NCBI GenBank assembly: GCA_012031965.1
Contig: JAAUSC010000004.1
Location: forward strand, 1 to 64,000
Length of the DNA: 64,000 nucleotides
Source of the DNA: Scytonema sp. RU_4_4
Lineage (GTDB): Bacteria > Cyanobacteriota > Cyanobacteriia > Cyanobacteriales > Nostocaceae
Direction: 5' to 3'
This document shows positions 1 through 64,000 of the stretch, one piece after another; position 1 is the stretch's first letter; the number at the start of each line of letters is the position of its first letter. A model generated the notes under the pieces. It ran no database searches, was not told the origin of the DNA, and saw only the letters and a list, made by a program, of their open reading frames with translations. Both the position numbers and the translations under genes were made by a program.

Positions 1-392
1 GAGTAGCGCTTGAGTAAGTCAAAAGTAAATTTCGAGCGTCAGTAAGTAAAGTCGGCATTTGTGGAACACAGAACAATGAGGAACTCATCTATTGTGCAAT
101 TATGCAGGTGTTGTCTACCACTAAATGACAAGAACTCTTGCAAAATGAAATATGTCATGTTGAGCGTACCTCCTTCGTAAGCGCAAAGCGCAAGCAACCA
201 TTTCTCGTTCCTTACCTCTGGCAAGGAATGCATAACTGTAAGCTGCTACCTCAATATAATTATGAGAGGCTCTGCCTCCTTTGATAGCATTCTCATGCAG
301 AGCATAGGAATGAGAGAATTCCTGCTAAAGTGTGTGGTAAACAACGTCTTACAATAAAGATTTCCCCCGTTTGCCTAAACCAGGGTCAGTGA
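1..392. other. Intergenic region with a dispersed repeat
   Basis: I see no convincing gene here. Positions about 206-235 hold a degenerate copy of a motif that also occurs near 22275-22310 (GGAATGCA next to an AGGAACGAG-like stretch, on the opposite strand). About 262-318 holds GAGGCTCTGCCTC and a related imperfect inverted repeat. The small minus-strand reading frame at 39-233 has no recognisable family and is probably chance. The bases just before the 393 gene are presumably its promoter and leader, but no clear promoter boxes can be called. Confidence 0.5.
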
Positions 393-2048
393 GTGATGTT
401 GTCAAAATTACGAACAAAGTTGCGAAGAACCTCAGAGTTGAACTCCAAAACACGCACTGATATTAACTTTGTCTTGCCATTAGTGGCAGTTTTCTTTGTT
501 CTTTGCCTGATAATTACCCTGAATCGTTACTACAGTTTTTACGCCTCTTTCGATCAAGGAATTTTTAACCAAGTTTTCTGGAATAATTTGCACGGTCGAT
601 TTTTTCAAAGTTCTCTTTCTTCAAGTCTTTCCACTAATGTTGTTCATTCTGGAGAGGTTGCTAGTGTCTATTACCATCGCCTCGGTCAACACTTTACTCC
701 AGCGTTATTACTTTGGCTACCAATATATGCCCTGTTTCCTTCTCCTGCGACTCTAGGAGTTTTACAAGTGATATTTATCACTGCTGCTGGTTTGGTTTTG
801 TACGTGTTGGCACGACAATATCTAGAACCACCATTAGCAGTGATGATAACTGCCAGCTTCTACGCCGCCAATGCTGTTATTGGTCCTACCTTGAGTAACT
901 TTCATGACATTAGTCAAATTCCCTTGTTTGTCTTTGGCTTGTTACTCGCAATGGAAAAGCGCTGGTGGTGGCTGTTTTGGCTGCTAGCCGTTTTGATTTT
1001 GGTAGTCCGGGAAGATGCTGGTGTGAATGTCTTCAGTGTTGGTGTTTACATGATTTTGAGTAGACGTTTTCCCCGCGCTGGACTGGCTGCATGTATTCTC
1101 AGTTTTGGTTACATGTTGCTCCTCACCAATGCAATTATGCCGCTGTTTTCTAAGGATATTTCCCGACGGTTTATGTTGGAACGGTTTGGGCAATTTGCAG
1201 ATGGCGATGAAGCCTCCACCTTGGAAATTATTTGGGGGATGATTAGCAATCCTTGGCGATTGATTGTAGAACTCGTCACACCAGTAGACCGGACAATTAA
1301 GTATTTACTGGGTCAATGGTTACCGTTGGCGTTTGTACCTGCTGTTTCTTCTGCATCTTGGACGGTTGCTGGCTTCCCCTTGTTGAAACTCTTTTTAGGT
1401 AAGGGAGAGACAGTGTTAGCAATCAATGTTCGCTATGCTTTAACTGTTGTTCCTGGATTATTTTACGGGGCTATTCTTTGGTGGTCGCAGCATCCAAAAA
1501 GATTTAAACTCTCATTTCGCCGTTTTTGGGTCGTTTGTATTAGTCTTTCTTTATTATTTTCTTTTACTTCCAGTAGTTCTAGCTTAAATAGAGCATTTTA
1601 CTTTCTCTTACCAGATTCGTTTCATCCTCTGGTGTATGTGTCTTTACCTGAACAATGGCGTCATGTGTTGCAGTTTCACCCAATGCTTGCACAAATTCCA
1701 TCAGATGCTAGCGTCTCTGCAACCACTTACCTTGTCCCTCATCTTTCCAGTCGCCGGGAAATCATTCGCTTACCTGCACTAGAACTGCGAAATGATGCAC
1801 GCCAAGTGATTAAAGTTGATTATGCTGTAGCAGACCTTTGGCAGTTACAACAGTATCAACCAGCATTTAAGGAAGAGCGTAATCTTTTACGGGAACTTGT
1901 ACAACTGTTTGACCAGCTGACCAAAACTCAGGAATATGGAATTATTGGCTTTAAAGATGGCGTGATTTTACTGAAAAAAGCTGCAATCCCTGACCAACAA
2001 GCAACAGCAGATTGGTTAGCTTTTTACCAACAGCTAGAGAAAGAATAA
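393..2048 (+). CDS. DUF2079 family integral membrane protein
   Basis: A 551-residue polytopic membrane protein of the DUF2079 family, which is thought to be related to membrane glycosyltransferases; the substrate is unknown. A short basic N-terminus (about 25 residues) is followed by a first membrane helix, then the family signature YYSFYASFDQGIFNQ (about residues 46-60), in which an aromatic stretch precedes FDQG. Several more hydrophobic helices follow, with a FHD motif near residue 170 and RED near 205, both conserved in this family as far as I recall. The C-terminal third is mostly soluble. It starts with ATG and stands alone, about 300 bp upstream of a glycosyltransferase on the same strand, so a cell-envelope role is plausible. 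Family call is confident; function is inference. Confidence 0.85.
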   Translation: MMLSKLRTKLRRTSELNSKTRTDINFVLPLVAVFFVLCLIITLNRYYSFYASFDQGIFNQVFWNNLHGRFFQSSLSSSLSTNVVHSGEVASVYYHRLGQHFTPALLLWLPIYALFPSPATLGVLQVIFITAAGLVLYVLARQYLEPPLAVMITASFYAANAVIGPTLSNFHDISQIPLFVFGLLLAMEKRWWWLFWLLAVLILVVREDAGVNVFSVGVYMILSRRFPRAGLAACILSFGYMLLLTNAIMPLFSKDISRRFMLERFGQFADGDEASTLEIIWGMISNPWRLIVELVTPVDRTIKYLLGQWLPLAFVPAVSSASWTVAGFPLLKLFLGKGETVLAINVRYALTVVPGLFYGAILWWSQHPKRFKLSFRRFWVVCISLSLLFSFTSSSSSLNRAFYFLLPDSFHPLVYVSLPEQWRHVLQFHPMLAQIPSDASVSATTYLVPHLSSRREIIRLPALELRNDARQVIKVDYAVADLWQLQQYQPAFKEERNLLRELVQLFDQLTKTQEYGIIGFKDGVILLKKAAIPDQQATADWLAFYQQLEKE

Positions 2049-2352
2049 AGACAAAAAAGGGCAAGATGAAGAATAAAGGAGTCAGAATACAGAATCGGTG
2101 AATCGGTGAATGAACAAAGCTTCTAGATATTGGGGGAGATGGGGTAGAGAACGTTTGCGCAGCGCCCCTGGAGGGGCTAGTGAGTATTGGGGAGAATAAT
2201 TAACTCCTGACTCCTGACTCCTGACTCCTTCTCTAAAAATGTTAAAAAAATCAAAAAATTTCCATATTGGGACATGTCATAGTTGTCAAACTTGTATCTT
2301 GAGATAAATGTAGAAGATTATAGATTTGTAACGGGTAAAGAAAGGACAGTAT
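2049..2352. other. Intergenic region with heptamer repeat
   Basis: About 300 bp between the DUF2079 gene and a glycosyltransferase. It contains low-complexity purine-rich sequence, a small hairpin-like GCGCCCCTGGAGGGGC stretch near 2162, and a heptameric tandem repeat listed separately. No terminator with a T-run and no small gene can be recognised. Confidence 0.5.
2203..2230. repeat. Heptamer tandem repeat (ACTCCTG)n
   Basis: Three perfect ACTCCTG units and one variant (ACTCCTT) in a row. This is the short tandemly repeated heptamer type (STRR) common between genes of filamentous cyanobacteria. Confidence 0.85.
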
Positions 2353-3543
2353 ATGAAGATATTGGTGTTAAGTTGGGAGTTTCCGCCACGAATAGTTGGG
2401 GGAATTGCTCGTCATGTGGGAGAGTTATATCCGGAACTCATCAAGTTAGGACATGAAATCCACTTGATTACACCAGAGTTTGGTCATGCACCAATGTATG
2501 AGATAGTTGAGGGATTACGAGTTCATCGTGTGCCTGTGGCTCGTGGTAATGACTTTTTTCACTGGGTTGTTAATCTGAACCAGAGCATGGGGCATCACGG
2601 CGGTAAGCTGATGCTGGAGGAAGGATCATTCGATATCATTCACGCACATGATTGGCTGGTTGGAGATGCGGCGATCGCCCTCAAGCACAGCTTCAAAGTC
2701 CCCCTTATCACCACTATTCACGCAACTGAATACGGACGCTATAACGGTCTTCACACTGAAACTCAACGTTATATAAATCGCAAAGAAGTCCTTCTTGCTT
2801 ACAACGCTTGGCGAATTATCGTTTGCACCGACTATATGCGGCGAGAGGTAGAACGGGCTTTACATGTCCCGTGGGACAAAATTGATGTTATCTATAACGG
2901 TATCCGAGCAGACAAAAAACAGCACCACCAAGATTTTCACGCTTTGGATTTTCGCCGCCAATTTGCCGAAGACGGCGAGAAAATCGTTTATTATGTCGGT
3001 CGTATGACCTATGAAAAAGGCGTCCCTCTACTGCTGAGTGCTGCTCCCAAAGTATTGTCCCAAATGGGAGGTTACGTTAAGTTTGTCATTATCGGTGGCG
3101 GTAATACCGACCATCTCAAAAAGCAAGCTTGGGATATGGGAATTTGGCACAAGTGCTATTTCACTGGTTTTATCTCTGATGAATACTTAGATAAATTTCA
3201 AACAGTTGCTGACTGTGCTGCGTTCCCCAGTCTTTATGAACCCTTTGGTATTGTTGCATTAGAAAGCTTTGCCTCTCGCGTTCCCGTTGTAGTTTCTGAT
3301 ACTGGTGGTTTTCCAGAAGTCGTGCAACACACCAAAACAGGCATAGTAACTTACACGAATAACCCAGATTCCTTAGCTTGGGGTATTTTGGAAGTGTTGA
3401 AAAATCCAGGTTATCGGCAATGGCTGGTTGATAACGCTTATGAAGATTTAAACAGACGCTTCAATTGGTCTAAATTAGCCAAGGAAACTGAGGATGTGTA
3501 CACGCAGGTCGTGCAAGAGCGATCGCAAGTAACCTGGCTATAA
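2353..3543 (+). CDS. Glycosyltransferase family 4
   Basis: A 396-residue GT-B fold glycosyltransferase that would move a sugar from a nucleotide-sugar donor to an unknown acceptor in the cytoplasm. The N-terminal acceptor domain opens with WEFPPRIVGGIARHVGEL, the glycine-rich loop typical of GT4/glycogen-synthase-like enzymes, with HAHDWLVGDAA near residue 98. The C-terminal donor domain has YVGRMTYEKGV near residue 215 and the EPFGIVALES motif near residue 297, whose glutamates bind the donor nucleotide sugar in this family. Length fits full-length GT4 enzymes. ATG start with a GAAAGGA ribosome-binding site about 8 bases upstream. The specific glycan is not known; glycogen synthase itself is unlikely because the protein lacks its KTGGL-type start. 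Confidence 0.88.
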   Translation: MKILVLSWEFPPRIVGGIARHVGELYPELIKLGHEIHLITPEFGHAPMYEIVEGLRVHRVPVARGNDFFHWVVNLNQSMGHHGGKLMLEEGSFDIIHAHDWLVGDAAIALKHSFKVPLITTIHATEYGRYNGLHTETQRYINRKEVLLAYNAWRIIVCTDYMRREVERALHVPWDKIDVIYNGIRADKKQHHQDFHALDFRRQFAEDGEKIVYYVGRMTYEKGVPLLLSAAPKVLSQMGGYVKFVIIGGGNTDHLKKQAWDMGIWHKCYFTGFISDEYLDKFQTVADCAAFPSLYEPFGIVALESFASRVPVVVSDTGGFPEVVQHTKTGIVTYTNNPDSLAWGILEVLKNPGYRQWLVDNAYEDLNRRFNWSKLAKETEDVYTQVVQERSQVTWL

Positions 3544-3630
3544 GTAAATGAAGCATAGCAGTTTTATTTGAGTTGTGAAATCAAGGCATTGGATGATGGG
3601 GATGCTTCCTCATCCTCCTCACCGAATTAA

Positions 3631-3672
3631 GTTAAAAGTTAAAAGTTAAAAGTTAAAAGTCAAAAGGCAAAA
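3631..3672. repeat. Heptamer tandem repeat (GTTAAAA)n
   Basis: Four perfect GTTAAAA units followed by two variants (GTCAAAA, GGCAAAA). STRR-type heptamer repeat in the gap between two convergent genes. Confidence 0.85.
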
Positions 3673-3774
3673 GAAAAAATTCTTTCTTTTTACTTTTTAC
3701 TTGGTTCTTTTTACTTGTTAATCCTCCTCATCCTCCCCAGATGAGTGTTCACGAATCATTTAGGCGCTGTACAT

Positions 3775-4626
3775 TCATCGAAGTTTCGCAATACCACTTT
3801 CCAAACCTTGACAGACACCAGTGAGAAAATCTAAATCCAAAGTATCAATAGTATCGCTGAGTTTATGATAATTAGGGTTACGCATGAATGCTGTATCTGT
3901 CACCATCATTGCGGGATAACCTGCATCCCAAAATGGTGCATGGTCACTCTGTCTTGTCTGGCGAACGATTAAACCTCTATTAGGTACTGGTAACCACTGA
4001 CTTGGTACACCGACTTTACGAATACTGCGGCTAATACAAATTAAGTCACGAATTGTCCGCCAATTACCAATTAAAGCTATAAAATCACCACAACTAGGGT
4101 AAAAATGTTTCAGAGGAGAAGGGTAATTTTGAGAACCTGGAGTCGGATCGCAATATCCAAGCATTTCCAGAGAAATCATTAAGCGTAGCGGTTGCTCTTC
4201 TTGTTTGAGCTTAGCTGCATACTCGGTGCTACCTAGTAAGTTATATTCTTCCATATCAAACGCTACCAGTCGCAGGGGATATTTTGTTGGCTGGACAGCA
4301 AATATTCTTGCCAATTCGAGTAAAACTGCTACACCTGTAGCATTATCATCAGCCCCCGGCGTTCCAGGAACAGCATCATAATGGGCACCAATTAAAATTG
4401 GAGGTAAATCTCCCTTTTGAAATTCAGCTTGTGAAGGCAAATTCAAAATGAGGTTTTGACAAGTTTTGCTCCCGACTCTAAAGGTGTGGATTTCCACACT
4501 TCCCCATTGAGCAAATTCTTGACGAATGTATTCTTGGACAAAAAAATGTCCAGCAGTCGCTAGATAAGGATCGCGATCGCGGGCTATTGAGGTAAGGTGA
4601 CTTTTGAGCTGATTCTTTAGATTCAC
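3775..4626 (-). CDS. M28 family zinc peptidase (aminopeptidase-like)
   Basis: A 283-residue M28 metallopeptidase, expected to remove N-terminal residues from peptides using two zinc ions. The metal-binding pattern is clear: H82-x-D84 in GAHYDAVPG, the bridging D93 in GADDNATG, the acidic pair E126/E127 in DMEEYNLLGS, and a late histidine in SDHAPFWDAGYPA. There is no signal peptide or membrane segment, and the protein is close to the length of the bare catalytic domain, so it is probably cytoplasmic. It is convergent with the glycosyltransferase upstream and divergent from dnaK. Substrate specificity cannot be read from the sequence. Confidence 0.88.
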   Translation of the reverse strand: MNLKNQLKSHLTSIARDRDPYLATAGHFFVQEYIRQEFAQWGSVEIHTFRVGSKTCQNLILNLPSQAEFQKGDLPPILIGAHYDAVPGTPGADDNATGVAVLLELARIFAVQPTKYPLRLVAFDMEEYNLLGSTEYAAKLKQEEQPLRLMISLEMLGYCDPTPGSQNYPSPLKHFYPSCGDFIALIGNWRTIRDLICISRSIRKVGVPSQWLPVPNRGLIVRQTRQSDHAPFWDAGYPAMMVTDTAFMRNPNYHKLSDTIDTLDLDFLTGVCQGLESGIAKLR

Positions 4627-5175
4627 AAATTAACTAGCGAGGAACACTGTTTGACCAAAAAAGTAGTCAGAAGCCAGAAGCCAGAAACCAGGAGCCCAGA
4701 GCGTTCCCCCTGCCTACGCTCCGCCAAGGAGTCAGAATCACGACTGTGTGAGTGGCTGTGTGAGTTGGGGGAACTCACCGCCTCTACGCTCATCTTTTAT
4801 TCAGTGGTTAACACTCTTCGTGGTAGCTCCCAAGCCCCCACTCATTGCATCTGAGAATTCACAATTGGTGAATTCTTCACCAGAACAGTTAGTGAGTGCT
4901 GAGTGATGAGTGCTGAGTGATGAGTCATTTCTTATTTTCCATTCTCCAGAGTTTCAGGCGTTCAGGAAAAAGTTTCGTACTCCCGAGCTGATTTATCGAG
5001 AAAAAAGCTTTTCTCCTTGCTAAAGCCCTGAATTGATCAGCGAAAATGGACTTTATTACTCAGTACTCAAGGCTCAGCGCTGATGAACGTGTAATTCTCA
5101 ACAGCAAGATACAATAAATCAAGCATTAGATCTAAACAAATTAATTTATAAGACACTATAGGAGAACAAAAACGC
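4627..5175. other. Intergenic region upstream of dnaK
   Basis: No gene is convincing; a 67-codon plus-strand frame at 4651 is built from repeats. The region holds purine-rich imperfect repeats (AGAAGCCAGAA), a hairpin GAATTCAC-AATTG-GTGAATTC near 4854-4874, and a tandem duplication of about 15 bp (GTGCTGAGTGATGA) near 4893-4922. The last 80 bp before dnaK are AT-rich with an AGGAGA ribosome-binding site about 10 bases before the ATG. No CIRCE operator was seen upstream of dnaK. Confidence 0.5.
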
Positions 5176-7323
5176 ATGGGCAAGGTAGTCGGCATTGACT
5201 TGGGTACAACCAACTCAGTAGTTGCCGTCATGGAGGGTGGCAAGCCGGTGGTGATTGCCAATGCAGAAGGAATGCGAACAACTCCCTCCGTCGTTGGTTT
5301 TAGTAAAGAAGGCGAAAGAGTTGTTGGGCAAATGGCACGGCGACAAACTGTCCTCAATCCACAAAATACATTTTTCGCCGTTAAACGTTTCATTGGGCGC
5401 TCTTATGCTGAACTCAACCCAGAATCAAAGCGAGTTCCATATACTATCCGCAAAGACGAGCTTGGTAACATCAAAATTTCTTGTCCTCGTCTAGATAGGG
5501 ATTTTGCTCCAGAAGAAGTTTCCGCAATGGTGCTCAAAAAGTTGGCAGAGGACGCCAGTAAGTACCTGGGTGAACCAGTGACAGGGGTCGTTATCACCGT
5601 TCCTGCTTATTTTAATGATTCTCAACGGCAAGCAACACGAGATGCTGGCAGAATTGCAGGTTTGGAAGTGTTGCGGATTCTTAATGAACCGACTGCTGCT
5701 TCTTTGGCTTACGGATTAGATCGCGGCAGTACTGAAACGATATTAGTCTTTGACTTGGGTGGTGGTACGTTTGATGTATCGGTTCTAGACGTTGGCGATG
5801 GGGTGTTTGAAGTCAGATCCACAAGTGGAGATACGCAACTTGGTGGTAATGATTTTGACAAGAAAATCGTCGATTGGTTAGCTGAAAAATTTTTAGAAAC
5901 CGAAGGGGTGGACTTAAGACGCGATCGCCAAGCTTTACAACGTCTGATGGAAGCGGCGGAAAAAGCCAAAATCGAACTTTCCTCGGTCAGCGTCACCGAT
6001 GTTAACTTACCCTTCATTGCTGCTGATCAAGAAGGTCCCAAACATCTTGAAACCCGTTTGACTCGTTCTGAGTTTGAAGGTTTGTGTGATGACTTACTTG
6101 GACGAGTACGCCTTCCTGTCAAACGCGCACTCAAAGATGCTGGTTTGACACCTGCAGACATTGATGAAGTTGTGTTGGTGGGTGGTGGTACGCGTATGCC
6201 AATGGTACAGCAGCTTGTCCGGGCAATGATTGGCACAGAACCCAACCAAAACGTCAATCCTGATGAAGTTGTGGCGGTAGGTGCAGCAATACAGGCGGGT
6301 ATTCTCGCTGGTGAACTTAAGGATGTCTTGCTGCTAGATGTCACGCCCCTATCTTTAGGATTAGAAACCGTTAACGGCGTGATGAAAAAACTCATTCCCC
6401 GTAATACTACTATACCAGTACGTCGCTCTGATATTTTTTCCACATCAGAAAATAATCAAAACACGGTGGAAGTCCACGTCATCCAAGGTGAACGGGAGAT
6501 GGCAGCAGATAATAAATCTCTCGGACGGTTTAAGCTGTATGGTATTCCACCAGCACCACGTGGAATACCACAAATTCAAGTATCATTTGATATAGATGCT
6601 AACGGTATTCTACAGGTAACCGCCTTGGATAGAACCACAGGTAGAGAACAAAGTATCACAGTTCAAGGTGCGTCCACCTTGAGCGAAGGGGAAATCAGGC
6701 AAGCAATCCAGGATGCCCAGAGATACGCCGAAATCGACCGGGAACGTAAAGAACGGGTAGAAAAGCGCACTCGTGCTGAAGCTTTGATTATACAAGCAGA
6801 ACGACAACTCAGAGAAGTGGCATTGGATTTTGGGATGCAGGTTGCTCGCAACCGTCGTCAAAGGATTGATAATATCTGCCGGGAATTGCGCGAGAGTTTG
6901 CAAGAAAATGATGACAGAGGCATTGACCAATCCTACGCCGACTTGCAAGATGCTTTATATGAGCTAAACCGTGAAGTCCGCGAGTTCTACGTTGACGATG
7001 AAGAGGATGATTTGTTTGGTGCTATCCGTGATATCTTCACTGGCGATAAAGACCGAGAACGCGAATCTCCAAGGGATACATCCCGCGATACTTTCGGAGG
7101 AAACCGCACAAGGCGCGATAGTTATTCCGAGAATCGTCCCAGCGTGATGATCGCGATTACTATGGCAGAGATTATAACAACGACTATAACAGAGATTATA
7201 ACAACGACTATAACAGAGGAGGTCGTTCCTCCTCTGACAGCGGTTATTCACGCAAACCCCAGCGTCCTAGCTATCAGGATAACTGGGACAATGACGATGA
7301 TGATTGGCTATAGCATCTGCTAA
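5176..7323 (+). CDS. dnaK: Chaperone DnaK (DnaK3-like), C-terminal tail frameshifted
   Basis: Hsp70 chaperone that binds and releases unfolded protein in an ATP cycle with J-proteins. The nucleotide-binding domain (about residues 1-385) has [13 protein letters not shown], the [13 protein letters not shown] phosphate loop and VGGGTRMP; the substrate-binding domain follows, then a helical lid and a long charged tail. The linked dnaJ and long tail resemble the cyanobacterial DnaK3 type. The last roughly 60 residues in the open frame look wrong ([14 protein letters not shown]). From 7143 the -1 frame reads [13 protein letters not shown] and ends in DNDDDDWL with a stop at 7311-7313, the expected acidic tail. 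One base therefore seems missing near 7141-7143 (AGCGT for likely AGCCGT). The chaperone core is intact either way. Confidence 0.93.
7167..7214 (+). repeat. 24-bp tandem duplication in the dnaK tail
   Basis: Two identical 24-bp units (7167-7190 and 7191-7214). In the presumed true frame each codes for an RDYNNDYN octapeptide, so the DnaK tail has a repeated Asp/Tyr/Asn-rich motif. Confidence 0.85.
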
Positions 7324-7534
7324 AAATTTTTAGAAAATGGGGTTATAACTTCCAAGGCGGGGAACCCCACGCCTATCTCCGAACATGAAGTCTTACAGAT
7401 GGCAGAAAGATAAAGAAGTTGATTCAAATTCGGATTTTGTCATTCATCATTAGTAATTAGTTAATAGTTCAATAATTAATGAATAGCCCTTAAAAAAAAT
7501 TAAAATTTAAAAGTTAAAGATAAAGAACTGAACT

Positions 7535-8524
7535 ATGCCAAATTTGCAGAATTTTCGCGATTACTACGAGATTTTGGGAGTAACGAAAGATGCCTCAAAT
7601 GAAGATATTAAAAAGAACTATCGACGGTTAGCACGTCAGTATCACCCAGATCTTAATCCAGGAAACAAAGCAGCAGAGGAAAAATTTAAGGATATCGGAG
7701 AAGCTTATGAAGTTCTTTCCGATCCAGCGAAACGGGCGCAATACGACCAATTTAGCCGCTTTTGGAAACAAAAAGGTTTTGAGAAACAAGCAGCCGCACG
7801 AGAGAATGGCTGGAATCGTACTAACGGTCGTACGCGCAATCAAGAAGTAGACCCTGGTATATATCCTGATTTTGATAGTTTTATCAATCAAGTCATTGGC
7901 GTCGGTGTTGGCAAAGACAGCAAAAATGGAACCTCTACAACTGGTGTGGAGAGCGATCCGTTTAGTTCCACAAACAGAAAAGTTCAATATACGGTTAATT
8001 CTCGCCCCACTCGTCGAGATATAGAAGCCAGATTAACCCTACCATTGGAAAAAGCATACAAAGGTGGAACAGAGAGGATTCGACTGGAAGATGGGCGATC
8101 GCTCGAAGTGAATATGCCTCCTGGTATGGTCACTGGTCAAACGATTCGCCTCAAAAACCAAGGGATTAATGGTGGCGATTTATACTTAAAAATTACAGTC
8201 AATCCTCATTTTTTATTTAAAATAGAAGGCTCAAATGTCCTTTGTCAGGTACCAGTCACTCCCACTGAAGCAGTCCTAGGAGGACAGATAGAAGCACCAA
8301 CCCTAGACGGACTAGTAAAAATGTCTATTCCCCCTGGTGTACGATCAGGTCAACGGTTTCGTCTTGCCAATAAAGGCTACCCCAAGGAAAACGGTGAACG
8401 TGGTGACCAATTAGTAGAACTTCAGATCGTTGCTCCGAAAAATATCACTCAACAAGAACGTGAACTTTACGAAAAATTACGGCAAATAGAAACCTTTAAA
8501 CCTCGTGCTGATTTGGTGAAATAA
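7535..8524 (+). CDS. dnaJ: DnaJ-type co-chaperone without zinc finger
   Basis: A 329-residue J-domain co-chaperone that stimulates the ATPase of DnaK. The J-domain spans about residues 8-72 and contains the essential HPD in [13 protein letters not shown] glycine- and asparagine-containing linker follows, then the two C-terminal substrate-binding beta domains (about 165-320). There are no CxxCxGxG zinc-finger repeats, so it is a type II (DnaJ3/CbpA-like) protein. It sits 210 bp after dnaK on the same strand, as in other cyanobacteria where dnaK3 is followed by this type of dnaJ, so the DnaK upstream is its likely partner. A perfect 8-bp hairpin (8545-8564) follows the gene but has no T-run. 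Confidence 0.92.
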
Positions 8525-8652
8525 AATTGTGAGTCGTTACTGTCAGTTGTCATTTTTGACAACTAACAACCAACAACCAATCACGGATTCATAACAGCTT
8601 TAGGCTGCTGAGGGTTGGTTAGGTTTAGAATATTAGAAAAAACATCGCACGA

Positions 8653-9204
8653 GTGACTGAAACAGCCGTGAATCAGAATGGGGCAATGCCAAGAAGCAGC
8701 GAACCAACCTATTACTCCCTGCTAGGACTGCATCCCTGGGCATCGGTAATCGAAATCCGTCGCGCTTACCGGGAACTGAGCAAGCACTATCATCCAGATA
8801 CCACAAAATTACCCATTCCTGTGGCTATTGGCAAATTTCAGCAACTCAACGAGGCGTACACCACCCTAAGCAATCCAGAACGGCGGTTTAGCTACGACCT
8901 GAAAATTGGCTATTCACGCTTTGGGGTCATCCAAGCACCCCCTGACTTGAATCATCCTGTTTCTGATTCCTACGACTGGTCTAAATCTGCTTACCTTGAT
9001 GCTAGCGATCGCCCACTCAGCGGTGGTGAAATTTTTGCGTTGTTTATTCTAGGATTGACATTTTTGGCTTGCTTGTTGTTGGCGATCGCGATCGGCTTAA
9101 CCCGTGGTGAAGGTGCTTTGCAAACACAACTACTACAACATACCCCAGCAGTACAACAACACGATACCAGTCTTTCTCAACCAACTCACCCTATATTTCT
9201 CTGA
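8653..9204 (+). CDS. Membrane-anchored J-domain protein
   Basis: A 183-residue protein with an N-terminal J-domain (about residues 20-85, HPD in KHYHPDTTKL) and one hydrophobic segment near residues 128-150 (FALFILGLTFLACLLLAIAI), followed by a short Gln/Thr-rich tail. It probably recruits DnaK to a membrane, with the J-domain in the cytoplasm. The start is GTG; no ATG gives the whole J-domain. It follows dnaK and dnaJ on the same strand, which supports a shared chaperone function. The specific client and which membrane (thylakoid or plasma) are unknown. Confidence 0.85.
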   Translation: MTETAVNQNGAMPRSSEPTYYSLLGLHPWASVIEIRRAYRELSKHYHPDTTKLPIPVAIGKFQQLNEAYTTLSNPERRFSYDLKIGYSRFGVIQAPPDLNHPVSDSYDWSKSAYLDASDRPLSGGEIFALFILGLTFLACLLLAIAIGLTRGEGALQTQLLQHTPAVQQHDTSLSQPTHPIFL

Positions 9205-9240
9205 ATATTAAATTAAAAATTATTTCTAAATTTTTAGATT

Positions 9241-9282
9241 TTTTGACTTTTGACTTTTGACTTTTGACTTTTGAATTTTGAA
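9241..9282. repeat. Heptamer tandem repeat (TTTTGAC)n
   Basis: Four TTTTGAC units and two TTTTGAA variants end just before the DUF3143 start codon, so this STRR array lies in the leader of that gene. Confidence 0.88.
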
Positions 9283-9288
9283 TTGATT

Positions 9289-9561
9289 ATGTCTCTCCCT
9301 TCCCCTGAAACACCCTTATACAACCATCCCCTCCCCCAAATTGAATATTGGCTCAAACAGCAAGGCTGTCAACAAGATGAACAACAACTACATTGCTGGC
9401 GTGTGCAGCGACCTGCTTGGCAAGCAGAACTCTGGCTAGATATTGAGCAAATCATCGTGCGATATCTCGAAGCTGGAAATGATGGGCAAGATATCCAACG
9501 CGCCTTCAAGTATTCCCTCAGTCGAGAAGACGTAGAACAAGCTGTTTTTTCTGGACCATAG
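9289..9561 (+). CDS. DUF3143 domain-containing protein
   Basis: A 90-residue protein that matches my recollection of DUF3143, a small family found in cyanobacteria and plastids with no established biochemical role. It begins SLPSPETPLYNHPLPQIEYWL and has conserved Trp residues (W in CWRVQRPAWQAELWL) and a C-terminal RAFKYSLSREDVE segment. The open frame can be extended upstream to a TTG at 9271, but that start lies inside the heptamer repeat, so I chose the ATG at 9289. It follows the J-protein on the same strand by about 85 bp, so co-transcription is possible. No catalytic motif is seen. Confidence 0.82.
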   Translation: MSLPSPETPLYNHPLPQIEYWLKQQGCQQDEQQLHCWRVQRPAWQAELWLDIEQIIVRYLEAGNDGQDIQRAFKYSLSREDVEQAVFSGP

Positions 9562-9622
9562 AAGAGGAGGGAGATGGGAGGACAAGGAGAATTCACCTGT
9601 CCCCTTGTCCCCTCTGCCTTCT

Positions 9623-10372
9623 TTACACTTTCCCAAACCTACGATCCCGTTCCTGATAGGCGCACAGGGCGCGATGAAATTCATTACGATTAAAATCAGG
9701 CCATAAAGCTTCAGTAATATAAATTTCTGCATAAGCTATTTGCCAGAGAAGGAAATTCGAGACCCGCATTTCTCCACTTGTACGAATTAATAAATCTGGG
9801 TCACAAATACCCTCCGTGTAGAGGTGACGCTCAAATGTTGCCTCATCAATTTCATCTGGTTGAAGCAGACCTTGCTGTGCTTTATGAGCGATTGTACGGC
9901 ATGCCTGTAAAATCTCCTGTCTACCTCCGTAATTGGTTGCAACTGTAAATTTAATACCGCGATTATTTCTTGTTTCTTCCATTGAATGAGAGATTTCTGC
10001 TTGAAGCGGACGAGGTAAAGCGCTCAAATTCCCCACAAATTTAATTTGAACATTTTCTTCCATCATTTCCCGCAGTTCTTGGCGCAAAACTCGCTGAAAT
10101 AAAGTCATCAAAAAATCGACTTCTTCGTGGGGTCTTCCCCAGTTCTCAGTCGAAAAAGCATAAGCCGTCAACGCCCCAATTCCCCAATCATCACAACAAC
10201 GTAGTAAATCTTTTAGCGCATCTACACCAGCTTTATGACCCATAATTCGGGGTAAACCTTGACGCTTAGCCCATCGACCATTGCCATCCATAATGACCGC
10301 AACGTGCTTAGGCAATAGTTCTCGTTTTAAATCCAAAGGCAAATCCTGCAGTTCAGTCTGTTGTGCTGTCAT
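9623..10372 (-). CDS. uppS: Isoprenyl transferase (undecaprenyl diphosphate synthase type)
   Basis: Cis-prenyltransferase that elongates farnesyl diphosphate with isopentenyl diphosphate to make the long-chain lipid carrier used in peptidoglycan and polysaccharide assembly. At 249 residues it has the normal length. The catalytic loop [17 protein letters not shown] carries the essential D29, and [16 protein letters not shown] and [20 protein letters not shown] are the other family signatures. The start codon overlaps the stop of cdaA by four bases (ATGA), so it is translated with the upstream gene as the last gene of a lysA-cdaA-uppS cluster. Confidence 0.95.
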
Positions 10373-11295
10373 TTTTTATCTCGTCGCGAAGCAGTCGATG
10401 GTAATCCGAGTAAACGTGAAATCAGTACTAGTGCCTTACTACGAACTTGACGACCCAAACTTAATAAACCAGGAGCGACAGCTTCCCGATCCACAGTTGG
10501 GGAAAAGCGATCCTCAAGAGACTCTTTGAGCTTCGTGATGGTGAGCGGTCTATTCAAGGTTCCTCGTTCGGCTAAGGAAATAGAACCCGTTTCTTCTGAT
10601 ACAACGACACAAATGCAATTTTCGACCCGCTCTGTAATTCCCATCGCCGCCCGGTGGCGTGTTCCCAACTGGCGTGAAGCTGTGCGTCCCGATAGCGGTA
10701 AAATTATACCTGATGCCACAATTCGTGAGCCACGAATTAACGTCGCCCCATCATGTAATAAAGTTTTTGGTTGAAAAATTGTTTGTATAAGTTCTTTTGA
10801 CACTTCGGCATTCAGCTTTACTCCTGGCACAGAAAAATCCCGCTCATCAATAGGACCAGTGGTTTCCAAAATTAGCAAAGCTCCAATTCGGTTTTTTGAA
10901 AGTTCTTTAACAGCATCAACAATTTCATCAATTACACTATCAGATTTGGGAACTGCCAGACCGGATGGTTGAAACAACTGCCGAAATTCGCCGCGTCCTA
11001 ATTGTTCCAAAAATCGGCGAAACTCTGACTGGAGAGCAACCGCCATTGCCACAGCACAACCAATGACTAACTTTTCCAGTACAAAAGTCAGCAGTTCTAG
11101 ATGCAACCTGGTACTGAGCGCTGATGCCAGCATCAGAATAATAAATCCCCGCACCATCCACAGTGTCCGGCGCTCACTAATAATAACAAGTATCATGTAC
11201 GTCAGCGCCAGTACTAACACAATATCCAGAGTCTCAATTAGCAAAGACTGTGACCTTCCTAGGTTTGTCAGCCATTGCGTCCACCAATCTCCCAT
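10369..11295 (-). CDS. cdaA: Diadenylate cyclase CdaA
   Basis: Membrane-bound enzyme that makes the second messenger c-di-AMP from two ATP. The N-terminus has three hydrophobic segments (about residues 22-90), then a short coiled stretch, and the DAC catalytic domain with the DGA motif (residues 182-184) and RHR (213-215). The long reading frame could start at a TTG at 11337, but the ATG at 11295 (MGDWWTQWL) matches the usual CdaA start, giving 308 residues. A basic tail of about 40 residues follows the catalytic domain. It overlaps uppS by four bases. In cyanobacteria c-di-AMP has been tied to potassium and osmotic control and night survival. Confidence 0.93.
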
Positions 11296-11337
11296 GACAT
11301 CTGGATTTAACCTTTTACCTCTAATAAAGTAAGTCAA

Positions 11338-11621
11338 CAGTTAACAGCTATTAGTCACTACTGATCAGTGATTTGCTCAATGAATGTCACTTGCTACTCT
11401 ATCCAACAGATGCGCCCACTACGAAGTCTACACGAAGCCTTATGCCTGCACCATGAGCGCAGCTCCTCTGAAAGGAGAAATGACGGGTATGCCCATACCT
11501 ACAGGACGCACTAGCGTATAGCAAAAGCGTTCGCAAAGGCGTGCCCAAAGGGCTTAGAGCTTAGGAGATACCCAAAGGACACTGCCCTCCTTTGGGCGCA
11601 GCGGCTCCTAATGACTGATGA
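11338..11621. other. Intergenic region between lysA and cdaA with palindromic repeats
   Basis: Roughly 280 bp of repeat-like sequence rich in GCG/CGC steps (AAAGCGTTCGCAAAGGCGTGCCC, CCCTCCTTTGGGCGCAGC), of the kind dispersed between cyanobacterial genes. I see no gene. It separates lysA from cdaA, so the two may not be on one transcript. Confidence 0.5.
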
Positions 11622-13079
11622 CTAACTTTTAAGTCTTTGCGGTAGGCAGTCCTGTCGAATTAAGTCCTGATAAGTTTCGCGTCGCAAAATCAAATTTGCT
11701 TCGCCATTCGCTACTATAACAGCTGCCGGTCGTGGCAAGCGGTTGTAGTTAGATGCCATACTGTAATTATAAGCACCAGTGGACATAACGACGAGAATAT
11801 CCCCAGATTCAGTTTTTGGCACTTGGGCATCTTTTATTACAATATCGCCAGATTCACAATGTTTGCCAGCTATTGTTACAGTTTCTGTAAGTGGAGCAGA
11901 CATTCGGTTGGCAACCACTGCGCGGTACACAGACTGGTATGTAATTGGGCGTGGATTATCAGACATCCCCCCATCGACTGCTACATAGGTGCGTATTTCT
12001 GGAATCACTTTGGATGAGCCGACAGAGTAAGCTGTGACACAAGCTGTTCCAATCAGGGAACGCCCTGGTTCAGAAAGTAACTTGGGCAAAGGCAAGTTTT
12101 CTGTTGCACAAGCTTCTTGAATCACTTCACAAATCGGTTTAACCCACTCTTCTATGCTAGGTGGATCATCTGATTCTGTATACTTTATTCCTAAGCCGCC
12201 TCCCACATTCAACTCTTTTATCAATAAACCATACCCAGCAGCTTTACTTATCCACTGCACCATGACTGCAGCTAAATCCTGATGCGGTTGACGTTCAAAA
12301 ATCTGGGAACCAATGTGAGCATGTAATCCTACACAGTTAACGACAGATTGTTGACTCACAAAAGTAAACAATTCATCTAATTGATTGGGATCAAAGCCAA
12401 ATTTGCTATCTAAGTGTCCCGTGCGAATATATTCATGCGTATGACATTCTATACCTGGCGTTAACCGCAACATGATGCGAATGGGATGCTGGGGTGGTAA
12501 GGTGCTGGGGAGAGAACTTTCCCCCATTACCCCATCGCCCCTAATCCCCGTCTCCTTTGCTATCTCCACCAGAGTACGCAACTCATGCCAGTTGTCTACT
12601 ACAATAATGCAGCCAGACTCAATGCCAAAAATCAGTTCTTGGCGGGATTTATTATTGCCGTGGAAATAGATTTTATCAGGACTGACACCAGCACTCAGGG
12701 CTGTATAGAGTTCACCCCCAGAGACGACATCTATTCCTAAACCAACGTTCTGTGCGATCGCACAAATAGATGTACAACTCCACGCTTTGGAAGCATAGAG
12801 TACCTGAGATTCACCTTTGTAGTAACGCTTGAAGCTGTCTTGATACTGTTGGCAAGCTGTTCGCAGGGTTTGTTCATCTAAAATATATAAAGGCGAACCA
12901 AATTGCTGAACTAGGGTTATGACATCACAGCCGCCTATTTCCAGATGGTCATGACTGTTAACTCTGGCTGTTAACGGCAGAAGTTCTTGATTTGGTGAAA
13001 GACTTATGTTTTGACCGTTTGCTTGTGGTAAATACTGACTACCAGAATACTGAACCCCAGCAGGGTGTGTCGATACCAT
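11622..13079 (-). CDS. lysA: Diaminopimelate decarboxylase
   Basis: PLP enzyme that decarboxylates meso-diaminopimelate to L-lysine, the last step of lysine synthesis. The PLP lysine is K98 in VLYASKAWS; HIGSQIF, GGGLGIKY and the C-terminal ESGDI segments are further signatures. The protein has 485 residues, longer than the usual 420-460, in part because of an N-terminal extension of about 45 residues and a low-complexity segment near residues 176-197 (between VEIAKE and HPIRIMLRL) that looks like in-frame intergenic-type sequence (12489-12554). That segment lies on a surface-likely loop and need not destroy activity. ATG start. Upstream of cdaA-uppS in a cluster common in cyanobacteria. Confidence 0.94.
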   Translation of the reverse strand: MVSTHPAGVQYSGSQYLPQANGQNISLSPNQELLPLTARVNSHDHLEIGGCDVITLVQQFGSPLYILDEQTLRTACQQYQDSFKRYYKGESQVLYASKAWSCTSICAIAQNVGLGIDVVSGGELYTALSAGVSPDKIYFHGNNKSRQELIFGIESGCIIVVDNWHELRTLVEIAKETGIRGDGVMGESSLPSTLPPQHPIRIMLRLTPGIECHTHEYIRTGHLDSKFGFDPNQLDELFTFVSQQSVVNCVGLHAHIGSQIFERQPHQDLAAVMVQWISKAAGYGLLIKELNVGGGLGIKYTESDDPPSIEEWVKPICEVIQEACATENLPLPKLLSEPGRSLIGTACVTAYSVGSSKVIPEIRTYVAVDGGMSDNPRPITYQSVYRAVVANRMSAPLTETVTIAGKHCESGDIVIKDAQVPKTESGDILVVMSTGAYNYSMASNYNRLPRPAAVIVANGEANLILRRETYQDLIRQDCLPQRLKS

Positions 13080-13169
13080 AACTTTAAGAGTTGTCCTTGT
13101 CTAAATTATAGGCGTGAGTAATTCCTCCGCTTCCCAGTTTACAAAGGCTTTGTACCATTACGAATAAGT

Positions 13170-13703
13170 GTGAGCAAATTAAAATTAGAAATCAGACACC
13201 TAACTTCAGCAGATTTGACTGCAGTGCAAGAACTAGACAAAATCTGCTTTGGTGGTTTATGGACTCTGGATGCCTACCAACGAGAGTTAGATAGCCCTAA
13301 CAGTGATTTACTCGGTTTGTTCTCCCCTGTCTGTGTTGTCAGACTACTAGGAATGAGTTGCTTTTGGTCAATTTTAGATGAAGCTCACATCACTATCTTG
13401 GCGGTTCATCCTCAATACCACCGTCAAGGCTTTGGACAGGCTCTGTTGTATTCTGTGCTGAAGACTGCTTATGAACGCGGCTTGGAGCGAGCTACTCTCG
13501 AAGTGCGAGCTTCTAACTCAGCGGCGATTTCCTTATATCAAAAATTTGGCTTTAAAATAGCTGGTCGGCGACGGCGCTACTATAAGGATAACGATGAGGA
13601 CGCATTAATACTTTGGTTAGGAGACTTGCAACAGCCGCATTTTCAAAAAACTTTAGATGACTGGAATAAAATCATCAGCGATCGCCTAACAAAGGCGTCT
13701 TAA
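13170..13703 (+). CDS. rimI: Ribosomal protein S18-alanine N-acetyltransferase (GNAT)
   Basis: A 177-residue GNAT acetyltransferase of the RimI type, which transfers acetyl from acetyl-CoA to the N-terminal alanine of ribosomal protein S18. The acetyl-CoA loop is visible as VHPQYHRQGFGQALL (the Q/RxxGxG/A motif), followed by ATLEVRASNSAAISLYQKFGF, the RimI-type signature. The start is GTG at 13170. It diverges from lysA with about 90 bp between. GNAT members are hard to separate by substrate, so the RimI name rests on the ATLEVRxSNxxAxxLYxKxGF pattern. Confidence 0.85.
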   Translation: MSKLKLEIRHLTSADLTAVQELDKICFGGLWTLDAYQRELDSPNSDLLGLFSPVCVVRLLGMSCFWSILDEAHITILAVHPQYHRQGFGQALLYSVLKTAYERGLERATLEVRASNSAAISLYQKFGFKIAGRRRRYYKDNDEDALILWLGDLQQPHFQKTLDDWNKIISDRLTKAS

Positions 13704-14446
13704 TTTTAAAACTTTTTCTTCCCTTTTCCCACGCCAGGTGACGCCAGATTCTAACTTCTACACCAGACGCTGCGCTTACGCATGATTGCCTGCTGTAAGC
13801 ATAGGGCTTACAAGTCCGGCATTGCCGACTTGTTACAAGAGCGTCTGGGCAAGAGGAGTTAGCAACTCTGCCGTTCAAAAGTCTCAAGTCCAAATTCACT
13901 CTTGACTTTTGACGACCTTCACAAGACGATATGCAATTTCAAAGCCCAACAGCTTAGTACAGCATTTCATTAATAAGGGTTGGAAATGCTGGAGGCTGAT
14001 GTTGGGTTGCGCTCCGCTTCACCCAACCTACGACAAATTGAATTTCGTACCCCTTTTACGGTGATGTGTACTTAGCACTTGTAATGGTTTTTTATTCTTA
14101 TTGATTTTTGATTTTTTATAAAAAATATTTATAAAGTGACAAATTTAATTGACAAGAAGTCTAAATTGAGATATATGGTATTATTTGGGGTTGAATAAAA
14201 AACTTTTCAATCCAACCACAAATTATCCGTGGTTAAGCCTAACAAGGTAAACAAAATTACGCTCCTCAGCACACAAATCGCACAAAAGTAAAGAAAACTA
14301 AATAAAAGTCATAAAAAATTAGCAATCGTCCCATCAACCTGGGTCAAATCGTGTCGGATGTCTATTTCTTTATACAAGCATCCGAAATGTTAGCCTGTGC
14401 TAAAATCAGCGTACCGGCACGACGCAGGTGATGGGATGAATGCCAT
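13704..14446. other. Long intergenic region upstream of clpC
   Basis: About 740 bp with no supported gene. 13763-13848 forms a nested inverted repeat (CCAGACGCT with AGCGTCTGG outside, ACAAGTC-GGCATTGCC-GACTTGT inside). 13995-14035 contains the GTTGGGTTGCGCTCCGCTTCACCCAACC hairpin type dispersed in cyanobacterial genomes. From 14080 the sequence becomes AT-rich and is presumably the promoter and a long leader of clpC; no clear ribosome-binding site precedes the clpC ATG. Confidence 0.5.
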
Positions 14447-16915
14447 ATGTTTGAACGCTTCACAGAAAAAGCCATAAAGGTCATTATGCTAGCCCAGGAA
14501 GAAGCTCGCCGTCTTGGGCATAATTTCGTGGGTACCGAGCAGATCCTCTTGGGTCTGATTGGAGAAGGTACCGGAGTGGCGGCTAAGGTACTTAAGTCTA
14601 TGGGTGTCAACCTCAAAGACGCTCGGATTGAAGTAGAAAAAATCATAGGTCGAGGCTCTGGCTTTGTCGCTGTGGAAATTCCGTTTACGCCACGGGCAAA
14701 GCGGGTTCTGGAACTATCCTTGGAAGAAGCGCGCCAATTAGGGCATAACTACATTGGCACCGAGCATCTGCTGTTGGGCTTGATCCGAGAAGGGGAAGGT
14801 GTAGCAGCCAGAGTGCTAGAAAACCTAGGGGTGGATCTGTCTAAGGTCAGAACCCAAGTGATCCGAATGCTGGGAGAAACAGCTGAGGTGAGTGCGGGTG
14901 GTCAACCACGTGGAAACAAAACCCCAACACTAGACGAGTTTGGCTCTAATCTGACCCAAATGGCGGCGGATGGCAAGCTCGATCCGGTGGTAGGACGCGC
15001 TAAAGAAATTGAACGGGTGATTCAGATTTTGGGTCGCCGGACCAAAAATAATCCCGTGCTGATTGGGGAACCAGGGGTAGGTAAAACCGCGATCGCCGAA
15101 GGTTTAGCACAGCGCATTGCTAATAAAGATGTCCCTGACATCTTAGAAGACAAGCGTGTGGTGACTCTGGATATCGGTTTACTTGTCGCTGGAACCAAGT
15201 ACCGGGGTGAATTTGAAGAACGCCTGAAAAAAATTATGGATGAAATCCGTCAGGCGGGCAATGTTGTTCTCGTGATTGACGAGGTACACACCTTAATTGG
15301 TGCAGGCGCAGCAGAAGGCGCAATCGATGCAGCAAATATCCTCAAACCAGCATTGGCGCGAGGTGAATTGCAATGTATCGGAGCCACAACTCTAGATGAA
15401 TACCGCAAGCACATCGAGCGGGATGCAGCTCTTGAGCGTCGCTTCCAGCCAGTTATGGTGGGTGAACCGTCAGTAGATGAGACTATTGAGATTCTTCATG
15501 GACTGCGCGAGCGCTACGAACAGCACCACAAGCTGAAAATCTCCGATGAAGCTTTGGTTGCAGCAGCAAAGCTATCTGATCGATATATCAGTGACCGTTA
15601 CCTCCCAGATAAAGCAATCGACTTGATTGACGAAGCAGGAAGCCGGGTTCGCTTGATTAACTCGCAATTACCCCCCGCAGCTAAGGAATTGGACAAAGAA
15701 CTGCGTCAGATTTTGAAAGAAAAAGACGATGCAGTCCGCGCTCAAGACTTCGATAGAGCTGGGGAATTGCGCGATCGCGAGATGGAAATCAAAGCCGAAA
15801 TTCGCGCCATTGCTCAAAACAAGACGAATTCTACTCGCACTGAAGGTGACGAACCTGTCGTTACGGAAGAGGACATTGCTCACATTGTCGCTTCCTGGAC
15901 TGGAGTTCCGGTGAACAAACTCACCGAATCTGAATCCGAGAAGCTGCTACACATGGAAGATACCCTCCATCAGCGCCTCATCGGACAAGAGGATGCTGTG
16001 AAAGCAGTTTCACGGGCAATTCGTCGCGCTCGTGTCGGTTTGAAGAATCCTAATCGACCCATTGCTAGCTTCATCTTCTCTGGTCCAACAGGTGTAGGTA
16101 AAACCGAGTTAGCGAAATCTTTGGCTTCTTACTTCTTTGGTTCTGAAGAAGCGATGATTCGCCTAGATATGTCGGAATACATGGAGCGCCATACCGTCAG
16201 CAAGCTGATTGGTTCGCCTCCTGGTTATGTCGGATATAACGAAGGCGGTCAACTGACCGAAGCCGTGCGCCGTCGTCCTTACACGGTCGTGCTATTCGAC
16301 GAAATCGAAAAAGCACATCCCGACGTCTTTAATATGCTACTGCAAATTTTAGAAGACGGTCGCTTAACCGATGCTAAAGGTCGTACCGTAGACTTCAAGA
16401 ACACCTTGCTGATTTTGACTTCCAATATCGGTTCCAAGGTGATTGAGAAAAGTGGTAGCGGTTTCGGCTTTGATGTTGCTGAAGACCAAACAGAGGCGCA
16501 GTACAACCGGATTAAATCCTTGGTTAACGAAGAACTCAAGCAGTACTTCCGTCCTGAGTTCCTCAACCGACTGGATGAAATCATCGTCTTCCGTCAACTG
16601 AGCAAGGAAGAAGTATCCGAAATCGCCGCTATCATGCTCAAGGAAGTGTTTGGTCGCCTGACAGAAAAAGGCATCGCACTGGAAGTTACTGATAGATTCA
16701 AAGACCGTCTTATCGAAGAAGGTTACAGTCCCAGCTACGGCGCAAGACCATTACGTCGGGCAATTATGCGCTTGTTAGAAGATAGCCTCGCCGAAGAGAT
16801 TCTGTCTGGTCGCATCAAGGAGGGCGATACAGCCATCGTTGATGTAGATGAGACTGGTAATGTAAAGGTAAGAGCTGAACAGCGCCGGGAATTGTTGACC
16901 CCTGGAGTTGAATAG
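14447..16915 (+). CDS. clpC: ATP-dependent Clp protease ATP-binding subunit ClpC
   Basis: Hsp100 unfoldase that feeds substrates to ClpP/ClpR in the cytoplasm and is essential in cyanobacteria. At 822 residues it has full length. In order: double Clp N-domain (about 1-150, [20 protein letters not shown]), first AAA+ domain with Walker A GEPGVGKT and Walker B VLVIDEVH, a UVR segment in the middle domain, second AAA+ domain with GPTGVGKT and [16 protein letters not shown], and the C-terminal D2-small domain. The hydrophobic tripeptide loop for ClpP binding is expected near residue 670 ([11 protein letters not shown]). A rho-independent terminator follows within 45 bp, so it is monocistronic. 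Confidence 0.97.
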
Positions 16916-16953
16916 AAAGAAGATTTAATATTTCTTTATTCTTTTGATAAACG

Positions 16954-16987
16954 AAAGGTAGAGTATGCAACTGCTCTACCTTTTTTT
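16954..16987 (+). terminator. Rho-independent terminator after clpC
   Basis: AAAGGTAGAG, a 10-base loop, then CTCTACCTTT running into seven or more T. Stem of about 10 bp plus T-run, 38 bp after the clpC stop. Confidence 0.88.
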
Positions 16988-17029
16988 GTATTTCATTTCA
17001 GAAGGAAGCGAGTTCTATAATAAGACAAG

Positions 17030-17269
17030 ATGAGTTCTTCTCAGAGGTTAGCTATGTTTGCTGTAGAATTTCAAGCTAATATTCAAAATGGCTTTATCGA
17101 AATACCCGAACAGTACAAATCACAATTCGTCACACAAAAAAGTGTTAAAGTTATTCTGCTGAAACCAGAAGAACATACTCCTGTAGAAGACTTGATTGAT
17201 AAACTGTTAAAGAATCCCATACAAGTTGAGGAATTTCAGCCATTAAAACGAAATGAGATTTATGAGTAA
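17030..17269 (+). CDS. Antitoxin-like protein upstream of a PIN toxin
   Basis: A 79-residue protein that is probably the antitoxin of the adjacent PIN-domain toxin. It has a short beta-rich N-terminal half (FAVEFQANIQNGFIEIPEQYK) reminiscent of AbrB-like or DUF-type antitoxins with a substrate-like IPEQY segment, and an acidic C-terminal half with PVEDLIDKLLKNPI that could wrap the toxin. The ATG at 17054 (MFAVEF) is an equally good start and gives 71 residues. Its 3' end overlaps the toxin start by 8-17 bases, typical of toxin-antitoxin operons. The family is not identified with certainty; the role is inferred from position and size. Confidence 0.65.
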   Translation: MSSSQRLAMFAVEFQANIQNGFIEIPEQYKSQFVTQKSVKVILLKPEEHTPVEDLIDKLLKNPIQVEEFQPLKRNEIYE

Positions 17270-17690
17270 ACCTTCACAATCTCTCTGTTTTCTAGATTCA
17301 AACATATGGCTGTATGCCTTAATAACTAGCACTCAAACAGACAAAAGACATGAGAAAGCTCGATATTTGATATCAAGCAAAGAGGAAGTAATAGTAACAA
17401 GTACTCAAGTCATTAGTGAAGTTTGCGTTAATCTGCTCAAAAAATCAATACTTAATGAGCAGCAAATAGAAAACTTGATTAAATCTTTTTATATAAAGTA
17501 TCGAGTTATAGAGATAAATCAAGAAATTCTCTTAACAGCATCGCAATTGCGAACTCAATATCATTTCTCATTTTGGGATAGTTTGATTGTAGCTAGTGCT
17601 TTATATGCAGATACTAGTATTCTTTTTTCTGAAGATATGCAAGATGGTTTAATCGTATTTAATAAGCTAGAAATAATCAATCCTTTGTAA
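17253..17690 (+). CDS. PIN-domain toxin (VapC-like ribonuclease)
   Basis: A 145-residue PIN-domain protein, a magnesium-dependent RNase fold that in VapC toxins cuts tRNA or rRNA. Acidic residues are in the expected order: D in CFLDSNIWLYAL, E in VISEVCVNLL, D in FSFWDSLIVASAL and the SEDM motif near the C-terminus. The start may be the ATG at 17253 or at 17262. It overlaps the preceding small gene, forming a type II toxin-antitoxin pair. Base composition is AT-rich compared with clpC, consistent with mobile accessory DNA. The RNA target is unknown. Confidence 0.85.
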   Translation: MRFMSKPSQSLCFLDSNIWLYALITSTQTDKRHEKARYLISSKEEVIVTSTQVISEVCVNLLKKSILNEQQIENLIKSFYIKYRVIEINQEILLTASQLRTQYHFSFWDSLIVASALYADTSILFSEDMQDGLIVFNKLEIINPL

Positions 17691-17813
17691 TCACCGCCTC
17701 ACAAGTTAACAAAGGGGGCTCAATCTGTTTCATCTGATTCATCACTCAGTGATGAAACTGCTCTTGATGATTAACCAAAGCCACTAAAGGTCCTGTATCT
17801 AACAGTACCCCTT
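17691..17813 (-). pseudogene. Remnant of a second PIN-domain gene
   Basis: On the minus strand from about 17810 the sequence reads GVLLDTGPLVALVNHQEQFHH, the start of a VapC-type PIN domain (LLDTGPLVAL), then a TGA where a Trp is expected, then MNQMKQIEPPLLTCEAVIT, which continues the PIN domain with its conserved glutamate. The reading then stops at the end of the neighbouring toxin gene. The gene is truncated and has a nonsense codon, so it is dead. Its presence next to a live PIN toxin suggests repeated toxin-antitoxin turnover at this spot. Confidence 0.7.
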
Positions 17814-18070
17814 ACTGCTGCTAAAAAAGCTATTCGTAAAAAACTTGTCAATTGAAGCCCGAATCAATCAGCGATCGCTTTTAGCCAAGAATTGCCCTAT
17901 CGCTTTCTCCACATTACTGAGAAATTGGAAGCGTTACATGATTGGATTGGAAAATTGTCCTATTCCTTTCCTGTCAAGGAATTAATTCCTCTCACCCTTC
18001 AAAAATGAGCGAACGGACAGTCAGGAGAGGAGCTTTTGTTTCACGCCGATCTCATTGTAGTAGCCAATAT
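17814..18070. other. Intergenic remnant sequence between PIN locus and raf1
   Basis: A plus-strand stretch at about 17889-18008 can be read as SQELPYRFLHITEKLEALHD followed by WIGKLSYSFPVKELIPLTLQK and a stop, with no start upstream. It has a coding-like look but I cannot assign a family; it may be a gene scrap. Nothing else is supported. Confidence 0.35.
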
Positions 18071-19153
18071 CTACTCGTCAATCTGCCAAAAATCCTTGGT
18101 CACATTTTCATCCAAAATCTTCTTTGGTCGGACAATGACAATAATTCGCCCAAGTAGGGGAATTTCTGGTGCTGTTTCAAACCATTGAAAATCTAATTCA
18201 CCAGAGTTATCAACCACAAAGTAACTGTTAGAGTCCCATTCTCGCTCTTGGCGGTCTACAACGACTAACACAGATTGTGGAGAATTTTGTGTTTGGTTGG
18301 GAAAGTGATCGCTCTTGCACAAAATCACCACTGGATCTTCTGCATTCAACAAAACTTGCCAACCTGGTAACGGTACCCAAGCTTGCTCTCCAGCAAACCT
18401 AACCATACGAAATGGTTCTATCTCCTCTACTATGGGTACTGCTTTCAATTCTTGTGGTGTCAGTGGCAACTCACCCACGACTGGTATAATACGCGGTAAT
18501 TCTTCTTCTGAGTCCAGGCGATAAAAGGGTAACAAGGGGGCAGGACGCTTGGGAACAACTGTAAAATCAGTCAATAACTGTTCAATTTGTTTCCTTGCTG
18601 TTTGTGAGTGCGCAAAACGCAAACCTTTGGCGATAAGGCGAGAGCGTTCTTGTAAGTCTGAGTTTTGGCGGGCGAGTTTCCAGCATTGATACGCCACTGC
18701 ATCTCCCGGCTGATTTTCAAATCCCTCCGGTAGAGTCCGGAAGCGAGAGAAATCTTTGACTGCTTTGGCGACTTCGCGCGCCTCATCAATGTCAAGTTTA
18801 TGTTGGAACGTCAGTTGTGCAGCTGCGGCGCGTTCTTCTTGGGTGAGCAGGCGTAGCTCGTACAAAACATCACTTCCCCGCATGGTGTAGTGCGATCGCA
18901 CTGCTTCTGATACACCAGCCTTTTCCATAGAATGATAAACTTGAGCGCCAACAATGACTTGATTTTGTTGTATCGGCTCAAATCCAGTTGCTTCAAAGAT
19001 GGCTTGGGGATCATAACCAAGTTTTTGCAGTTGAGCTATGGCAACTCCCCATTCCACCCAGGAGCCTTGCTTTTGTCTGAGCTTTTGCAGCAAATCTAGC
19101 GCTATATCATTATTATTATCAGAGTTTTGAGCATTGGGTGGTAGGTCAGTCAT
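18071..19153 (-). CDS. raf1: Rubisco accumulation factor 1
   Basis: Assembly chaperone that brackets Rubisco large-subunit dimers and promotes formation of the L8 core in the cytoplasm or carboxysome precursor. The 360-residue protein has the usual two-domain form: an N-terminal alpha-helical domain (about 15-200, beginning QKLRQKQGSWVEWGVAIAQLQK and containing the FEATGFEPIQQNQ segment) and a C-terminal beta domain (about 215-350, PLLPFYRLDSEEELPRIIPV). The gene is alone on its strand; Raf1 is not normally linked to the rbc operon in cyanobacteria, so the location is not odd. Confidence 0.93.
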   Translation of the reverse strand: MTDLPPNAQNSDNNNDIALDLLQKLRQKQGSWVEWGVAIAQLQKLGYDPQAIFEATGFEPIQQNQVIVGAQVYHSMEKAGVSEAVRSHYTMRGSDVLYELRLLTQEERAAAAQLTFQHKLDIDEAREVAKAVKDFSRFRTLPEGFENQPGDAVAYQCWKLARQNSDLQERSRLIAKGLRFAHSQTARKQIEQLLTDFTVVPKRPAPLLPFYRLDSEEELPRIIPVVGELPLTPQELKAVPIVEEIEPFRMVRFAGEQAWVPLPGWQVLLNAEDPVVILCKSDHFPNQTQNSPQSVLVVVDRQEREWDSNSYFVVDNSGELDFQWFETAPEIPLLGRIIVIVRPKKILDENVTKDFWQIDE

Positions 19154-19435
19154 AATCCACTCACGACTTCAAGGGAAAGCAGTCAATACATATCCAGCAA
19201 GTCTTATTGTATGGTCAAACGGTTAACTAATCCTTGTTTTGAAGGCGATTTACAGGTTACCAATATAAAAATCATCTAATTTTTCTTCATATTAATCACT
19301 AAGAAAGGTTTAAATAGTCAGATTTTTCAAGAAATTATCCGGATAGCTGCAGTTTCTGCCTGTACCTTGTTTAAAGGCGGATTTTGTATGAAAAATAACA
19401 AAAATCAAATATAAATATTGAAAGGATGACTTTTT

Positions 19436-20404
19436 ATGGATAATCAAATTCCTGAACTGCATAAGATTCAGCATCCATCAATAACTATAGAAAAAGCAAA
19501 AAAGCAGAAAATTTTGGTAGTTGATGACGAGCAAGATAATCTGGATTTACTTTACCGCACTTTCCGCCGCGACTTTGATGTCCTTAAAGCAGATAGTGGT
19601 ATGAACGCTCTGCAAGTGTTAGCAAGTGAAGGAGAAGTCGCCGTCATTATATCCGATCAGCGAATGCCGCAAATGAAGGGAACTGAGTTTTTGCGTAAAA
19701 CAGTGCCTCAGTATCCGGATACCGTCAGAATTATTCTCACAGGTTTTAGTGATATTGAAGATTTGGTAGAAGCGATTAATGGAGGACAGGTCTACAAGTA
19801 TATTACCAAGCCTTGGAACCGAGAAGAATTGAAGGCAGTTGTGCAACAAGCAGCCCAAACCTACGATTTGCTCAAGCAACGTACAGAAGAATTGCAACGT
19901 GCTCATGCTCAAATGTCACTGCTGAGTGTTTTGGTGCAGATCACTCAAGAATATACTGGTTTGGAGACAACTCTCAACTCCATCGCTAGGGCATTTGGTG
20001 AAAGTTTTGCAACCGATTGTTGTATATTGCAGCTAGTAGAGGGTGATACCTTAGTTGCGAATCAAGGGACTTACAGTACGACAGGTACAGTGGAAAACTG
20101 GCTAGCTCAAAATTCACTCACAACCGAGGCGATCGCCTTTAAAAACGCTGTACTCCGGGCGATCGCCACTCGCCAAATGCAAGCCTCAGTTAATGTACCT
20201 GATCACCAAAAGTTAACTGGTGTTGCTTACAACTGCGCTCATGGAGTTCAAGCACATCTTATTATTCCGATAACCTATCGCCAAGAAGTATTGGCGGTAT
20301 TATCACTACGGTGGCAACAACCCTACACTTTACGCGAAGATGAACTAAAATTCATTCATTTATCTGCTCAACTGATAGCGATCGCACTCCGTGCAGTCTC
20401 TTAA
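19436..20404 (+). CDS. Response regulator with C-terminal GAF domain
   Basis: A 322-residue two-component protein. A short N-terminal extension precedes a receiver domain (about 24-145: KILVVDDEQDN, phosphoacceptor D74 in IISDQRMP, TGF and a KPW motif). A helical linker (about 145-165) leads to a GAF domain (about 170-320). The receiver resembles those of RpfG/HD-GYP-type regulators, but there is no output enzyme domain, so it probably signals through protein contact or dimerisation. The GAF domain has no obvious bilin-binding cysteine motif. No kinase gene is adjacent. ATG start, with GAAAGGATG placed about 8 bases upstream as ribosome-binding site. Confidence 0.85.
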   Translation: MDNQIPELHKIQHPSITIEKAKKQKILVVDDEQDNLDLLYRTFRRDFDVLKADSGMNALQVLASEGEVAVIISDQRMPQMKGTEFLRKTVPQYPDTVRIILTGFSDIEDLVEAINGGQVYKYITKPWNREELKAVVQQAAQTYDLLKQRTEELQRAHAQMSLLSVLVQITQEYTGLETTLNSIARAFGESFATDCCILQLVEGDTLVANQGTYSTTGTVENWLAQNSLTTEAIAFKNAVLRAIATRQMQASVNVPDHQKLTGVAYNCAHGVQAHLIIPITYRQEVLAVLSLRWQQPYTLREDELKFIHLSAQLIAIALRAVS

Positions 20405-20428
20405 AGAGCAATCGCACTCACTGCTCAT

Positions 20429-20764
20429 CTAGTTTCCACGAGATAGCCGATCCAAAAAATCAATCTTCACCGCCAGATTCACCAATGTGCTGCCATCAAA
20501 ACGTTTTCTCTCAGCATTATTCAATGCAACAATATAAGGTTGACCATTCATCACACCAATAATTGGTCCACCTGAAGAACCGCCTGTTGTGTCGCAGTCG
20601 TGAAATAATATATTTTGTTCATCTCCTAGAATGCTGCACTTACCTTGAAAACTTGCAGTCCAACCAGGACCAGCACTCAGGAAATCATAGCCGCGTTTTT
20701 TGGGGTTAGGAAAGTCGCCGGAATACCCAACAAAGATAAATTTTTTCTGGTTCTTGATTAAAGT
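20429..20764 (-). pseudogene. C-terminal remnant of a trypsin-like serine protease
   Basis: The minus strand codes for the last third of a trypsin-like protease: FVGYSGDFPNP, then CDTTGGSSGGPIIG with the nucleophile serine, then a PYIVALNN strand. The His and Asp of the catalytic triad are absent because the gene is cut at 20764/20765 by an insertion-sequence end. The open frame continues into the element up to 20926, adding a fortuitous N-terminus with a hydrophobic helix (ALSLILLCVLGLVAILIFLS), so a chimeric 165-residue product could be made, but it cannot be an active protease. I could not find the missing N-terminal part on the far side of the element. Confidence 0.75.
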
Positions 20765-20814
20765 ATTGGACTTTGGACAAAAAAGAGTATGTTCGCGAGT
20801 AATTCTCGCGAACA
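20765..20814 (+). repeat. Left terminal inverted repeat of the IS
   Basis: 50 bp: the direct repeat ATTGGAC-TTTGGAC, an A-rich spacer, then the palindrome TGTTCGCGAG-TAATT-CTCGCGAACA. Differs from the right end at only a few positions, mainly in the spacer between the two modules. Confidence 0.9.
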
Positions 20815-20911
20815 TAACACAGATATAAAAAATAGACAGAAAAATAAGGATAGCTACCAGTCCCAAAACACATAGTAATATCAATGACAAAGCGTCTTCT
20901 GGGGAATACTG

Positions 20912-21624
20912 ATGGCTATGCCTCAATTAAATCACAATCAATTCATAACGCAATTCCAGGATTTTAGACAAAAACTTTACAAGTGTTTTGAATCATGTAG
21001 CGATGCCTGTATGGATTTGTTGGATGCGCTCGCGGGTAATACAGGAGCCAATTCAATTGCGGAGTTATCTTTAAGTCCTTTGTTTAGTAGAAGCTATAAC
21101 TCTATTTATAAAGCAATCAAAGAATCATTTAAGACAACTGGTGAGGATACGAATAATAAAGTTGAAGAAGAAAAACCAAAACCAAATAACTTAATTAGGG
21201 CGCTGTCTCAATTAATTGACCAACCGCGACAACAAAATTTTTACTTATTTGCAACGGATACAACACCCCATCCGCGTCCTTACGCCAAAACTTTAGCTGA
21301 ACGCGGGTATATTTATCAACCGAATACAATAAAATAGTAATGCTCGCTTACGTACAATTGTGGGCTGCAAGGGAGTTAACAATACATTTACCCAGACCGT
21401 GGGAGCGTTATTTCGAACAAAATAATGATAAAATTGTAACTCCAAGTGTAGTGCAACGCGATTTTCAAAGAATTATTTCAGAGATTGGTACACCCACTCG
21501 TTCTCCCAAAACCCGAGGAAATTCAATTGGTCGAGTTCAAGGTCAGGCTCAAACGCTGCGAACTAAACATCCTGTTGTCAAAAAGCAGTCAAAATCAACA
21601 CCTAATAAACAAAAAGCCGCGTAA
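20912..21624 (+). pseudogene. Transposase, internally deleted
   Basis: Two consecutive frames are the two ends of one transposase. The first (20912-21337, 141 residues) has FITQFQDFRQKLYKCFES, a DLLDALAGNT segment, LSQLIDQPRQQNFYLFATDT and ends PHPRPYAKTLAERGYIYQPN. The second (21340-21624) has YVQLWAARELTIHLPRPWE, VQRDFQRIISEIGTPTR and a basic tail. From memory these match the N- and C-termini of a cyanobacterial transposase family of about 450 residues (probably the NF041680 group); about 200 central residues, including most of the catalytic core, are missing at the junction 21334-21342. The first part keeps the TDTTPHPRP motif. Confidence 0.72.
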
Positions 21625-21704
21625 AGTTTCTTAGGTTTTAGACCTTAAACTCAGTTTCACTCAGTTTTAAAAATGACTGGGTAATTTATGATGCCTTATT
21701 TTTT

Positions 21705-21754
21705 TGTTCGCGATAATTACTCGCGAACAAGCTTCTTTTTGTCCAAAGTCCAAT
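21705..21754 (-). repeat. Right terminal inverted repeat of the IS
   Basis: Reverse complement of the left end with few mismatches: TGTTCGCGA-TAATTAC-TCGCGAACA palindrome, spacer, then GTCCAAAGTCCAAT at the outer edge. Confidence 0.9.
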
Positions 21755-22458
21755 TAATTATCTTCCAATAAATTCTGCAAAACTTATTGTTATTTTATGG
21801 GTAATGTCACTTAAATTTATTTTGGTTTCGTTTTTTGCAACCAATGGAAAGAGTGGGGATTTTCTAACTGGAGTTTAGTGGGTCATGAACTTTCAGTTCA
21901 GCATCACGGATGAAAATCCTTATGCCTTATGCCCTCTGCCGTCAGCATAGCTGCCTTATTTTCAGAGTAGACTAGTTAGGAGTGCGAAACTGTAGTGAGT
22001 AATGTAAGTTACTAATTATCGCGGCGCTTACCGACGTAATCACTACGAAATCTAGTGGTCTGTCAACTTTGATTTAATGGATAATACACCTTTCGAGAAA
22101 CCCGGTTTCGCAGAAGTTACCGGGTTTCTGAAGTCCCTCAAAACAAAATTGACACTCTACTAGCTAAGATTTACTGCGATTATTGGGAATGTAGTCCATT
22201 AATTGAGAATAAAAAAAACAATGCGCTACCAAGAGGCTCTGCCTCTGCTATCTTGGTTGAGGCAGAGCCTCAAAGCCTGCATTCCCAGCCTGAGGCTAGG
22301 AACGAGTCAATGAGGGGTCAAACCCATCACGAATTGACCAACAACATCATTAAAATTAGGGGATTTGAAGCGAAGTGCCTGGCGCTAACTTTTTCTTGCG
22401 GATGTTGTCCTAATAATTCGCAGGTCACCACTCAGGACTAGAAACTCCTTGGCACTTT
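21755..22458. other. Intergenic region with hairpin and dispersed repeats
   Basis: About 700 bp without a supported gene. It holds a hairpin AGAAACCCGGT/ACCGGGTTTCT at 22096-22129, a strong inverted repeat AGAGGCTCTGCCTC/GAGGCAGAGCCTC at about 22233-22271, and GCATTCCCAGCCTGAGGC next to TAGGAACGAG at about 22278-22306; the last two recur in degenerate form at the window start. Minus-strand sequence immediately right of the IS (21755-21870) does not translate into a recognisable protease N-terminus. Confidence 0.5.
22096..22129. repeat. AAACCCGG hairpin repeat
   Basis: Perfect 11-bp inverted repeat AGAAACCCGGT/ACCGGGTTTCT with a 12-base loop. A related pair (AACCGGGTTTCT and AGAAACCCAGTT) bounds a possible element at 60440-60512, so this is a dispersed palindromic unit. 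Confidence 0.75.
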
Positions 22459-24381
22459 TTATAACTTCGTACCGCACTCAGGACAGAAGTTGTTATTAGG
22501 CAAGTTTTTCGCACCGCAGTTACTACAATAAACTGGCTCTGGAGAGGCTTTCTTCGGCTGACGTGGTAAGCCAACCATCTGAGCATTGCTCTTTCCAGGA
22601 GCGACCATTGGGTAACAGTTTTCGTCTCTGGTGACGTGGGCATTGACGATAACAGGACCATTATGTGCCAGCATTTGGGCGATCGCATCCTTCAATGCAT
22701 CACGGCTTGTAATCACCATGCCCTTGATACCATACGCCTTTGCCAGCAACTCAATGTCTGGCATTCCGACTTCCATATTTGAGCATGAATAACGCTCACC
22801 GTAGAAGGCTTGTTGCCACTGGCGCACCATTCCCTGCCAGCCATTATTTATGATTACAGTCTTGACATTTATGCCATATTGTGCAGCAGTACCCAGTTCC
22901 TGTAAATTCATTTGGAAACTAGCATCGCCGCTAATACAGATGACTTCTTCATCAGGAAACGCCACCTTAGCGCCTATTGCTGCAGGTAAACCAAAACCCA
23001 TCGTTCCCAAACCACCACTAGAAATCCAACGCCGGGGACCATTCTTTAGAAATTGTGCTGCCCACATTTGATGTTGACCCACATCTGTAGTGTAGAAGGC
23101 GTGGGGTGCTTGGCGACCAATTTCTACAATCACCTCTTGCGGTGACACACTATCAGCATGGTGTGGCACTTCCAGAGGATATTCTTCCTTCCAGCGGTTG
23201 ATCAAGTTCAGCCACTCTTGTGTTTGCTTAGGTGTATCATTGATACCTGCTTGCTGATATCGACGCAATAAGTCGATTAACACTTTCCGCACATCACCAA
23301 CGATGGGCACGTCTGGAACGCGGTTTTTCCCAACTTCTGCTGGGTCTATATCGATGTGAATAACTTTAGCGCGGGTGGCGAATTCATCCAACTTGCCTGT
23401 CACGCGGTCATCAAATCTTGCACCCACACAAATCAGCAAGTCACAATCTGTAACAGCAAAGTTAGCATATGCAGTGCCATGCATTCCCAACATTCCTACA
23501 GAGAGGGGATGATGTTCGTCAAAAGCACCGATACCCATCAACGTTGTGCTAACGGGAATGTCACATAACTCAGCCAATTGTTTGACTTCCTCGTGGGCAC
23601 CAGAGGCGATCGCACCTCCACCAACATACAGCAATGGACGGCGACTTTCACGGATTAATTGTATAGCTGCAGTAATCTGCCGTGGATTTCCCTTCAGCGT
23701 GGGACGATACCCCGGTAACTTTACTCTTCCTGGTTCCACTGGTACATAGTCAAATTCCTCAAGCGCCACATCCTTGGGAACATCAATCAAAACTGGTCCT
23801 GGACGCCCAGTGCTGGCAATATGGAAGGCTTCGGCAACAATTCGCGCCATATCTCTGGCGTCACGCACCACATAGGAGTGCTTGACAATTGGTAGCGTAA
23901 TCCCGTAAATGTCAGTTTCCTGAAACGCATCCGTACCGATGACCGCTCGTGAGACTTGTCCCGTAACGATAATCATCGGGATTGAGTCCATGTAGGCAGT
24001 GGCAATACCCGTGACCAAATTCGTCGCCCCAGGACCAGAAGTTCCAAAGCACACTCCTACCTTCCCCGTAGCACGGGCGTAACCATCGGCAGCGTGTGCT
24101 GCACCTTGTTCATGTCTCACCAAGATGTGCTTAATGCCACCAGCAGCTTCTACTTTGTAGAGGTCATCATAAATTGGTAGGATTGCACCACCAGGATAAC
24201 CAAAAATATACTCAACGCCGTGTCGCTGGAGACTATCAAGCAAGGCAAAACCACCGGATGCACGTCTAGGCGTCACGACTGGCGAGAGAGAAATATTGGA
24301 GATGCTCTGATTTTCGGTTTGTGGGAGACTAATTTGAGAAGGCGATTCTCCTACGGAGACACTTCGTGGACGCACAGTCAA
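22459..24381 (-). CDS. ilvB: Acetolactate synthase large subunit with C-terminal zinc ribbon
   Basis: Thiamine-diphosphate enzyme that joins two pyruvates (or pyruvate and 2-oxobutyrate), the first common step of valine, leucine and isoleucine synthesis. 640 residues: N-terminal Pyr domain with the catalytic glutamate in [19 protein letters not shown], central FAD-binding domain, and C-terminal ThDP-binding domain with [20 protein letters not shown]. After the normal end, a linker rich in Lys/Ser/Pro leads to a zinc ribbon in the last 22 residues: C619xxC622 and C633xxC636. The tail is not needed for catalysis in known enzymes; it may serve regulation or partner binding. The N-terminus has about 45 extra residues. 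No ilvN regulatory subunit is adjacent. Confidence 0.95.
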
Positions 24382-24505
24382 ACCTCACGCAATAGCTAAG
24401 TTGATGCTAGATATTTAGTAGTTAAAATTTCATTGTAATTTAAAAGCTTAATAATTTAAAAGCTTAAATTCATTGTGACGGTATTTTCTATAGAAAACAG
24501 AAAAC

Positions 24506-25774
24506 TTATTTTAGAAAAACATCTCGCAACACTCGTCGAGTATTTTGCCAAGTCCAAACGCCTACAGAGACCACTATAATACTGAGCCCCACGAGCACAA
24601 CTCGTAAACCTAAAGCATCAGTGACTGGACCAGTGATTGCGAGTGGTACTGAAAGAGCTATGTTAACGGCATGATTTTGAAACCCAAATACCTTTCCATG
24701 CATTGTAAATGGTGTTTGCTGTTGAATCAGAGTTTGCATTGGTACGCCAATAAAAGCAGCGCCTATACCCAACAATGCGCAAAGTGCAAAAGCCATTAAC
24801 AAGTTGTGGGTAAAACTGAACACTCCTAAAACCAGCGCCATGATCAAAAATCCAATCAGGGGTAAGGGCTTGCGGTGAAGTTTATCACCCCAGTGACCTA
24901 AAATCGCTGCTCCCAAAACCATACCTACACCAGCTGCTGCTAAGAAAAAGCCAAATTGTTTCCCTTTTAAACCAAACTCTTCTGCTAATCTAATCGCCAG
25001 TACTGTTAACGTTGCAAACACACAATACAAAGTCGTCAGTTGCAGCATGGCATTCAACACGAGACGGTTTTTCTTGAGATAACGCAAACCCTCTTTAAAG
25101 TCAGCCCAAGGATTGATGACCGGCTGAGTGTTGTCAAAGGATACGTTGTCTCTAAAGTTAATGGGTTGCATGATCCCCGCAGACAACAGGTACAATCCCG
25201 CTACGACAAGCTCTTGACCATATTCTGCTCCTATTGAGTGTTTCGCCAAACTCAAGATTGGCTCCCCCACCGCAAAGCCAACAATTAAAGCTCCCATCAT
25301 CGTGCTGCTAAACAGCGCATTGGCTGTCATCAAATTTTCTTTTTTGACCAACAGCGGAATCGCAGCTTGCTCAGCAGGTGCAAAAAACTGCGTCACAGTC
25401 GAGATGGTAAAAGTCAGTAGAAGCAGAATCAGAAAATCCCGTGGTAAAAGAGGAATACACAGCGTTAATAGCCCGCGCACGATATCAGAACCAACCATGA
25501 TAATCTTTTTTGGGAAGCGGTCAACAAAGACACCGCCTGCGGAACCAAACAAGATCGCTGGTATTGTAAACGCCACCATTAACGTGGAGTACATGGAGTT
25601 TTGCGCTAATCCAGCAGGAACTGGGTAGTTCTCAAGCAGAGCAATGACCAAAACAAAAAAGACTTTATCTGCTAATTGGGATACCAATTGCCCAATCCAC
25701 AGCAGCATGAAACCACGGTTTTTGAGAACAGCAATAAACCCTTTATTTACGGCACCAGGTTCAGTTGGAAACAT
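24506..25774 (-). CDS. MFS transporter (MFS_3/EntS-like)
   Basis: A 422-residue major facilitator with about 12 predicted membrane helices. The cytoplasmic loop motif between helices 2 and 3 is visible as GGVFVDRFPKK (a G-x-x-x-D-R-x-x-R/K variant), repeated in weaker form as GHWGDKLHRK in the second half. The sequence resembles the MFS_3 exporters such as enterobactin exporter-type proteins, so efflux of a small molecule or siderophore is plausible but unproven. ATG start. Divergently placed behind ilvB with 120 bp between; no evident operon. Confidence 0.85.
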   Translation of the reverse strand: MFPTEPGAVNKGFIAVLKNRGFMLLWIGQLVSQLADKVFFVLVIALLENYPVPAGLAQNSMYSTLMVAFTIPAILFGSAGGVFVDRFPKKIIMVGSDIVRGLLTLCIPLLPRDFLILLLLTFTISTVTQFFAPAEQAAIPLLVKKENLMTANALFSSTMMGALIVGFAVGEPILSLAKHSIGAEYGQELVVAGLYLLSAGIMQPINFRDNVSFDNTQPVINPWADFKEGLRYLKKNRLVLNAMLQLTTLYCVFATLTVLAIRLAEEFGLKGKQFGFFLAAAGVGMVLGAAILGHWGDKLHRKPLPLIGFLIMALVLGVFSFTHNLLMAFALCALLGIGAAFIGVPMQTLIQQQTPFTMHGKVFGFQNHAVNIALSVPLAITGPVTDALGLRVVLVGLSIIVVSVGVWTWQNTRRVLRDVFLK

Positions 25775-26212
25775 CAGAATCTTTTGGGATAGCGACTAGG
25801 GAAAGGGGAGTGGGGGACAAGGAGGACAAGGAGGAGTGAGGGACAAGGGGGACAAGGGGGATAAGGGAGACTACCTCTGTTTGCCGCATCTCCACGCCAG
25901 TTGCTACCCTTTTCTATGGTGCTCAGCCACGCCTTACGGCTATCAAAACGCAAGAGCGGCGAACGGGAAGCCGCCCGGAGGGCGTCTACAAGTCGGGAAA
26001 CCACGCACGCGGTAGAGTCGCAGCCTACGGCTCGCTCCGCTAACATGGGGGGAAACACGCGCTTGTGGGTAGCACCCTCGGAGGAAGCGCCAAGGGCGCA
26101 CTAGCTCCCCAAAACCGCGCTGTCTCACCCCAGCGCTGGCTCTTCTTTCTCCTCATCTCCCTCATCCTCATCATCCTTTACTCACTCCTGCTTGGCAAAT
26201 CTGTTTTCCGGA
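25775..26212. other. GC-rich repeat-filled intergenic region
   Basis: Purine-rich tandem-like sequence (GGGACAAGGAGGACAAGG and variants) from 25795 to 25870, then GC-rich palindromic pieces (CCGCCCGGAGGGCG, GCGCCAAGGGCGC, CCTCGGAGG). Short open frames on both strands here are repeat-derived and have no family resemblance. No gene supported. Confidence 0.55.
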
Positions 26213-26785
26213 CTAGTTATCTTCATAACGCCTTAAAAGCAAGTGTAAAAACTCAGCTGCGCTCAGGCGCTCTTTAGGCGGTGATTCGCCAAAACAAGAG
26301 TCCAAAGAGCAGCCTTGTACAGTTTGGGGCGATCGCCACATTTGGTGGTGGTCAACAGGTGGATCTGCATAAAAGTTATTTTCTCCACTTCCCAGTAAAG
26401 AAGAACTCCAGTGGGTGAAATAATCATGACTCATCCGATGGATAGGAAAATTTCCCCACATTGGTACTCCCCATCCATCTATAGCAATAAAAGCTTTGAC
26501 ATAACCGCCAATTTGTTGCCATTTATGGGCAGCGAGTATTGACCCAACAACACCAGCACTAAAGCTAATGAATACAACCGGCGATTCTATCCTATCCTGT
26601 AAGTGTTTATGTAAAAACTGCAATATGTGAAATGCTGATAAAGCTAAACCACTCTCACCCGGAAATATCAGCAAATCTACTTTTTTTTGATTTTTTGCTT
26701 CATTTATAACTTGCTCTATCCACCCTGATACAAAACATTGAGTTAAGGCTGACTCATGAATACCAGGGCAAATAATTATACTCAT
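26213..26785 (-). CDS. Alpha/beta-hydrolase-fold-like protein, unassigned
   Basis: A 190-residue protein that looks like a small alpha/beta hydrolase. It opens with IIICPGIHESALTQCFVSGW (strand, then the oxyanion-type PGIH turn), has a FISFSAGVVGS nucleophile-elbow-like segment (S-x-S-x-G), and later DPPVDHHQMWRSP with a histidine that could complete a triad. The C-terminal part is short and ends LLLRRYEDN. The reading frame runs upstream to 26848, but the ATG at 26785 (MSIIICPG) fits the fold. The substrate is unknown. Upstream lies a perfect palindrome and a direct repeat that may be regulatory. Confidence 0.7.
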   Translation of the reverse strand: MSIIICPGIHESALTQCFVSGWIEQVINEAKNQKKVDLLIFPGESGLALSAFHILQFLHKHLQDRIESPVVFISFSAGVVGSILAAHKWQQIGGYVKAFIAIDGWGVPMWGNFPIHRMSHDYFTHWSSSLLGSGENNFYADPPVDHHQMWRSPQTVQGCSLDSCFGESPPKERLSAAEFLHLLLRRYEDN

Positions 26786-26861
26786 CTTTCTTTTAGGTAG
26801 TAGTTTTCCCTTAAAGGGAACGCAGTGTAATTGTCGTAAATATAACATTTATTGACAACAT

Positions 26862-26904
26862 ATCTCTGGATATATCTGGATATACAACGTTATATATAAC
26901 GTTG
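26862..26904. promoter_or_regulatory. Possible operator: direct repeat plus 20-bp palindrome
   Basis: CTCTGGATATAT and CTGGATATA in tandem, followed by the perfect palindrome CAACGTTATATATAACGTTG (26885-26904). It lies about 80-120 bp upstream of the hydrolase-like start. Two-fold symmetry and AT-rich centre fit a dimeric repressor site; the regulator is unknown. Confidence 0.4.
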
Positions 26905-27266
26905 GTTTGAGTCAAGCCGCTCTTAGGGGGAACCGCAAAGAAGATATCTTTATTCATGCATGGCGGTTCGCCCTTGGGGGTTCCCCCGAAGCAGAGCGTA
27001 GGCGTGACTCCGCTCCGTTGTAGCAACTGCTGTTCGCCGTAAGGCGTGTACTTTGCGCATACCCGTAAGGGTGAAATTTTTTCATTGGGACAGCCTTCTG
27101 ATTCATCCTCATTCATATTGATAACTCAACATAGCAATTGCAGTCTATCAAGCGTGAAACAATTGGCGAAACAAGCATATTTCATCTCTCAAAAGTTATT
27201 GTTGTGTCTATATCTTCGGTCGTCAATAAAGTGTGTCATGAGAGATACGACTTAATATATTGACTT

Positions 27267-27296
27267 TTTTATCCTATCCCCCCGGATAGGATAAAA
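27267..27296. terminator. Perfect 13-bp hairpin upstream of the ferrochelatase gene
   Basis: TTTTATCCTATCC, four C, GGATAGGATAAAA, then TTTT. It could end transcription from either side or act as an operator or leader structure 140 bp before the ferrochelatase start. Confidence 0.5.
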
Positions 27297-27434
27297 TTTT
27301 ACGAGTATGGAAAACAACAAAGCTCAAACACTGTTGAGCCATGAGTACCAAGTTCTCAGTGGAAATGATCTTGGACTCATTGCTCAAATCCAGAACTTTT
27401 GCCAGAACTTTTGAAGTTGTATTGAGGAACTATT

Positions 27435-28553
27435 GTGGTTGCTACACCAGAAAAACTACAGTCAACACATGAACAATTGCCAGGTCAACACCGAGTCGCA
27501 GTATTACTCATGGGTTACGGCGAAGTCGAAAGCTACGAAGATTTCGCTAACTATAATGAACAAGCGCTAAATCTGCTGACAGCAAAATTTGCACCCGTGC
27601 CTACTTGGATTTATCCTCCCTTAGCACGGCTTTTGGCATTATTTGACCGTCATGAGTGGGGACATCAGCACCATGATTTTATTTCCCCACACAACGGCAT
27701 TTTTGAAAAACAACGCGCTGGGATTGAAAAACATCTACAAACCAAGTGGGGTGAGGGTGTTCAAGTATTTAAAGCGTTCAACTTTTGTGCTCCCTTCCTA
27801 CCCAAACAAGTCCTGGCAGAAATTAAAAACCAAGGTTTTGATAAAATCCTCATCTACCCACTGCTCGTTGTGGATTCCATCTTTACCAGCGGTATTGCCA
27901 TAGAACAAGTCAACAAAGCTTTCTCCCAGATGGCTGAAGGTGATGAACACTGGATCAAAGGATTGCGCTACATCCCATCGTTCTATAATGAATCAGCTTA
28001 CATCGACTTGATGGCGCATCTAGTTGAAGAGAAAGTTACAGCTGACTTAGCTAGTGCTTACCTACCTTCTCAAATTGGCATTGTGCTGATGAACCACGGT
28101 TGTCCTCATAAAGCCAAAGGATTCACCTCTGGAATTACCGAAAGTCAAATACTCTACGATCTCGTACGCGATAAATTAATCCACCGTTACCCTCTGATTT
28201 CTGTAGGATGGCTCAACCATGACACACCGTTGATTGAATGGACGCAGCCAAATGTTGAACAAGCAGCACAAAACCTGATTCAATTAGGTGCCAAAGCCAT
28301 TATATTTATGCCGATTGGTTTTGCTACAGAAAACCACGAGACTCTCCTAGACGTACACCACATCATCCATGCGCTACATAAAAAGCATCCTGATGTAAAC
28401 TACGTGCAGATGCCCTGTGTTAACGACCATCCTGAGTTCTTAAACATGGCAGCTCTGTGGGCAAATGCTCATATTGACGAGTTATTATCCGAACAAACTG
28501 TAGCAGTTAATCCTCAGTTAGCTGTAGCGCATCATCATCACCATCATCATTAA
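27435..28553 (+). CDS. hemH: Ferrochelatase family protein with natural heptahistidine tail
   Basis: Class II chelatase that would insert iron into a porphyrin. The family core is clear: VAVLLMGYGEVESYEDF at the start, VLMNHGCPHKAKGF with the metal-binding histidine, WLNHDTPLIEWTQPNVEQ, and IFMPIGFATENHETLLDVHHI with the active-site glutamate. It lacks the C-terminal chlorophyll a/b-binding-like helix found in the main cyanobacterial ferrochelatase, and MGYGE replaces the usual NxGGP start, so it may be a paralogue with another tetrapyrrole or metal. The C-terminus ends in seven histidines, which could bind metal. A GTG start is used at 27435. A strong bidirectional hairpin follows. Confidence 0.8.
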   Translation: MVATPEKLQSTHEQLPGQHRVAVLLMGYGEVESYEDFANYNEQALNLLTAKFAPVPTWIYPPLARLLALFDRHEWGHQHHDFISPHNGIFEKQRAGIEKHLQTKWGEGVQVFKAFNFCAPFLPKQVLAEIKNQGFDKILIYPLLVVDSIFTSGIAIEQVNKAFSQMAEGDEHWIKGLRYIPSFYNESAYIDLMAHLVEEKVTADLASAYLPSQIGIVLMNHGCPHKAKGFTSGITESQILYDLVRDKLIHRYPLISVGWLNHDTPLIEWTQPNVEQAAQNLIQLGAKAIIFMPIGFATENHETLLDVHHIIHALHKKHPDVNYVQMPCVNDHPEFLNMAALWANAHIDELLSEQTVAVNPQLAVAHHHHHHH

Positions 28554-28555
28554 CA

Positions 28556-28587
28556 AGTAGAGTGGGCAACATGTTGCCCACTCTACT
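28556..28587. terminator. Bidirectional terminator hairpin
   Basis: Perfect 32-bp palindrome made of AGTAGAGTGGGCAACA and its complement, placed between the convergent ferrochelatase and FMN-reductase genes, about 15 bp from each stop. Confidence 0.8.
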
Positions 28588-28601
28588 ACTGCTGGTCAAT
28601 T

Positions 28602-29147
28602 CTAATTCACGCCTCTCAACTTGCGAGTGTTGTCAATCAAACTCTGAGCAAATTGGTCGAAACGTTGTGAGAGTTTTTCATCTAACAACTTACCTTCAGG
28701 ATTAAAAGCTTTCCAGACTTGTCCAATGCCAATTTGCTCTGGAATTACCCAAGCGTGTACCCAACGCATAATCAATCGCAGGTCATTCAGAGCATTGCTG
28801 TTGGGCTGTCCCCCCAATACGCTAATCAGTCCTACGACTTTATCAGAAAACTGGTCAAAACTCATCAAATCAAGGGCATTTTTCAGGACACCGCTTACAC
28901 CGCCATGATATTCTGGTGTTGCCAAAATCAACCCGTCGGCCTCACTCACAGCATCTTGCATCCGCTTGACATCGGGGTAATCTGGATATTCGTCTCCCCC
29001 ATCGCAAAATGGTAACCGCATTTGCCGCAAATCAAGAATTTCTACTTCTGCACCCAAAGCTTCCACCCGTTGCGCCGCTAGGCGTAAAGCTATTTGAGTG
29101 TAGGATTCGGATCTTAAGCTACCACCAATGCCAACAATTCTCACCAT
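28602..29147 (-). CDS. NAD(P)H-dependent FMN reductase
   Basis: A 181-residue flavodoxin-fold reductase (NADPH-dependent FMN reductase family, such as chromate/quinone reductase-like proteins) that reduces FMN or quinones with NAD(P)H. Signatures are GIGGSLRSESYTQ (phosphate-binding loop), ATPEYHGGVSGVLKNALDL (isoalloxazine contact) and SVLGGQPNSNALNDLR. The frame could start two codons earlier at a TTG; I chose the ATG at 29147. It is convergent with the ferrochelatase. Physiological electron acceptor is unknown. Confidence 0.92.
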   Translation of the reverse strand: MVRIVGIGGSLRSESYTQIALRLAAQRVEALGAEVEILDLRQMRLPFCDGGDEYPDYPDVKRMQDAVSEADGLILATPEYHGGVSGVLKNALDLMSFDQFSDKVVGLISVLGGQPNSNALNDLRLIMRWVHAWVIPEQIGIGQVWKAFNPEGKLLDEKLSQRFDQFAQSLIDNTRKLRGVN

Positions 29148-31586
<2,439 letters not shown>

Positions 31587-31588
<2 letters not shown>

Positions 31589-31712
31589 GTACTGAGTACC
31601 GAGTTTTGAGTGAGAACTACTCAGTACTCATAACTCAGTACTTAATTAACAGTTATCAGTTATCAGTTATCAGTTTCACTGTGTACTGTACACAAGTGTA
31701 CTGTGTACTGAA
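31587..31712. repeat. Hairpin and STRR heptamers after ftsH
   Basis: Perfect 12-bp inverted repeat GAGTACTGAGTA (31587-31598) and TACTCAGTACTC (31618-31629), then three copies of AGTTATC at about 31651-31671 and a TGTACTGTACAC-type repeat. It fills the gap between the convergent ftsH and M23 genes. Confidence 0.75.
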
Positions 31713-32522
31713 TTAATATCCTGAATCTCCTACAACTTTCGACTCCTCAATGATGACTTGTGACTGTTGGGGAGTCCATCCTTGTGATGAACTCCTAGCA
31801 ATTTGCTGCTGAGAGAACATTTCCCGGAGAACCATTGCTGGATCAACATATTGTTTAGCATACTTGAGTCCCCAATGAAGGTGAGGACCTGTCGTTCGTC
31901 CGGTCATCCCTACCCGACCAATTCTCATTCCGGCGCTGAGTGGCTGACCTTCCGCAATTTGAATTCCACCTGCTCTATCTATCAGATAACGGCGACTATC
32001 TACCGTTTCAATCTGTCCTTCCATATGACAGTAGGTGTGTTCCCATTCGCCAGATTGAATAACTATATGAGTTCCGCAAGCATCGCGATCGCCAACCTTG
32101 ATGACTGTACCTGTCCACCAATTGCGAATATAACTCCCTTGTGGCGCAGCGATATCTAAGCCACTGTGAAATTCTAGATTAGAACCGCCAGTTGCAGAAC
32201 GACGATAGCCAAATGCGGATGTGTAGGACTGGAAATTTTCTACTGGAAAAGAGGCTGCTAACCAATTGTTTGCTCTTGTCTTAGCTCTTGCTATCTGCTT
32301 GGAGTCCAATTCTAAAGATGGTTTTGGCTTGGGCGTCTGAAAATTTTCTACTGGAAAAGAGGCTGCTAACTGATTCTTAACAGTTGCTATCTGCTTGGAG
32401 TTCAATTCTACAGCTTTAACTGTTTTCAATTTGGTCGATAGAGTGATAAGGCTCACAACACCTAATCCTAGTATAGACAAGCTGACTATAGAAAGTGCTA
32501 CTGTTTGTCGCCACTTACTCAT
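31713..32522 (-). CDS. M23 family metallopeptidase (peptidoglycan endopeptidase)
   Basis: A 269-residue secreted or membrane-anchored cell-wall hydrolase. Residues 8-30 form a signal anchor. The catalytic LytM/M23 domain (about 100-240) has the zinc ligands H119 and D123 in FHSGLDIAAP, H in WEHTYCHM and GPHLHWG. Between anchor and catalytic domain lies an internal duplication: LNSKQIATVKN..AASFPVENFQ (39-62) and LDSKQIARAKT..AASFPVENFQ (71-98). The C-terminal 30 residues are Gln/Ser-rich. It probably cuts peptide cross-bridges during wall growth or septation. ATG start; convergent with ftsH. Confidence 0.9.
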   Translation of the reverse strand: MSKWRQTVALSIVSLSILGLGVVSLITLSTKLKTVKAVELNSKQIATVKNQLAASFPVENFQTPKPKPSLELDSKQIARAKTRANNWLAASFPVENFQSYTSAFGYRRSATGGSNLEFHSGLDIAAPQGSYIRNWWTGTVIKVGDRDACGTHIVIQSGEWEHTYCHMEGQIETVDSRRYLIDRAGGIQIAEGQPLSAGMRIGRVGMTGRTTGPHLHWGLKYAKQYVDPAMVLREMFSQQQIARSSSQGWTPQQSQVIIEESKVVGDSGY

Positions 32523-33094
32523 TTGTTAGTCCTCTAGCTGTTATACATATCCGTAAACTGATGTAAACTTCAGCCAGAGCTGAGGTTTTAATTCTGATTA
32601 CAGATTGACATTTGCTTTTGTTTGCGAGCACCCTCTGCGATCTTCTGCAACACGAGAATAAGCGTATATTTTTTGCTTATTCATCGCAATATATTTACCT
32701 TTAAAATGTTGCCATGTCAAGCCATTTCCCAAAAGTAGTATTTTTTTAGGTATCAAAATTATGTTATTTTTCTCCAGAAAAACGGCATATAAAGTTTTAG
32801 AATTTCACTAGCATTTTAGCTACCTTTAAGTAGTTATATTTTAGGTAGTGATGATTTGTTGATAGTTAATACAGAACCCCGACTTTTTAGAGAAGTCGGG
32901 GTTCTTGTTTTTCAAATGAAAGTATTGATAATTACATTTATTTTAGATTTTTACTGATTTATAGAGATATAAAGTTATACACAACAAAATGTGACAGTAG
33001 AAGAGTTGCAAATAAGTAAAAATGCTGTTAAGTTTATCGTTATAATTATTGGTTTAACTTTCAAAACGCACCCTCCACAAGACTGCCACAAGCC
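32523..33094. other. Intergenic region with orphan terminator, possible small RNA
   Basis: About 570 bp between the divergent M23 gene and the 33095 gene. AT-rich, with no supported protein gene. A complete rho-independent terminator at 32873-32912 has no gene on its left in the plus direction, so a short noncoding transcript beginning somewhere around 32700-32800 is possible. Direct evidence for a promoter is weak. Confidence 0.45.
32873..32912 (+). terminator. Orphan rho-independent terminator
   Basis: AGAACCCCGACTT, a 7-base loop, AAGTCGGGGTTCT, then TGTTTTT. A 13-bp perfect stem followed by a T-run, with no annotated gene upstream on this strand. Confidence 0.75.
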
Positions 33095-33484
33095 ATGCTG
33101 ACTGAAATATTGCCTTTGGGCTTTGAGTTAGACACAATCGCGATCGCCGGAGCAAGTTTGTGGTCTTTGGCGCTGTATCTTGCTTTTTCCCCAATCAGCG
33201 AATGGGTGATACAGCAATTGAACCGCTGGTTTAATTTTGCCGAGCGATCGCTCTACACGAGTCAGTCAGAATTTGAAAAAACAAGAAAGGCGAGAGAATC
33301 ACAAAATGCTTTTTACGCCTCACTTTTCAGTATCGTGCCCTTTCTGGTCATTGGTGCTTTACTAAATTGGGGAGTGGAAATCAGTTTAGGTCGGAGTTGG
33401 TCAATAAGTATGGGGATACTTGCTTGTATGGGTTGTGGCGTTTACGAACTAGGACGAAGAGATGGAGGCTCTTCTGGGGAGTAG
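33095..33484 (+). CDS. Hypothetical membrane protein
   Basis: A 129-residue protein of unknown function. It has two hydrophobic segments: about residues 18-35 (IAGASLWSLALYLAFSPI) and 75-95 (ASLFSIVPFLVIGALLNWG), and perhaps a third at 100-118. The middle section (WVIQQLNRWFNFAERSLYTS) is amphipathic and charged. ATG start; ends 48 bp before the convergent ubiA stop. I do not recognise the family, though the length and pattern look like a conserved cyanobacterial small membrane protein. Confidence 0.65.
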   Translation: MLTEILPLGFELDTIAIAGASLWSLALYLAFSPISEWVIQQLNRWFNFAERSLYTSQSEFEKTRKARESQNAFYASLFSIVPFLVIGALLNWGVEISLGRSWSISMGILACMGCGVYELGRRDGGSSGE

Positions 33485-33532
33485 GGCAAAAAGACGATGA
33501 GATGAGGGGATGAAGAAGAACTAGGAATATGA

Positions 33533-34414
33533 CTATATACTCCCAGCAATCATCCCAGCAAGTACGATAAAACCAATCCACACGTTTTGTCGGAACATCT
33601 CCCCATAAGCAGAATTAGGTAGGTCTTGCTGTCTTAAGCGTGTGAACTGCCAAACCCAACTTACTGTACCAATCGCAAGAGTGATCCAAAAGGTAGGGCG
33701 CAGGTGCATAACTACACCTAGCCAACCGAGTAGAAAGATGGTAGCAGCAAAGAAAATGCCAATAGCAATAGGCGCGAAACGACCAAAAAACAGAGCGCTA
33801 GAATTCACACCAATTCGACGGTCATCTTCTTGATCGCTCATCGCATAAACAGTATCAAATCCCAATGTCCACATGACAGTCGCTCCCCAAAGGAGCCAGG
33901 TGGGAAGTGAAAGGTTCTGCGTCACCGCACTCCAGCTAATCAAAACAGCAAAACCCCAAGCAATGGAAAGAACCAGTTGCGGGACGGGAAACACCCGCTT
34001 TGCGCCGGGATAAAGCAAAATGACTGGAACTGCTGCCACACACAACCAAAATGAGAGCACGTTAAGATAGAGAGCAAGAACTGCTGCACATACCATCGCC
34101 ACTATGGCAACTATAATGCCGACTTTCACAGAAAGCGCACGGGAAGCAAGAGGGCGATCGCGAGTTCTTTCCACTTGGGGATCTATATCTCTATCCCACA
34201 AATCATTGACGACACATCCAGCAGCACTTGTGGCGAGAGTACCCAGGATAATAACTCCAACAAGTGGTAAAGGTGGTTTTCCACCGGCTGCCAAAAACAC
34301 AGCCCATAGAGCGGGAATCATTAAAATTAATCGTCCTTCTGGTTTGTGCCACCGCAAAAGCCGGATAATCACAAGCCACATGGGTTCGGTGTTGCGTTCT
34401 GGTGTAGTTAGCAT
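33533..34414 (-). CDS. ubiA: 4-hydroxybenzoate polyprenyltransferase (solanesyltransferase type)
   Basis: UbiA-family integral membrane enzyme that attaches a polyprenyl chain to 4-hydroxybenzoate; in cyanobacteria this step leads to plastoquinone. 293 residues with about eight or nine membrane helices. The two aspartate-rich motifs that hold magnesium-diphosphate are present: NDLWDRDID near residue 70 and the second DQEDD near residue 195. The frame extends upstream to 34450, but I prefer the ATG at 34414 (MLTTPERN). Convergent with the small membrane-protein gene. Confidence 0.92.
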   Translation of the reverse strand: MLTTPERNTEPMWLVIIRLLRWHKPEGRLILMIPALWAVFLAAGGKPPLPLVGVIILGTLATSAAGCVVNDLWDRDIDPQVERTRDRPLASRALSVKVGIIVAIVAMVCAAVLALYLNVLSFWLCVAAVPVILLYPGAKRVFPVPQLVLSIAWGFAVLISWSAVTQNLSLPTWLLWGATVMWTLGFDTVYAMSDQEDDRRIGVNSSALFFGRFAPIAIGIFFAATIFLLGWLGVVMHLRPTFWITLAIGTVSWVWQFTRLRQQDLPNSAYGEMFRQNVWIGFIVLAGMIAGSI

Positions 34415-34861
34415 AGGTCGTAAAAAGTGACTAGAAATATATTCCTTCACACATATTTACATCTATAGAATATCTTTATCTGATATTTATAAAATCACAA
34501 TTGCAAGTGGCAACTTTGGATACAACAAGGAAGTCATTTTCGTTGTTAGTAACAGGGTATATTTCCCAAATCAGGAAGGTTCACAAGATGATCCACCTGA
34601 GAACAATTTTGTTGTACAAAGTACATTGTCTTGTTGAGACCGTCAGAGCTTATTTATAAAGTCCGCTGTCATCCTGAGTGAAACGAAGGATTTCAGAGTA
34701 TAGCCACAGATGCTACCCTCCGGGAAGCTGCTGTGCGTCTACGTTCCGCAAAGCTCCACTGCCCTCTGGGCACGCTGCGCTAACAGCATGACATTCCAAC
34801 AACTTTATAAATGACCTGTCAGTATCGCCAGCTACCATCCTTAAATAGAGAGAAACGATAG
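34415..34861. other. Intergenic region holding a MITE-like element
   Basis: About 450 bp between divergent ubiA and ppx. The first 200 bp are AT-rich promoter-like sequence; 34652-34812 is an inverted-repeat-bounded element described separately. No gene supported. Confidence 0.5.
34652..34812. mobile_element. MITE-like element of about 161 bp
   Basis: Ends carry ATTTATAAAGT and its complement ACTTTATAAAT (34652-34662 and 34802-34812), with further inner similarity (TGTCAT and ATGACA). The interior has the module TGTCATCCTGAGTGAAACG, also found in the element at 47101-47228, and GC-rich REP-like palindromes. No coding capacity. Confidence 0.6.
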
Positions 34862-36508
34862 ATGGTAAATTTAGTTTCAGCTAACTGGGAGAGTCTTCCT
34901 ACTCAAACAGTAGAGCAACATCGAATCATTGCTGCTATTGACTTAGGGACCAACTCACTACATATGGTAGTTGTGCGAATTGAACCTCTACCATCTTTTA
35001 GCATTATCGCCAGAGAAAAAGAAACCGTCAGACTGGGCGATCGCGATCTTGACACAGGGAATTTGAAACCAGAAGTCATTTCTCGGGCGATCGCCACCTT
35101 GGGACGCTTCCAGGGGATAGCCAAAACTCTCAACGCCGAAACAATCATTGCTGTCGCAACCAGCGCCGTACGAGAAGCCCCCAATGGCAAAGATTTTTTG
35201 CAAAGGGTTGAAAACGAGTTGGGTTTGAGCGTTGACCTCATTTCCGGTCAAGAAGAAGCGCGGCGGATTTATCTCGGTGTGCTGTCGGGGATGGAACTTA
35301 ACAATCAGCCCCACATCATCATAGATATCGGTGGCGGTTCCACAGAATTAATTTTGGGCGATAGTCACGAAGGGCGAACCCTCACCAGTACAAAAGTTGG
35401 TGCAGTCAGACTGACTGGTGAGTTAATCACCACTGACCCTATCAGCAATAGTGAGTTTCAGTATTTGCAAGCATACGCACGCGGAATGTTAGAGCGTTCC
35501 GTTGAAGAGATACAGGCGAACCTCAAGGTTGGAGAATTACCCCGTTTAGTCGGAACTTCCGGCACAATTGAAACTTTGGTCATGATTCATGCACGGGAAA
35601 AGCTAGGCTCTGTTCCTTCCACGCTCAATGGTTACGAAATGAGTTTAAAAGATTTGCGGGAGTGGGTCAATCGTCTACGGAAAATGAGTAACTCAGAACG
35701 AGCTGCAATTCCTGGTATGCCGGAGAAACGGTCCGAAGTTATACTTGCAGGTGCAGTCATCCTACAAGAAGCAATGAACCTTTTAGGGGTTGAATCAGTC
35801 ATGGTGTGCGAACGCTCCCTAAGAGAAGGTGTCATTGTAGACTGGATGCTTGCGCACGGTTTTATTGAAGACCGCCTACGTTACCAAAGTTCAGTACGTC
35901 AGCGGAGTGTGCTGAACATTGCTAACAAGTACCACGTTAATTTAGAACACAGCGATAGAGTTGCAGTCTTTGCTTTAAGCATATTTGACCAAACAAAAGG
36001 AACACTCCACTACTGGGGAGCAGAAGAACGGCAATTGCTTTGGGCTGCAGCGATATTGCATAATTGCGGTCATTATATTAGTCATTCTTCTCACCACAAG
36101 CACTCTTACTATCTCATTCGCAATGGTGAATTACTAGGCTATAACGAAACAGAGATAGAAATCATTGCTAATTTAGCGCGTTATCATCGCAAATCTGGTC
36201 CTAAGAAAAAGCACGACAATTACCGCAATATTGCGAGTAAAAATCATCGACAAATTGTCAATAAATTGAGTGCTATTTTAAGATTAGCAGTTGCTTTGGA
36301 TAGGCGGCAAATTGGAGTGATTGTACGAGTAAAGTGTGAATATCTGACTGAACAACAAGAAGTTCATCTCAGAATTTTTCCATCCAGCGCCGATGATGAC
36401 TGTGCTTTAGAATTATGGAGCTTAGATTATAACAAGGGTGTATTTGAATCCGAGTTTGGTGTGAAATTAGTGGTCAATTTAGAGCCTAGTGTCGCTGTAT
36501 TGAATTAG
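34862..36508 (+). CDS. ppx: Exopolyphosphatase (Ppx/GppA family) with HD domain
   Basis: A 548-residue enzyme that removes terminal phosphates from polyphosphate (or hydrolyses pppGpp). The N-terminal ASKHA fold (about 20-330) has AAIDLGTNSLHMVVV, the catalytic-glutamate segment SGQEEARRIYLGV, IIDIGGGSTELI and GTSGTIETL. The C-terminal HD-type helical domain (about 340-510) has HNCGHYISHSSHHKHSYYL, matching the long form of Ppx. ATG start. It stands alone downstream of a MITE-like element. Whether polyphosphate or pppGpp is the main substrate cannot be told. Confidence 0.93.
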   Translation: MVNLVSANWESLPTQTVEQHRIIAAIDLGTNSLHMVVVRIEPLPSFSIIAREKETVRLGDRDLDTGNLKPEVISRAIATLGRFQGIAKTLNAETIIAVATSAVREAPNGKDFLQRVENELGLSVDLISGQEEARRIYLGVLSGMELNNQPHIIIDIGGGSTELILGDSHEGRTLTSTKVGAVRLTGELITTDPISNSEFQYLQAYARGMLERSVEEIQANLKVGELPRLVGTSGTIETLVMIHAREKLGSVPSTLNGYEMSLKDLREWVNRLRKMSNSERAAIPGMPEKRSEVILAGAVILQEAMNLLGVESVMVCERSLREGVIVDWMLAHGFIEDRLRYQSSVRQRSVLNIANKYHVNLEHSDRVAVFALSIFDQTKGTLHYWGAEERQLLWAAAILHNCGHYISHSSHHKHSYYLIRNGELLGYNETEIEIIANLARYHRKSGPKKKHDNYRNIASKNHRQIVNKLSAILRLAVALDRRQIGVIVRVKCEYLTEQQEVHLRIFPSSADDDCALELWSLDYNKGVFESEFGVKLVVNLEPSVAVLN

Positions 36509-36598
36509 ATGAAGTAGGGTGCGTTACGCTGCGTTAACGCACTTTAAAATAGCTTTAGAAACGCCGAAGTGAGGAATGTTTGCTATTCGCTACAGGTA

Positions 36599-36772
36599 CT
36601 ACACAGGGTCGAGAAACGCTAGTTGGCAATCCATCTCTACCCCGTTTGTCAGCTTTACCCGCACGCTGTCAAGTCTAGATGGATACAAATCAACAATGAG
36701 CAGCAGTCCTAGGGTTTTATGCCGTACTGGCTTATTGGCAATGTAATACTTGGTGGCTGTTTCAATAGTCAT
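36599..36772 (-). CDS. Small hypothetical protein
   Basis: A possible 57-residue protein beginning MTIETATKYYIANKPVRHK and ending LTNGVEMDCQLAFLDPV. The reading frame extends upstream to 36886, adding 38 residues (including ITLWTLDSFATARFRKLPDN), but the extension is poorly protein-like. The beta-rich pattern with a VELT..GVEMDCQ ending could be a small SH3- or RelE-antitoxin-like unit, though I recognise no family. No operon partner. Low confidence that it is expressed. Confidence 0.35.
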   Translation of the reverse strand: MTIETATKYYIANKPVRHKTLGLLLIVDLYPSRLDSVRVKLTNGVEMDCQLAFLDPV

Positions 36773-36886
36773 GCAATCTACCTCTAGACTATCTTTATAG
36801 TTAACACAGCCCCCAATGGAATTATCTGGCAATTTTCTGAATCTGGCGGTTGCAAAGGAGTCCAATGTCCAAAGGGTAATCGCCAA

Positions 36887-37235
36887 CGTGAAAGCAAGAT
36901 GTGGAAATGCCGTTGGAAAAAGTTAACCCCACTCATCCACGGCTCATCGCTTATCCTTCTCCTTAATTTTCAATAGTGATAGCTTATTGAGAATAAGAAA
37001 ACCTGTCACTGCGTCCTCCCTACCTAATACTTAGCTATTAATTGTTAATATAACTTTTTATTACAGTTTTCAAACTTTCCTTATTATACAGTTGGCTGTT
37101 ATGTCATTATTAAAGATGAGAATTAATTCGGTATTCGTGTTTGTTTTTAGTATTGACAGGCTTTTTCCTCTTGGTATTTACAGACCTCCCTCCGAAATTT
37201 AAATCTCTACACACTCATCGTTTCGGAGACATTCT
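36887..37235. promoter_or_regulatory. Leader and promoter region of the RNA-binding protein gene
   Basis: AT-rich, with no gene. A GGAG ribosome-binding site (37225-37228) lies 7 bases before the ATG. Cyanobacterial rbp genes are often cold-induced and have long AT-rich leaders, so regulation through this leader is plausible but not shown. Confidence 0.4.
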
Positions 37236-37535
37236 ATGTCAGTTTACGTAGGCAATCTTTCTTACGAAGTTACAGAAGCTAGTCTGAGTGCTGTTTTTGC
37301 AGAATATGGTTCTGTAAAGCGGGTTCAGCTACCTACAGATCGTGAAACAGGTCGTGTGCGCGGCTTTGGTTTTGTGGAAATGGGTTCAGATGCTGAAGAA
37401 ACAGCAGCCATTGATGCTCTTGATGGTGCTGAGTGGATGGGACGTGACCTCAAAGTTAACAAGGCTAAGCCTAGAGAAGACAGAGGTTCATTTGGCGGTA
37501 ATCGGGGAAACTACAGCGGACGGAACCGCTACTAA
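37236..37535 (+). CDS. RNA-binding protein, RRM domain (Rbp family)
   Basis: A 99-residue protein made of one RNA-recognition motif (residues 1-80) and a short Gly/Arg/Asn-rich tail (GSFGGNRGNYSGRNRY). RNP2 is VYVGNL (residues 3-8) and RNP1 is RGFGFVEM, both intact with their RNA-stacking aromatics. It belongs to the cyanobacterial Rbp family, which binds mRNA and, in several members, rises in the cold. A good ribosome-binding site and a terminator at 37600 make it a separate transcription unit. Confidence 0.95.
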   Translation: MSVYVGNLSYEVTEASLSAVFAEYGSVKRVQLPTDRETGRVRGFGFVEMGSDAEETAAIDALDGAEWMGRDLKVNKAKPREDRGSFGGNRGNYSGRNRY

Positions 37536-37599
37536 GCTTCATAGATCTGGCTTTTTACGCTTAACCCATTAGTTCAGCAAATAAATTGGATTTAGTAGT

Positions 37600-37628
37600 G
37601 GCTCAAGCAGGAATACTTGAGCCTTTTT
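37600..37628 (+). terminator. Rho-independent terminator after the RRM gene
   Basis: GGCTCAAG, 8-base loop, CTTGAGCC, then TTTTT. Sits 65 bp after the RRM stop. Confidence 0.88.
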
Positions 37629-37698
37629 CATACAAAATTTAGACTACGCGACGAAAACTGAAGCTTTAGAAGTCAAAACCCATTCTCTGGAGTTTTCC

Positions 37699-38004
37699 AT
37701 GTCAAACTCAGACACTCCCGTCCAACCCGCTGTCCTAATCACCATCATTAGTGAAACAGTGTTGAAAGACCGTATTGTCAAGCTGCTGAAAAGCCATAAT
37801 GTAAGCGGCTATACCATTAGTCAAGTACAGGGTGAGGGCGGACACGGAAGACGCTTGGCAGACTTAGCAGGCTATAACACTAATATTGAAATCAAGACCA
37901 TTGTTTCATTAGAAGTCTCTAATGCTATTCTTTGGGCATTGAAAGAGGAGCGGGGCAAGCACGCCTTGATCGCTTTCCGACAAAATGTAGAAGCCTTCTA
38001 TTGA
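37699..38004 (+). CDS. PII-superfamily (SbtB-like) small regulatory protein
   Basis: A 101-residue ferredoxin-like protein of the PII/DUF190-type superfamily. VLITIISETVLKDRIVKLLK followed by SGYTISQVQGEGGHGRR matches the first beta-alpha unit and the T-loop base of PII-like proteins, and the second half (NIEIKTIVSLEVSNAILWAL) gives the second unit. Compared with GlnB it has a shortened T-loop without the usual tyrosine and no C-terminal extension, closer to SbtB. PII-like proteins bind nucleotides and control transporters or enzymes; no transporter gene is directly adjacent except the EamA gene downstream. ATG with CTGGAG 9 bases upstream. Confidence 0.78.
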   Translation: MSNSDTPVQPAVLITIISETVLKDRIVKLLKSHNVSGYTISQVQGEGGHGRRLADLAGYNTNIEIKTIVSLEVSNAILWALKEERGKHALIAFRQNVEAFY

Positions 38005-38182
38005 TTAACCTTCATGGGTTAACCATCCACTTACTAAGTATGTATCCTAAAAAACCAGATCCACACTCAATAGCGGCAGTGTCATAGCAAGCTAAGTATT
38101 TTTTCCTTCACAAATCGAAATAATTCGGTAAAATTAGTTAAAGCGATTTTCGCATTTGCAAAACCAAGGCGTCAGCAATCCC

Positions 38183-39262
38183 ATGCAATTGAAAGTCAGT
38201 GCATCTAGACTACCAATCGCACCATTACTCTTGATAGCTCCCTTTTTCTTATGGGGTACAGCAATGGTGGCTATGAAAGGAGTGATACCCCACACGACAC
38301 CGTTATTTATGGCGGGAGTGCGTTTGATACCAGCTGGAGTACTCATTCTGATAGCAGCAGCATTCATGGGTAGATCTCAGCCCAAAGGTTGGGATGCATG
38401 GCTGTGGATTGCTTTATTTGGCTTGGTGGATGGAATGTTGTTTCAAGGCTTTTTGGCAGAGGGATTGCTCAGAACAAGTGCTGGGTTAGGATCTGTGATG
38501 ATTGACTCTCAACCCTTGGCTGTTGCATTGCTGTCTTTGTGGTTATTCCAAGAACATATCGGTTTTTGGGGATGGTTAGGACTAGGACTAGGAGTCACAG
38601 GCATTAGTCTGATTGGCTTGCCAGATGAGTTGATTCTCCATTTTCTAGACCCAGGTATGATTGTAGAGACATTGGATGGAATGTCCACACAACCGTTGTT
38701 TGCAAGTGGTGAATGGTTGATGCTCTTAGCAGCACTGAGTATGGCAGTGGGAACAGTATTAATTCGGTTCGTCAGTCGCCATGCCGATCCTGTTATGGCT
38801 ACAGGATGGCATATGATTATCGGTGGCTTGCCATTGTGGGGAATTTCATCGGTTGTAGAATCTGGACAGTGGCAGAATATTGTCCCATCTGACTGGTTGG
38901 CGCTGGGTTATGCCACAGTCTTTGGTAGTGCGATCGCCTACGGATTGTTTTTCTACTTTGCCTCTAGCGGCAATCTTACCAGTCTCAGTTCTCTCACTTT
39001 CCTCACACCCATCTTCGCATTGTTATTTGGCAATTTGTTACTTCAAGAAGTTCTCAGTCCGGTGCAGTGGGTAGGAGTCAGCTTGACTTTGGTTAGTATC
39101 TATCTCATCAACCAGCGCGAAACTCTCCCAGGAGCAAGCAAGAAGGTTGCTACGAATGAGACAAGCATGACTCAGCAACAACAAGTTTCAGAAGTATCTA
39201 TAAAGAAGGTGAACACGCTCACCTTATCTGTAAGAGAATCTGAACCAGAGATGTTACCTTAA
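38183..39262 (+). CDS. EamA/DMT family transporter
   Basis: A 359-residue drug/metabolite transporter with two EamA repeats, about ten membrane helices in total (first repeat about residues 10-145, beginning APLLLIAPFFLWGTAMVAMK; second about 175-310, ending LSPVQWVGVSLTLVSIYLI). The two halves are separated by a soluble-looking stretch (DELILHFLDPGMIVETLDGM), and a 45-residue hydrophilic tail follows. The frame extends upstream to a TTG at 38156; I chose the ATG at 38183. Substrate unknown; DMT transporters usually export metabolites. Confidence 0.9.
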   Translation: MQLKVSASRLPIAPLLLIAPFFLWGTAMVAMKGVIPHTTPLFMAGVRLIPAGVLILIAAAFMGRSQPKGWDAWLWIALFGLVDGMLFQGFLAEGLLRTSAGLGSVMIDSQPLAVALLSLWLFQEHIGFWGWLGLGLGVTGISLIGLPDELILHFLDPGMIVETLDGMSTQPLFASGEWLMLLAALSMAVGTVLIRFVSRHADPVMATGWHMIIGGLPLWGISSVVESGQWQNIVPSDWLALGYATVFGSAIAYGLFFYFASSGNLTSLSSLTFLTPIFALLFGNLLLQEVLSPVQWVGVSLTLVSIYLINQRETLPGASKKVATNETSMTQQQQVSEVSIKKVNTLTLSVRESEPEMLP

Positions 39263-39416
39263 ACAAGAGTCGTGAAGAAATTTTGAAAAATTAAATTTTA
39301 GTATTAGTCAGAGTGTGTTAAATATACTGAAGCCAAGAAGACATTTGATGTTTCATAGCTTATAGTTATTGTGGTATCAATGGCTTCCAATGCACGTTCT
39401 GGCTGAAACTTGCGAT

Positions 39417-40586
39417 ATGAGGCTACGTTATTCCTCAATTATTTTCATTGCTTGCTTTGCTTGCTTAGGATTTGACCAACATCCCACAAGTGCAGTTACA
39501 CCTAAACTCGTTTTAAGAAACTTAGAACTTGCTCAAGTTAGTTCCAAAGATGTTGCCAAGCAGTCCATTCTTGGATTTGGTAGCACAGGCGCGCAGGTGA
39601 AGTCACTGCAAACCCTACTTAAAAAGTTAGGATACTATAATGGCGACATAGACGGACAGTATGGCATCAGTACAAGCCTTGCCGTTACAAAATTTCAAAA
39701 AGCAAAAGGTTTAACTGTAGACGGTATCTTTGGTGAGATAACTAGGCAGAGCCTTCAGACAGCAATAAACAAGGAAGTACCGTCTTATTCTGTTGCAACT
39801 CGTTCTATTACTGAACCCACAACCAAGAAAGAGACACAAACAGATATAGTTTGGTGGTCACTTGTGGGTATTGGTGTTTTGGGAAGTATTGGAGCATTGC
39901 TGTATGTTGTCAGATTGCTGAGTCAGGGTAAAAAAGTTGCAAAATATCCAAATAATTATAGTCAGGTTAATACTAGCCCAGTTCCATCAACTCCACAAAA
40001 GTCCCACAATAACAGCGATGGATTATTTCATAGTGCTGGTAACATCAGTCCACTAGAAACAACGGTACCACCCTCTACACAATTGTTGCCGATGGAGACA
40101 ACTTCTCGGCTTGCCAAAGTTAGTATCATTGACCAATTGATTGATGATTTGCGTAGCCCTGATCCAACACAGCGACGTAAAGCTATCTGGGATTTAGGTC
40201 AAAAAGGAGACTCGCGAGCAATTCAGCCGTTGGTTGATCTCATGGTGGATGCAGATTCTCAGCAACGCAGCTTGATTTTGGCTGCTTTAGCAGAAATTAG
40301 CAGTCGTACACTTAAGCCAATGAACCGCGCTTTAGCAATCTCACTGCAAGATGAAAGTCCACAAGTGCGACAAAATGCCATTCGCGACTTGACCCGTGTC
40401 TATGACATGATGGCTCAAATGAGCCAAATTTTATCTCATGCTCTGCGAGACTCTGATGCAGACGTGCAAGCAACAGCCAAATATGCTCTTTCACAAATGA
40501 ACCGTATCCGTGCTTTACCTGGTGATACAAGTGAGGAAGAGAAAGATACGGATGGGGAGAAAAAGGAAAACGAGGAAAATTTTTAA
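39417..40586 (+). CDS. Peptidoglycan-binding protein with HEAT repeats
   Basis: A 389-residue membrane protein of mixed architecture. A signal segment (about 5-20, IIFIACFACLGF) precedes a peptidoglycan-binding domain 1 (about residues 50-115: STGAQVKSLQTLLKKLGYYNGDIDGQYG, VTKFQKAKGLTVDGIFGE). A membrane helix follows (about 145-165), then, presumably on the cytoplasmic side, a HEAT-repeat domain (about 235-370; LRSPDPTQRRKAIWDLGQKG, LVDLMVDADSQQRSLILAAL). The tail is acidic (EEEKDTDGEKKENEEN). It could link the wall to a cytoplasmic partner. The frame extends to 39369, but the ATG at 39417 gives a normal signal. The stop is followed at once by STRR repeats. Confidence 0.82.
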   Translation: MRLRYSSIIFIACFACLGFDQHPTSAVTPKLVLRNLELAQVSSKDVAKQSILGFGSTGAQVKSLQTLLKKLGYYNGDIDGQYGISTSLAVTKFQKAKGLTVDGIFGEITRQSLQTAINKEVPSYSVATRSITEPTTKKETQTDIVWWSLVGIGVLGSIGALLYVVRLLSQGKKVAKYPNNYSQVNTSPVPSTPQKSHNNSDGLFHSAGNISPLETTVPPSTQLLPMETTSRLAKVSIIDQLIDDLRSPDPTQRRKAIWDLGQKGDSRAIQPLVDLMVDADSQQRSLILAALAEISSRTLKPMNRALAISLQDESPQVRQNAIRDLTRVYDMMAQMSQILSHALRDSDADVQATAKYALSQMNRIRALPGDTSEEEKDTDGEKKENEENF

Positions 40587-40697
40587 CAGTTATCAGTTAT
40601 CAGTTATCAGTTATCAGTTACCAGTTATCAGTTATCAGTTATCAGTTATCAGTTACCAGTTATCAGTTATCAGTTACCAGGTATCAGTTATCAGTTA
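40587..40697. repeat. Long STRR heptamer array (AGTTATC)n
   Basis: About 15 head-to-tail heptamers AGTTATC with scattered AGTTACC variants, starting immediately after the stop codon of the preceding gene. Smaller arrays of the same unit occur at about 31651-31671 and 40875-40897. Confidence 0.92.
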
Positions 40698-40873
40698 AGT
40701 AGGTCAACATTGAAAAACGTAAAATAGAGTCTTTGCGATTACTTCGCTACCCTTCGGGAAGCCGCTAGCCCCTAAGGGGGCGCTGCGCAAACGCGTCTAC
40801 ACTGCGTTCCGTATGCCCTCCGGGCACGCTGCGCTAACGTAATGACATTTCACGTTTAATTAGGTTGAGCTAC
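40698..40873. repeat. GC-rich REP-like palindromic block
   Basis: Contains CCCTTCGGGAAGCC, CCCCTAAGGGGGC and CCCTCCGGGCACGC palindromes within ACTTCGCTACCC-type sequence ending GCTAACGTAATGACA. Similar blocks occur in the 34652 element and elsewhere in the window. No gene. Confidence 0.65.
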
Positions 40874-40874
40874 T

Positions 40875-40934
40875 TATCAGTTATCAGTTATCAGTTAATG
40901 CTCACTGTTCACTGTTCACTGTTCACTGTTCACT
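40875..40934. repeat. STRR heptamers (AGTTATC)n and (ACTGTTC)n
   Basis: Three AGTTATC units, then four ACTGTTC units (40904-40931). The second array runs into the 3' end of the Uma2 gene, whose stop and last codons lie in repeat sequence. Confidence 0.85.
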
Positions 40935-41642
40935 GATTTCTGCGTCTGGTAATTCGCCAAAGCGTTGGCGATAGCGCTCAAGTAAGTCTGCCATTTCTGC
41001 TGCTTGCTGTTGTGCTTGTTGAGCTACTTCTTCTGGTGTTTGGTACCTGACACCTCGTTCATCATACCAATACAGAACTTCTAGTTCTAGTTCTCCATCA
41101 ATGTAGCTTCCTCTACCAATTCCCAAACCAATTTCTGGTATCCAAAAAGGTTCTCCAATTTGTAACTTATATTCTCCGTTGACTAAGCGATAAACTTCAA
41201 GTGGCTGATGTTGGTCACGTCGCCAATATTCAGGGTTGTAAATAACATAATATAAAATACCTAAGCGAGCATAGACTGACATTTTGCTATCATATTCGCC
41301 ACCATAGGTAAGGGAGACAATTTCTAAAGCAAAAATCGGGACAACTTCATTTTCTTCCCAAATAACATAACTTTTGCGTAAAACGTTTCCTTTAAATCGC
41401 TGTACTCCTAAACTTAAAAAACCATCTGGCACAATTGGTACAAGATGACTCACACCTGTTGTGTGATAAATAGCCATATCAACCCCAAAAAACCAATCGA
41501 AGCGATTTGCCCAAATAAACTTGAGCAGGAATAACAATAAATTAGGGACAAAATTTTGGTTTTCGTTATCCACAGGGGTGTCGTCTGAACAAGGTAGTTC
41601 AGCACTGCTTGGTAGTTTAGATATAGGGTCGTATTTTACCAT
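40923..41642 (-). CDS. Uma2 family endonuclease-like protein
   Basis: A 239-residue protein of the Uma2 (DUF820) family, a PD-(D/E)XK nuclease fold that is strongly expanded in cyanobacteria; its biological role is unknown. Visible landmarks: DMAIYHTTGVSHLVPIVPDG (the acidic active-site segment), IFALEIVSLTYGGEYDSK with the catalytic E and K, and YARLGILYYVIYNPEY. A C-terminal coiled-coil-like stretch (TPEEVAQQAQQQAAEMADLL) is also typical. The final residues (ISEQ) are encoded by an ACTGTTC repeat. ATG start. Confidence 0.88.
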   Translation of the reverse strand: MVKYDPISKLPSSAELPCSDDTPVDNENQNFVPNLLLFLLKFIWANRFDWFFGVDMAIYHTTGVSHLVPIVPDGFLSLGVQRFKGNVLRKSYVIWEENEVVPIFALEIVSLTYGGEYDSKMSVYARLGILYYVIYNPEYWRRDQHQPLEVYRLVNGEYKLQIGEPFWIPEIGLGIGRGSYIDGELELEVLYWYDERGVRYQTPEEVAQQAQQQAAEMADLLERYRQRFGELPDAEISEQ

Positions 41643-41668
41643 GTAGTGTTTCCCCTAAATAGGTACTT

Positions 41669-42430
41669 TTATGATTTAGATGTCTTCTTTCTAAACAAAG
41701 CTTTAATCCATTTCCACCTAGCTACGATAAAAACGGACGCTCCTGTCAAAACAGCTGCGAGTGTACTCCAATTCTCTACAATCCATTTCCAATTTTGCCC
41801 TAACCAATTGCTTGGGTTAACTGCAACTGTGACGTCACGACTAAAAGTCTCCAAACACGCTGGTACTTCTGGTTTATCTTTAATACTAATGTAAGCACAT
41901 ATTTCTAGAAAAAGCTTTTGACTACCTGCTTCAGTGGGAGTTACATTCCAAAGCCACTTAACCACACGTCCTTGCGCTAAAATCTGCTTTTTCTGGCTTA
42001 GAGGTTTGATTTCAAAGCTAGCTCCTGTAAGTTCTGCTCCTAAAAAGGAAGTTACATCAATCGGCTGAGTTTTAGCATCTTTACTGAGTCCTGCTTTTAG
42101 ATCACGCTGTAAGTTATCAGTAACACGTACTTCGATGACTTCATTCTCAGCAACTTTCATCTGTTTGGCAATGTCAAAGGCGATTTGTCCAGGTCTGAGA
42201 GTTTCTTTCAGGGTAGCAGAGTAAGCATCCTGAGCAATTTTATAATTTTGACTAGCGGTCGTAGCGGGAGTAACAGCACCAGTATCAGTGGGTTCTCCTT
42301 GTTGACTAGTGGTTTCATTGCGGGAACCACCGCCACCACCACCGCCGTCACAGCCAACAAGCAATGCCAGAATGATAACTAAGATACAGGTATAGATGAA
42401 AAAGTGCTGTTCCCTAGAACGATATCTCAT
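41669..42430 (-). CDS. Lipoprotein-like membrane protein, unknown function
   Basis: A 253-residue protein with a signal peptide and lipobox (ILALLVGC, Cys27), followed by a run of seven glycines and a Ser/Thr/Gly-rich linker. The central domain (about 60-210) is beta-rich, begins SQNYKIAQDAYSATLKETLRPG and contains EVIEVRVTDNLQRDL. A single hydrophobic helix near the C-terminus (ILAAVLTGASVFIVA-like, about 225-240) ends in a basic tail (KWIKALFRKKTSKS). A lipoprotein with a C-terminal helix is odd; it may be anchored at both ends. I do not recognise the central domain. Confidence 0.7.
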   Translation of the reverse strand: MRYRSREQHFFIYTCILVIILALLVGCDGGGGGGGSRNETTSQQGEPTDTGAVTPATTASQNYKIAQDAYSATLKETLRPGQIAFDIAKQMKVAENEVIEVRVTDNLQRDLKAGLSKDAKTQPIDVTSFLGAELTGASFEIKPLSQKKQILAQGRVVKWLWNVTPTEAGSQKLFLEICAYISIKDKPEVPACLETFSRDVTVAVNPSNWLGQNWKWIVENWSTLAAVLTGASVFIVARWKWIKALFRKKTSKS

Positions 42431-42660
42431 AGTTGCTTACAATATTGTTGATGAATATTTTGACTATAAAAAATTATAATTAGGCACATAATTCTATTAT
42501 CCAATTAACCGTATTTTAGACATTATATCTCTTAAAGAATTCAATAAAGAAATGTAAAGGCAGATAACACCTATATTCGGATGCGTTCAAATAATAACTG
42601 GTATTGCTCAAAATTGGGTAGCGTAAGACTTGTATATGTTTGTTCATGCAAAACGAAATT

Positions 42661-43740
42661 ATGACTGCAGCTTCCAAATCTTTGAAATTACTCTTTGTCT
42701 CCACATCTGTTGGACCACTTGGTACTGGACTTGGTGGCGGTGTGGAATTAACTTTGCATAACATTGCCCAAGAAATGCTCCGGCGCGGTCATCAATTGCA
42801 AATAGTTGCTCCTTCTGGTTCTACATGGGATTCTTTATCTGTTGTACAAATTCCAGGAAATTTACAAATCATTGCCCAGAGTCAGAAACGCACAGATCCT
42901 GTTACTATGCCAGAAAATTCTGTGCTGGCGAATATGTGGGATTATGCACGTCAAGTTCAACAAGAGTACGACCTAATTGTCAACTTTGCTTATGATTGGT
43001 TACCGTTCTACTTAACACCTTTTTTTCGATGTCCCATTGCTCATTTAGTTAGTATGGGTTCGCTCAGTGACGCCTTAGATCAAGTTATCAGAAAAGTTGC
43101 CAAGCAGTTTCCTGGTACGATTGGTTTTCATAGTCTCGCACAAGCTGCCACTTTTGCTCTCGACCAACAGTTTTTTTGTTTAAGTAATGGAATTGATATC
43201 TCACTGTATGAGTTTTGTGCTCAACCAAAGCAACAGTTAGCCTGGGTAGGTCGAATTTCCCCAGAGAAAGGTTTGGAAGATGCGGTGGCTGTTGCACAAA
43301 TGACTAACACCCCGCTAAAAATTATGGGTAAACTCCAAGATGAATCATACTGGCAGCAAATTTGTCAAGATTACCCAAATGCACCTTTTGAATATTTAGG
43401 ATTTCTATCAACTTCCCAAATGCAACAAGTTGTGCGCGAGTGTCGAACGTTGTTGATGACACACCGTTGGGTAGAAGCATTCGGAAATGTCGCAATAGAA
43501 GCACTTGCTTGTGGAGTTCCCGTAATTTCTTACACTCGTGGTGGTCCGGCGGAAATTGTTCAAGATGGGAAAACAGGTTTCTTGGTAGAACCTGATAGTA
43601 TTCCTGGGTTAGTTAATGCTATTTCCCGCCTAGATGAAATCAACCGTCAAACTTGTCGCGCCTCTGCAGAAACAGAATTTTCTCTGGAGGCTTTGGGCGA
43701 TCGCTTTGAACAATGGTTCATGGAAATTTTAGATTTTTGA
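42661..43740 (+). CDS. Glycosyltransferase family 4
   Basis: A 359-residue GT-B glycosyltransferase. GTGLGGGVELTLHNIAQEML is the N-terminal glycine loop; LAWVGRISPEKGLEDAV starts the donor domain; EAFGNVAIEALACGVPVISY is the donor-binding EX7E motif, and GGPAEIVQDGKTGFLV completes it. The protein is rather short in the N-terminal domain compared with other GT4 enzymes (for example the 2353 gene). In-frame starts also exist at 42640 (TTG) and 42646 (ATG); the ATG at 42661 is my choice. Acceptor and donor sugars are unknown. Confidence 0.87.
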   Translation: MTAASKSLKLLFVSTSVGPLGTGLGGGVELTLHNIAQEMLRRGHQLQIVAPSGSTWDSLSVVQIPGNLQIIAQSQKRTDPVTMPENSVLANMWDYARQVQQEYDLIVNFAYDWLPFYLTPFFRCPIAHLVSMGSLSDALDQVIRKVAKQFPGTIGFHSLAQAATFALDQQFFCLSNGIDISLYEFCAQPKQQLAWVGRISPEKGLEDAVAVAQMTNTPLKIMGKLQDESYWQQICQDYPNAPFEYLGFLSTSQMQQVVRECRTLLMTHRWVEAFGNVAIEALACGVPVISYTRGGPAEIVQDGKTGFLVEPDSIPGLVNAISRLDEINRQTCRASAETEFSLEALGDRFEQWFMEILDF

Positions 43741-43886
43741 ATTGATTTTTGAATTCATGAGCTATATTTTTCGTTCGGAATATTGGATTTTGTACGGATA
43801 AGAAGATATAAATAGCGAATTGACTTATTGTCATTCAACATTGTCAATCAACATTTTGTATCATTTGTTTCTCAACAAGATTCTTG

Positions 43887-44867
43887 ATGCAGTCCAACAC
43901 TCAAAATCTAAAATCTAAACTTGTTCCTCCACCTCTCAAACCGGGTGACCTATTACGAGTGATTGCTCCTAGTGGTGCTTTGCGAGAATTTGAGGCTTTT
44001 CACAAAGGAGTGGAAATTTGGCGATCGCGTGGCTATCGAGTAGAAATCATCCCAAAGATAGATGATAAATGGGGATATTTAGCTAGCAAAGATGAAAATA
44101 GATGCAAACAGCTAGTAACAGCATGGAAAGAGCCAGAGTGTCGCGGCGTTCTCTGTGCTAGAGGTGGTTTCGGTAGCACCCGTATCTTAGAAAATTGGAC
44201 TTGGGAAATAGAGGACAACGGGACAACGGGACAAGCGGAAGAAAATACTTTCTCATCTTCCCATCTCATCAGCTATCCCTCTTCTAAATGGCTCATTGGC
44301 TTTTCTGACATCACCGCGCTTTTGTGGAGCCTTTACACAGCAGGGATTTCCGGTGTTCATGGTCCTGTGCTGACAACTCTGGCTTCAGAGCCAGATTGGT
44401 CAATTCAAAGGTTATTTGATTGTGTAGAAGGTCGCCCTCTTGCACCTTTAAAGGGTTGTAGTTGGGGTGGAGGTGTGGTGAGCGGTATTCTGTTACCAGG
44501 TAATCTCACAGTGGCAACTCATCTGCTTGGTACGCCAATGCTACCAGATATCAATGGTGTGATTTTGGCATTGGAAGACGTGACAGAAGCTCCCTACCGC
44601 ATTGATCGAATGCTGACACAGTGGCGGATGAGTGGTGTGTTATCAAAAGTTCGTGGAATTGCGCTGGGTAGCTTTAGCCGTTGTGAAGCGCCTCCAAATG
44701 TTCCTAGCTTTAGCGTTGAGGAAGTGTTGCGCGATCGCCTAGGAGATTTAGGTATTCCCATTGTCTCAAACTTGCCTTTCGGTCATGAAGCTCCCAACGC
44801 AGCTTTACCAGTTGGTGTATTGGCAACTTTGGATGCAGAACAAGGAATTTTGAGTTTGGGAAATTAA
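43887..44867 (+). CDS. LD-carboxypeptidase (S66 family)
   Basis: Serine peptidase that removes the terminal D-alanine from murein tetrapeptides in the cytoplasm during wall recycling. 326 residues. Signatures: VIAPSG near the N-terminus, VLCARGGFGSTRIL, the nucleophile S140 in GFSDITALLWS, the ALEDVTEAPYRIDRML segment with the catalytic glutamate, and FGHEAPNAALPVG with the histidine. Residues about 109-133 (NGTTGQAEENTFSSS), coded at 44211-44285, are a low-complexity insertion not expected in the family, just before the nucleophile strand. ATG at 43887; a TTG one codon upstream is unlikely. Its last codons are repeated at 45172. Confidence 0.92.
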   Translation: MQSNTQNLKSKLVPPPLKPGDLLRVIAPSGALREFEAFHKGVEIWRSRGYRVEIIPKIDDKWGYLASKDENRCKQLVTAWKEPECRGVLCARGGFGSTRILENWTWEIEDNGTTGQAEENTFSSSHLISYPSSKWLIGFSDITALLWSLYTAGISGVHGPVLTTLASEPDWSIQRLFDCVEGRPLAPLKGCSWGGGVVSGILLPGNLTVATHLLGTPMLPDINGVILALEDVTEAPYRIDRMLTQWRMSGVLSKVRGIALGSFSRCEAPPNVPSFSVEEVLRDRLGDLGIPIVSNLPFGHEAPNAALPVGVLATLDAEQGILSLGN

Positions 44868-44950
44868 ACTGTTAGCTGGTAAAATCCTGATGGTGTAGCA
44901 GTTTCTCCAAAAGCAAGTGCATGACCATCAATCTCCAAATAGACGCAGCC
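44847..44950. repeat. Duplicated segment, copy 1
   Basis: Covers the end of the LD-carboxypeptidase gene (ATTTTGAGTTTGGG to the stop) and, from 44872, a 79-bp stretch that includes the leader and first codons of a VapB-type gene. Matches 45172-45193 and 45217-45295 with few differences. Confidence 0.85.
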
Positions 44951-45145
44951 TTAATTTAAGAAGCTCTAGCCCTTGGCAATCAACAAACAGAGCGTGATGT
45001 GGTAGAAGAAGCACTACGCGAATATGTGCAACGTCGCAAGCAACGAATGATACTGGATTTGTTTGGGACAATTGACTACGACTCTGATTACAACTACAAA
45101 CAGCAGCGACAGAGGCGTTTTCATAGCCGTGGGAGTGTCAATTAG
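44921..45145 (+). pseudogene. VapB-type antitoxin with nonsense mutation
   Basis: Reads MTINLQIDAALI, a TAA stop at codon 13, then EALALGNQQTERDVVEEALR, YVQRRKQRMILDLFGTIDYD and a basic end. This is the ribbon-helix-helix VapB antitoxin type (DUF2191-like) whose typical sequence has Glu at codon 13, so GAA to TAA is the likely change. The rest of the frame is intact. No toxin gene follows, only a duplicated leader and the orphan 593-residue gene, so the locus is a toxin-antitoxin relic. Confidence 0.8.
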
Positions 45146-45171
45146 GTGAAAGGAATACGGATTGCGTGGGG

Positions 45172-45295
45172 ATTTTGAGTTTGGGAAATTAAAGAAAACG
45201 GCAAGTAACACGATAATTAGCTGGTAAAATCCTGATGGCATAACAGTTTCTCCAAAAGCAAGTGCATGACCATCAATCTCCAAATAGACGAAGCC
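45172..45295. repeat. Duplicated segment, copy 2
   Basis: Second copy of the LD-carboxypeptidase end (45172-45193) and of the vapB leader and start (45217-45295). About 23 bp unique to this copy separate the two parts. The duplicated ATG at 45266 is the start of the following long gene. Confidence 0.85.
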
Positions 45296-47047
45296 TCTTG
45301 TATTAATTCTTTCCGACGCAATCTATTGGCTGAGGCTATACAACTATCTCGATTTCTGGCTAACGATAGTCATGCTGATGATGGTCGCAAACAACGATGC
45401 CAACTACGGCTACTTGAATTGCAGCAGGAGATTGTGAGAAAATTTGCCCATCCTATCCGCCGTGAAGCTTATCCTGTAGATGCAATTCCAATTGCAGTAC
45501 GCCAAGCCTTTGTTAAAGCGGTAGCTTTAGTAACACGCTATCACGAGTTGGGAGGTGAGGCTTGGAAAGGAACTTTATCTTCCCCTACCTTGAGTAAATA
45601 CAGTTTTGAGACGATTCCTGATGGATTGATTTCAGAAGCAACGCTAGCCCATCTGTGTAAAATTTTTCAAATTCCTGCTGAGGATGAGGAACACATTGCT
45701 ACCTTAGTGGAGACAGTTGATCGCCAAATTGCTCAACAAAAGCAGATTATCGAGGCTGTACTCACAGATGCAGGTCTGATACCTGACCTGAATGCAGCGA
45801 AGAGTCGTGCTGTTGTGGATCTGTTTCATCATCTGTTTGGGGAAATTCCCATGCCTGTGGAGGCGATTGACTGCATATATACGCAGACTCAAATTTTTTT
45901 TTGTATTGACTACCAGGATAGCCAACTGTGTAACCCAGATTGTTGGAATCGTTTGGAAGTGGCAGACCGGGTGAAATTGCAAGAGTTTCTGGAGTCGCTG
46001 GATAGGTCTACCTTTGAAAGGTTTCGCCATTTTCCCACTTTTAGCTTCTGTGACTCGGCTCAAATGAATCCAAAGTGGGTCGAACACCTAGCTGCATTAA
46101 CGGGCTTGACTCGCTTTCAAATCACTCAAGCTTTAAGCTGCTCAGTGAGTATACTTGCCACCCAAAGTGCAGAAAAATATTTGATTCATGACATTTGGGG
46201 ACACAATTGGCAGTCTGTGTTAACTCAGTTCAAGAGTGACTACGCCATATTGGCTAACTGCAATGAGCCGTTACGTGGAGGAAAGACAGCTTACACTTCT
46301 GACGGACCATTGACTTGCCGAGAACTCTTTCGGATAGAAGGAGAACAGGTGACAGTTGATCGAGACTTAGCGTGCTTGTTCTTCCACGGAGAAGCTCGGC
46401 AACGGTTAGGGCTTGTTTTCACTCATGTCATTGCAGAAATGATGGCTGATGTGGCAGAGTTTAAGTTTGTCAGAGACTTTCCTGAATTAATTGAGCAGTT
46501 GCCTTGTTCTTCCGTCTTTAAAAATGTACCCACCAAGTTGGACTTGGAGTTAAGCGATCTATACTTCTTATTTTTACAGGTTTTGCAACCCCTACTAGAA
46601 GTCAAGTTATCAGGATTTGAGGAGTCTGTACTAGAGTCCGATGTGCTAGCAGATTGGGCTCAGTTGGGATATCCAGTCCAATCATTGGAGTTACGCTCTA
46701 GTTTAAAAGGAGCGATCGCCCAACTGTTTCAAATTTTTGTGCAGGAATATAACGCCACTTACCTGCCTACCATAACGAGCAAAATGGGTGTTTTTGCCAA
46801 AATAGTTAGCAATCTGCTCTACTTACAAAATGCAGTGAACGAACTCTGCACTGATCCAACAATCAAGACTCTATCTCATTTTCCTTTTCAAGAGCTACTG
46901 CTCGTGTTTATTGGCAATTACTGGTCCAACGATAGCTATGCTGAGTTTTGGGAAGTCGATGATGCGATCTGCGCTCCGCGCAGCAGCGAAGCTATCGCCA
47001 ATGACTTCCTCCCATGTTGGCAGTACTTGACATTAACGATTTTTTGA
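45266..47047 (+). CDS. Orphan 593-residue protein, unknown function, with HDxWGH and ExxADxxE motifs
   Basis: I do not recognise this protein. The first nine residues (MTINLQIDE) are the vapB start carried in by a duplication; the protein proper begins around SCINSFRRNLLAEAIQLSRF. It is soluble, mostly alpha-helical and has no signal. A conserved-looking pair is H308-D-I-W-G-H313 and H387-VIAE391-MMAD395-VAE398, spaced like metal ligands of a helical metalloenzyme, with LTCRELFRIEGEQ and HGEARQRLGL between. The C-terminal third is hydrophobic-helical. The N-terminal third contains a coiled-coil-like segment (KQRCQLRLLELQQEIVRK). Similar proteins may exist in other cyanobacteria, but no function can be claimed. 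Confidence 0.6.
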   Translation: MTINLQIDEASCINSFRRNLLAEAIQLSRFLANDSHADDGRKQRCQLRLLELQQEIVRKFAHPIRREAYPVDAIPIAVRQAFVKAVALVTRYHELGGEAWKGTLSSPTLSKYSFETIPDGLISEATLAHLCKIFQIPAEDEEHIATLVETVDRQIAQQKQIIEAVLTDAGLIPDLNAAKSRAVVDLFHHLFGEIPMPVEAIDCIYTQTQIFFCIDYQDSQLCNPDCWNRLEVADRVKLQEFLESLDRSTFERFRHFPTFSFCDSAQMNPKWVEHLAALTGLTRFQITQALSCSVSILATQSAEKYLIHDIWGHNWQSVLTQFKSDYAILANCNEPLRGGKTAYTSDGPLTCRELFRIEGEQVTVDRDLACLFFHGEARQRLGLVFTHVIAEMMADVAEFKFVRDFPELIEQLPCSSVFKNVPTKLDLELSDLYFLFLQVLQPLLEVKLSGFEESVLESDVLADWAQLGYPVQSLELRSSLKGAIAQLFQIFVQEYNATYLPTITSKMGVFAKIVSNLLYLQNAVNELCTDPTIKTLSHFPFQELLLVFIGNYWSNDSYAEFWEVDDAICAPRSSEAIANDFLPCWQYLTLTIF

Positions 47048-47398
47048 CATTTTCAAGACAGGTCTATTGTTTAACCAAAAAGAACTCAGAATCATCCGTC
47101 ATATCAAGTCCGGTTAATCACTTATAAAAAAAATATGTCTGTCATACTGAGCGAAACGTAGTGTAGCGAAGTATCTCGGAGATTCTTCACTTTGTTCAGA
47201 ATGACAATTAATCAGCCGGACTTGATATCAGAAGTCAGCTTGGGACTTCTGTACGACGCTCGTGATTCGTGATGTGGTTTAAATCCCCACCGTCGCTTGC
47301 GGTGTCTACAATTGGTTTGGTGCTGCACCGAGCCAATCATATTGCTGTTAGCGCAGCGGGGCGTAGCCCGTTCTGCGTTCTGACCTATGTGTTCTTCT
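47048..47398. other. Intergenic region with a MITE-like element
   Basis: Contains the inverted-repeat element at 47101-47228 and, from 47270, GC-rich REP-like sequence (CCCACCGTCGCTTGCGGTG, GCGGGGCGTAGCCCG). No gene. It separates the orphan gene from the convergent chemosensory operon. Confidence 0.55.
47101..47228. mobile_element. MITE-like element of 128 bp
   Basis: Imperfect inverted repeats bound it: ATATCAAGTCCGG-TTAAT on the left and ATTAATCAGCCGGACTTGATAT on the right (47207-47228). The interior has GTCATACTGAGCGAAACG, shared with the 34652 element. No coding capacity. Confidence 0.65.
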
Positions 47399-50300
47399 TC
47401 AATTTTGGCTAGATTTGTCCAAGTGTTGTAGAACGGTGTTCACTTTGTTTATTAACTCAGCGGTCGAAAACCCTTTTGTGAGATAATCCGTGGCTCCCAA
47501 ACGTTTTGCTTCATCGAACCACTCCTCCGATAACCGCGAAGAGATAACGAGAATTGGGACAGTCATTCCGGCTTGGCGACAGCGATCGATCAGCGTAAAG
47601 CCATCCATAGTGGGCATTTCAATATCGGTAATCACCAAACTCGGATGACGGTGATCTTGTAACCAATTCCAGGCTTCTTGTCCATCAGCACAGGTATAAG
47701 TGGCATAACCATAAGTATTCAGGCTCGCTTCCAGCCGTCGCCGCATGAGGGCTGCATCATCCACAATCAGGATCGTTGGAGCAAGGCGATCGGACTGCCA
47801 ATCTTCTGGTTCCGATGGCTGAATTGGCGCTGACTCAAAGGTTGTGATCGAGGAGGTGCGTAACCATTCTACCAATGCGCGAGCCTCTAGTACAGGAATT
47901 AGGGAACCATTGGGCTGTAAGCTCAGACCAATTAATCCGTCTGGTGCAACCAACGGAGTTGGCAGTGGGTTAATAATGAGCTCCGATTGTTCCAGAAGTT
48001 CGTCAGCAAGTAACCAGATGCCTTGCTGCGATCCCTGAGCAGAAATGTAAACACAAACGGCTGTATCCGGTAATGAACGGCTGGTCGATCGGCGTTGCCA
48101 GTATTCCCACAAATCTAAAGCAGGCGTCGAGCCAGTGTCATCCTGAATTGTCCAGAATGAGTAGGCTGAATGAGAATCGCTTGTCTGGCTTGCATTCAAG
48201 GTACTGAAGAGTGTGATGGTCCTGATGTCATCTACAGGAATCGCAAAGGTTTGATGCCCCGCCTGCAACAATATACAGGGAACTAACAAGCGAGGCACTG
48301 GAAACTCTAGATGAAAGGTTGTTCCTGCCCCCGGAATCGTATGCAGGCTAAGGCGTCCCCTTAATTGAGCCACTTGCGCTGCAACTACATCCATGCCAAC
48401 GCCTCGCCCGGAAATCTCGCTTACTTGGGTTTCGGACGTGAAACCAGGCTGACAAATCACAGCCAGGAGTTCAGCAGGCGTTTGCGTACTAGTGAGCGGT
48501 AAGCCCAGCGTTGCTGCTCTGGTTCGGATGGCTTGGGAATCAATGCCGTGACCGTCATCGGCTAATTCAAGTTGGAACGTATTCCCTTGTCGCTTCAAAG
48601 ATAGAACGATGGTACCTTGTTCTGGCTTGCCTTGGGCAACTCGCTCTGCTGGAGATTCCAACCCATGATCGTAAGCATTGCGAATCAAGTGCAGTAAAGC
48701 AGGCTCCAGGTTGCGCGCGATGCTGACATCAAGTTCAGTTTGCTCTCCTTGAAGGACCAATTGAGCTGGCTTGCCATAGCGAGTCGTGAGGTCTCGCAGA
48801 ATTGCCCTAACTCGAAACCCTAGACTGTGGAACGGAACAAGCCGAGTGTCCTCAACTGTATTTTGCAGTTGCAGAACGCTGGTGTCCACATTATACATAT
48901 TCTCCGTGATTTGCTGTGCAGTTTTTCTCGCTTCGGCTCCAATTTCCGAAAGGCGCAGGCTTGACTCCAGCAGGCGATTGATGACGCTATATCCCTGACG
49001 ATAGCGTTCGGGCTTAGGTCCTTGTGCAAAGGCTTGTGTGCTCAAATCACTTAATAGCGCATAGTCGTCCTGAATTTGCCGCAGATGAGTGATGTACTGA
49101 ATACCTTCCTGGGCTAGAGCGACAATCTGCGAGATTTGGTTTTGCAACGTCTGATAAAACCCCTGAGTTGTTCGGAGCGAGAGGAGGGTGTCAACCAGGT
49201 ATTGCGCTGATCGATCCAGCTTCTCTAGGGGCACCGGGATCTGAACTTTCTGCGGATCTGCGCTGAGAGAGTTGGGCTTAGAGGGAGGCGAGTCAGGCAG
49301 GGCAGAAGGTTGCGAGAGCAGGCGCGGTTCACTTGTTATCCAAGGGGGTAACTGAGCTGAATCGGGGGATTCAGAAAGCTCACTCGTCTGTATAGGCTGA
49401 TCCAACCATACCGGAACCTGACTGAGGTCTGGCAGGTCGTTTACTGGATGGCGATCGCCATCTAATAATTGAGGGTCAGCATTAGCAGCCGCGTCAGCCG
49501 GATGAAGCTCATCAACAACCTCACTCACTTCAGCAAAGTTTGCCAGATTAGACAGCAGCGTTAAGGGATCCAAAAAGCTGGCAACGTCGAGTGATGGGGC
49601 TGCTTCAGTCTGCTTCAGTTCGTCCAACCATGCGGTGGCTTGGTCTGTCCTCAAGCAGAGGGTATCGGATTGTGGCGGTAAGTCAGCGTCCAATGGGTCT
49701 GAATCAACGGCTGGCGCGAGGTCTAACCGGGGTTGATGATCAGCAACCTGTGTAATGTCGGTGCTCTCAGACTCGAAGCAAACAGGGCTCCCGCTTTGCT
49801 TGGCACAGGTTTTGAGGGTTTGGAAAAACCGCAGCCACTGCGATCGCCAAACCGCATTCTCCGGTTGAGTGAACAGCGCTTGAGCCTGATGCAACAAATC
49901 CGTCCAGCCTGAGGCAAATTCTAGTTCTTGACCGATTTGTTGGAGTTGGGCTAAAGTCTGCTGTGCGATGTTCAGCATTGCCGGAGGCACAGTGCCCTGA
50001 TTGGGTAATCGTTCCAATGCAATTTCCAACTCCAGGACGACCAGATCAAATCCTTGCTCAGCGAAGTCTTGATGGAGTTGTTTTAGCTCATCCCACTGCG
50101 ACAGGTATTGCTCCTGAATCGTCTTGTGCAGTGTCTGAATCCGATCGAGTAACGGTTTGGTTTCTTGTGAGTTCTGAAGTTCTAGGGTTCCAGTTAACAA
50201 TTCACCCGCCTCCAGCAAAGCTTGGCTGAGATAACCATCTGCCAGGGGCGGAGCAAGATCCAGGTAGCGCAAATCGGCGAGAATTTCTTCTAGGGCGGTC

Positions 50301-50542
50301 GCAACTTGTAGAATTGCTTCAGCCGCCACCGTCACGGCACCGCCCTTGATGGTATGGATACAGCGGTAAAGCTCTTGAATATCGGTTTTCCAGGAGTCAA
50401 CTTGAAAGTGCTGTACAATTTGACTATATCGCTGCAGGTAGTTCTGAGTATCGACGACAAACAGGCTACATAACTCCTGTTGCAGTTGAGCGTCAGCAAT
50501 TGCGTCTACTTCTTGGAACGGATTAGTTTCTGGGTTCGACAT
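47399..50542 (-). CDS. CheA-type hybrid histidine kinase with C-terminal receiver (PixL-like)
   Basis: Central kinase of the chemosensory operon, 1047 residues. In order: Hpt domain with phosphoacceptor H63 (RCIHTIKGGA), a long linker rich in Asp/Pro/Gln, a dimerisation region (about 440-560), the HATPase domain (about 600-720; LIRNAYDHGLESPAERV, ELADDGHGID, GRGVGMDVV), a CheW-like domain (about 735-890) and a receiver (from about 923, phosphoacceptor D973 in LVITDIEMP, KG motif in place of KP). The receiver fused to CheA matches PixL/TaxAY-type kinases of cyanobacterial motility operons. It starts two bases after the MCP stop, so the two are coupled. Confidence 0.93.
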   Translation of the reverse strand: MSNPETNPFQEVDAIADAQLQQELCSLFVVDTQNYLQRYSQIVQHFQVDSWKTDIQELYRCIHTIKGGAVTVAAEAILQVATALEEILADLRYLDLAPPLADGYLSQALLEAGELLTGTLELQNSQETKPLLDRIQTLHKTIQEQYLSQWDELKQLHQDFAEQGFDLVVLELEIALERLPNQGTVPPAMLNIAQQTLAQLQQIGQELEFASGWTDLLHQAQALFTQPENAVWRSQWLRFFQTLKTCAKQSGSPVCFESESTDITQVADHQPRLDLAPAVDSDPLDADLPPQSDTLCLRTDQATAWLDELKQTEAAPSLDVASFLDPLTLLSNLANFAEVSEVVDELHPADAAANADPQLLDGDRHPVNDLPDLSQVPVWLDQPIQTSELSESPDSAQLPPWITSEPRLLSQPSALPDSPPSKPNSLSADPQKVQIPVPLEKLDRSAQYLVDTLLSLRTTQGFYQTLQNQISQIVALAQEGIQYITHLRQIQDDYALLSDLSTQAFAQGPKPERYRQGYSVINRLLESSLRLSEIGAEARKTAQQITENMYNVDTSVLQLQNTVEDTRLVPFHSLGFRVRAILRDLTTRYGKPAQLVLQGEQTELDVSIARNLEPALLHLIRNAYDHGLESPAERVAQGKPEQGTIVLSLKRQGNTFQLELADDGHGIDSQAIRTRAATLGLPLTSTQTPAELLAVICQPGFTSETQVSEISGRGVGMDVVAAQVAQLRGRLSLHTIPGAGTTFHLEFPVPRLLVPCILLQAGHQTFAIPVDDIRTITLFSTLNASQTSDSHSAYSFWTIQDDTGSTPALDLWEYWQRRSTSRSLPDTAVCVYISAQGSQQGIWLLADELLEQSELIINPLPTPLVAPDGLIGLSLQPNGSLIPVLEARALVEWLRTSSITTFESAPIQPSEPEDWQSDRLAPTILIVDDAALMRRRLEASLNTYGYATYTCADGQEAWNWLQDHRHPSLVITDIEMPTMDGFTLIDRCRQAGMTVPILVISSRLSEEWFDEAKRLGATDYLTKGFSTAELINKVNTVLQHLDKSSQN

Positions 50543-50544
50543 AG

Positions 50545-52938
50545 TTACCGAACCTCCTTGCCCCGGAAGCTCTTGTTTTCTAACGAATCTTGCTCAAAAC
50601 TTGGCGGTAAACGGAAAAATTCAACGTTGTGGAGTAAAGTACGGGCTAATTGTTCCATTTGTTTTGCCTGTTCTTTTGTCGTATCGGCTCGGTTCAACGT
50701 TTCAGCAGCGATCGCGGAAATACTATGAATTGACTGCAAAGTCCTTTGGGTAGCATCTGCAATGGCTTGGCTAGATTTCGTCATGCGCTGTCCCATTTGT
50801 GCCACTCGTTCACTGACTACCGTAACGGTATCAAATGCTTTGTGAGACTGATTCACACCGGAGGTTAAACGGTTTACCTGCTGATTGATCTGCTGCACAT
50901 CGTGGTTCAAACCAGAAACAACGGTCTGAATCTGGTCTGTACGCTGCTGCTGCAAAACCAGGCTTTGGTTTGTTTGAGTTGCTAACTGATTGACTTGGGC
51001 TGCAATGGTTTCAAATTCGCGAGTAATCACCGCTAGCTGTTCAGGATCTTGCTGTGCTGAAGCACGACTCGCCAATATGGAAGCATTCACAGCGAGTATT
51101 CGGGTCATAGCGGCAATGCGCTTTTGATCTTTGGCAAACTGCGCCGCTAGATCCACGTAATTGGTGAGGGTTTCCGTGCGTTTGACAATTTGATTGATAT
51201 CTTGCTGAAGTCCCGTAATCCCTTTGGTCATCGCCTTCGCTTCCTGCTGTCCCTGGGCGATCGCACTCCGTGTCAATTCAACAGCTTCACTCGTTGCAAC
51301 GGCTTGCTTCGTAATGTCTTGAGAGAGTTCGTTGACGACTTCTATCAAGCTTTGCACTTGTACAGCGGATTGGGTTTGCTGTTGAACATGACCTGCGACA
51401 GTCACCGCCAATTGCTCTAAGTCCTGAGTACCTTGAGTCATCTGCTTAGCCGCAGTTAAGGCGATCGCCATAATTTGTCCCAACCGCTCAATCAAGCGGT
51501 TTAAAATATCCGCCACCAGCCCCGTCATCTGGTGACTCACCTGAGCTTCTACCGTCAAATCACCATTCTCGATCGCAGCCACTACATTGAGAATGTGTTC
51601 TACCTCCCCTTGCAGGGACTGGCTTTCTAGTTCTGCCTTCTTTGCCTGTTTCAATCGCATTTCCGCCTGGACAGTATGGGCAACTTCTTGCCGAATTTGC
51701 TCCTCATTGGCTTTGATTTGTTCTAGCAAGTTAAAGAATGTCACAGAAAGTTGTCCAATTTCATCTTGATGCTCTGATAACGCGAGGATTTGCTCATCTT
51801 TAGCCGCTAACTGATGACATGCCTCTAAAATGGGGTGCAACCGGCGATTGAGAGAACGAATCGCCAGGATGAGAATGAGGGCAAGTAACAGCCCCGCAGT
51901 CACTGTCCCCCCTACTGTCATCAACGCCACTCGATTAAAAATCGCATTGTAGGGGACAAAGGCTAAGGCAATCCAGTTACTTTCAGGAACTTGTGCGTAA
52001 GCCCAATATCCTTTTTCACCTTCTATCAGACCAGATTCCCCAACCTTCATCTGAGACCATACCGCCTCTAGACCTGGAATCGACTGATAAGTTTTTGAAT
52101 TGCGCTTGCTCTTTGGAGCAGCGGGATAGGAAACAACCTGCCCCGTTTTGGTCAACAGCGCAAAATATCCCGCTTGATACAACACCGAATCGTTAAGCAC
52201 CTTATTAAAGGAGGTGCTGTCTAGATCCACAAAAACAGAGCCTAACCAGTTACCTCGCTCATCTAAGATCTGGGAGTAGTAGGTCGATTGAATCTGATTG
52301 CCATATTGATAAGGCTGTGACCAAACGTCCTTTTGAGGCAAAAAGTAGTTTTTGTAGCGATCGCTTTCAGGATAAAAATTGCCAGACTGAGTACCATTAA
52401 TAAATCGAATCTTATCATTGGGTGGAGGCAGCAGTTGACCGCTCGCATTTGGATTCCCTGAATCCACATGAAAGTAGGAGAAGAACCACGCTTGCTCTGG
52501 TAACACTCCATTTTCACTTTGACCAAAACCTAAGCCAACCACAGATACGGGTCGGTCTTCAAACAATTCAAACGTTAACCGACGGTAGGTTTCTGGAGTT
52601 TTCGCCTTCTGAACATGCAGCGTCAGGATGCTGGTTCGGAGTGTGTTTGCCAAAAGTTCAGCTTGCTCGATGGTGTTTGTGACGACGTGAACTTTGTCGC
52701 TCAGGGTTTGCTGAATTTCCTCTTTTGCCTGAAATTTGACGATCTCCCCAAAGAGCAACGCAATCCCGCCGATACCGACTAAAGCCCCTCCCATGACTGA
52801 GATGAACAGTTGAGTACCGACTGACCTAAAACGAAATCGTTTAATGCCCGGAAGCTGTAGCACCTTCTGGAGGACATTTCCAGACGCTTTCGTTTGCTGA
52901 GCTAGGGTGGACTGTGAGTTGTCAGACGTAGAAGTCAT
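50545..52938 (-). CDS. Methyl-accepting chemotaxis-like protein (second MCP)
   Basis: A 797-residue membrane receptor. TM1 (about 45-70: LFISVMGGALVGIGGIALLF), a periplasmic Cache-like sensing domain (about 75-345, with FFSYFHVDSGNPNASGQLL and FVDLDSTSFNKVL), TM2 (about 352-375), HAMP region, and a signalling coiled coil. A second HAMP-like unit begins around 475 (VVAAIENGDLTVEAQVS). The cytoplasmic hairpin tip is non-canonical: ILAVNASILASRASAQQDPE instead of the usual LALNAAIEAARAGE. It lies between MCP1 and CheA and is translated in the same operon. Confidence 0.88.
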   Translation of the reverse strand: MTSTSDNSQSTLAQQTKASGNVLQKVLQLPGIKRFRFRSVGTQLFISVMGGALVGIGGIALLFGEIVKFQAKEEIQQTLSDKVHVVTNTIEQAELLANTLRTSILTLHVQKAKTPETYRRLTFELFEDRPVSVVGLGFGQSENGVLPEQAWFFSYFHVDSGNPNASGQLLPPPNDKIRFINGTQSGNFYPESDRYKNYFLPQKDVWSQPYQYGNQIQSTYYSQILDERGNWLGSVFVDLDSTSFNKVLNDSVLYQAGYFALLTKTGQVVSYPAAPKSKRNSKTYQSIPGLEAVWSQMKVGESGLIEGEKGYWAYAQVPESNWIALAFVPYNAIFNRVALMTVGGTVTAGLLLALILILAIRSLNRRLHPILEACHQLAAKDEQILALSEHQDEIGQLSVTFFNLLEQIKANEEQIRQEVAHTVQAEMRLKQAKKAELESQSLQGEVEHILNVVAAIENGDLTVEAQVSHQMTGLVADILNRLIERLGQIMAIALTAAKQMTQGTQDLEQLAVTVAGHVQQQTQSAVQVQSLIEVVNELSQDITKQAVATSEAVELTRSAIAQGQQEAKAMTKGITGLQQDINQIVKRTETLTNYVDLAAQFAKDQKRIAAMTRILAVNASILASRASAQQDPEQLAVITREFETIAAQVNQLATQTNQSLVLQQQRTDQIQTVVSGLNHDVQQINQQVNRLTSGVNQSHKAFDTVTVVSERVAQMGQRMTKSSQAIADATQRTLQSIHSISAIAAETLNRADTTKEQAKQMEQLARTLLHNVEFFRLPPSFEQDSLENKSFRGKEVR

Positions 52939-52991
52939 AGGAGATTATGAAAAGGGAGAAAGGGAATGAGACCATTCGGAGGGACTGTTAA

Positions 52992-55928
52992 TCAAACCCC
53001 CGGCTGAATCTCTACAGTGGTGGCTTTATCTTGGGAAAGGTCTACTGGCTCTTCCGTTTGTGTAGGTTGCAGGTCTGGAGTAGGTAAGCGGAAGAATTGC
53101 ACAGTCTGGAGGAGCTGAGTCGATAAGGCATCAATTCGATCGGATTGATGTTGAGAAGTTTGGGTCAGTTCTGCGGTTTTCGCTGCAAGTTCAGCGATAA
53201 CTCGCATCACCCCAGCAGTTGTTTGAACGGCATCAACAATGTTCTGACTAAACTGGGCAACCGCCTCACCCGCTTGAACCGCTTCGTCTGTGATGGTCTG
53301 CACATTGTTGAACACTTGATTGGATTGCTCAACCCCTTGAGTAAATCCTCTCACCAGTTCACCCAAACTCTGTACATCTGCATCGATCTCTGAAACAGCA
53401 CTATGGATTTGAGTACTTTGTCGCTCCAGCGTCACCAGCCCTTCACTGGTTTGCTGAGCCAGCTTACTGACTTGGTCGGCAATTGAGTCAAATTCTCGCG
53501 CAACCACGACAAATTGTCTTGGATCTCGTTGTTGAGAAGCTCTGGCTGCGACGAGTGAGGCATTCATTGCTAAGGTTTGAGTAATAAATGCGATCTGGCT
53601 TTGATCTTGGACGAACTGATCCGCCAACCCCACAAATTCCCCCAGGGTTTTCATTCGCTGGATGATCCGATCGGTTCCTTCGTACAAAACCTGAATTCCT
53701 TGAGTCATTGTGGCAATCACATCCTGCCCTAGCGCTACTGTACTGTATACGGTTCGCAGTGATTCGCTAGCTATGTTCACCCGTTCTGCAGAATCTTGAG
53801 CAGCATGCTCTGCTTGTTCTGTCAAGTGCAACACCTGCGCGGCAGCCTGCGCTTGCTGTTGAGCATTGGATGCTACCGTTCGAGCCAGTTCTTTTTGCTG
53901 ATTGGCTCCCTTTGATACCTGACGTGTCGCCTCTAAAACCTGGTTCAAAACGTAGGCAAGTCGCTCAATCAAGCGGTTAAAAATGTCAGAAACCAGACCT
54001 GTCATGCGATCGCTGACCTGAGCCTGCACCGTCAAGTCACCTTCCTCAACCGCAGAAACCACATCCAGGAGATGTCCTACCTCACCTTGTAAGATTTCAC
54101 TTTCCAGCGCCAGAGCAATCAAACTGGCAATGGAGTAGATAAAGGTTTGTTCCTCGGGTTTCCATTCTCGTCGAGTTTCCAACTGTTCACAGCAGACAAC
54201 TCCCACCACACGATTTGCGGTTTGAATGGGAAAATCTAGCATCGATACGATGTTTAGCGGTATCAAATATGGCTCTGCTAACTCGATCGTTCGAGGATCA
54301 CTCTGGACATCCGGCGCATTGACTAAACCATCGTTTGTTAGCGCCGTAAAATAGCTCGGACAATCTGCAACACGGAGTTCTGATCCTTCTAAGTGTTGAT
54401 TTGAGGAACGTTCATATAAATCAATACAGTTGAGCTGCGATCGATCTGAGGTGTAGAGCCAGACGCTGACGCGTCCTATTTCTAGAGTATGAGCAATGGT
54501 TTCTGTGAAGGTTCTAGCTGCTTCCTTGGTTTTCCCCTGAATCAATGCTTCATTTCGAGCCAAGTTAGACAACACATCGTTGTATTGACTGAGTTGAGCT
54601 GCATTCCATTGCAAGGTTCTCAACAGTTCTTGAATCTGGTCAGCCATGCGGTTGAGGTTGTCACCTAGGGTTGTCACCTCATCAGAGCCCCCGATCGTCA
54701 GACGAGTCTCAAAATTTCCCTGCCCAAATTGCTCCACTGTCACTGCGGCGACTTCAATGGGTTTTATCCCTTGCTTGGCAATCATACTTGCAGCAATACC
54801 GATCACGATAATGCTCAGTAAAGTTCCCCAAAAGAACAATTGTTGCAAGCTTTGTTGCGCTCGAAACGCCTCCTCAAGCTCAGTTTCCACTAGAATAAAC
54901 CACCCCAGATTGGGCAAACGACCGACCGTAGGCACGACCGCATATCCCAACAGTTCATCTTCCTTGTCTATGACATCGACCGTTAGCAAGGATCCTGACG
55001 TGGCGGTTTTCCGGAGTTGAGCAAGCTTAGGGAAAAGTTCATCGGCGATTTTGCCTAGATGGGCACTGCGTTGCTCTTGCGCCCCTTCTTGAGACTTGTC
55101 GTCTTTACCGGCATTTTCACGCTCATCACGGGTTTCGGGTGCATCATCAGCATCTGTTTCCGCAATTTCAGTTGAGAGGAAGATTTTGCCGCTCTTATCT
55201 ACGAAGTGATATTCCCCAAGAACATCAAAGCCCTTCAGCAATTCTTTGATCGCTGCGGTCGGGATACGGGTTCGTATCACCCCAATCACTTGCCCAGTAT
55301 CACTATCCTTGACAGGAGCAGCAACAAAAATTTGTTCCGTTTTCGTGGAACTCGACATCCTGGGCTGAGAAATGAACGGACGCCCCGTTGCCATGACTTC
55401 CCGAAAGTAATCATCATTTTTATGATTGTTATGGGCTATTCCACCAGTGACGGCAATTTCATGACCGTCTTTATCCAGAAATGCAATACTGTTGTAAGCG
55501 TTGCCGTAGGCTGTAATCCAGTTACTGAGGAACTGTTCCTTTTCCGCAATGGTTAGACTGGATCGTAGCCTAGGATTAGCCAAAAAAGGTTGTCGAGCGA
55601 GCACTTCAATGTCACCATAGCGCTCGAACATAAAACGGCTGACTTTATCTGCCAAAAGTTCTGCGTTGACTTGTTCGCTTTGCTCAACTTGCTTCGTGAT
55701 AATTTGGTCAGCGACCACATACCCCGCTGTACCAGTCAGCAGTACCGGTAGGGTGCCAATTCCAACGGCAAGGAGTGTTGTCTTGAAGCGTAGACTTGAC
55801 CAAAAGGAACGCTTGTGAACCCCTGAACGATTATTTTGGTTCGTCCAAGCCTGAAGAGTCGAGTCCTGTCCGTTAAATGGAGTAACTTCCTCAGACCGTG
55901 ATTCGGGTTTTGATGAAGTGGTTGTCAT
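52992..55928 (-). CDS. Methyl-accepting chemotaxis-like protein with dCache, HAMP and GAF (first MCP)
   Basis: A 978-residue receptor, the main sensor of the operon. TM1 (about 48-74), a double Cache domain (about 75-355) with an acidic low-complexity loop (TRDERENAGKDDKSQEGAQE) inside it, TM2 (about 362-385), HAMP, a GAF domain (about 455-610; DFPIQTANRVVGVVCCEQLE), a second HAMP-like unit, and an MCP signalling region with a divergent tip (TLAMNASLVAARASQQRDPR). The GAF has no bilin-binding Cys-His motif, so it is probably not a cyanobacteriochrome; the signal is more likely a small molecule at the Cache domain. Position matches PixJ/TaxD in the classical phototaxis operon. Confidence 0.88.
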   Translation of the reverse strand: MTTTSSKPESRSEEVTPFNGQDSTLQAWTNQNNRSGVHKRSFWSSLRFKTTLLAVGIGTLPVLLTGTAGYVVADQIITKQVEQSEQVNAELLADKVSRFMFERYGDIEVLARQPFLANPRLRSSLTIAEKEQFLSNWITAYGNAYNSIAFLDKDGHEIAVTGGIAHNNHKNDDYFREVMATGRPFISQPRMSSSTKTEQIFVAAPVKDSDTGQVIGVIRTRIPTAAIKELLKGFDVLGEYHFVDKSGKIFLSTEIAETDADDAPETRDERENAGKDDKSQEGAQEQRSAHLGKIADELFPKLAQLRKTATSGSLLTVDVIDKEDELLGYAVVPTVGRLPNLGWFILVETELEEAFRAQQSLQQLFFWGTLLSIIVIGIAASMIAKQGIKPIEVAAVTVEQFGQGNFETRLTIGGSDEVTTLGDNLNRMADQIQELLRTLQWNAAQLSQYNDVLSNLARNEALIQGKTKEAARTFTETIAHTLEIGRVSVWLYTSDRSQLNCIDLYERSSNQHLEGSELRVADCPSYFTALTNDGLVNAPDVQSDPRTIELAEPYLIPLNIVSMLDFPIQTANRVVGVVCCEQLETRREWKPEEQTFIYSIASLIALALESEILQGEVGHLLDVVSAVEEGDLTVQAQVSDRMTGLVSDIFNRLIERLAYVLNQVLEATRQVSKGANQQKELARTVASNAQQQAQAAAQVLHLTEQAEHAAQDSAERVNIASESLRTVYSTVALGQDVIATMTQGIQVLYEGTDRIIQRMKTLGEFVGLADQFVQDQSQIAFITQTLAMNASLVAARASQQRDPRQFVVVAREFDSIADQVSKLAQQTSEGLVTLERQSTQIHSAVSEIDADVQSLGELVRGFTQGVEQSNQVFNNVQTITDEAVQAGEAVAQFSQNIVDAVQTTAGVMRVIAELAAKTAELTQTSQHQSDRIDALSTQLLQTVQFFRLPTPDLQPTQTEEPVDLSQDKATTVEIQPGV

Positions 55929-56111
55929 GATTACCTGGAAATATTACCTGGAGATATTACCTGGAGATATTGCTCAAAACTTGACTGAAAAATGGAATGT
56001 TTATAGAAGATGTTTTTTAGAACAGATCTCACAAAAGGTGTATACAGTGATAACTGCACCCAGGACTTAACTCAGAATTGAACTGAAACGGCTGCTGCAA
56101 TGCACTCAACT

Positions 56112-56585
56112 CTACCGCTGTGGCTGCCAAACTTGATCTGGAATATCTTGGAGCTGAAATTGCCGTCGAGTCAACTCAGGCGCAGAGTCTTGCGTCTCTG
56201 AAATATTGCCAATGACTCGATCGACCACAATTCCAACACCAGCGAGTTTCTCGGTAACTCGATTCAAGCGGACAACATGCAAGACTTCCGTAAAAGCGGA
56301 ACGGACAGGCTGACCAGGGTTTTCTGAGAGAAAAATGGAGGAGGAAATAAGGGGAACAACATCACCTTGATGATGAGTAACCCCTAAAAGGATAGGGCTG
56401 TAGCAGGGTAGGGTGAGTATCTGCAATCGCTTAACAAGCATAATTTCAGCAACCCAACGGGACGGGAAAACAATTTGCTGTTGCCCGATTTCGGTGAGAA
56501 TGTAGTGATGTTGCAACAAGGGTAGGGGCAACATCATACCAGATTCTGCATCGATCGAAATTTCGTTAGAAACATCCATAAGCAT
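56112..56585 (-). CDS. CheW-like coupling protein (PixI-like)
   Basis: A 157-residue CheW-domain adaptor that links the MCPs to CheA. QHHYILTEIGQQQIVFPSRW begins the beta-barrel, GVTHHQGDVVPLISSSIFL and the VGIVVDRVIGNIS segment follow. The open frame starts upstream at a TTG (56612) and overlaps the CheY gene; the ATG at 56585 lies one base after the CheY stop (TGA-A-ATG) and is preferred. Part of the six-gene operon, third gene. Confidence 0.87.
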   Translation of the reverse strand: MLMDVSNEISIDAESGMMLPLPLLQHHYILTEIGQQQIVFPSRWVAEIMLVKRLQILTLPCYSPILLGVTHHQGDVVPLISSSIFLSENPGQPVRSAFTEVLHVVRLNRVTEKLAGVGIVVDRVIGNISETQDSAPELTRRQFQLQDIPDQVWQPQR

Positions 56586-56586
56586 T

Positions 56587-56943
56587 TCAAAGCCTCTGCA
56601 AAGTTTGCTCAAGGCGCTCCCGGCTAATCGGTTTCGTCAGATAGTCATCAGCACCCCCTCGCGTGAGACCGTAGTTGATTTCTATAGGCGTTTTTTTGCA
56701 GGAATAAAAGATGACGTGCTGATTCTCTGTGCGTTGATTCAATCGCAGTTCTCTTAGGAATTTATAGCCATCTTTTTCGGGCATTACGATGTCTAGAAAT
56801 ACAGAAGCATATTTGCTGGTTGCGAGCTTTTCTATGACTCCTGCTGTATTCTCGTAAGCCTCAACTTGATGTCCCAAATCCTCAAGTAGGGAGGCTAAAA
56901 AATGCCGGTCTACAGCACTATCATCAACAATCAAAAATCGCAT
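56587..56943 (-). CDS. CheY-like response regulator (PixH-like)
   Basis: A 118-residue single receiver domain: FLIVDDSAVDR with the acidic pocket, phosphoacceptor D51 (of the ATG form) in VFLDIVMPEKDG, and LTKPIS with the conserved lysine. No output domain, so it acts by protein interaction, probably on the type IV pilus machinery. The ATG at 56943 has an AAAGGT ribosome-binding site; a GTG directly upstream is possible. Second gene of the operon. Confidence 0.92.
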   Translation of the reverse strand: MRFLIVDDSAVDRHFLASLLEDLGHQVEAYENTAGVIEKLATSKYASVFLDIVMPEKDGYKFLRELRLNQRTENQHVIFYSCKKTPIEINYGLTRGGADDYLTKPISRERLEQTLQRL

Positions 56944-56960
56944 CACCTTTCTCTCCTAGG

Positions 56961-58211
56961 TTAGACTGTCCCCCAGCAGCAACTCTCTTCAAATGAATCT
57001 TTTGATGAATCGTTTGAGCTGCTTACAAACTGGTTTTGCTTCTGAAATTTTACGAGTTCCAACAATAACTTGCGGAGTTCCAGTTGAAATGATGGAACTT
57101 CATTGACAGTTAACGGCTTGGTTAGAAAATGACAACCGCTCCAGCGGGCTCGCCAGTTATTGGAAAGCGTTTTTTCAGCTGTTAACATAATCAAGGGAAC
57201 GGAAGCAAGTTCAGGACGGCGACGAATTTGTTTGACCAAATCAAAACCGGATATGCTGGGCATATTGATGTCAATAAAGATGGCTGCCGGATTGGAAGAA
57301 AACATGCGTTGCATTGCGCCAGCGGGATGACCAAATGTTCTCACTACATATCCCCAACCTGTCATCAAGCTCTCCAACTGTTTCAGCAAGATTGGCGAAT
57401 CATCAATAACAAAGATTTCAGGAACAGCGGAAAGTGCTTGAAGTTTGACTAACCCATTGCTGATGAGTTTGGCAAAGACTTTAGCAATTTCCAATTCATC
57501 CTGAGCTAATGCAAAAGCAATATCGCTCAACGTCTTACCGCTGGATACTAGAAACTCCAAACGTTGTTTCTGCTCTACAGTTAAGTCCTGAGATTCCACT
57601 GCCTTCATCGTTAGGACAAAACTGCTATCCATTGAAGGAATTTGTTCTTTTAGCTTCTTCCAGCAGGCTTGCCGTTTGATCGCTTCAGATAGCAAGTTCT
57701 CTATTTCAAATCTTGCCATCGGAATTTGCATTCGCAGTTGAGGAGATGGCAAAAACTCGGCCTGTCCTGGATGGTCAAACAAGTACTTATCAAAGTCAGA
57801 CAATATTTTCAGGCGTAACGCCTGTTCCATCTCTTGATAAGTGATCAAGTGCAATCTGTGTAGTTCGTTAAGTAAATTGAGCAGCAAGAATGGATGGGTT
57901 TCTTGTTGTTCTAGAATTGATGGTTGCTGCAAGTTTGAAATGATGCGCTTTGCATCATCGCTGCGTAAACGAGGCACATACCGCTGAAATACCTCTAGGA
58001 GAGCTTGCTTGGCAAGGGGCTGTGTTCCTGAGAATATAATTCGTTTTCGTGATAGGGCAAGATACCACGAATGGGTTCTATTGGGGCTGTGGGAAACAGG
58101 AAATTCGCATTGCCAATATCCTGTCAGCATCCCAAGGGATGCTTGACTAAGTTTTTGAGGCAACTCCTGCGCCTGAAACGCGAAGCTGCTATGAGAAGCA
58201 AGTAATATCAT
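56961..58211 (-). CDS. PatA-like response regulator (PixG-like)
   Basis: A 416-residue protein with an N-terminal PatA-type domain (about 1-230, a DUF4388-like region with LTGYWQCEF and YLALSRKRIIFSG), a central helical segment, and a C-terminal receiver (about 265-390; EIFVIDDSPILLKQL, phosphoacceptor in IFIDINMPSISGFD, LTKPL). PatA regulates heterocyst pattern in Anabaena, and PatA-like proteins open motility operons such as Pix/Tax. It is the first gene of this operon and directly precedes the CheY gene. ATG start. Confidence 0.9.
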   Translation of the reverse strand: MILLASHSSFAFQAQELPQKLSQASLGMLTGYWQCEFPVSHSPNRTHSWYLALSRKRIIFSGTQPLAKQALLEVFQRYVPRLRSDDAKRIISNLQQPSILEQQETHPFLLLNLLNELHRLHLITYQEMEQALRLKILSDFDKYLFDHPGQAEFLPSPQLRMQIPMARFEIENLLSEAIKRQACWKKLKEQIPSMDSSFVLTMKAVESQDLTVEQKQRLEFLVSSGKTLSDIAFALAQDELEIAKVFAKLISNGLVKLQALSAVPEIFVIDDSPILLKQLESLMTGWGYVVRTFGHPAGAMQRMFSSNPAAIFIDINMPSISGFDLVKQIRRRPELASVPLIMLTAEKTLSNNWRARWSGCHFLTKPLTVNEVPSFQLELRKLLLELVKFQKQNQFVSSSNDSSKDSFEESCCWGTV

Positions 58212-58650
58212 AGGTCAATCAGTTAGGTGGGGAGGCTTTCAGCTGATAGCTATTCAACCTCAAGCATCTTCAACTGATTCAGTTGAAGGTACCTGTTCCA
58301 AAGGTAGGTGGGCGATGAACGTGCTGGGATCAATCGCACTATTGAAGTCAATATACTCCTAAATTGCTTTGAAAAGTCAGAGCTTAATATAGAATTCGCA
58401 CAATCTTTACACCAGGGATATTATGAGTGTCATCACTCTGAAGATATAAGTTATATGAACCAAAAGGAACATAGTTATCAACGAGATTTGACACTCCCAC
58501 GGCTACCACTCCAAGTCATCCACCACTCGCACACTCGTCATTCTGACTCCTTGGCGGAGCGTCTGGTGGCTCCGCTCCTTGGCGGAGCGTAGGCAGGGGG
58601 AACGCTCCTGGCTCCTGACTCCTGACTACTTCTGCAGGTCATTGACATAC
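58212..58650. promoter_or_regulatory. Upstream region of the chemosensory operon
   Basis: About 440 bp between the operon's first gene and the convergent-side end of the radical SAM gene. The part near 58212-58330 should hold the operon promoter; no clear boxes can be called. From 58480 it contains CCTTGGCGGAGCG repeats and an ACTCCTGACTACT stretch. Small frames here are not supported as genes. Confidence 0.4.
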
Positions 58651-60236
58651 TCAACTTGCCACAGCACCCACTGTCTCATTCACTCTTTCATATGGTTTTT
58701 CTACGCCTTGTGCCAAATATTCAGCAAGCTGAGATTCTATTTGCTCGCGTACAATTTGGCGATACTCTAAGAAATGTTCATTGTGGGCGCAGGTGGCGAG
58801 GTACTGCTCCGCAACCTTGGGATTACGCTTGATGATGCTAAACAAGTGGTGCCAGAACTTCCAGCGAGTTTCCCGTTTTATCCCTTGTCGCCAAATAACA
58901 AGCAGTAGCGCTTTCACAATCACCCAGTCTGGCATCTTAAATGGCGCTTTCCAACTCGGCGCACCCATCAACAGGAAACAGCGGTAGGTGCGATCCAAAT
59001 ACTGTACTGGGTCGTATAAACTACAAAAAGCTTCAATATATTCTCTGGCAATATCTTCTAGGGGACGAGTGGGGATAAAGTTCATCAAAGTCGTCTGGTT
59101 GATGTTGCCATCTTTATTTTCCCGTAGTCGTCCTTCTTTTTTGAGGCGATGCCAAAGAGCTGTATTTGGCAGTGCTTGTAACATAGCAAAAGTCGTAGAG
59201 GGAATGGCTGCTAGTTCGGCAAAGCGGACAATGCGATCGCCTGCACCTGGTTTTTCGCCATCAAAACCTATAATAAATCCAGCCATCGGGCGCAAGCCAG
59301 TTTTGATGATGGTTTGCACAGACTCAGTGAGCGAGTTGCGGGTATTTTGAAACTTCTTTGTCAGTTGCAAACTGTCTTCATCCGGTGTTTCAATTCCCAA
59401 AAACACAGCAGCAAAACCGCACTCAACCATCAACTCCATCAATTCTGTGTCTTGTGCTAAGTCAATAGAGGCTTCGGTGTCAAATCGGAATGGATATTTA
59501 TGTTCTGCCATCCAAACTTTTAACTCTTTGAGCAACAACTTAACATTGCGTTTGTTGCCAATAAAGTTGTCATCCACCATAAAAATACTACGCCGCCAAC
59601 CCAACTTATAAAGGGAATCCAACTCTGCTAACAGTTGTGCAGGAGTTTGGTGCGAGGTTTGCGTCCATAGAGAACAATAATGTCGCAAAATTCGCACTGG
59701 AAAGGACAACCCCGCGAAAATTGAATCGACATCATGTCGTAAGCGTCAAAGTCCAGCAAATCAAAACGGGGTATTGGGGTGTTTGTGACATCAGGTTTTT
59801 CTGTAGCGCGGAAAGTCCCAGAGGTTTCACCCCGTTTAATGGCTTCAACAAACATCGGTAGGGTAATTTCCCCTTCATCTAAAATCAGGAAATCTGCTCC
59901 AACATCCTGAACTGCATGAGGGACTGAGGTGGGGTAAGGGCCACCTACAGCAACTAACTTACCACGTTGCTTTGCTTCACGAATTTGCTCTAGTAAATCT
60001 TGTTTTTGGACTATCATCGCTGAGAAAACAACCACATCTGCCCAAGCCCATTCCTCTTCTGTTACTGGGCGGATGTTACGATCAACCAGCTTAAATTCCC
60101 ATTCTTGAGGCAAAATTGCTGCAACTGTCACTAAACCCAAGGGTGGTAACAAAACCTTGCGGTTAACTAATTCCAATATTTTTTCATAAGACCAAAATGT
60201 TTTAGGAAAAATGGGATAAACTAATAAAATTCGCAT
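58651..60236 (-). pseudogene. B12-binding radical SAM protein (DUF4070 group), frameshifted, possibly a sequencing artefact
   Basis: Two overlapping frames (60236-59628 and 59709-58651) join into one protein of about 528 residues. N-terminal cobalamin-binding domain (about 1-140; LLPPLGLVTVAAILP, IVQKQDLLEQI), radical SAM domain with the iron-sulfur motif C-x3-C-x2-C in FSRGCPFQCEFCDI, and a C-terminal DUF4070-like region. The break is at 59646-59648: one A (T on the plus strand) is missing, and adding it gives RKPRTKTPAQLLAELDSLY. The group includes hopanoid C-2 methylase HpnP as well as uncharacterised paralogues; I cannot tell which. As read, the protein would stop after the cluster motif. 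Confidence 0.87.
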
Positions 60237-60564
60237 GAACCATCAACCCTCACACTCTGAGTATTCTTTTACTGTAACTATATAAAAAGTTTCTTGGTAT
60301 ACAGACGAAGTTTTCCTCTTTAAAGTTTCTGTTTTTACTTTTTTGGAAAACAATTATTTGCAACTTAATGCAGTTTTATTTGATACCAACTTTGTCTTTG
60401 TTTTTCGTAGACTCATATCTTACACCATTCTCAACAAGACCTAAAAAACCGGGTTTCTCAACGAAAAATTAAGCTTTTTAAGTGGTGTCATTCTCAAGAA
60501 ACCCAGTTTTTGACCTTGGTGCAAGATGTCAGTAGACGAATCGTACTTAACTTGCATGTTTAAT
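60237..60564. other. Intergenic region with possible element
   Basis: No gene. About 60405-60540 is bounded by imperfect inverted repeats (ATATCTTACACCA on the left, TTGGTGCAAGATGT on the right) that enclose AACCGGGTTTCT and AGAAACCCAGTT. It resembles other dispersed units in the window and may be a MITE relic. Confidence 0.5.
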
Positions 60565-61524
60565 TTACTTGATCAAGGGCTCAACACCACTAATTTTTAA
60601 AACATCACTCATACTGGCACAGTAATTCGGTAAGGCAAAACTGTCGGGATTGATGACATTTTCGTAAGTAAAATGCCGATAGTTCATGCAGAATCTATCC
60701 CAAGCAGCCATTTGAATCCGAAATAAAACTATTAACAAATTAGCTAACGATAAAGAGAGGGGAATGCGAAAGTAGATTTTTTTGCCGAGATAGTTGCAGA
60801 CTTCTTCAATTGCCTGGTTTGCAGTTAACTGCGCTTGACCTAAAACAAAAAAGCGCTTTTCGTCTGTTGCAGGAGGATTATCTATCAAATATCGCACCAC
60901 AGTGGCAATGTCTTGACCGTGGATAAAGTGAAAACTGCCGTCTGCTTGAAAAAACCGAATGAAATCAATCCATTTTGTGACTTCTGGGATACCAGATGTT
61001 AGGTGGGAATAGGGTTTGTTGGCATCGCCGCCCAGTACTAAAGTGGGAAAAACAGTGGTCACTTTGGGGGCGATCGCTAATTCCGATAATTTTTGTAAGC
61101 ACACGTACTTGGAAGAAATATAATCTGTACCCAGTTCCCCTGCTTCTTTCAAGGGTTGGTTGTTGCGATCCAAAACGCTAGCAGTGGAAAAATAAATCAC
61201 TTGTTCGCATCTGTTCGGATCGAGCAAATTGAGCAACTCGTGTGTTTTATGTACATTAATATCAAAAGTTTCTTGACCGCCCCAAGCCGTCGCTGTTAAC
61301 ACCGCAGTGTCTATTGTTTTCAGCAAGTCGGCAAATTGCCCGATTTCTTGCATATCACCTTGCAAGACTGTCACACCAGGACGTGCTTGAGTATCTACTT
61401 GCAGTTTCTTTGGATTTCTAACCAGCAGATACAGTTCGTGTTCCGTTTCTCGAATTAAGGCTTCACTTATATAGTGACCGATACAGCCACTTGCACCAGT
61501 CACTAAAATGCGTTTCTGGGTCAT
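60565..61524 (-). CDS. NAD-dependent epimerase/dehydratase family protein
   Basis: A 319-residue extended short-chain dehydrogenase. The Rossmann motif is ILVTGASGCIGHYISEAL (Gly-x-x-Gly-x-x-Gly), FSTASVLDRNN gives the catalytic Ser region and YISSKYVCLQKL the Y-x-x-x-K pair. The C-terminal substrate domain is short. It could act on a nucleotide sugar or another small carbonyl compound; the substrate cannot be read. The frame extends upstream to 61557; the ATG at 61524 (MTQKRILV) is chosen. Placed between the radical SAM gene and hemE, same strand, but with more than 180 bp on the hemE side. Confidence 0.87.
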   Translation of the reverse strand: MTQKRILVTGASGCIGHYISEALIRETEHELYLLVRNPKKLQVDTQARPGVTVLQGDMQEIGQFADLLKTIDTAVLTATAWGGQETFDINVHKTHELLNLLDPNRCEQVIYFSTASVLDRNNQPLKEAGELGTDYISSKYVCLQKLSELAIAPKVTTVFPTLVLGGDANKPYSHLTSGIPEVTKWIDFIRFFQADGSFHFIHGQDIATVVRYLIDNPPATDEKRFFVLGQAQLTANQAIEEVCNYLGKKIYFRIPLSLSLANLLIVLFRIQMAAWDRFCMNYRHFTYENVINPDSFALPNYCASMSDVLKISGVEPLIK

Positions 61525-61706
61525 AGAGAGTTTTACATAAAATTTAGGAGTTATCAATTATGAATTATGAATAATAAAAAAGTTTCAAAATTCATGATTT
61601 ATGGTAGAACCCTGAAGTCAGTGGCTGATTCTTCATACCCAAATACTGCGCCATAGCGATAAGACTGTCAGGGGACACAAAGCATTGTGCCCCTAAGCTT
61701 GCCTGA

Positions 61707-62762
61707 TCATACAACTGCACTACTGAGTTGCTTAGCGGTTTCAAAGAAGAAAGCAACATTCTCCTCTGGGGTTTCCGGTAAAACACCGTGACCGAGATTA
61801 AGAATGTGTCCCTTCTTACCAGCTTTGCGAACAGTATCGAAAATGCGATCGCGAATAAATTCCTTAGAACCAAACAGTACACCAGGGTCAAGATTTCCCT
61901 GCACTTTGACGTGCTTACCTAATCTTGCCCGTGCGTCTGCCATATCTACTGTCCAATCTACAGTGATCACATCTGCACCCGATAGCGCCATCCTCTCTAG
62001 CAAACCTGCACTACCACTTACTAGTAGAATCAGGGGTGTATCAGGATGAGTCTCCTTCACTTGCTGGAAAACCCGCTGCTGATAGGGTAGTGCGAATGTT
62101 TCATAATCTTGAGGACTCAACTGTCCTGCCCAAGAATCAAACATTTGCACAACTTGTGCGCCACAATCAATTTGATAGCGGACATAAGTGGCGATCGCAT
62201 CTGCCAATTTTGTGAGCAACTGATGCAGCAATGTTGGTTCCGAGAACGCCATATTTTTGATGATGGAATAGGTTTTAGAACCTTTTCCCTCTACCGCATA
62301 AGCGGCTAATGTCCAAGGTGCGCCCACAAAGCCCAACACAGTTGATTGGTTGCCCACTTCCTGCCGCAATGCCTGTAGGATTGTTTTAATGAAAGGCAGC
62401 GATTGTTCAGGTTCTAGGGGATGCAGGTTATTGACTTGCTCCGAAGTACGAATAGGCGAGTGAATGATTGGTCCTTTGCCTTCGGCGATATCCATATCAA
62501 TGCCCAAACCAGGAAGCGGCGTGACGATATCAGAAAATAAAATCACTCCGTCTGGTTGAAAGGCTTTCCACGGTTGCAATGATACTTCAATCGCCACTTC
62601 CGGTATTTCCGAGCGATCGCGAAAAGAAGGATACTTCTCCCTTAAATCTCGGTAAGCTTTCATATACCGTCCCGCTTGTCGCATCATCCATACGGGGGGA
62701 CGGTCTAACACTTCACCACGAGCTGCTCTGAGGAGATAAGGAGCATTGGAGGAAATACCCAT
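61707..62762 (-). CDS. hemE: Uroporphyrinogen decarboxylase
   Basis: Decarboxylates the four acetate side chains of uroporphyrinogen III to coproporphyrinogen III, on the path to heme, chlorophyll and bilins. 351 residues, normal length. The signature [20 protein letters not shown] near residue 22 and the catalytic aspartate region [16 protein letters not shown] are intact, as are [16 protein letters not shown] and the C-terminal [20 protein letters not shown] start. Single gene on the minus strand. Confidence 0.97.
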
Positions 62763-62954
62763 TTAACAGTTCATCCTAAACTCTTTTTTCTGTCATTGTT
62801 TAGCTTATCATCCCAGGATTGCCCTTTTTTCAAGAAGCTTCACATCGGGTGCGACTCGCAAAAATTCTACTTCAATTAGACTTAAAACTTAATAATTATC
62901 GGTTTACGCGATAGGCGCAAAACTCTGTCTCTTTAGAGGAGTCACTAAACTCTT

Positions 62955-63686
62955 ATGCCACCTGATTCAAAACAACCACTACAAAGAGTCTTTTCTGGTA
63001 AACCTAACCCACGAAGATTTTTAATACCTCGGATTGAGAGACGGAGTTTCTTCATCCAATTTACCCTTTTAACCGTTTTAGGATGGGTTGTAGGCGGAAT
63101 TGCCAGTACAGCCATAGAAAAAATGATCGTAGAGGTCGTGCCATCAGCGGTTTTGCAACAGAAAATATGGTACGACTTAGCAAAATACTTCAGCAATTGT
63201 GTGTTTGCGCTCATTTTTGGCGCAGATCAAACTCTTGTTCTATATAAATACATATCTGGTTGGTGGTGGATGTTTTCCACCAGCCTAGGTTGGCTAATTG
63301 CTAACAGCGTTTCCGCAGAATGGATTAACTACATTGCATCCATTACTTCATCATTCAATCAAAGTTTATCTCCTCAACAAATAGTCATCTTAGGTTTTTT
63401 GTCAACCATTGCATATATCCTCTCAGGAATTTGGCTTGGGTTTTTCCAATGGCTTATACTGCGAAGATACACCACAGGTGCTTGTTGGTGGATTTTTCTG
63501 CCCTCAATTTCATTTCTATTGATTAGTCTATTGGTTTGGGTGCTTTCCCTTATGCAAGAGTTTGTTCCAGCAGTCTACCGCGCTCAGGTTGTGTATTTAT
63601 GTCAACAAGGATTGACAGCGGTCGTTCTGGGAGCTATCCCGGCTATTGGCTTGTGTACTTTGAAAAGAAACTCAGGTTCAACTTAG
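62955..63686 (+). CDS. Hypothetical polytopic membrane protein
   Basis: A 243-residue protein of unknown function with about five hydrophobic segments: around 38-55 (LLTVLGWVVGGIASTAIE), 75-95, 98-120 (WWWMFSTSLGWLIANSVS), 145-165 (ILGFLSTIAYILSGIWLGFFQW), 180-200 (WWIFLPSISFLLISLLVW) and a last one near 220-238. Aromatic pairs (WWW, WW) lie at the membrane edges. The N-terminus is basic and soluble. ATG start, preceded by an AGAGGAGT ribosome-binding site. No family recognised; divergent from hemE. Confidence 0.7.
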   Translation: MPPDSKQPLQRVFSGKPNPRRFLIPRIERRSFFIQFTLLTVLGWVVGGIASTAIEKMIVEVVPSAVLQQKIWYDLAKYFSNCVFALIFGADQTLVLYKYISGWWWMFSTSLGWLIANSVSAEWINYIASITSSFNQSLSPQQIVILGFLSTIAYILSGIWLGFFQWLILRRYTTGACWWIFLPSISFLLISLLVWVLSLMQEFVPAVYRAQVVYLCQQGLTAVVLGAIPAIGLCTLKRNSGST

Positions 63687-63717
63687 CGCTCTTTCATCAC
63701 TCTCGTGAGATTCTAAT

Positions 63718-64000
63718 TTAGAAATCGAACGTAGTGCGAATCACGCCCACATATAGCGGATCATTGTTGCTGTCGTTTTCCGGGTTAAGAATCACCCATA
63801 AACCAGGAGTCACTGAGATGTTGTCGTTTAGCCGCCAGCGATAAAATACTTCGATGTGGTAAGCGTTGTCCCTCTCTTTCCGGACATTGCTGTTGGACAC
63901 GTGTGGTGGCAAACCAAAGAGAATTCCCGGTAGGTTACCCCTACCTCCGACATCTGGAAAGGACATACCAATCGCCCCATACCAGGCATTGGCATTGTCA
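63718..64000 (-). CDS. Iron-uptake/OprB-type porin, 3' end only
   Basis: The last 94 codons of an outer-membrane porin that runs out of the window. The frame at the edge reads NANAWYGAIGMSFPDVGGRG, then YHIEVFYRWRLNDNISVTPG and ends GVIRTTFDF with a terminal aromatic, the mark of an outer-membrane beta barrel. This matches the C-terminal OprB-like barrel of cyanobacterial SLH-domain porins (iron-uptake porin type). The SLH part would be upstream, outside the window. Confidence 0.85.
   Translation of the reverse strand, partial: DNANAWYGAIGMSFPDVGGRGNLPGILFGLPPHVSNSNVRKERDNAYHIEVFYRWRLNDNISVTPGLWVILNPENDSNNDPLYVGVIRTTFDF

What the first reader, a model, noticed from the sequence alone, without database searches (positions are those of the whole stretch)
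44847..45295. Duplication hands the vapB start region to an unrelated long gene
A segment holding the end of the LD-carboxypeptidase gene plus the leader, ATG and first nine codons of a VapB-type antitoxin is present twice (44847-44950, 45172-45295). The first copy leads into a vapB with a stop at codon 13. The second leads straight into a 593-codon gene, which therefore seems to start with the antitoxin's own start codon and leader. This is an unusual way to gain expression signals and couples it to the decay of a toxin-antitoxin locus.
Basis: partly seen in the sequence, partly recalled or inferred. Interest (0 to 1): 0.6.

Follow-up and report, generated by a model that had tools for sequence, protein, structure and literature searches.

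The report
Gene borrowing an antitoxin's start region
In a filamentous cyanobacterium, a partial copy of an antitoxin gene's control region and start codon sits directly in front of a rare, uncharacterised gene and probably starts it; this looks like ordinary promoter capture through a duplication, and a close relative has already broken the arrangement.

Summary
The repeat is real. An 80-nt block (leader, ATG and first ten vapB codons) occurs at 44872-44951 and 45217-45296 (95% identical). A separate 25-nt block (end of the LD-carboxypeptidase gene, LDC) occurs at 44844-44868 and 45169-45193. Their offsets differ (345 and 325 nt), so it is not one clean segment. Brasilonema sp. UFV-L1, same genus, has the same locus: LDC, intact vapB, truncated vapC, second LDC end, mobile-element patchwork, second leader copy, orthologue of the 593-codon gene. 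The duplication and junction therefore predate that split and the window's vapB nonsense mutation. None of nine aligned orthologues outside the genus begins MTINLQIDE, so the first codons here are vapB-derived. In the window the only start codon before the conserved domain is the vapB ATG. In UFV-L1 that frame has no ATG (a 4-nt insertion, by alignment), and a downstream in-frame ATG (ATT in the window) can take over. Both genomes keep the vapB -10-like TAAAAT; the -35-like hexamer of copy 1 is displaced in copy 2. No expression data exist. Verdict: real, partly as interpreted; promoter and start capture of a known kind.

The parts
43887..44867 (+). LD-carboxypeptidase (peptidase S66) gene; its last 24 nt lie in the first LDC-end repeat
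   Evidence: Pfam S66 and S66C; ORF
44844..44868 (+). LDC-end repeat, copy 1 (contains a -35-like TTGGGA at 44856-44861)
44872..44951 (+). vapB leader + ATG + first ten codons, copy 1 (TAAAAT at 44880-44885)
44921..45118 (+). vapB antitoxin gene, broken by TAA at codon 13 (44957-44959)
   Evidence: own-genome row (95% to the sister's intact vapB, 1 TAA)
45118..45141 (+). remnant of a TnpB/IS605-type element end, lying where vapC would be expected
   Evidence: its 14-nt core occurs 13 times in the own genome including this one (reversed control 0); same end directly behind a TnpB gene in L104
45146..45193 (+). segment downstream of former vapC plus LDC-end repeat copy 2 (45169-45193); 98% identical to the sister genome
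45194..45216 (+). 23 nt where copy 1 has 3; resembles the right side of the mobile-element insert in the sister genome
45217..45296 (+). vapB leader + ATG + first ten codons, copy 2 (TAAAAT at 45225-45230)
45266..47047 (+). 593-codon gene: codons 1-10 vapB-derived, from codon 11 on the uncharacterised cyanobacterial protein

Best explanation
A vapBC module sits directly behind an LD-carboxypeptidase gene. In the common ancestor of the window genome and Brasilonema sp. UFV-L1, parts of this region (LDC end, vapB leader, vapB 5' end) were duplicated downstream. A rare, probably horizontally acquired gene came to lie in frame behind codon 10 of the second vapB copy and lost its own first codons. 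In the window it is most likely translated from the borrowed vapB ATG, with the vapB leader and -10-like box in front. The borrowed residues are a short, probably disordered tail and only serve initiation. Later events differ by lineage. The window lost vapB (TAA at codon 13) and vapC (deletion reaching a TnpB-type element end). UFV-L1 kept vapB, has a truncated vapC, carries mobile-element debris between the two repeat blocks, and lost the vapB-frame ATG, so that its orthologue must start further downstream. Shown: the repeats, shared junction, different N-termini of other orthologues, frames and start codons, purifying selection on the gene. Inferred: horizontal origin, that transcription starts at the borrowed -10, that the vapB ATG is really used, and the order of events before the split.
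For: Repeats. Same junction in UFV-L1 with intact vapB. Eleven sequences aligned: 9 of 9 relatives outside the genus have other N-termini, and homology starts near window residue 12-20. The open frame has no start codon in the ten codons before the vapB ATG; the next ones are TTG codon 21, inside the conserved LLAEA-like motif, TTG 52 and GTG 57 (motif). LDC directly upstream of vapB in two genomes of another genus, G437 and G461, so copy 1 is the likely original place. LDC-tail fragments recur behind vapB in G437. TAAAAT in the expected 45-nt stretch in 11 of 29 vapB loci against 75 of 1978 background stretches. dN/dS of the gene from codon 13 on, window against UFV-L1, is 0.29 (bootstrap 0.21-0.40). 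Residues 1-11 have pLDDT under 50, first helix 15-33. The gene is found in 3 of 217 genomes of the family.
Against: No transcript or protein data. In UFV-L1 the vapB start is lost, so the arrangement is not needed for the gene to persist. The -35-like hexamer of copy 1 is displaced in copy 2; the best pair of hexamers with TAAAAT there matches 7 of 12, and another pair not using it (ATTAAA / GATAAT, 45188-45217) matches 8 of 12. The promoter scan finds one site in the region, in copy 1, where shuffles give 1.2. The first quarter of the gene has dN/dS 0.69. The sequence does not say whether codon 13 was ATG (as in UFV-L1) or ATT (as here) in the ancestor.
Confidence: 0.72

Rival explanations
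1. The vapB fragment is only a passive 5' remnant. The gene natively started at the ATG aligned with codon 13 (as in UFV-L1). In the window that ATG became ATT, and the gene is either started accidentally from the vapB ATG or is on its way to decay.
For: UFV-L1 has ATG where the window has ATT; its vapB-frame start is lost; dN/dS is highest in the first quarter of the gene.
Against: The gene is open over 593 codons with overall dN/dS 0.29. In 8 of the 9 orthologues outside the genus the start that I chose lies 11-18 residues before the LLAEA-like motif (25 in the ninth, L036), whereas the codon-13 ATG lies 7 before it, which makes it look secondary. The vapB part of copy 2 is identical to UFV-L1 copy 1 over its 30 coding nt.
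Confidence: 0.2
2. Copy 2 was refreshed by gene conversion from copy 1 in the window lineage after it had decayed, which re-created the in-frame ATG.
For: Copy 2 of the window is a mosaic: UFV-L1-copy-2-like on both sides, copy-1-like in the 79 nt between. Against UFV-L1 copy 1 it has 3 mismatches, while UFV-L1 copy 2 has 7 mismatches and 3 gaps.
Against: The copy-1-like state around the ATG is also that of the outgroup leaders L042 and L044, so plain retention in the window and decay in UFV-L1 explains it without conversion.
Confidence: 0.2
3. The repeat is an assembly artefact.
For: The genome is a 400-contig draft.
Against: The same two-copy structure with its own differences is in another assembly.
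Confidence: 0.02

Closest known systems
Promoter capture / 5' gene fusion in experimental evolution (Pseudomonas fluorescens wrinkly spreaders, PMC4395868; passages read)
   Same: a gene gains expression signals by an in-frame joining to the 5' part of an upstream gene
   Different: there by deletions observed in the laboratory and with measured transcription; here a natural duplication at a TA locus, expression unknown
Tandem duplication that activates horizontally acquired genes (PMC11111574; abstract and outline read); the E. coli citrate case is cited in PMC4395868
   Same: a duplication is linked to the activation of a newly acquired gene
   Different: there a laboratory system with selection; here the start codon and ten codons of a neighbour came along, and selection is not shown
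VapBC type II toxin-antitoxin locus (Pfam VapB_antitoxin PF09957)
   Same: copy 1 is a remnant of such a locus
   Different: copy 2 contains only the leader and ten codons, no antitoxin

Membership tests
VapBC toxin-antitoxin locus | VapB antitoxin domain | tested here: met
   copy 1 only, read with X at the stop: PF09957 E 3.6e-12; frame broken at codon 13
VapBC toxin-antitoxin locus | adjacent intact VapC toxin gene | tested here: not met
   intact VapC of L044 against window 44900-45300: best E 0.08. In UFV-L1 32 codons remain (residues 1-23 matched with E 1.2e-8)
Promoter/start capture by duplication | 5' signals duplicated from an unrelated neighbour gene and placed in frame in front of the acceptor gene | tested here: met
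Promoter/start capture by duplication | acceptor gene's relatives lack that 5' end | tested here: met
   9 of 9 aligned orthologues outside the genus; UFV-L1 shares it as DNA but not as a start
Promoter/start capture by duplication | transcription and translation really start in the captured region | not testable with these tools
   needs RNA 5' ends and N-terminal peptides
Named family for the 593-residue protein | match above curated cut-off in Pfam or NCBIfam | tested here: not met
   window protein: only PF18747 at 17.3 bits, cut-off 25; none in NCBIfam. Among the 11 members, one weak match each to Rnk_N (E 0.066) and DnaD_dom (E 0.076)

The most novel reading that the evidence does not exclude
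The borrowed leader still carries a VapB-responsive operator. The acquired gene would then be wired into toxin-antitoxin autoregulation: derepressed when VapB is degraded under stress (through the intact neighbouring vapB in UFV-L1, or a related vapB elsewhere in the window genome).
Probability: 0.07. Interest if true: 0.55.

Novelty: new member of a known kind. Interest (0 to 1): 0.3.

Why it matters
It is a natural example of how a rare, probably acquired gene can obtain a promoter and start codon from a decaying toxin-antitoxin module, with a sister genome in which the borrowed start is lost again. It also suggests that an automatic gene call here would include ten residues that do not belong to the protein family.

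Tried and rejected
Single-segment duplication: rejected, the two blocks have offsets of 345 and 325 nt and in UFV-L1 lie about 800 nt apart. UFV-L1 copy 2 as the ancestral form: considered from a few letters shared with the vapB of G005, dropped after the wider leader alignment. LDC end as part of a vapBC cassette new to the genus: considered because the homology of five other genomes of the genus stops at 44853-44854 (two of the five read); dropped because G437 and G461 have vapB behind LDC and the G437 LDC gene ends in the same TTTTGAGTTTGGGA.

Function of the 593-residue protein: Pfam and NCBIfam, plasmid records (no match) and a structure model (mean pLDDT 76.1) compared with PDB (no match with E 0.001 or less, best Z 7.6, rmsd 3.0, 61 residues of a helical stretch, within the range that the tool calls common) gave no family or fold. 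A shared fold is not excluded.

My first idea that the element-end repeat in L012 follows a TnpB gene was wrong (another ORF, not identified by a search); in L104 a TnpB gene does precede the same end. The first dN/dS script had a frame error for this gene and was replaced. The binomial printed rests on a hand count of 15 that one search does not bear out (3 against 10 events); I do not use it. Rfam found nothing in L019. Literature searches (with 1, 0, 1 and 8 papers listed, 10 of 61 listed) showed, by titles and starts of abstracts, no paper on capture of an antitoxin's start region; this library is partial.

Full report
Observation. The repeat finder gives an 80-nt pair, 44872-44951 / 45217-45296, 95% identical, and a 25-nt pair, 44844-44868 / 45169-45193, 96% identical. 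Their spacings differ (345 and 325 nt): between the blocks copy 1 has 3 nt and copy 2 has 23. Copy 1 runs into a VapB reading frame with TAA at codon 13 (Pfam VapB_antitoxin E 3.6e-12 with X at the stop). Copy 2 runs in frame into a 593-residue ORF, 45266-47047.

Sister genome. Of the 7 genomes held for the genus, 2 hold the 593-codon gene: the own one and G006. G006 is Brasilonema sp. UFV-L1. Its order is: LDC, intact 66-residue vapB, a 32-codon vapC remnant whose residues 1-23 match the start of an intact VapC (E 1.2e-8) and whose end resembles the VapC end, a second LDC end, about 800 nt of debris, a second vapB leader, the orthologue. The debris is a patchwork of dispersed repeats with 44 to 62 matches in each of the 7 genomes. 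It contains what I read as the N-terminus of an RRXRR (IscB-like) protein; a longer copy in the own genome, G000:C177, matches Pfam RRXRR with E 1.1e-47. The junction of vapB codon 10 with the 593-codon gene is the same in both genomes, so it predates their split. The window's nonsense mutation in vapB is younger, as UFV-L1 and the other 30 vapB rows have a sense codon there.

Where the module came from. Two genomes of another genus, G437 (L042) and G461 (L044), have vapB behind LDC; of the 29 vapB loci L039-L067 these were the two with an LDC match within the fetched flanks. L042 has two further LDC-tail fragments downstream of vapB, so partial duplications at this locus are not unique to the window. 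The other five genomes of the genus lack the 593-codon gene, and their homology to the window stops at the LDC end.

Start of the gene. None of the nine outside the genus begins with MTINLQIDE. In eight of the nine the start that I chose lies 11-18 residues before a conserved LLAEA-like motif; in L036 it lies 25 before. In the window the open frame has ten codons before the vapB ATG with no start codon; after it the next ones are TTG codon 21, inside the motif, TTG 52 and GTG 57. So the vapB ATG is the likely start. In UFV-L1 the open frame begins just behind a TAA at the vapB start and has no ATG until the one aligned with window codon 13 (575 residues). The alignment shows this as a 4-nt insertion behind the ATG; those place the gaps differently, with the same consequence. 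The AlphaFold model has pLDDT under 50 for residues 1-11 and its first helix at 15-33, so the borrowed residues are probably a tail.

Expression signals. TAAAAT lies 41 nt before both ATGs in the window. In 11 of 29 vapB loci it occurs in the stretch 20-65 nt upstream, against 75 of 1978 stretches of the same length cut from these loci; 6 of the 29 have it at 41-42. Copy 1 also has TTGGGA 18 nt before it, 9 of 12 matches; shuffles give 1.2 sites per region, so this is weak. In copy 2 that hexamer is displaced; the best pair with TAAAAT has 7 of 12, and a pair without it 8 of 12. Whether copy 2 is an active promoter is open.

Selection. From codon 13 on, window against UFV-L1, dN 0.072, dS 0.246, ratio 0.29 (0.21-0.40); LDC 0.20. 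By quarters the ratio is 0.69, 0.26, 0.13, 0.34, so the first quarter is the least constrained. Against UFV-L1 copy 1, window copy 2 has 3 mismatches in 79 nt; UFV-L1 copy 2 has 7 mismatches and 3 gaps. Outgroup leaders L042 and L044 share the copy-1 state around the ATG. Retention in the window and decay in UFV-L1 is the simplest reading; gene conversion in the window is not excluded.

Fate of the toxin gene. An intact VapC finds nothing better than E 0.08 in window 44900-45300. Where vapC would be expected lie 24 nt (45118-45141) that match the end of a TnpB/IS605-type element. The 14-nt core occurs 13 times in the genome, 0 for the reversed control, and in L104 it directly follows a TnpB gene. 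UFV-L1 lost most of vapC differently. Loss of vapB is therefore later than, and separable from, the start capture; for vapC, damaged in both genomes, the order is open.

The protein. It is an uncharacterised cyanobacterial protein found in 3 of 217 genomes of the family. In a sample of 386 genomes of the phylum 6 matched at E 0.01: the own genome, three strong and two weak with stops. Seven loci came from genome contigs, one of them UFV-L1. The patchy presence suggests horizontal gain; no tree was made. In L033 an OmpA-domain gene lies upstream and an oxygenase-like gene downstream.

Conclusion. The single-segment picture and the coupling to decay of this vapB are not. As a kind it is promoter and start capture after duplication, known from laboratory evolution (PMC4395868, passages read; PMC11111574, abstract and outline read). 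Interest is moderate to low.

Noticed in passing
46967-46993: In-frame insertion of nine codons (ICAPRSSEA) near the end of the 593-codon gene, absent from all ten aligned relatives; it looks like an inserted dispersed repeat, which was not searched for.
   Followed up: no
47101-47228: Inverted repeat with arms of 23 nt (83%) around 82 nt, MITE-like, just downstream of the gene.
   Followed up: no
58488-58501: Second copy in the window of the TnpB-type element-end core, minus strand.
   Followed up: no
L019 4420-5240: UFV-L1 debris of an IscB-like (RRXRR) element and several dispersed repeats between the two repeat blocks.
   Followed up: partly
L101 516-1604: RRXRR (IscB-like) gene of 363 codons in the own genome, contig C177.
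   Followed up: partly
L042 1656-1760 and 2172-2372: LD-carboxypeptidase tail fragments repeated behind vapB in another genus, a sign of recurrent duplication at this locus.
   Followed up: partly
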